IMG/VR virus record: IMGVR_UViG_3300030380_005507
Span: 1 to 22,062 of that record
Length of the DNA stretch: 22,062 nucleotides
Strand: one strand, 5' to 3'
From: a virus
The notes under the pieces were generated by a model, which worked only from the letters and a program-made list of their open reading frames with translations, searched no databases and was not told the origin of the DNA. The translations under genes were made by a program, and so were the position numbers. Within the stretch, counting starts at the first letter, position 1. Each line of letters opens with the position of its first letter. Shown here piece after piece: positions 1-22,062 of the stretch.

Positions 1-1380
1 ATCACTGCTGGGAAGCCGTGCATTATTGAGGCAGACGGCGATGTAGCACAGGTGGCCGCATCTGCGGCGGCGTCAGGCACAGCGGCAGTATTTGAAAGCG
101 CGAGTCTTGTTGACGTAGTGGTTGTTTATGACGCTAACGCTCAAAAGTTTGTTGTAGTCTATAACGATGCAGGCAACTCTTATTACGGAACTGCGATTGT
201 TGGCACAGTAGACCCAAGTAACAACTCAATCAGTTATGGCACTGCTGTTGTATTTGAAAGTGCATCCACTAGCCCCATAGCGGCTACTTTCGACTCATCT
301 AATAACAAGGTAGTCATAGCTTATGGCGATGGGGGTAACTCCAATTATGGCACTGCTATTGTTGGGACAGTCAGTGGTACGTCTATTAGCTTTGGAAGTG
401 CCACTGTATATGAAAGTGCAAACTCTCCCGGGCCATCAATCACGTATGATGCTAACGCTGGAAAGGTGGTAATTGCCTACACCGATAATGGCAACTCTAA
501 TTACGGTACTTCTATTGTTGGAACAGTAAGCGGAACCTCAATTAGTTTTGGCACAGCGGTCGTATTTGAAAGCGCCTCGACTGAGTATACAGGCATTGCT
601 TACGACTCTGACAGTCAAAAGGTAGTAATTGGTTATCGAGATGGCGGTAACTCAAATGCGGGAACAGCCATTGTAGGAACGGTATCTGGCACATCTATTA
701 GTTTTGGCAGTGCCGCAGTATTTGATACCGCAAACTCTATCCGCATAGCGGTTAGTTATGATTCTAGCGCACAAAAAATTGTTATAGCGTATAGGGATAG
801 CGGCTCTGACGATGAGGGGATGGCCGTTGTTGGAACAGTAAGTGGAACTTCTATTAGCTTTGGCACCCCCGCAGAGTTTGACGCCAAATCTGATTATGTT
901 AATTCTGTTTACAATACCACCGATCAAAAAGTGATCATTGCTTATCAGGACAGGGCAGACAATTACGGAAAGGCTGTTGAGTGCACTATAAGCGGCACTT
1001 CAATCAGCTTTACCACTCCTTTTACCTTTGCGACCGCAAATATCACCTATTTGGGGGCGGCTTACGATTCCAATGCAAACAGAACTGTCTTGGGTTACAG
1101 AGATGGCGACAACTCAGATTATGGCACGGCTGTTGTTTTTGCGGCGTCATCAACAAACCTTACCTCAGAAAACTTCATTGGCTTTGCAGAAAATGACTGC
1201 ACCGACAATGGCTTGGCGACCATTCAGCTAGGCGGGTCAGTCAACGATAAACAGAGCAGCTTGACCGCAGGGCAAACGTATTTTGTGCAGACTGATGGCA
1301 CAATAGGCACAAGTGCCGACTCGCCATCTGTGACAGCAGGCACAGCAGTTTCAGCAACAGAAATATTAGTAAAGGGCTAA
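1..1380 (+). CDS. Tail fibre/appendage protein with seven ~52-aa repeats (5' end outside window)
   Basis: The frame is open from base 1, so the true start lies upstream and at least 459 residues are visible. The body is seven repeats of about 50-54 residues. Each has a G-T/S-A-x-V-F-E-S-A opening, a Y-D-x-x-x-x-K-V-V-I-A-Y-x-D core, a G-N-S-x-Y-G-T segment and a V-S-G-T-S-I-S-F end. This alternating beta pattern suggests a beta-propeller or beta-solenoid shaft. The last ~75 residues form a separate domain containing ENFIGFA, Q-T-Y-F-V-Q and a final ATEILVKG. I recall similar C-termini on marine phage tail proteins. Role in host contact is inferred from repeat architecture and its place in the late operon. 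No catalytic motif is visible. The last two repeats have drifted most. Confidence 0.75.
   Translation: MTAGKPCIIEADGDVAQVAASAAASGTAAVFESASLVDVVVVYDANAQKFVVVYNDAGNSYYGTAIVGTVDPSNNSISYGTAVVFESASTSPIAATFDSSNNKVVIAYGDGGNSNYGTAIVGTVSGTSISFGSATVYESANSPGPSITYDANAGKVVIAYTDNGNSNYGTSIVGTVSGTSISFGTAVVFESASTEYTGIAYDSDSQKVVIGYRDGGNSNAGTAIVGTVSGTSISFGSAAVFDTANSIRIAVSYDSSAQKIVIAYRDSGSDDEGMAVVGTVSGTSISFGTPAEFDAKSDYVNSVYNTTDQKVIIAYQDRADNYGKAVECTISGTSISFTTPFTFATANITYLGAAYDSNANRTVLGYRDGDNSDYGTAVVFAASSTNLTSENFIGFAENDCTDNGLATIQLGGSVNDKQSSLTAGQTYFVQTDGTIGTSADSPSVTAGTAVSATEILVKG
76..1149 (+). repeat. Seven tandem ~156-bp coding repeats in the tail fibre gene
   Basis: Units begin at about 76, 238, 394, 550, 706, 862 and 1012. 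Units 2-5 are exactly 156 bp apart; the first is longer and the sixth shorter. The DNA has diverged at synonymous sites while the protein pattern is kept, so these are old repeats held by selection on the protein rather than a recent duplication. Units 6 and 7 lack the canonical G-T-A-V-V-F-E-S opening. Confidence 0.85.
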
Positions 1381-1383
1381 ACG

Positions 1384-1650
1384 ATGAAAACTATCACCGA
1401 AAATTCAACCAAGCTGTCTAAGTATCTGCTGGAGGACAGCAAAGCAGTGGACATGGGTTCTGACAAGATTACGATTGGCGACCCGTCCTCACCGGATTTT
1501 TACATTGCTGATCTTAACTCCAGCAATGCCACGCTGACGGAAAACGTGACGGATGCGCCAGAAAACTGGTCTGGGAACCGCTACACTTACGATCCTGCAG
1601 CGGACCCTAAGTGGGTCGCAAATCCCGATTGGGTTGATCCTAACGCCTGA
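1384..1650 (+). CDS. Small acidic protein following the tail fibre
   Basis: This 88-residue protein starts three bases after the fibre stop codon. It is acidic and Asn/Asp/Pro-rich, begins MKTITENSTKLSKYLL, has a central DKITIGDPSSPDFYIADLN segment and ends in W-V-A-N-P-D-W-V-D-P. No membrane segment or enzyme motif is visible. I recall small proteins of this type directly downstream of tail-fibre genes in marine phages, where they are of unknown function. Tight coupling to the fibre gene suggests a fibre chaperone or attachment role, but that is inference only. Confidence 0.75.
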   Translation: MKTITENSTKLSKYLLEDSKAVDMGSDKITIGDPSSPDFYIADLNSSNATLTENVTDAPENWSGNRYTYDPAADPKWVANPDWVDPNA

Positions 1651-1683
1651 TAGAAAACTTACAGGGAGAGGCAACAATGCTGA

Positions 1684-1881
1684 GTGAACGCCATTTGGCT
1701 GGTACTTGTTATGGACACATGGGTTTACAGTTATGTGCCGGGCACCTACCAACTGGCGGGGTATCGGCTTTGCGTCTATAAAAAATACCACCAGGAGTCG
1801 GAAGAGCGCTTCCGATATCACATCCCCTATGTCCACTGGCAGCGCTGTCCTCCGTATGTCTATCGGGAGGTGGCAGAGTGA
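1684..1881 (+). CDS. Small hypothetical protein, aromatic-rich
   Basis: The 65-residue product starts at a GTG and is rich in Tyr and Trp, with a short hydrophobic N-terminus (NAIWLVLVMDTWVYSY) that could be a membrane anchor or weak signal. A purine-rich AGGGAGAGG lies about 12 bases upstream, which is rather far. An ATG at 1677 is better spaced but opens only 34 codons in another frame. The stop overlaps the GTG of the next gene by four bases, the coupling style seen across this operon, and that favours a real gene. The function is not recognised. A 191-codon frame covering the same DNA looks out of frame here. Confidence 0.5.
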   Translation: MNAIWLVLVMDTWVYSYVPGTYQLAGYRLCVYKKYHQESEERFRYHIPYVHWQRCPPYVYREVAE

Positions 1882-2099
1882 TCGATCCCATCACTGCCGC
1901 CAGCCTGGCGACGAGCGCTTTCACCGGGGTAAAAAAATTCATAGAGGCCGGCAAGAGTGTAGAAGACACCATGATGGTAGTCGCGCGGTGGCAGGGGCAC
2001 ATAAGCGACTTCGCTTGGTCTGTAAAACGAGAGCAGAAAAAAAGCCTCAATCCATTCAAGACCGTGACTTTCAGCGAATCCTGCAGTACATTAATCTAG
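1878..2099 (+). CDS. N-terminal part of a frameshift-interrupted membrane-associated protein
   Basis: A GTG start, preceded by GGGAGG at a good distance, opens a 73-residue frame beginning MIDPITAASLATSAFTGVKK. This resembles the N-terminus of small proteins (about 150 aa) that I recall near lysis genes of marine phages. The frame continues naturally to about V-K-R-E-Q-K-K at a run of seven A (2037-2043), then reads a short tail and stops at 2099. The missing C-terminal half, with its membrane helix, lies in the -1 frame immediately downstream (2036-2281). So this is either the 5' part of a gene broken by an indel, the short product of a programmed -1 shift, or an assembly error. I cannot tell which from sequence alone. 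Confidence 0.6.
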   Translation: MIDPITAASLATSAFTGVKKFIEAGKSVEDTMMVVARWQGHISDFAWSVKREQKKSLNPFKTVTFSESCSTLI

Positions 2100-2281
2100 C
2101 GTATGGCAAACAGGGCTTACAGGAATATCGAGCTCTGGTCGAAGAGGTAAAGCAGCGGCGCCAGGCAGAGGTGTATGCCGCTGCAGAGCGCGCGGACTTC
2201 GTAAAGAAAATGATGATGCTTGTGCCGTTATTAGGTCTTGCAGTGTATTTAATTATCTTTATCATCAAGTCAATCAAATAG
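2036..2281 (+). pseudogene. C-terminal part of the same protein in the -1 frame (frameshift fragment)
   Basis: From about 2036 the -1 frame reads as good protein: a charged helix with Y-I-N-L-A-Y-G and E-E-V-K-Q-R-R-Q-A-E-V-Y, then K-K-M-M-M-L-V-P-L-L followed by a hydrophobic stretch ending IIFIIKSIK. That is a C-terminal transmembrane helix with a basic end. The frame is also open further upstream to 1706, but that part is Arg/His/Ser-rich out-of-frame sequence. No convincing start codon with a ribosome site precedes the real-looking part, so it would need a frameshift from the 1878 frame. Compared with recalled relatives, a segment of about 25 residues between the halves also seems shortened, so a deletion may have caused the shift. 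Confidence 0.55.
2037..2043 (+). other. A7 run at the reading-frame switch
   Basis: Seven A follow GAGCAG, and the zero-frame codons across them are AAA AAA AGC. A one-base backward slip of the second AAA gives AAA AAG and joins the two halves of the 1878-2281 protein. The run is not a perfect X-XXY-YYZ heptamer, because the base before the first AAA is G. Polymerase slippage or a homopolymer sequencing error fits as well as programmed ribosomal slippage. Confidence 0.4.
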
Positions 2282-2292
2282 AGGGTAAGGTC

Positions 2293-2649
2293 ATGCAGGG
2301 AGTGATCATTGAGTTTACGCCCGGAGAAAAGAGGGTGATTGATAGGTCTTTGGCGGTTATTAGGCGCGCAAAGAGTAAGTCGCAAAGTATCTTAGCCTTT
2401 GCCTGGGACGTAAGTGACGCCTGTAGTCAGTTCTTGAGCACCCTCTTTGGAGGGATGCCGGGACAAACTCTGGCCTCAAGAGCAGGCCGAAATAAACACC
2501 TTCCCTTCTGGAACGCTCTGCGCAAGTTGCTGAATTTGCTCTTCAGTCCCCGCACGAAGGCGCACTGTGAGCGCGCGATACAGCGAGATCTAGAGCGATC
2601 GAAAGCAATATTATCTATCAGAAAGCCTTACTACCGGCAGGGAGTCTGA
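2293..2649 (+). CDS. Hypothetical basic protein of the lysis region
   Basis: This 118-residue protein starts 11 bases after the preceding frame, with an AGGGTAAGG ribosome site. The N-terminal half (about 1-52) is helical. The C-terminal half begins MPGQTLASRAGRN and ends with a basic helix containing H-C-E-R-A-I-Q-R-D. I recall a small phage protein with an M-P-D-x-T-L-S-S-x-V-G-R motif from lysis regions of other phages; the second half looks like it, which would make this an N-terminally extended version. No membrane helix is evident. It sits just before the holin-like gene, two bases away. Small terminase was considered because the large subunit follows downstream, but nothing in the sequence supports it. 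Confidence 0.6.
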   Translation: MQGVIIEFTPGEKRVIDRSLAVIRRAKSKSQSILAFAWDVSDACSQFLSTLFGGMPGQTLASRAGRNKHLPFWNALRKLLNLLFSPRTKAHCERAIQRDLERSKAILSIRKPYYRQGV

Positions 2650-2651
2650 TC

Positions 2652-2858
2652 ATGGGCGAGGATATGAAACAGGTTGTAGACACTTTTTCAGTGGCCACTA
2701 TGATGGGCACGGTAGCAGGACTTTTACCAGCTATTGCAGCATTGGTGACGATTGTGTGGACTGCGATAAGGATTTGGGAAACCGATACCGTGCAGGATCT
2801 TTTTCAGAAACGGAGAAAGCGCGACAAGAAAGGCCGTTTTGTAAAGGAGGATGACTGA
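2652..2858 (+). CDS. Putative holin (short, basic C-terminus)
   Basis: The 68-residue product has a hydrophobic stretch at residues 12-40 with T-V-A-G-L-L-P-A-I-A-A-L-V-T-I-V-W, enough for one long or two short membrane helices. It then ends in a strongly basic tail, QKRRKRDKKGRFVKEDD. A hydrophobic core followed by a positively charged cytoplasmic tail is the usual holin layout. Position supports this: a second holin-type gene overlaps its stop by one base, and a lysozyme lies 0.7 kb downstream. An AGGAGG for the next gene lies inside its last codons. The alternative is an antiholin or accessory membrane protein acting with the next gene. Confidence 0.65.
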   Translation: MGEDMKQVVDTFSVATMMGTVAGLLPAIAALVTIVWTAIRIWETDTVQDLFQKRRKRDKKGRFVKEDD

Positions 2859-3229
2859 TGCTCCAAGCATTGATCGGCCCGGTCACAAGCCTGCTTGACA
2901 AGTTTATTCCAGACGCGGATGAGAAGGCGAAGCTGGCCCACAGCATCGCCACCATGTCAGAACGACATGCCCAGGAGATCGCGCTTCAGCAGATCGAGGT
3001 ACTAAAGCTCGATGCCAAGGGAAACTGGTTTCAATCGAGTTGGCGCCCCTTAGCCGGATACACGACTGTTCTTGGGCTAATGGTCAACTTTTTGATTTCT
3101 CCCATCGCCGCAGGATTTGGAGTGGATATACCGCAGGCGGACGCCGGCGTGATGATGCCTCTCCTCTTGGGAATGTTGGGTTTGGGTGGCGCTCGTTCAT
3201 GGGAACGTGTCAAGGGCGTCGGGAAATGA
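2858..3229 (+). CDS. Holin of the three-transmembrane, gene-transfer-release type
   Basis: The 123-residue product has an amphipathic N-terminal region (LIGPVTSLLDKFIPDADEKA), a charged helix (A-Q-E-I-A-L-Q-Q-I-E-V-L-K-L-D-A), the family signature NWFQSSWRPLAGYT at about residues 56-69, and hydrophobic helices at about 68-86 and 98-112. This matches the 3TM_phage_holin/GTA_holin family, whose members permeabilise the inner membrane so that endolysin can reach the wall. The start overlaps the previous stop by one base and has an AGGAGG seven bases upstream. With the adjacent short holin-like protein this gives two candidate pore formers, a common arrangement when one regulates timing. Confidence 0.82.
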   Translation: MLQALIGPVTSLLDKFIPDADEKAKLAHSIATMSERHAQEIALQQIEVLKLDAKGNWFQSSWRPLAGYTTVLGLMVNFLISPIAAGFGVDIPQADAGVMMPLLLGMLGLGGARSWERVKGVGK

Positions 3230-3387
3230 AATGCTACTCATGTCAGGGCGAGCTGATATGGGGCGGAGATCACGACATCGACGAAGAAGACGAAGAACAC
3301 GCGATAGTTACTAATTTATCGTGCCCTACCTGCAACGCTTTTGTTGTCGTTTACTGGGGCAGCAAAGAAAAAGAAGATGTCGCCTGA
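3226..3387 (+). CDS. Small CxxC/CxxC zinc-ribbon protein
   Basis: This 53-residue frame starts at an ATG overlapping the holin stop (ATGA). Its four cysteines (C3, C6, C33, C36) form two C-x-x-C knuckles separated by a very acidic loop rich in Asp and Glu. This spacing is typical of a zinc ribbon. A longer frame that extends upstream through the holin gene is spurious; the real start is set by the overlap. Possible roles are binding nucleic acid or a host protein. The acidic loop argues against plain DNA binding. I recall similar little zinc ribbons in marine phages with no known function. Confidence 0.7.
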   Translation: MKCYSCQGELIWGGDHDIDEEDEEHAIVTNLSCPTCNAFVVVYWGSKEKEDVA

Positions 3388-3577
3388 GACACTAGATCGG
3401 TGGAGACTTATTCCTCGCCTGGTGATGGTTTGTGTGCTGCTGTTCACCTACCGGGTCGTGGAGTGGTATATGGGCCTGGAGACCCCGACTACTCAACAAA
3501 CCTCCCTGGTGGCAACTATGACCGGGTGCCTCACTGGTAGCTTTGGGCTATTTTTGGGTTCTGGGAAAAAAGAATGA
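3377..3577 (+). CDS. Two-helix membrane protein of the lysis cassette
   Basis: The 66-residue product begins MSPETLDRWRLIPRLVMV, followed by a helix VCVLLFTYRVVEWYMGL, a short polar loop with P-T-T-Q-Q-T, and a second helix containing G-C-L-T-G-S-F-G-L-F-L before a Lys-Lys-Glu end. Two helices with both ends on the same side fit a small holin or accessory lysis protein. I chose the ATG at 3377; an upstream GTG in frame at 3341 lies wholly inside the zinc-ribbon gene. Its stop overlaps the lysozyme start (ATGA). With the two holin candidates upstream this makes at least three small membrane proteins before the lysozyme. Confidence 0.7.
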   Translation: MSPETLDRWRLIPRLVMVCVLLFTYRVVEWYMGLETPTTQQTSLVATMTGCLTGSFGLFLGSGKKE

Positions 3578-4017
3578 GAACAGGCAGTCAAGGTGTAGCA
3601 CTCATCAAAAAGTTTGAGGGGTGTGAGCTCCAGGCATACCAATGCAGCGCGGACGTCTGGACCATTGGGTATGGTCACACTCGTGGTGTGCGAGAAGGTG
3701 ATGAGATCTCGGAGGATAAGGCAGAATATCTGCTGCTAGAAGACCTCAAACATTTTGAAAAATATGTAGATCAACTCGTTACTGTTAGCCTTAATCAAGA
3801 CCAATTTGACGCCCTGGTCGCCTGGACCTTCAACCTGGGGCCCACGAACCTCAAAGAAAGCACGTTGCTTTTGCGCCTTAATGATGGCCAATACGATGAC
3901 GTGCCTGCACAGATGGCCCGTTGGAACCGCAGTAATGGCGAGGTTTTAGCCGGGCTTACGAGGCGCCGCAAGGCAGAAGGTCTCCTATTCCAAGGGCTTG
4001 ATTGGCAGGATGTCTAA
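3574..4017 (+). CDS. Endolysin, T4-type lysozyme (GH24)
   Basis: This muramidase cleaves the MurNAc-GlcNAc bonds of peptidoglycan to release progeny. The 147-residue length is typical of T4/P22-type phage lysozymes. The active site is visible: catalytic Glu15 in KKFEG, Thr30 in WTIGYGHT and, nine residues after Glu15, Cys24 where T4 lysozyme has Asp20. Further family signatures are DQFDALVAWTFNLG (about 84-97) and W-N-R-S-N-G-E-V-L-A-G-L-T-R-R-R near 117-132. There is no signal peptide or SAR-type N-terminal helix, so export must depend on holins. It overlaps the membrane-protein gene upstream by four bases and the terminase downstream by eight. Confidence 0.93.
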   Translation: MRTGSQGVALIKKFEGCELQAYQCSADVWTIGYGHTRGVREGDEISEDKAEYLLLEDLKHFEKYVDQLVTVSLNQDQFDALVAWTFNLGPTNLKESTLLLRLNDGQYDDVPAQMARWNRSNGEVLAGLTRRRKAEGLLFQGLDWQDV

Positions 4018-5494
4018 TCTAGCGCTAAAAGACTTCGATATACTTAGCGATCAAGATAAGCAAGAAGCTCTAGCACTGCTTGATCGGTATAAATCTTTAG
4101 AAAAACAAGAGGAATGCCAGAAAGACTTCATTCAGTTTGTTAAGAGTCAGTGGCCCGGGTTTATTGAGGGTCGGCATCACCGCATCATTGGGGAAAAGTT
4201 TAATAAGATCGCAGCAGGTAAGCTCAAGCGCCTTATTGTGTGTCTACCTCCGCGTCACACAAAAAGTGAGTTTGCGTCCACTTTTTTTCCCGCCTGGATG
4301 ATGGGGTTGCGCGGCGATCTCAAAATTATTCAAACGACGCACACCGCGGAACTAGCCGTGCGCTTTGGCCGGCGTGTAAGAAACATCATCGATAGCAGCG
4401 AATATCAACAGGTTTTCCCCAGCCTAAAGCTGCAGGCCGATAACAAGTCAGCTGGCCGCTGGACCACTAACCAGGGCGGCGAATCATTTTACGCCGGTGT
4501 TGGCGGCGCAATCACGGGTCGAGGCGCAGACCTTTTGATAATTGACGATCCGGTCTCAGAGCAAGATGCGCTCAGTCCGACTGCAATGGATTCAGTATAC
4601 GAATGGTATACGTCAGGGCCCCGTCAGCGTTTGCAGCCTGGCGGCATCATCGTGATTGTAATGACCCGCTGGAGCACTAAAGATCTAGTGGGTAAAGTTC
4701 TGAAAAAACAGGGAGATGACTACGCTGATCAGTGGGATCTCGTGGAATTCCCAGCGATTATGCCGGAGTCCGAAACGCCGCTTTGGCCAGAGTTTTGGCA
4801 GAAAGAGGAGCTTTTGTCAGTCAAGGCGAGCTTACCTATTAGCAAATGGAATTCGCAATGGATGCAAGATCCGACCGCGGAAGAGGGGTCGATTGTCAAA
4901 CGCGAGTGGTGGAACGCATGGGAGGCAGAGTATGTCCCCGAATATTCTTATGTTATTCAAAGCTATGACACGGCGTTTAGCAAAAAAGACAGCGCTGATT
5001 TCTCGGCAGTAACGACCTGGGGCGTGTTTAAGCCGCGAGACGGAGACCCAGACGCAATCATTCTGCTAGACGCAAAGCGTGTGCGTATGGATTTTCCCGA
5101 GTTGAAAAAAATGGCCTGGGAGGAATACAAATACTGGGAGCCTGATTGCGTACTGATTGAGCAGAAGGCATCTGGCACTCCGCTTACCCAAGAGCTGCGG
5201 CGGATGGGCATTCCAGTCACAAGCTACACGCCGTCTCGAGGTCAAGATAAGGTTGCCCGAATGAATAGTGTGGCACCCATTTTTGAGAGTGGTATGGTGT
5301 GGGCTCCAGACCATGTTTTTGCAGAAGAGGTGATTGAGGAACTAGCCGCTTTTCCTTTTGGCGAGCATGACGATTATTGTGACTCTGCCACTATGGCTCT
5401 TATGCGGTTCCGCCAGGGTGGATTTTTGCAGCTGGAATCCGACGAAAACATGGAGATGCATCCGCTGCGGCGCGACAGACAGGTATATTACTAA
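4010..5494 (+). CDS. terL: Terminase large subunit
   Basis: This ATP-driven DNA packaging motor and headful nuclease is 494 aa long. The N-terminal ATPase has a Walker A-type loop CLPPRHTKSE (about 78-87), a Walker B strand with acidic pair LLIIDD (175-180) and a coupling motif MTRW (218-221). The C-terminal RNase H-fold nuclease shows Asp320 in QSYDTAF, Glu384 in LIEQKASG and the metal-binding HDDYCDSA cluster near 453-460. The chosen ATG overlaps the lysozyme stop by eight bases; a TTG 12 bases earlier is possible. The gene lies directly upstream of the portal, with which it docks. No small terminase subunit is recognisable in the window; it may lie outside it or be too diverged. Confidence 0.95.
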   Translation: MSNLALKDFDILSDQDKQEALALLDRYKSLEKQEECQKDFIQFVKSQWPGFIEGRHHRIIGEKFNKIAAGKLKRLIVCLPPRHTKSEFASTFFPAWMMGLRGDLKIIQTTHTAELAVRFGRRVRNIIDSSEYQQVFPSLKLQADNKSAGRWTTNQGGESFYAGVGGAITGRGADLLIIDDPVSEQDALSPTAMDSVYEWYTSGPRQRLQPGGIIVIVMTRWSTKDLVGKVLKKQGDDYADQWDLVEFPAIMPESETPLWPEFWQKEELLSVKASLPISKWNSQWMQDPTAEEGSIVKREWWNAWEAEYVPEYSYVIQSYDTAFSKKDSADFSAVTTWGVFKPRDGDPDAIILLDAKRVRMDFPELKKMAWEEYKYWEPDCVLIEQKASGTPLTQELRRMGIPVTSYTPSRGQDKVARMNSVAPIFESGMVWAPDHVFAEEVIEELAAFPFGEHDDYCDSATMALMRFRQGGFLQLESDENMEMHPLRRDRQVYY

Positions 5495-7992
5495 TGGCTA
5501 TTGAAAGACAAGGCGTAGATGATCCCGCCGTAATTCCTTTGGGTAGGGCGATGGAAGTCACACCAGAGCCCTCCAGAGATGATCTGGTCCGCCAGGCGGT
5601 CGAGGTGCTGGTGACAGAGGACGGCGTCCTGGTCGATGATGAGATTGATGCAGCGCCGGCCCCCTTGCCTGCTGAAGCTTTTGACGCCAACTTAGCCGAC
5701 AGCATCCCGCAAATAGAGCTCATGGGTATTGCCAAAGAGCTACTGACCTCCATTGAAGCCGACAAAGAATCGCGAGCAGAGTGGGAAAAAACCTACGTCG
5801 ATGGGCTCAAGTACCTGGGTATGAAATTCGATGAAATGCGCAGCACGCCCTTCCAGGGGTCCAGCGGAGTCATCCACCCAATACTCGCAGAGGCCGTCAC
5901 GCAGTTTCAGGCCCAGGCGTACAAAGAAATGCTGCCTGCACGCGGCCCAGTCAAGACTGAGATTGTTGGCGCCCGCACGCCAGAAGTAGAGGCCCAGGCG
6001 GATCGAATTGCAGAGTTTATGAATTTTTATCTGCTTAACGTGTGTGAAGAGTACGATCCAGAGCTGGACCAAATGCTGTTTTTCTTACCCCTGGCAGGCA
6101 GCGCGTTTAAAAAGGTTTATTACGATACCGCCAAAAACAAGGCGGCGAGCAAGTTTATACAGCCACAAGACCTGATTGTCCCTTACGAAGCCACCGATAT
6201 TTTTACTGCAGAGCGCGTGACGCATGTTGTGGAGATGTCGAGCAACGAGATTAGAAAGCTGCAGCTGTCTGGATTTTACTCAGATGTCTCGATAAAAGAT
6301 GGTCCTTACGGCCAGGACCGGGATGAGATTGAAGAGCAGATAGACGCTATCGAAGGGATTGAGCCTAGTTATCAGAATAGTCGGGATCACTTGATCTATG
6401 AAGTGCACACCGTGCTGGACCTCCCGGGTTATGAAGACTTAGGTGCGGATGGACAGCCCACTGGGCTAAAGCTGCCTTACATACTGACGATCGATGAGAA
6501 CAGTCAAAAAGTGCTGTCGATCAGGCGGAACTACAGAGAAGACGATCCGTTCAAAGCCAAGATCAATTATTTTGTGCAGTTTAAGTTTCTGCCTGGCCTC
6601 GGGTTTTACGGCTTGGGCCTAAGTCACATGATTGGCGGCATCGCCAAAGCCAGCACCTCAATACTGCGGCAGCTGATTGACGCGGGCACTCTGGCCAATT
6701 TACCGGCGGGCTTTAAGGCCCGGGGCATGCGAATACGAGATGAGGACGAGCCACTGCAGCCAGGCGAGTTTCGGGACATCGACACGACCGGCGGTAACCT
6801 CCGAGAAAACCTGATACCTCTGCCGATCAAAGAACCCAGCAATGTATTGATGAGCCTACTAGGGCTCCTGGTGGACTCAGGCAAGCGTTTTGCTTCCATC
6901 GCCGACATGAACGTGGGCGACATGAATCAGGCGATGCCCGTGGGAACGACGGTGGCACTATTGGAGCGCGGGACCAAAGTGATGTCCGCGATCCACAAGC
7001 GATTACATTACAGCCAGCGCGTCGAGTTTCAGCTGCTGGCGCGTGTGTTCGGAGAGTTTCTGCCGCCCTCTTACCCCTACGCCACAGGATCCGGTCCACA
7101 AGAGATAAAAGCTGCTGACTTCGACGGCCGTGTCGATGTGTTCCCTGTAAGCGACCCCAATATTTTTTCACAAAGCCAGCGCATTACGATGGCGCAAGAA
7201 CTGCTCCAGCTGGTGCAATCGAATCCTCAGGTGCATGGCCCCCAGGGCATATATGAGGCGTACCGCCGGATGTACAACGCACTTGGCGTCGATAACGTAG
7301 AAAGTTTGCTGCAGCCCCCGGCCCCACCTCCGCAACCGATGCCAATGGACGCCGGCATAGAAAACGCAGGACTCCTAGCGGGTCAGCCGCAACAGGCTTT
7401 CCCCGGGCAAAACCATAGGGCGCATATTGACGTGCACCGCTCTCTGTTTTTGACAGAGATCGTCAAACAAACGCCCGCGATCCAGGCTCTAATTATTTCG
7501 CATTGCATGCAGCATTTACAGTTTATGGCTACAGAGATGGCTGCAGAACAGCTGCCGCCTGAGCTTCAGCAGCAAATGGCCCAGCTCGAGCAGGCGGTCA
7601 TGTCGGGGCAGCTACCGATGGAGGCCGCGCAACCTCTGCAACAGCAAGTGATGCAGGTGCAAGAGCAAATATCCTCGCCAATCCTCGCAGAGCTCACGCA
7701 GGACTTCTTGCTGAGCATAGGCCAGGCATCCGAGCAGGATCCGTTGGTGGCTATTCGACAGCGCGAATTGGATATCCGAGAAGCAGAAATGCAGCAAGAC
7801 GCAAAAGAGTTTGACGCCAAGGAAGACGCGAGAGCTCAAGAAAAGCTGCTAGAGAGAGAGCTTGCTCGCGAGCGTTTGAGCGTACAGAAAGACATTAATG
7901 ACGAAAAAATGGATCTAGCCATCCAAAGACTGGCGCAGCAGGCAGATCTCAAGATGTTAGAGTTGCAGGCAAAGTTTGGTTTCAGAGTGTAG
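5494..7992 (+). CDS. Portal protein (podovirus type)
   Basis: This forms the dodecameric ring at the capsid vertex through which DNA is packed and ejected. At 832 aa it is large, comparable to P22-like portals. After a variable acidic N-terminus (about 1-75) comes the clip/wing core with S-G-V-I-H-P-I-L-A-E-A, a stem region with PGLGFYGLGLSHMIGG (about 368-383), and crown sequences including VGDMNQAMPVGTTVALLERG (about 472-491). From about residue 605 the protein becomes Pro/Gln-rich, and the last ~80 residues are a highly charged coiled coil. Such C-termini form the barrel inside P22-type capsids, so a similar internal barrel is inferred. The start overlaps the terminase stop by one base. 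Confidence 0.92.
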   Translation: MAIERQGVDDPAVIPLGRAMEVTPEPSRDDLVRQAVEVLVTEDGVLVDDEIDAAPAPLPAEAFDANLADSIPQIELMGIAKELLTSIEADKESRAEWEKTYVDGLKYLGMKFDEMRSTPFQGSSGVIHPILAEAVTQFQAQAYKEMLPARGPVKTEIVGARTPEVEAQADRIAEFMNFYLLNVCEEYDPELDQMLFFLPLAGSAFKKVYYDTAKNKAASKFIQPQDLIVPYEATDIFTAERVTHVVEMSSNEIRKLQLSGFYSDVSIKDGPYGQDRDEIEEQIDAIEGIEPSYQNSRDHLIYEVHTVLDLPGYEDLGADGQPTGLKLPYILTIDENSQKVLSIRRNYREDDPFKAKINYFVQFKFLPGLGFYGLGLSHMIGGIAKASTSILRQLIDAGTLANLPAGFKARGMRIRDEDEPLQPGEFRDIDTTGGNLRENLIPLPIKEPSNVLMSLLGLLVDSGKRFASIADMNVGDMNQAMPVGTTVALLERGTKVMSAIHKRLHYSQRVEFQLLARVFGEFLPPSYPYATGSGPQEIKAADFDGRVDVFPVSDPNIFSQSQRITMAQELLQLVQSNPQVHGPQGIYEAYRRMYNALGVDNVESLLQPPAPPPQPMPMDAGIENAGLLAGQPQQAFPGQNHRAHIDVHRSLFLTEIVKQTPAIQALIISHCMQHLQFMATEMAAEQLPPELQQQMAQLEQAVMSGQLPMEAAQPLQQQVMQVQEQISSPILAELTQDFLLSIGQASEQDPLVAIRQRELDIREAEMQQDAKEFDAKEDARAQEKLLERELARERLSVQKDINDEKMDLAIQRLAQQADLKMLELQAKFGFRV

Positions 7993-8001
7993 GAGAGAAT
8001 C

Positions 8002-8208
8002 ATGCCACTGAAAAAAGGTAAGTCGCAGAAAGCTATCAGCGACAACATCAAGACTGAAATGAAAAGCGGAAAGCCTCACAAGCAGGCGGTTGCGATTGCG
8101 ATGAGGACCGCAAAAATGGCGGGCGGCGGCGAGGTCAAGCGAACTCGCAAGAAAATTAAAGGCGGCGGCGCTGCTACGAAAGGTTTGTTTTTCTACGAGA
8201 TTGACTGA
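8002..8208 (+). CDS. Small basic DUF6496-like protein
   Basis: The 68-residue product begins MPLKKGKSQKAISDNIKTEM and contains H-K-Q-A-V-A-I-A-M-R-T-A, which matches the DUF6496-type small proteins I recall from phages and bacteria (K-G-K-S...N-I-K...K-Q-A-V-A-I-A). The C-terminal half has M-A-G-G-G-E-V-K-R-T-R-K-K, strongly basic and similar to M-x-x-G-G motifs in the later genes of this window. A strong AGGAGAG ribosome site precedes it. It is likely nucleic-acid binding or virion associated, but the family has no known role that I can state. Its place between portal and scaffold suggests a head-assembly link. Confidence 0.75.
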   Translation: MPLKKGKSQKAISDNIKTEMKSGKPHKQAVAIAMRTAKMAGGGEVKRTRKKIKGGGAATKGLFFYEID

Positions 8209-8387
8209 TGGATGATGTCGGGTTAGCCAATCGCGTGCGTTCTATCATGCGCGAAAGAGAAAAGCTGATTAATGAAATGCTTATGTCGGGTGCACTCCGT
8301 GACATGGAGCAGTATAAAGTTGCAATCGGAGAGCTGACCGCGTTAGCATTGATCGAAGAAACCATAAAGCAATTTTTTAAGGAGTGA
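8208..8387 (+). CDS. Small coiled-coil protein between portal and co-chaperonin
   Basis: The ATG overlaps the preceding stop by one base and opens 59 codons. The predicted protein is almost entirely helical, with V-R-S-I-M-R-E-R-E-K-L-I-N-E-M-L, a middle M-E-Q-Y-K-V-A-I-G-E-L and a final E-E-T-I-K-Q-F-F-K-E. Heptad-like spacing of Leu, Ile and Met suggests a coiled coil. I recall similar short helical proteins between portal and head genes in marine phages, without an assigned role. Full overlap coupling on both sides supports it as a real gene. Confidence 0.7.
   Translation: MDDVGLANRVRSIMREREKLINEMLMSGALRDMEQYKVAIGELTALALIEETIKQFFKE
8379..8384 (+). promoter_or_regulatory. Ribosome binding site of the co-chaperonin gene
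   Basis: AAGGAG lies five bases before ATG 8390 and inside the last codons of the preceding gene. It decides the start against the in-frame GTG at 8384, which overlaps the site itself. Confidence 0.6.
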
Positions 8388-8389
8388 AC

Positions 8390-8800
8390 ATGCTGGCAGA
8401 TAAGGCTTATGTCGAATCCGACAAGCTGGTGCTAGATCCAAGTCTACTAGACAAATCTGCAATAGAGCGCATGCCCGACCCTTCCGGGTGGCGTATGTTG
8501 GTGCTTCCGTATTTTGGTCAACCAAAAAGCAAAGGGGGCATACACCTGACTAAAGCCACGCTGGACCGAGAGAGCCTAGCGACGGTGGTGGCTTATGTTG
8601 TAAAAATGGGCCCCCTGTGTTTCAACGACAAAGAAAAATATGGACCCGAGCCCTGGTGCGCAGAAAAGCAATGGGTGCTTATTGGCCGCTATTCGGGATC
8701 TCGGTTTAGGCTTGAAGACGGCGCAGAAGTTCGCATTATCAATGACGATGAAGTTATTGGAACCATCCTTAACCCAGATGACATAGTGAGTCTCATATGA
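8390..8800 (+). CDS. GroES-like co-chaperonin
   Basis: The 136-residue protein shows the GroES pattern. After a ~32-residue lead come G-W-R-M-L-V-L-P-Y-F-G, a mobile-loop-like segment PKSKGGIHLTKA (45-56), a strand with A-T-V-V-A-Y-V-V-K-M-G-P, and later W-V-L-I-G-R-Y-S-G-S-R-F and V-I-G-T-I-L-N-P-D-D. The loop GGIHLT corresponds to GroES GGIVLT, whose I-V-L tripeptide docks GroEL, with His in the middle position. It probably directs host GroEL to fold the capsid protein, as T4 gp31 does. I chose ATG 8390 because AAGGAG (8379-8384) is spaced for it; a GTG at 8384 is in frame but overlaps that site. It sits directly upstream of the scaffold. Confidence 0.78.
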   Translation: MLADKAYVESDKLVLDPSLLDKSAIERMPDPSGWRMLVLPYFGQPKSKGGIHLTKATLDRESLATVVAYVVKMGPLCFNDKEKYGPEPWCAEKQWVLIGRYSGSRFRLEDGAEVRIINDDEVIGTILNPDDIVSLI

Positions 8801-9726
8801 ACGATCAAACCGCAGCCGCACCAGTAGAAGAAGATATTGAGATCGAAATCACCAACGATTTGCCGGAGCCCGATCAGGAGCTCGATCGACATACTAAAAA
8901 TGTCTCTAAGCGCGTCAACAAGCTGAATCAAAGAGCGAGAGAGGCAGAAGAGCGAACAGCTCAATATGCAAACGCCTTGCAGCAAAAAGAAAATGAACTG
9001 CAGCAAATGAGGGGTCTATTTGCTCAGCAGAGCCAGGCAACCCTTACAGCAGAAGAGCAAAAAATAAAAGCCCAAGAAGCGCAAGTCGATGATATTTATA
9101 AAAAAGCGGTGGAGTCGAACGACCCCGAATTAATGTCGAAGGCAACCACTTTAAAAAATGACATCGCGATTAAGAAAGAAAAAATAAATGTTGCAAAGTC
9201 TCAATATGAGGCTGCGCAGCAGCCGGTCGTAGATCAAAGTCAATATCAAGCCTATCAAGAGGCCCCTCAACAGGAGGCGCCTAGGCCAGAGCCTACGGAA
9301 GAAGCAAAAGACTGGTGGTCAAGGAATCCTTGGTTTGGCGATGCCTCCAGCGAGGAGACGATACAGGCAACAAAATTTGCTGCAGATACTCACACATATT
9401 TAATCCATGAGGGATTTGAGCCAGACAGCGAAGAGTACTATGATGAACTGGATAAACGCATTAGCAAAAGATTTGCTGATGTGGTGGAGAGCGGAAAAGC
9501 TCGACGCCAGGTCGCGCAAGATGACGTTCAGCCTACCGTGCAACGGGTTGCGTCAGCCACTTCAAGTGGTCGATCACAAACACGAGGCGAGAAGAGCGGT
9601 GTTCGTTTTTCGGAAAGCGAGCTCGCGCGTCTGAAGTCTCTAAAGCCGCACAATATGGAACTTGATGATTTCATAAAACGTGCAGCAAGAGAGAAGCTGA
9701 AAATAGAGCAGCGAGGACAGCGATAA
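8797..9726 (+). CDS. Capsid scaffolding protein
   Basis: At 309 residues this is acidic and almost wholly helical, with no enzymatic motif. It has an Asp/Glu-rich N-terminus (about 1-30), a long Gln/Glu/Lys coiled coil (about 30-145), a Pro/Gln linker, then a module starting W-W-S-R-N-P-W-F-G at about 169-177 and continuing with G-F-E-P-D-S-E-E-Y-Y-D-E-L-D. The end is basic (E-L-A-R-L-K-S-L-K-P-H), which in scaffolds usually binds the capsid subunit. I recall the N-P-W-F-G module in marine podovirus scaffolds. Position between portal and capsid genes is the classic one. The start overlaps the co-chaperonin stop (ATGA) with no clear ribosome site, suggesting translational coupling. Confidence 0.82.
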   Translation: MNDQTAAAPVEEDIEIEITNDLPEPDQELDRHTKNVSKRVNKLNQRAREAEERTAQYANALQQKENELQQMRGLFAQQSQATLTAEEQKIKAQEAQVDDIYKKAVESNDPELMSKATTLKNDIAIKKEKINVAKSQYEAAQQPVVDQSQYQAYQEAPQQEAPRPEPTEEAKDWWSRNPWFGDASSEETIQATKFAADTHTYLIHEGFEPDSEEYYDELDKRISKRFADVVESGKARRQVAQDDVQPTVQRVASATSSGRSQTRGEKSGVRFSESELARLKSLKPHNMELDDFIKRAAREKLKIEQRGQR

Positions 9727-10199
9727 TGGCAGAAGCGAAAAACACACGTTCGAGTCGTGACACTGGGACGCACGATAAACAGTCCCGCAGACAGCCCTGG
9801 AGGCCAGTCCGCAAACTAGAAGCTCCCCCGGCGCCCCCTGGATTTATTTACAGGTGGATTCGAGAGAGCATGCTTGGAGATATGGATGCAGCAAATGTCA
9901 GCCGTAGGCTGCGAGAAGGCTGGGAGTTAGTGAAGTCTACTGACCTGCCCGCTGAGCTTCGTCCACTGTTTCCGGCGCTGGAAAGCGGCAGGCACGAGGG
10001 TGTTGTCCACAACGAGGGACTGCTTTTGGCGAAAATGCCACAGGAAACCGTCGATGAGCGTAATGATCATTACGCCCAGAAAAACGTGGAAGCAATAGAG
10101 GCGCTGGATAACAACGTCTTTAATGAAGCTGCGCGAGATGGTCGCTATGTGAAATTTGATCCAAAGAGGAGCAGTTCCGTCACCTTTGGCAAGCAGTAA
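9726..10199 (+). CDS. Head-region protein of unknown function
   Basis: The 157-residue product has a disordered basic N-terminus (Ser/Arg/Lys to about residue 30), a Pro-rich joint, then a conserved-looking block P-G-F-I-Y-R-W-I-R-E-S followed by R-L-R-E-G-W-E-L-V. Its C-terminus is helical with R-N-D-H-Y-A-Q-K-N and closes in V-T-F-G-K-Q. The R-W-I-R...R-L-R-E-G-W/Y-E block is one I recall from conserved marine phage proteins beside the scaffold gene, whose role is unknown. It overlaps the scaffold stop by one base. A role in prohead assembly is inferred from position only. Confidence 0.75.
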   Translation: MAEAKNTRSSRDTGTHDKQSRRQPWRPVRKLEAPPAPPGFIYRWIRESMLGDMDAANVSRRLREGWELVKSTDLPAELRPLFPALESGRHEGVVHNEGLLLAKMPQETVDERNDHYAQKNVEAIEALDNNVFNEAARDGRYVKFDPKRSSSVTFGKQ

Positions 10200-10212
10200 A
10201 TAGGAGAAAGAC

Positions 10213-10800
10213 ATGGCGAATAAAGACGCTGCGTTTGGCTTGAAACCTGCTCGAATGATGGGTGGCGCTCCGTTTAGTGGAGGACAATCACGGTATCGAA
10301 TCGCAAACAACCAGTCGGGTGCAATTTTCCAAGGAGACTTGGTCAAGCAGCTCACTGGTGGCACTGTTTCTCGAGCCGCGGCTTCTTCCACTGTACCTGT
10401 AGTCGGCGTTTTCAACGGCGTGCAGTACACGGACCCAACCAGCAAAGAGACGGTTTTTGCAAATCACTATCCCGGCAGTGTAGCCGCGGATGACATCATC
10501 GCTTTCATCGTAGATGACCCCAACGTCGTATTTGAAGTGCAGGCCGATGACACCTTCCCGGTGGCAGACCTGTTCGGCAACTTCGACATTGTTGATCAGT
10601 CAACGACTGGCGATACAACCTCTGGCCGATCTAACGTCGAGCTTGACGTGACAACTGGTGCGACAACCACCACGCTGCCACTGAAAGCTATAGACATTAG
10701 CCAGGATCCCGATAACTCTGACGTTGCAAGTGCCAACACCAATGTAATGGTTGTAATTCAAAACCATATCATGGGTGTGAAAGGCGCTGGCTTAGCTTGA
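10213..10800 (+). CDS. Putative capsid decoration / head protein
   Basis: This 195-residue protein is rich in Thr, Gly, Asp and beta strands, starts MANKDAAFGLKPARMMGG and has V-V-G-V-F-N-G-V-Q-Y, then F-E-V-Q-A-D-D-T-F and V-V-I-Q-N-H-I-M-G-V. No enzyme motif is present. It has its own strong AGGAGAAAG ribosome site, as does the capsid gene 12 bases downstream, which suggests high expression. Small beta-rich proteins encoded immediately before the major capsid protein are often decoration or cement proteins; that assignment here is inferred from position and composition. Confidence 0.7.
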   Translation: MANKDAAFGLKPARMMGGAPFSGGQSRYRIANNQSGAIFQGDLVKQLTGGTVSRAAASSTVPVVGVFNGVQYTDPTSKETVFANHYPGSVAADDIIAFIVDDPNVVFEVQADDTFPVADLFGNFDIVDQSTTGDTTSGRSNVELDVTTGATTTTLPLKAIDISQDPDNSDVASANTNVMVVIQNHIMGVKGAGLA

Positions 10801-10812
10801 GGAGGCTGACTA

Positions 10813-11730
10813 ATGGCGATTTCTAGAGCGCAACTAGCGAAAGAACTCGAACCAGGACTCAACGCCTTGTTCGGGCTTTCATACGATCAATACACCAATG
10901 AGTATGAGGAAATCTTCGCTATCGAAGATAGTGAGAGAGCCTTTGAGGAAGAGGTGTTAATCAGCGGGTTTGGAAGTGCGCCTGTGAAGACGGAGGGAGC
11001 TGGTGTTGCATTTGACACGGCGACTGAAGGTTTCACTGCTCGTTATACGCACGATACGATTGCTTTGGCGTTCAGTCTTACCTCTGAAGCAATTGAGGAC
11101 AACCTGTACGACTCCCTGGGACGTCGTTATACGAAGGCGCTTGCGCATTCAATGGCGAACACCAAGGAAGTAAAGGGTGCAGACGTACTGAACAACGGCT
11201 TCAACAGTAGCTTCGCTATTGGCGATGGTCAGCCACTGTTCTCCACTGCGCATCCGCTCTCAGGTGGCGGCACATTAGCTAACCGTGCTGTCACTATGGC
11301 AGACCTCAATGAGACCTCCCTCGAGGACGCATTGATCGACATCAGCACCTTTACTGATGATCGCGGTCTTACCATTTCTGTGAGAGCCACTAAGCTGGTT
11401 GTCCCACCGCAGCTTGTGTTTGTTGCTGACCGTATTCTGAACTCTACCCTGAGATCAGGAACCGCGGACAACGACATCAACGCAATCCGCAACACCGGCG
11501 TGCTGCCTGGTGGCTACACGGTAAATCACTACCTCAGTGACCCTGATGCTTACTTCATTTTGACCTCGGTCACTGAAGCAGGCGAAGGTCTGAAGATGTT
11601 CCAGAGAACCGCTATGGAAACCTCAATGGAGCCTGACTTCAGCACTGATAACGTGCGTTATCGTGCGCGCGAGCGATATTCTTTCGGGGTGTCAGACCCC
11701 CGCGGGGCATATGGCTCACAAGGTGCGTAA
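10813..11730 (+). CDS. Major capsid protein (HK97 fold, Mu gpT-like)
   Basis: This 305-residue protein forms the icosahedral shell. Diagnostic segments are an early Y-D-Q-Y-T-N-E-Y-E-E-I-F, F-S-L-T-S-E-A-I-E-D-N-L-Y in the long helix region, the GDGQPLFSTAHPLSGGG block (about 138-154) characteristic of Mu gpT-like capsid proteins, and W-free C-terminal strands ending in V-R-Y-R-A-R-E-R-Y-S-F-G. The length is normal and there is no N-terminal delta domain, consistent with a separate scaffold gene upstream. An excellent GAGGAGG ribosome site precedes it and a strong terminator follows within 20 bases of the stop, as expected for the most highly expressed structural gene. Confidence 0.9.
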   Translation: MAISRAQLAKELEPGLNALFGLSYDQYTNEYEEIFAIEDSERAFEEEVLISGFGSAPVKTEGAGVAFDTATEGFTARYTHDTIALAFSLTSEAIEDNLYDSLGRRYTKALAHSMANTKEVKGADVLNNGFNSSFAIGDGQPLFSTAHPLSGGGTLANRAVTMADLNETSLEDALIDISTFTDDRGLTISVRATKLVVPPQLVFVADRILNSTLRSGTADNDINAIRNTGVLPGGYTVNHYLSDPDAYFILTSVTEAGEGLKMFQRTAMETSMEPDFSTDNVRYRARERYSFGVSDPRGAYGSQGA

Positions 11731-11748
11731 AGGAGAGTTTTCTCCGAG

Positions 11749-11772
11749 AAGGGGCTTCGGCCCCTTTTTTTT
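11749..11772 (+). terminator. Rho-independent terminator after the capsid gene
   Basis: A 7-bp perfect stem AAGGGGC/GCCCCTT closes an exceptionally stable TTCG tetraloop and runs into eight T. It lies 19 bases past the capsid stop. The next gene is 75 bases further, the only sizeable intergenic gap in the window, so transcripts probably end or are attenuated here. Confidence 0.92.
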
Positions 11773-11847
11773 ATTCTCTGTATTGATACACTGCAAAGGT
11801 CTTATGGTCCCCGCATGGTGCGGTGACTGGTTCAAAGGAGAACTGTA
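11773..11847 (+). promoter_or_regulatory. Leader region between terminator and next operon half
   Basis: This non-coding gap holds a small inverted repeat (CCGCA/TGCGG around 11811-11823, three-base loop) and a strong AAAGGAG ribosome site at about 11834-11840 before ATG 11848. A promoter restarting transcription after the terminator would be expected here, but I find no convincing pair of bacterial -35/-10 boxes. A phage-specific late promoter or terminator read-through are the alternatives. Confidence 0.4.
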
Positions 11848-12558
11848 ATGACTACTCACTTTACTTCTGGCGTCACCAACGTCGGCGCTGGCAGCACCCT
11901 GGGCCGCGCAAAAATGCCGGCACCAGCTAAATACCACGTTTATCACAACGACTTCGACACCTATCTAGCGTCGGACTGGACAATCACCACCACCGAGGGT
12001 GGCTCGGGCAATGCCTCAGAGGCTCTCGGAGATGGGGACGGCGGCTTGTTAGTGATCACTAACGACGATGCCGACAACGACAACGATTTTCTGCAGCTGA
12101 CTAAAGAAGGCTTTAAGTACGAGGCCGGGAAGCAGCTGGCCTTTAACGCACGTTTTAAGACCTCAGACGCTGATGCCTCTGACGTGGTCATGGGATTACA
12201 GATCACAGACACCAGCCCGCTGGATGTCTCTGATGGGATCTTTTTCCTGCTGACCGATGGCTCTACCACACTCACTTTTATCGTGGAAAAGGACGGCACC
12301 CAAAGCACTCTGGATCTACCTGCTGCAATGGCCGATGATACCTTTATGACTGTTGGCTTCATGTGGGATCCAAGAGATCAGAAATTTCACGTCTATCAAA
12401 ACAACGCTGAAGTTGGCACGGTGGCGTCAACTAACGCGCCCGACGATGAGGAATTAACCGTGTCTTTCGGTATCCAGAACGGCGCAGCCGCTGCAAAGGT
12501 ACTGACGGTCGATTACATCACAGCGATGAAAGAGCGCACTGCCAACACTGAGCTCTAA
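11848..12558 (+). CDS. Beta-rich structural protein, lectin-like
   Basis: The 236-residue product is acidic and rich in Thr, Asp and Gly. Strands alternate regularly, such as Y-H-V-Y-H-N-D-F-D-T-Y, D-G-I-F-F-L-L-T-D-G, F-M-T-V-G-F-M-W-D and K-F-H-V-Y-Q-N-N-A-E-V. A D-G-G-L-L-V-I-T segment followed by long strands is reminiscent of concanavalin-like jelly rolls, suggesting a capsid surface or carbohydrate-binding protein. I recall similar proteins just after the capsid gene in marine phages, where they are annotated only as structural or hypothetical. It has a strong ribosome site and is the first gene after the terminator. Confidence 0.7.
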   Translation: MTTHFTSGVTNVGAGSTLGRAKMPAPAKYHVYHNDFDTYLASDWTITTTEGGSGNASEALGDGDGGLLVITNDDADNDNDFLQLTKEGFKYEAGKQLAFNARFKTSDADASDVVMGLQITDTSPLDVSDGIFFLLTDGSTTLTFIVEKDGTQSTLDLPAAMADDTFMTVGFMWDPRDQKFHVYQNNAEVGTVASTNAPDDEELTVSFGIQNGAAAAKVLTVDYITAMKERTANTEL

Positions 12559-12573
12559 TCAAGGGGGTCCAAA

Positions 12574-12978
12574 ATGGCAGACGCTGTCACATCTCAAACA
12601 ATTCAAGACGGTGAACGTAAAGCCGTCTTGAAATTTACCAACGCCAGTGATGGCACCGGCGAGTCCGCTGTCAAAAAGGTGGATGTATCTGCTTTGGAGA
12701 GCAACACTCGCGGAGAGGCTTGCACCGCTGTCACTATCAACAAGATCTGGTGGCAATGCACTGGCATGTCCGTAAAAATTGAGTTCGATGCGTCGAGCAA
12801 TGTTTTGGCTATTGGCTTGTCTGAGAACTCAAACGGTCACCATGATTACTCCAACTTTTCTGGCATCCCAAATAACGCGGGCTCTGGAAAGACCGGAGAC
12901 CTTGACTTCACGACCGTGGGCCACTCAAGTGGTGATAGTTATATGATCATTCTCGAATTGATCAAAAGCTATGGCTGA
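12574..12978 (+). CDS. Conserved phage structural-type protein
   Basis: This 134-residue protein begins MADAVTSQTIQDGERKAVLK and contains F-T-N-A-S-D-G-T-G-E-S-A-V-K-K-V-D-V, K-I-W-W-Q-C and N-N-A-G-S-G-K-T-G-D, finishing I-I-L-E-L-I-K-S-Y. I recall a widespread uncharacterised marine phage family with this pattern, always close to capsid and neck genes. Predicted structure is all beta. Likely a virion surface or neck protein, by context only. A GGGGG ribosome site precedes it. Its end overlaps the next gene by eight bases. Confidence 0.75.
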   Translation: MADAVTSQTIQDGERKAVLKFTNASDGTGESAVKKVDVSALESNTRGEACTAVTINKIWWQCTGMSVKIEFDASSNVLAIGLSENSNGHHDYSNFSGIPNNAGSGKTGDLDFTTVGHSSGDSYMIILELIKSYG

Positions 12979-13264
12979 TGTCAAAGATGTCAAACGCACC
13001 AAGGGGGGCTCGCTCGTTTATCGAGGCGAGCGCTTCCCTGGTTATAACAAGCAGGTACGCACACCTGGGGCAAACAAAAAGTTTAAGGTTCTCGCAAAAA
13101 AAGGGGACCAGGTAAAGATTGTGAGATATGGCGATCCCAACATGACGATCAAAAAAGATCAGCCTGGGCGCCGTAAGAATTTTCGAGCCCGTCACAACTG
13201 TGATGCGGTAGAAAAGAAAAAAGATGTTTTTGCTGCCAGCTACTGGTCTTGCAAGAATTGGTAG
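12971..13264 (+). CDS. Lys-rich DUF5754-like protein with paired cysteines
   Basis: The 97-residue product is strongly basic. Its C-terminal half carries a recognisable block: K-F-K-V-L-A-K-K-G-D-Q-V-K-I, Y-G-D-P-N-M-T-I-K-K-D, R-R-K-N-F-R-A-R-H-N-C-D (Cys77) and Y-W-S-C-K-N-W (Cys94). This is the pattern I recall as DUF5754, found in phages and some large viruses, with no established function. His75, Cys77 and Cys94 could bind metal. The family naming is from memory. High charge suggests nucleic-acid contact. It starts inside the previous gene, so the two are probably translated together. Confidence 0.75.
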   Translation: MADVKDVKRTKGGSLVYRGERFPGYNKQVRTPGANKKFKVLAKKGDQVKIVRYGDPNMTIKKDQPGRRKNFRARHNCDAVEKKKDVFAASYWSCKNW

Positions 13265-13285
13265 TCATAATTATAGGGTGATGCC

Positions 13286-15010
13286 ATGAGCATGATGGAC
13301 AATTTTTACAGATTACTCAAGCCCATTGCGGATAACTATTCCAATCCGCGCACAGCAGCGGCAGGCATTATCGGTCTTTTTAATCCCGGCCTTGGTATGG
13401 CATTGAGATACGGGCCAGAGATAGTCTCCGTGTTGCAAGGGCCTTATCAAGCGGGCGGGGGCTCAGGACTAGGCGCTCGCGGTGGCTCATCCGGTGGCAT
13501 GAGCGGCATGGTTCCCTCAAGCCTCGCAGGAAACCCGGGCGGTGTAGGGGGAAAACACGGTTTACCTCTCAGCGATTTGACTCAGTATCTTCAACGAGGC
13601 CGTGCATTGGACGATTCAGACATAAAGGGAAATATTCCTACGATGAATAAAGGCGGAGAGGTGCAGTTGCTTAATCCAAACATGCCACCGGGTCCGCGGA
13701 ACCCATACCTTCCCACAAGAGTCGCGCCACCTACTGGCATGACGTATGGCAGCAACGATGACTTAATCAGAGCTGCTCCATCTCGCGGCGTGGGTAGCTT
13801 GGGTGACATACTGCAAATGCTTAATCAAGGCAGAGGCAGGGGGCGGAGAGGGAATCCGATAATACCGCCAGGAAAACGGCCGACACTTCTTCCGATGACT
13901 AGCACAGTAGATTCTGTTCAAGGGTTCATTCCGAAACCTTACAATCCGCCCGGGATGCAAGAAGGCGGAACTGTCAGGACAGGTCAATTTATCGACGCGA
14001 ACAACAACGGCATTGATGACCGCGATGAAATTGTGGATGAAAGAATTCCTGTTTATGCTGGTGGCACACCAGGGTTCTATGACGGCGGGTTTGGACAAGA
14101 TCGTGTGGGGATGCCTGTCGCCTCCGCTCCTCCTAGCACCCAAGAGTCTTTGTTTGGCCCAGACGCTTCTGCTGTAATGAAAGAAGCAATGCTTGAGTAT
14201 GGCGGCTCTCGCAGCCCTTATGAGGGTTTTGCAGAGTACTTCAGTCGACCTGTATACGATCGCTCCACACCTCAGGCACCGCCGGAATCTGCTCCTATGC
14301 CCGACCCTGTTCTCGGCGCCGACGATCCGAGAGCTAATCTTGATGATCGTATCGCGCAGCTGATGGACCCTGGTAGGCAAGGTCTGACCAGAGAGGAAGC
14401 TTTGGAGCAACAATTACGCTCCATCTCTAAGGGTTATGACATCAACAACGACGGCGTTGTGACAAACGCTGAGTTCCAAATGTCGATGAATCCAGACTTC
14501 ACTGGAGTAGAGTCACGGATTCAAGAGCTGATGGATAGCGGGATGACTCGCCTAGAAGCCTTAGCTAAGCAGAGCTACGGCATTCAGCAGGGCTACGATT
14601 TGAATAATGACGGCATGGTCACTAACGCGGAATATGCTGAATTTATGAGAAATCAGCCAGCGGCTGCTACCCCTGCCCCTGAGGCAGCTGCGGAAACAAT
14701 CGCAGCCACAAGTCCACAGCAAGCCTTCCTCAACACGCTCGGGACGGTTCAAGGGGCCACACAAGCAGCAGACGCATCTCCACCAGTGGCCGACAGCGTG
14801 CAGCAGATGATTGACGGCATTCGAGCGCAAGGAATACCGGGCATTTTCGGCGGAAACTTCGATCTGACGGCCCTGCAGCAGCAGATCGCAGACTATCTGG
14901 AGTCTATCGGATACCAGGCACCCGGGGCGACTGATCAGCAACAAACCGCTATGCCGGTGCCCGACCGCGCGGTTGTTGACCGAGTTCGCACTCCGGTGAT
15001 TATGAGGTAG
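13286..15010 (+). CDS. Large virion-type protein with three EF-hand loops
   Basis: At 574 residues this is the longest gene between capsid and tail modules. An N-terminal helical segment with a hydrophobic A-A-A-G-I-I-G-L-F-N-P-G-L-G-M-A is followed by a long Gly/Pro-rich, probably disordered region (about 52-230). Three canonical 12-residue calcium loops are visible: DANNNGIDDRDE (237-248), DINNDGVVTNAE (385-396) and DLNNDGMVTNAE (438-449). The second and third are each preceded by a repeat-like helix (R-I-A-Q-L-M-D-P-G; R-I-Q-E-L-M-D-S-G), so they form a duplicated module. The end is Ala/Gln-rich. Two M-x-x-G-G-x-V motifs occur at about 119 and 223. I do not recognise a function; an internal or ejected virion protein is one possibility. 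Confidence 0.75.
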   Translation: MSMMDNFYRLLKPIADNYSNPRTAAAGIIGLFNPGLGMALRYGPEIVSVLQGPYQAGGGSGLGARGGSSGGMSGMVPSSLAGNPGGVGGKHGLPLSDLTQYLQRGRALDDSDIKGNIPTMNKGGEVQLLNPNMPPGPRNPYLPTRVAPPTGMTYGSNDDLIRAAPSRGVGSLGDILQMLNQGRGRGRRGNPIIPPGKRPTLLPMTSTVDSVQGFIPKPYNPPGMQEGGTVRTGQFIDANNNGIDDRDEIVDERIPVYAGGTPGFYDGGFGQDRVGMPVASAPPSTQESLFGPDASAVMKEAMLEYGGSRSPYEGFAEYFSRPVYDRSTPQAPPESAPMPDPVLGADDPRANLDDRIAQLMDPGRQGLTREEALEQQLRSISKGYDINNDGVVTNAEFQMSMNPDFTGVESRIQELMDSGMTRLEALAKQSYGIQQGYDLNNDGMVTNAEYAEFMRNQPAAATPAPEAAAETIAATSPQQAFLNTLGTVQGATQAADASPPVADSVQQMIDGIRAQGIPGIFGGNFDLTALQQQIADYLESIGYQAPGATDQQQTAMPVPDRAVVDRVRTPVIMR

Positions 15011-15012
15011 TC

Positions 15013-15642
15013 ATGGCAAAGCGTAAGTTTGCTCCGGTTCCCAAAAATCGAAAAGGCACTCCGCTGAAATATCTAGAGGGATTGAGCGGGTCTGAGAAAA
15101 AAGCCAAAGAAGCTGAAATGAAGCGGACGGCCAAGAAAGCCAGGGAGGGTACGTTGACCAAAGCAGAAATGGACCGCATCTCAAAAGAGCGTGCAGCCAG
15201 AGGAATGAAGAAAGGTGGCTCAGCTAAGAAGGGCGGCGGTGGTACGCCGGCGTGCGTCAAGAAGCACGCGAAAAGCAGCGGCAAATCAGTTTCTACACTC
15301 AATAAGGTTTACAAGCGCGGTCTTGGCGCTTATTACAGTAGCGGCTCTCGTAACGTCCCCGCCAGTGCATGGGCCTGCGGAAGAGTCCGATCCTTTGCAA
15401 CTGGAAAGGGCGGTGCGCGTAAGGCAGACGCTGACCTTCTGAAAAAGAAAGCGGGAGGCAGCGTGGAGTTTGATGCAAAGAAATCTGACCTTAACAAGGA
15501 TGGCAAGATCAGTAAGTACGAGCGAAAGCGTGGCGAGGCGATCGCCCGCAATATGCGTAACGGTGGGATGGTAGAGCTCCAGGCTCGAGGCTGCGGCGCC
15601 ATGATGAATGCTAAGCGCAAGACCACCCGGGTTCCCAAATAA
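15013..15642 (+). CDS. Basic protein with DUF5824-like region and one EF-hand loop
   Basis: This 209-residue protein is very Lys/Arg-rich. The first part (about 15-60) has T-P-L-K-Y-L-E-G-L and a basic helix; the middle has V-Y-K-R-G-L-G-A-Y-Y-S-S-G-S-R and A-S-A-W-A-C-G-R-V-R-S-F, resembling the DUF5824-type proteins I recall in phages and large viruses (family call from memory). DLNKDGKISKYE at 159-170 is a perfect EF-hand loop. The C-terminus V-E-L-Q-A-R-G-C-G-A-M-M-N with a basic end recurs in small marine phage proteins I recall. It starts two bases after the 574-aa gene. The function is unknown. Confidence 0.75.
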   Translation: MAKRKFAPVPKNRKGTPLKYLEGLSGSEKKAKEAEMKRTAKKAREGTLTKAEMDRISKERAARGMKKGGSAKKGGGGTPACVKKHAKSSGKSVSTLNKVYKRGLGAYYSSGSRNVPASAWACGRVRSFATGKGGARKADADLLKKKAGGSVEFDAKKSDLNKDGKISKYERKRGEAIARNMRNGGMVELQARGCGAMMNAKRKTTRVPK

Positions 15643-15656
15643 CTGGAGACTGAATC

Positions 15657-16244
15657 GTGAAGAGAAAAGCTAAAGGTATGAAGGAAGGCGGTGCAACTGG
15701 ATCGATTCTAGAAAAAATGAACAAGCCTTTTTTCGAGGTTGATGAACTGCCCAAGGCTCAACGAGAGAAGGTCAAAAAATTATTGGGTAATGCGGTGGAT
15801 AAATCGTTTGAATCCCTTACTAAATCAGAAGTGGATAAGCTAATGAAAGAGCTAGGGCTAATGCCTCGCAAGGGCCCAGCTAAACCGCCTAGCAAATCAG
15901 ACATGAAGACATTGGAGGATCGGATGAAAAGGGCGAAGAAAAAAATGAAGGGCGGTGCCATGAAAACCAAGGGCATGAAGAAAGGCGGTGCCATGAAAAC
16001 CAAGGGCATGAAGAAAGGCGGCGCTATGAAGTCCAAAGGTTACGCTAAAGGCGGTGCCATGAAGACTAAGGGCATGGCCAAAGGCGGCATGATGAAAACT
16101 AAAGGCATGGCCAAGGGCGGTATGATGAAGTCCAAGGGCATGGCCAAGGGTGGCGCCATGAAAACCAAGGGCGGCAACAAGGGCGGCGTGAAGCGGAACA
16201 TGCGTCCACCGTCAAGTTCGAAGAGCGGCCTTTACGGGAGATAG
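15657..16244 (+). CDS. Lys/Gly-rich protein with a seven-fold 11-aa repeat tail
   Basis: The 195-residue product starts at a GTG after TGGAGA. Residues 1-98 form a helical, basic domain with K-E-G-G-A-T-G-S-I-L-E-K-M-N and Q-R-E-K-V-K-K-L-L. Then seven repeats of GGAMKTKGMKK type follow and the protein ends in an Arg/Ser-rich stub. The tail has almost no acidic residues, resembling histone H1-like or protamine-like tails, so DNA condensation or virion packing is a reasonable guess. The first two units are identical in DNA, so the array is changing in length. Nothing catalytic is seen. It could equally be a low-complexity structural linker. Confidence 0.8.
   Translation: MKRKAKGMKEGGATGSILEKMNKPFFEVDELPKAQREKVKKLLGNAVDKSFESLTKSEVDKLMKELGLMPRKGPAKPPSKSDMKTLEDRMKRAKKKMKGGAMKTKGMKKGGAMKTKGMKKGGAMKSKGYAKGGAMKTKGMAKGGMMKTKGMAKGGMMKSKGMAKGGAMKTKGGNKGGVKRNMRPPSSSKSGLYGR
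15951..16181 (+). repeat. Seven tandem 33-bp repeats
   Basis: Units begin at 15951, 15984, 16017, 16050, 16083, 16116 and 16149, all in frame and without spacers. Units 1 and 2 are identical across 33 bp; later units vary mostly at codons 3, 6 and 9-10 (Ala/Met, Thr/Ser, Met/Tyr, Lys/Ala). The exact period and the identical pair point to expansion by slippage or unequal recombination. Confidence 0.92.
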
Positions 16245-16931
16245 ATGGCATATTTGCAAAGTAACGTACCCCATTTCAAATGCTGGGTGCGCAGGGAATA
16301 CACGCATAACCATCAAAAGTATCACGGCGAGTTCATCCACGCGATGGCGATCGCCGTGACTACGATGCCGACGCGGTGCTTGAGTTTTCAGCTGATATTC
16401 ACCGGCGCTGAAACTTATGACGATGATGATGAGCCTAACGTACATGGCGGTGCCATGTGGGCGCGCATGCCTATTACGGCATTGGTGGGTGACACGGCCT
16501 TAGAGGAGTGGCCCGAGCCGATGCCTGTCTGGGCAGCGCAGCCTTGGGACTGCAGCTCCCACCATCATGCTGTATATGTCCTTGATAGAGCCACGCCGTG
16601 CCCCTGGCTGGCGATTATCGACGGTGAAACCTACCCCGCCAAATATTATTTTACGGTGGATTACTCCGAGAACGAAATCGCCGACGATCCAGCGCAGCAC
16701 AAACAGAGTCATGTGCTCGAGCTGTTAGACGCCGGGCCCTGGACGGGTAACATTGTGGCGCTGCCCAATAATCGCGTGAGGGTCACACACCCCGCCTGGT
16801 TTGAGACAGGCGAGGGGGCGCCTGACTTCCGCCCGTCACAACATATCCATTACAGCAAAAGTGACTTAGACTACACTCTCGATGTAAATCAGATTTTCAA
16901 CAATCTGTACGCGGAGCAAGAAAATGAGTGA
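16245..16931 (+). CDS. Conserved phage protein of unknown function, His/Trp-rich
   Basis: The 228-residue protein begins MAYLQSNVPHFKCWVRREYT, continues H-G-E-F-I-H-A-M-A-I-A-V-T, and later has P-W-D-C-S-S-H-H-H-A-V, F-T-V-D-Y-S-E-N-E and H-K-Q-S-H-V-L-E-L. These blocks match a widespread marine phage family I recall, named only as hypothetical. Composition is mildly acidic with many His, Trp and Cys, unlike its basic neighbours. A globular soluble protein is likely; metal binding through the His/Cys cluster is possible but unproved. It starts directly after the preceding stop, with GGGAG upstream. Confidence 0.78.
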   Translation: MAYLQSNVPHFKCWVRREYTHNHQKYHGEFIHAMAIAVTTMPTRCLSFQLIFTGAETYDDDDEPNVHGGAMWARMPITALVGDTALEEWPEPMPVWAAQPWDCSSHHHAVYVLDRATPCPWLAIIDGETYPAKYYFTVDYSENEIADDPAQHKQSHVLELLDAGPWTGNIVALPNNRVRVTHPAWFETGEGAPDFRPSQHIHYSKSDLDYTLDVNQIFNNLYAEQENE

Positions 16932-17055
16932 GCTGACAATCGCTGCCAAAAGGAAAATGATCGCCGAGTTACGCAAAGCATCCAAGCTTCATGCAGGACA
17001 GGCTGATCGCCTAGAAAAAACCCTGCCAAAAAAGAAAACCAAAAAGGGTAAATAG
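16924..17055 (+). CDS. Very small basic helical protein
   Basis: The 43-residue frame begins MSELTIAAKRKMIAELRKAS and ends in KKKTKKGK. It starts eight bases inside the previous gene and stops two bases before the adaptor gene. The single amphipathic helix plus Lys-rich tail would suit nucleic-acid or capsid binding. I do not recognise a family. Coupling on both sides is the main evidence that it is expressed. Confidence 0.6.
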   Translation: MSELTIAAKRKMIAELRKASKLHAGQADRLEKTLPKKKTKKGK

Positions 17056-17057
17056 CC

Positions 17058-17753
17058 GTGGCCACGAGCGGAAGCAAGGACTTTGAGCTTGACGTTGCAG
17101 ATTACGTCGAAGAGGCGTTTGAGCGCTGCGGACTAGAGCTTAGGACCGGGTATGACCTCAAGACCGCTCAAAGGTCGCTGAACTTGATGCTGGCTGAGTG
17201 GGCTAATAGAGGACTCAATCAGTGGACGATTAAGGCCAAGACCATCGCGGCGGTGAAGGACACTATCACCTATGAGGTGGACTCCACTACGCCCACCAGC
17301 ATTATTGACGTGCTAGATGTGTTTGTCCGAGAAACCATATCTGGCACTACAACCGACGTGCCGCTGAGCAAACTGTCGAGAGCCGAGTATGCTCACATCT
17401 CCACCAAAACAACTACTGGCAAGCCCAATCAATACTTTGTTGACAAGCAGATTAGCCCCACTATCACAGTGTGGCCGGCGCCAGATAAGAACAGCACTTA
17501 CACCATCCATGTAAACGTGCTCGTGCGAATGGATGACGCAGATGTGGGGTCCGATACCCTTGAAATGCCATTTCGGTTTTACCCGTGCCTAGCAGCTGGT
17601 TTGGCATATTACATGGCACTTAAACGCGCGCCGGAGAAGGTGACCCTTCTGAAGCAGCTGTATGAGGAAGAGTTCGAGCGAGCACTGAGCCAGGACCAGA
17701 GCAGGGCTTCATTTAAGGTGGCGCCTGATCTTACTATTTACAGGATTGCCTGA
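17058..17753 (+). CDS. Head-tail adaptor, P22 gp4-like
   Basis: This 231-residue protein has the layout of P22 gp4-type connector adaptors, which attach below the portal after DNA packaging. It shows an N-terminal helix V-E-E-A-F-E-R-C-G, then L-N-L-M-L-A-E-W-A-N-R-G-L-N-Q-W-T (about 46-62), a beta section with V-W-P-A-P-D near 137-142, and F-R-F-Y-P-C-L-A-A-G-L-A-Y-Y-M-A (about 173-188) leading to the terminal charged helix. The W-A-N-R-G-L-x-x-W block is a good family mark. The start is GTG, with AAGGGTAAATAGCC before it. It opens the connector module and is followed by a second adaptor 320 bases downstream. Confidence 0.82.
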   Translation: MATSGSKDFELDVADYVEEAFERCGLELRTGYDLKTAQRSLNLMLAEWANRGLNQWTIKAKTIAAVKDTITYEVDSTTPTSIIDVLDVFVRETISGTTTDVPLSKLSRAEYAHISTKTTTGKPNQYFVDKQISPTITVWPAPDKNSTYTIHVNVLVRMDDADVGSDTLEMPFRFYPCLAAGLAYYMALKRAPEKVTLLKQLYEEEFERALSQDQSRASFKVAPDLTIYRIA

Positions 17754-18076
17754 TGCCATTCGCGCCGGGCAAAAATGCTTATGGCATCTGTGATATTACA
17801 GGCTTCCGCTACAAGCTGAAGGACATGAAAAAGACCTGGGACGGCCTGCTGGTGGGCCCAGATCAATGGTCCCCTAAGCACCCGCAATTGATGCCTAAGC
17901 CCCCGCCGATTGATCCCCAGGCAGTGCGAGACGCCAGAATTGATCCGTCCGCAGACGGCAACGATGGCAACTTTTTCATGGTGTACACTAACGTTGGCAA
18001 AGGCAAACTAGGCACCCAACTGACGCCGTTTGGACTGACGGTTAGCGTAGGGACGGTGACGGTAACAACGACATGA
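17753..18076 (+). CDS. Degenerate zinc-ribbon-like protein
   Basis: The 107-residue product matches a marine phage family I recall, in which a zinc ribbon C-D-x-C-G-F...W-x-G...V-C-x-x-C precedes E-P-K-H-P-Q. Here the frame is clear (C-D-I-T-G-F-R-Y-K-L, W-D-G-L-L-V-G-P-D-Q-W, S-P-K-H-P-Q-L), but three of the four metal cysteines are replaced: only Cys13 is kept, with Thr16, Gly35 and Gln38 at the others. The fold may persist without metal. The C-terminal third is beta-rich (G-L-T-V-S-V-G-T-V-T-V). It overlaps both neighbouring adaptor genes by one to four bases, suggesting a neck or tail role. Confidence 0.75.
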   Translation: MPFAPGKNAYGICDITGFRYKLKDMKKTWDGLLVGPDQWSPKHPQLMPKPPPIDPQAVRDARIDPSADGNDGNFFMVYTNVGKGKLGTQLTPFGLTVSVGTVTVTTT

Positions 18077-18720
18077 GCTTTACACTTGCAACTCTGAAGA
18101 CTGCAGTCAAAGATTATTTACAGGTCGATGAGACAACTTTCAACGCCAGCCTAGACACGTTTATCAAAGAAGCTGAGAGCCGCATCTTCAAGCTGGTTCA
18201 GCTGCCAGAGCAACGTCAGAACGTAAGCGGCAACGTCACTGCTACCGTCAGGTTCTTGGCGACGCCCTCTGATTTTTTCGCTCCGTTTTCTCTGGCCGTG
18301 ATCTCAAGTAACAAGTATCACTACCTGGATTACAAGCACCCGTCGTTTATAAAAGAATTTAGCCCTGACACAACGGTGACCGGGCGCCCGCGGTATTACA
18401 GTCTGTTCGACAACACTGCTTTTGAGCTATCCCCGGTGCCAGATCAAAGTTACTCGATCGAACTACACTATCTTCATAAGCCACCGTCGCTGACCGTGGG
18501 CACCGACTCTGGCAGCACTTTGCTATCCACCGATCATCCCGATCCTTTGTTATACGGCACATTGGTGGAGGCTGCGGTGTTTTTGAAGGAGCCGCCCGAT
18601 GTTATTGGGAACCTCGAGCAACGGTTCAAGGAAGGCATTGCCAGAATGAAAAATGTGTCTGAGGGCCGCGCCACCAGAGATGAATTCAGATATGACTTGT
18701 TGAGGACAGGAGTGACGTAG
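18073..18720 (+). CDS. Second adaptor / tail-tube-like protein, SU10 adaptor type
   Basis: The 215-residue protein has an N-terminal helical part (L-K-T-A-V-K-D-Y-L-Q, then F-I-K-E-A-E-S-R-I-F at about 35-44). A beta section follows, with P-S-D-F-F-A-P-F-S-L and Y-H-Y-L-D-Y, then R-P-R-Y-Y-S-L, F-E-L-S-P-V-P-D and E-L-H-Y-L-H-K-P-P at about 110-140. A helical end contains H-P-D-P-L-L-Y-G-T-L-V-E-A-A. This R-Y-Y-x...P-x-P-D...Y-Y/H-Y pattern is that of SU10/tail-tubular-A-like adaptors that extend the neck below the portal. It overlaps its upstream neighbour (ATGA). Confidence 0.8.
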   Translation: MSFTLATLKTAVKDYLQVDETTFNASLDTFIKEAESRIFKLVQLPEQRQNVSGNVTATVRFLATPSDFFAPFSLAVISSNKYHYLDYKHPSFIKEFSPDTTVTGRPRYYSLFDNTAFELSPVPDQSYSIELHYLHKPPSLTVGTDSGSTLLSTDHPDPLLYGTLVEAAVFLKEPPDVIGNLEQRFKEGIARMKNVSEGRATRDEFRYDLLRTGVT

Positions 18721-18721
18721 A

Positions 18722-19450
18722 GTGTCTAGAATCAGGGATCTAGAAGGCAAGAAAGTAGCAATAATTGGGTTAGGCGCATCACAGATTGATTATGTAATAG
18801 GCAGAGAAAACAGCGCTGTCTGGGATGAAGTCTGGTGCATCAACTCGAGTATTTCCGTATTCAAGTGCGATCGGGTCTTTATGATGGACCCAGCGTCGCG
18901 CTACCTCGACACAGAGGACGCTGGTAACCAAACCGACGTCATGCGGCGCCTGCTGCCTGACTTTGACCCTGCTATCCCAATCTACTCCTGCGAGCTGGAT
19001 GAAAGAGTTCCAGCGGTGGTGGAGTATCCCATCAATGATGTGATCGGAGATCAGAAATGCGCATACATGAATACAACTGTGGCGTATGCGATTGCGTTTG
19101 CCCTATATAACAAAGTCGGTCACATTGACCTTTATGGCATGGATTTTAGTTATAAGCACAATTTGCATTTCGCAGAGGCCGGGAGGGCGTGTGTAGAGTT
19201 CTGGGTTTCTCGCTGCATTAGCAATGGTGTGAGTGTCGGATGCAGCCCCAGGTCCGCGCTACTAGACAGTAATGTCGAGCCGCATGAACGATTATATGGA
19301 TATCACCGTTTAGATGATCCTCTTCTAGCGACGCCAGATGAGGATGGTCAATGGCTGGTCTGCAAGCGCAGCCAGTTTGCTGAAGCCCAGGCGCAGTACA
19401 ATTTTCAGAAGGTAGAACTGCCAGCAGCACCGGAGCCATACAAGGGATGA
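18722..19450 (+). CDS. Rossmann-like protein, DUF115/6-HMP-kinase-like
   Basis: This 242-residue protein starts at GTG one base after the adaptor stop. The N-terminus K-K-V-A-I-I-G-L-G-A-S-Q (10-21) is a Rossmann first strand and glycine-rich turn. Then W-D-E-V-W-C-I-N-S-S and R-V-F-M-M-D-P follow, and near residue 136 comes H-I-D-L-Y-G-M-D-F-S-Y, a signature I recall from DUF115/MptE-like proteins, some of which are linked to glycan or pterin chemistry. I recall homologues between neck genes in marine phages. Substrate and activity cannot be read from the sequence. It is the only enzyme-like gene in the structural block besides terminase and lysozyme. The C-terminal ~45 residues are a Gln/Ala-rich extension. 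Confidence 0.7.
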   Translation: MSRIRDLEGKKVAIIGLGASQIDYVIGRENSAVWDEVWCINSSISVFKCDRVFMMDPASRYLDTEDAGNQTDVMRRLLPDFDPAIPIYSCELDERVPAVVEYPINDVIGDQKCAYMNTTVAYAIAFALYNKVGHIDLYGMDFSYKHNLHFAEAGRACVEFWVSRCISNGVSVGCSPRSALLDSNVEPHERLYGYHRLDDPLLATPDEDGQWLVCKRSQFAEAQAQYNFQKVELPAAPEPYKG

Positions 19451-19737
19451 TAAGCGCAAACGTAGGAGTAGATGTGGGAACGGTTGGGGTTGCCACCTCA
19501 GACAATGGAGGTCACCCACCTGAGTTCTGGGCCAATCGCGCAATAGAGCAAATCGCGGGCATTTCCGAGAATGCTCCCCCACATATACGCCAACAGGCCG
19601 AGGCTTTTCGACAGCAGCTATATGAGGTAGTCTTGCGAAATATGAAGAGTGCGATATCAAGTGATCGCACGACTCTGGCGTATCTGTTGAACAGCCAGGG
19701 GCACGCTGATCTAGCTAAGATACTGAAGGAGCTCTAA
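19447..19737 (+). CDS. Small conserved helical protein
   Basis: The 96-residue product starts at ATGA overlapping the previous stop. After a 15-residue Gly/Val-rich lead it has G-G-H-P-P-E-F-W-A-N-R-A, a helix H-I-R-Q-Q-A-E-A-F-R-Q-Q-L and R-N-M-K-S-A-I-S-S-D-R-T-T-L, ending in G-H-A-D-L-A-K-I-L. I recall this G-H-x-P-E...A-E-A-F...S-D-R-T-T pattern as common and uncharacterised in marine phages, next to neck or tail genes. Role unknown; position suggests an assembly factor or minor tail component. Confidence 0.75.
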   Translation: MISANVGVDVGTVGVATSDNGGHPPEFWANRAIEQIAGISENAPPHIRQQAEAFRQQLYEVVLRNMKSAISSDRTTLAYLLNSQGHADLAKILKEL

Positions 19738-20168
19738 TGGCGATCTCAAATGCAGTGGCAAATTCGTTTAAACAAGAGCTTCTTGTAGGCACTCATAATT
19801 TTACTGCGAGCTCGGGTAACACTTTCAAACTAGCGTTGTACACATCCTCGGCGACACTAGGCGCCAGCACTACGGCGTTTACAACGAGCCAGGAAGCGTC
19901 TGGCACCAACTACACAAGCGGGGGTAACGCCCTTACCAGCGTGACGCCAGTCCTGGCGAGCTCTACTGCGGTGTGCGATTTTGCAGACCTTACCTTTGGC
20001 ACTGCGACTTTGAGTGGCGTCCGAGGGGCTCTTATCTACAACTCTTCTGCCTCTAACAAAGCGGTTTGTAGCCTGGACTTTGGCGCTGACAAATCTAGTA
20101 CAGCAGGCAATTTCACAGTTGTTTTCCCCTCTCCGACAGCGACGGGCGCCATCATCCGGTTGGCATAA
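19737..20168 (+). CDS. Beta-rich minor structural protein
   Basis: This 143-residue product is rich in Ser, Thr, Ala and Gly. It begins with N-S-F-K-Q-E-L-L-V-G-T-H-N-F and has T-F-K-L-A-L-Y-T-S-S, G-T-N-Y-T-S-G-G and a final block F-T-V-V-F-P-S-P-T-A-T-G-A-I-I-R-L-A. The F-K-L-A-L-Y and Y-x-x-G-G pattern is one I recall in phage virion proteins of unknown detail. All beta strands, no catalytic motif. It overlaps the gene before it by one base and the gp10-like gene begins four bases later, placing it in the tail module. Confidence 0.75.
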   Translation: MAISNAVANSFKQELLVGTHNFTASSGNTFKLALYTSSATLGASTTAFTTSQEASGTNYTSGGNALTSVTPVLASSTAVCDFADLTFGTATLSGVRGALIYNSSASNKAVCSLDFGADKSSTAGNFTVVFPSPTATGAIIRLA

Positions 20169-20171
20169 TGT

Positions 20172-22062
20172 ATGCCACTGCAAGCGATAGAGTTCCGGCC
20201 GGGGATAGACAAAGAATCCACTGATTATGCGGCGAAGGGCGGCTGGGTCGATGGCAACCTAGTCCGCTTCAGACAAGGGCGCGTGGAAAAAGTCGGTGGC
20301 TGGCGCAAGCTTGGAGAGAGCAACTACCTTGGTACTGGCCGCGCATTACACGCGTGGATAGCGCTAGATGGCACCCGATATCTCGGGATCGGCACCACCT
20401 TCAAATACTACATCGAGCTAGGCGACGCCTATTATGACGTGACGCCTCTGCGTGTTACCACTGGCGCTGGTGACGTGACCTTTTCCGCTACGAATGGTAG
20501 CAGTACGATCACCGTGGCAGACACGGCGCATGGTGCGGTGACGGGCGATTTTGTTACCTTTAGTGGCGCCGCCTCTCTTGGGGGTAACGTGACCGCTGCG
20601 GTGCTCAATCAGGAATATCAAATAAGCCTGGTGACCTCGGCAAATGCTTACGAAATCACCGCAAAAGATACAGCCGGCACGACGGTCACGGCTAATGCCA
20701 GTGACTCAGGGAACGGCGGCAGTAGCACGGTCGGGGCCTATCAAATCAATACAGGGCTTGATACCTATGTGATCGCCACTGGTTGGGGGGTCGGCACCTG
20801 GGGTGCTGGCGGTTGGGGCTCGGCCTCACCGATCTCAAATGTCAATCAGCTGCGAATATGGACACATGACAACTATGGCGAAAACCTGATTATCAATGTC
20901 CGAGGTGGCGGCATTTATAGGTGGCTCGAGAGCGATGGCACATCGACACGGGCCGTTGAATTATCTGGTATTAGTGGCGCTAACAAGGTGCCCACAAAAG
21001 CGCTGCAGGTAATCACCTCAGAAACTGACAGGCATTTGATTGTGTTAGGCGCCGACCCATTATCTGGCGGTAGCCGGACAGGATCGGTAGATCCGATGCT
21101 TATCGCGTTTAGTGATCAAGAAAACGAATTAGAGTTTGAGCCGCTGAACACAAACAGTGCCGGTTCTCTCCGAATATCAAGCGGTAGCTTCATTGTTGGC
21201 GGGATAAAAAGCCGCCAAGAAGTGCTCATCTGGACAGACACGAGCCTATACAGCATGCAGTTTATCGGCCCACCACTGACGTTTGCGGTGAACCTGGTCA
21301 ACGAAGGGGCTGGGCTGATCGGGCCAAAAGCCGCCGTTGCTGCGCCGAATGGCGTGTTCTTCGCGAGTAAGACGGGTTTTTATACCTACACCGGATCCGT
21401 ACAAAAACTGCCGTGCTCAGTCCAAGAGTATGTTTTTAATGACATCAACCTCGGTCAGGCTTTCAAGTGCCACATGGGATTGAACTCTGAATATGGGGAG
21501 ATGTGGTTTTTCTACCCTAGTCTTGAGGATGGCACGGGCGAAATCAGTCGATACGTTATTTACAATTATGAGGAGAATCATTGGAGCATAGGGTCTCTCG
21601 TGCGCTACTCCTGGCTTGATGCTGGTATTGATGACACGCCTTTTGCCGCGGCTACCACCGATAGCACCCAGTGCATTTTCCAGCATGAGACGGGCTATGA
21701 CGATAACGAATCGAAAATGTCAGGAGTATTCATTGAGTCTGCTGACATCGACCTCGGTGATGGGGACAACTTTAGTTTTATCAAAGAGGTAGTGCCCGAT
21801 GTTAAGTTTGTGGTTGATGCAGGCATCAGTAACACGCCGGCAATCAATTTGCTTCTAAAGCGTAGAAACTTCCCTGGCGAGACGCTTGTCACTGACAGCA
21901 CCACACAGCTGCTCACGAACACCACGTTCAAAAGCCTGCGGAGCAGAGCGCGCCAGGTAGTGCTGCGATTTGCTTCTGACGATGATTTGTCGGACACCGA
22001 CGCAAAGGGTTACAAGTGGCGCCTTGGCAGCACGCGATTAGAAATACAGCCTAGCGGACGTC
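20172..22062 (+). CDS. Tail stabilisation / packaged-DNA protein, P22 gp10-like (3' end outside window)
   Basis: The frame from ATG 20172 stays open for 630 codons to the window edge. An ATG at 20168 gives only 18 codons in another frame. The N-terminus F-R-P-G-I-D-K-E-S-T-D-Y and G-G-W-V-D-G-N-L-V-R-F-R, and the near-terminal W-R-L-G-S-T-R-L-E-I-Q-P-S-G-R, are marks of P22 gp10-type plug proteins that seal the portal after packaging and carry the tail needle. P22 gp10 is 472 aa; here an extra Thr/Ser/Gly-rich beta region (about 95-185) lengthens the protein. The last few residues are probably all that is missing. Its place after the adaptors agrees with assembly order. Confidence 0.82.
   Translation, partial: MPLQAIEFRPGIDKESTDYAAKGGWVDGNLVRFRQGRVEKVGGWRKLGESNYLGTGRALHAWIALDGTRYLGIGTTFKYYIELGDAYYDVTPLRVTTGAGDVTFSATNGSSTITVADTAHGAVTGDFVTFSGAASLGGNVTAAVLNQEYQISLVTSANAYEITAKDTAGTTVTANASDSGNGGSSTVGAYQINTGLDTYVIATGWGVGTWGAGGWGSASPISNVNQLRIWTHDNYGENLIINVRGGGIYRWLESDGTSTRAVELSGISGANKVPTKALQVITSETDRHLIVLGADPLSGGSRTGSVDPMLIAFSDQENELEFEPLNTNSAGSLRISSGSFIVGGIKSRQEVLIWTDTSLYSMQFIGPPLTFAVNLVNEGAGLIGPKAAVAAPNGVFFASKTGFYTYTGSVQKLPCSVQEYVFNDINLGQAFKCHMGLNSEYGEMWFFYPSLEDGTGEISRYVIYNYEENHWSIGSLVRYSWLDAGIDDTPFAAATTDSTQCIFQHETGYDDNESKMSGVFIESADIDLGDGDNFSFIKEVVPDVKFVVDAGISNTPAINLLLKRRNFPGETLVTDSTTQLLTNTTFKSLRSRARQVVLRFASDDDLSDTDAKGYKWRLGSTRLEIQPSGR

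Follow-up and report, generated by a model that had tools for sequence, protein, structure and literature searches.

EF-hand-type loop modules in two adjacent genes of the structural block of an uncultivated phage

Two neighboring genes and their loops

The window, i.e. the whole stretch of DNA analyzed, is an entire IMG/VR virus record of 22,062 bases in which all assigned genes share one direction. The gene order is terminase large subunit, portal, a GroES-like gene, a Mu gpT-like major capsid protein, three further genes and gene A, followed 3' of A by gene B, a KGG-repeat protein, a phrog_3704 gene, a SU10-type adaptor and a large virion structural protein. Judged by portal and adaptor, the nearest isolates are the Pelagibacter phages HTVC023P and HTVC027P, phage 023Pt_psg01, the Roseobacter phages CRP-901/902 and the lake phage DSL-LC04, all below 60% identity. 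Apart from DSL-LC04 these are of seawater or marine-host origin, and a seawater origin of the window phage is read solely from the habitat of these isolates. The features of interest are as follows.

10813-11730, Mu gpT-like major capsid protein
11848-13264, three genes separating the capsid gene from gene A
13286-15010, + strand, gene A, 574 aa, Gly/Pro-rich and acidic, with loop 1 and two EFa modules
13994-14029, + strand, loop 1 (A 237-248, DANNNGIDDRDE), non-canonical, conserved as FIDxNxNG(I/V)DDRDE
14324-14488, + strand, EFa module 1 (about A 347-401), from alignments, with AlphaFold2-predicted helices at A 369-381 and A 394-398
14438-14473, + strand, loop 2 (A 385-396, DINNDGVVTNAE), full match to PROSITE PS00018, also matched by Pfam EF-hand
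14489-14653, + strand, EFa module 2 (about A 402-456), from alignments, with AlphaFold2-predicted helices at A 407-417, A 422-434 and A 447-455
14597-14632, + strand, loop 3 (A 438-449, DLNNDGMVTNAE), full match to PS00018, within the best Pfam EF-hand_1 stretch (A 437-456)
15013-15642, + strand, gene B, 209 aa, basic, with a DUF5824 region and an EFb module
15061-15435, + strand, DUF5824-like region of B (residues 17-141), from Pfam
15460-15567, + strand, EFb module (about B 150-185), loop plus YERxRGEAIA exit helix, from alignments and an AlphaFold2-predicted helix at 168-179
15487-15522, + strand, loop 4 (B 159-170, DLNKDGKISKYE), fitting PS00018 at all 12 loop positions
15657-16244, + strand, KGG Lys/Gly repeat protein, pI 10.6, found after B in most of the syntenic relatives; listed for context and not a calcium protein
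17058-17753, SU10-type adaptor

The products differ strongly in charge: A is acidic (pI 4.6, net -18), B is basic (pI 10.6, net +39) and the KGG protein carries a net +42. Speculatively, the opposite charges of A and of B and the KGG protein would fit mutual contacts or contacts with the packaged DNA. The KGG protein is built of KGGAMKTKGM-type repeats with 25% Lys, and its length differs among relatives. The GroES-like co-chaperonin gene (8384-8800) lies between the portal and capsid genes in related isolates as well. The gene at 16245-16931 matches phrog_3704 (E 4e-28), labelled 'ferredoxin', and its HTVC023P relative is annotated as PurM; both labels look doubtful for this gene family.

All four loops placed in A and B by the original prediction are present at those residues, although not all of them keep the Asp/Asn/Asp-Gly/Glu ligand pattern that it had assigned to them. 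Loop 1 has Asn at position 5 and Asp, which is not hydrophobic, at position 8, and this register rules it out as an EF-hand. It is nevertheless conserved among relatives, changing at its positions 2, 4 and 7 only. The FIDxNxNG(I/V)DDRDE pattern was also found in A-slot proteins (see below) that are free of EFa (L007, L107, L112, L114, L131 and L132), and in the window it gives a weak match to DUF7151. By its sequence it is a separate conserved motif, possibly a further calcium motif of its own kind. The sole departure of loop 4 from PS00018 is an Arg at residue 13, just past the loop.

Residue shuffles gave 0.007 loops of the PS00018 type per protein for A and 0.0007 for B, and 795 other open reading frames of the fetched phage loci (200,233 aa) contained 12, or 0.06 per 1000 aa, some of which look genuine. 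In the 783 residues of A and B three such loops were seen where about 0.05 were expected (Poisson P about 2e-5), so loops 2-4 are far above chance. The notion that they are Asp/Asn-rich stretches that merely happen to look like EF-hands could draw on loop 1, which is off the EF-hand register. For loops 2-4 a chance origin is refuted by the shuffles and the open reading frame background, and with ligands that stay invariant despite synonymous codon change and EFb in more than 300 viral stretches (both below) we regard chance or composition as an extremely improbable explanation.

Searches with EF-hand and dockerin profiles, proposed with the original prediction, gave a divided answer. As a whole protein A passes the Pfam EF-hand_1 cut-off (PF00036; 26.4 bits vs 25.4), and the segment A 334-470 alone reaches 30.8 bits, while B stays below the cut-off with EF-hand_5 (14.3 bits vs 25.9), and for dockerin type I (PF00404) both proteins stay below (A 14.0 and B 12.7 bits vs 22.9). 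In dockerin-like docking the modules would plug, when calcium is bound, into a cohesin-like beta-sandwich protein of the particle, and the weak Dockerin_1 matches and a dockerin-like segment ITPQDIMKMAVGLNEPDLQYDMNNDGRITSADAL in the A slot of L021 point that way. In its make-up EFb, a calcium loop plus one helix, is like one dockerin half. The paired 22-residue repeats of dockerins are absent, however, as the two EFa loops of A are 53 residues apart and the B loop is single-copy with a YERxRGEAIA exit helix, and no cohesin domain was found among the Pfam-scanned proteins of the window. Membership in dockerin type I was rejected, by the cut-off and by the lack of the two loop-helix repeats, and a docking role is very unlikely.

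Conservation and predicted structure of EFa and EFb

Loops 2 and 3 lie, as predicted originally, in a duplicated module: residues 371-396 and 424-449 share 65% identity at the protein level and 59% at the DNA level. The unit, which we call EFa, is a repeat of about 53 residues with the sequence RIxxLMxxGMTxxEAxxxQ, the loop D(I/L)NNDGxVTNAE and then an aromatic residue. Since the ligand codons of the two copies in the window differ mostly synonymously, the duplication is not recent. In 50 sequences with 26-87% identity to those of the window, D1, N3, N4, D5, G6, V8, T9 and E12 are invariant, an invariance that follows in part from the search pattern NNDGxVT(N/D), with D1 and E12 lying outside it. 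The same invariance was seen in 16/16 EFa loops from 12 contigs that were reached via B rather than via the loop. Codon usage at the ligands is mixed (D1, GAC 14 and GAT 29; E12, GAG 30 and GAA 13), and a comparison of the window with L003 over the two EFa modules gives 29 synonymous codon differences and 6 nonsynonymous ones, none of the latter within the loops.

The relation of EFa to known EF-hands extends beyond the loop. EF-hand_1 matches 25 of the 50 EFa members at E<=0.01, and the best matches of an EFa profile among PDB sequences were calsenilin, KChIP2 and sarcoplasmic calcium-binding protein (E 4e-5 to 2e-4). With a loop-free profile of the EFa helices every strong match still had the loop after the helices; helices kept without the loop were rejected as a class, with only nine loop-less matches, all weak (best E 0.009). 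AlphaFold2 on A 334-470 (50 sequences) predicted helix, helix, loop and helix for each module (in model numbering, H36-48, loop 52-63 and H61-65, then H89-101, loop 105-116 and H114-122), with a mean pLDDT of 54-83 over ten-residue blocks. Loss of the ligands in homologues together with loops that lack flanking helices had been named as evidence against calcium binding, and for EFa the opposite was found: the ligands are in every copy and helices are predicted on both sides of loops 2 and 3. Canonical EF-hands usually pair via a short strand between their loops. The EFa model has no loop strands and no strand pairing between the two loops.

The EFb module of B has the consensus KKSDL(N/D)KDGK(I/L)SxYERxRGEAIA. 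Across 45 distinct copies no change was seen at D1, D5, G6 or E12; position 3 is either N or D, and 44 of the copies have S at position 9. The search patterns account in part for the constancy of D1 and E12 but leave D5, G6 and position 3 unconstrained. The E12 codon is GAG in 29 and GAA in 16. B matches DUF5824 (PF19141; 37.0 bits vs a cut-off of 25) and phrog_28338 (E 1e-17). The DUF5824 match stops at residue 141, short of the calcium loop, and EFb has the look of a module appended at the C-terminus. The AlphaFold2 model of B is of low confidence around the loop (pLDDT 50-59) and only half of the expected helix pair appears in it, an exit helix at 168-179 being predicted and residues 147-158, where an entering helix would lie, being non-helical. 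Foldseek searches of the A and B models against PDB and viral models gave no EF-hand match and nothing significant, which is expected from low-confidence models and carries no weight as evidence of novelty.

The claim that both genes have the same ligand pattern holds for the generic EF-hand loop. Beyond it a profile comparison of EFa with EFb aligned only a 14-column loop region (probability 52%), so that A and B share this loop and not one demonstrable domain; a common origin of the two modules was considered and is unsupported outside the loop. Compared with the EF-hands of calmodulin, KChIP/calsenilin and sarcoplasmic calcium-binding protein, the 12-residue loop is the same (D1, N/D3, D5, G6, hydrophobic 8, S/T9, E12), and for EFa the likeness includes the predicted flanking helices and the Pfam score of A. 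EFa differs in being unpaired in the prediction and in the extra RIxxLMxxGMTxxEAxxxQ helix-turn before the entering helix, EFb in the missing entering helix, and both in sitting in phage structural-gene neighborhoods.

In L020:2443-3067, L026:5980-6472, L021:2775-3705, L022 and L023 two overlapping frames, divided at GTGGCAAAAAAAAGTAG, take the place of the single B gene. This site has an A8 run with a stop directly behind it (compare window:15013-15642 and L032:7769-8216), and the second frame could start at the GTG there or be reached by slippage. A similar split, with ATG and an A8 run, occurs in Prochlorococcus phage MED4-184.

Gene order and distribution of the modules

In the relatives the order capsid, three genes, A slot, B, KGG protein, phrog_3704 gene and adaptor is conserved. 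Wherever a syntenic locus has EFa and a visible downstream phrog_3704 gene, EFb adjoins (34/34 loci, 22 distinct contigs). The reverse fails, and EFb is often found without EFa. The loop of B is kept throughout the syntenic loci, a constancy partly built in because those loci were mostly found through EFb. The A slot, by contrast, holds widely differing proteins, from 232 to nearly 1000 aa (e.g. L015:3503-6001, L021:1330-3063 and L100:2371-4389), which makes it a hypervariable position amid conserved genes. Among 53 A-slot proteins, some of them redundant, 19 have EFa, 6 loop 1 only, 2 a dockerin-like loop and 26 none, and the EFa share is inflated since some of the loci were found via the loop itself. 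With 26 of the 53 loop-less, calcium binding by A would be dispensable in the family.

EFa was found in 70 viral contigs and EFb in 317 confirmed viral-contig stretches, the best 80 of which were kept. A search with EFb in the genomes of 84,980 species gave one match, in a Maricaulis MAG; relatives of the window's adaptor and neighboring genes lie on the same contig, which with these phage-like head genes is probably phage DNA. EFb lies at the C-terminus of DUF5824 proteins or behind DUF5872-type N-termini, DUF5872 (PF19197) being matched by many of the EFb proteins that occupy the slot of B. It also occurs in gp39 of Roseobacter phage CRP-738, between portal and coat protein, and in other architectures (a 367-aa protein on a 76-kb contig, L030; L129 and L147, upstream of terminase; L155). 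Beyond this phage type EFa was found in L048, after an amidase/head-closure-like gene, in a 970-aa protein of L087 and in a 1024-aa protein of L080, flanked by a virion structural protein (phrog_3287) and a DNA-ejection-like protein (phrog_4287). Neither the whole of A nor its two-module region had a match in the annotated phage collection.

Some further loops were seen in these loci. In Pelagibacter phage HTVC023P, gp53 (L160:14144-14509), directly 5' of the adaptor, has an EF-hand-like DKNKDGKISGED near its start, with an EF-hand_5 match (E 5e-4) below the cut-off, and in the stretch examined no convincing such loop was found in HTVC027P and 023Pt_psg01 (seawater) or DSL-LC04 (lake). Proteins of about 800 aa upstream of an EFa gene in L039:1-2478, L048:3-2372 and L060:3-2477 carry further loops, e.g. 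DLDGDGLLSSSD, and belong to another phage type.

The setting of the L080 protein bears on a possible role in uncoating or ejection, in which internal or ejected proteins of the A type lose Ca2+ in the host cytoplasm and are thereby freed from packaged DNA or from B. Consistent with this, some A-slot proteins without EFa, two of those scanned, are long and helical with weak apolipoprotein matches. On the other hand, A itself matches no ejection family, that A or B enters the host is only hypothetical and half of the A-slot proteins are without the loop, and we consider such a switch unlikely.

Probable calcium binding and a possible role in the virion

Taken together, our results show that loops 2-4 are real, conserved and under purifying selection in phage structural-gene neighborhoods. 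We infer that the EFa and EFb loops bind calcium, which the sequences support well, and that A and B are part of the virion particle. Each loop would take one Ca2+ via positions 1, 3, 5, 7 (backbone), 9 and 12, and the bound ion would bring order to the mini-domain and the exit helix. The ligands of EFa include three acidic residues (D1, D5, E12) besides Asn and Thr, and those of EFb three or four, which by acid-pair reasoning suggests a moderate affinity. At the sub-micromolar Ca2+ of the cytoplasm most sites of this kind would be unoccupied, and at the millimolar Ca2+ of seawater they would be full.

Free Ca2+ is low in the cytoplasm of the host, which is the place of virion assembly. This makes calcium-dependent assembly, one of the roles first proposed for the loops, unlikely, and sites that are empty inside and full outside would likewise speak against it and for a lock that closes after lysis or a site that is emptied on delivery into the host. 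Calcium may act on stability or disassembly in seawater, or on uncoating. The reading we prefer, with a probability of about one half, is that EFa and EFb are Ca2+-binding, stabilizing modules of virion-associated proteins. A and B would belong to the head-to-neck gene block and bear two differing phage EF-hand-type modules, whose sites would be largely empty during assembly in the low-calcium cytoplasm. Upon lysis into Ca2+-rich water the sites would fill and lock the flexible, oppositely charged A (acidic) and B (strongly basic) into their final fold.

A serious rival is a constitutive folding role without switching, in which Ca2+, or Mg2+ in the cell, folds the mini-domain and the sites are generic staples in flexible virion proteins. 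All the ligand conservation of EFa and EFb would fit this, as would the location of the modules in Gly/Pro-rich or low-confidence proteins, the occurrence of EFb in proteins of unrelated architecture and the DKNKDGKISGED loop of HTVC023P gp53 beside the adaptor. The three acidic ligands and Thr9 of EFa, however, suggest a site of moderate affinity that should respond to the change from cytoplasm to water, and we hold the constitutive role to be possible, at a tentative level. A wider proposal is that EFa, EFb and FIDxNxNG(I/V)DDRDE form a portable, phage-specific toolkit that phages share in unrelated head, neck and ejection proteins, reading the Ca2+ step from cytoplasm to outside water as a signal by being empty in assembly, locked after lysis and emptied on the next delivery; this we find doubtful.

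The EF-hand loop is an old and known motif. Phage endolysin CHAP domains have EF-hand-like calcium sites, so phage-encoded loops of this type are found there too, but in lysis enzymes, and A and B match no enzymatic domain. Many phages depend on divalent ions for particle stability or infection. The virions of Geobacillus phage TP-84 are held by divalent ions and fall apart in EDTA, and a screen of its structural proteins for the EF-hand signature by the authors found none (PMC5889276), so that TP-84 resembles our case in the idea of a calcium-stabilized virion and differs in the absence of the signature. Among the papers found, this was the only one to look for the signature in a chelator-sensitive phage. 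In the literature searched there was no paper joining EF-hand with marine phage and no mention of DUF5824, and the paper on HTVC023P-type pelagiphages does not mention calcium. An 'EF-hand' protein in a paper on a Methanosarcina virus proved to be a host protein. What appears to be new are two phage modules set in proteins of the structural region whose architectures are unrelated, and the literature searched contained no paper on them.

Our analysis thus describes two compact EF-hand-type modules that a group of uncultivated phages conserves in its structural block and that also turn up in unrelated phage proteins, some of them from isolates. Through this conservation, and the recurrence in isolates, a possible role of calcium in virion maturation or uncoating becomes directly testable with chelators and point mutants.
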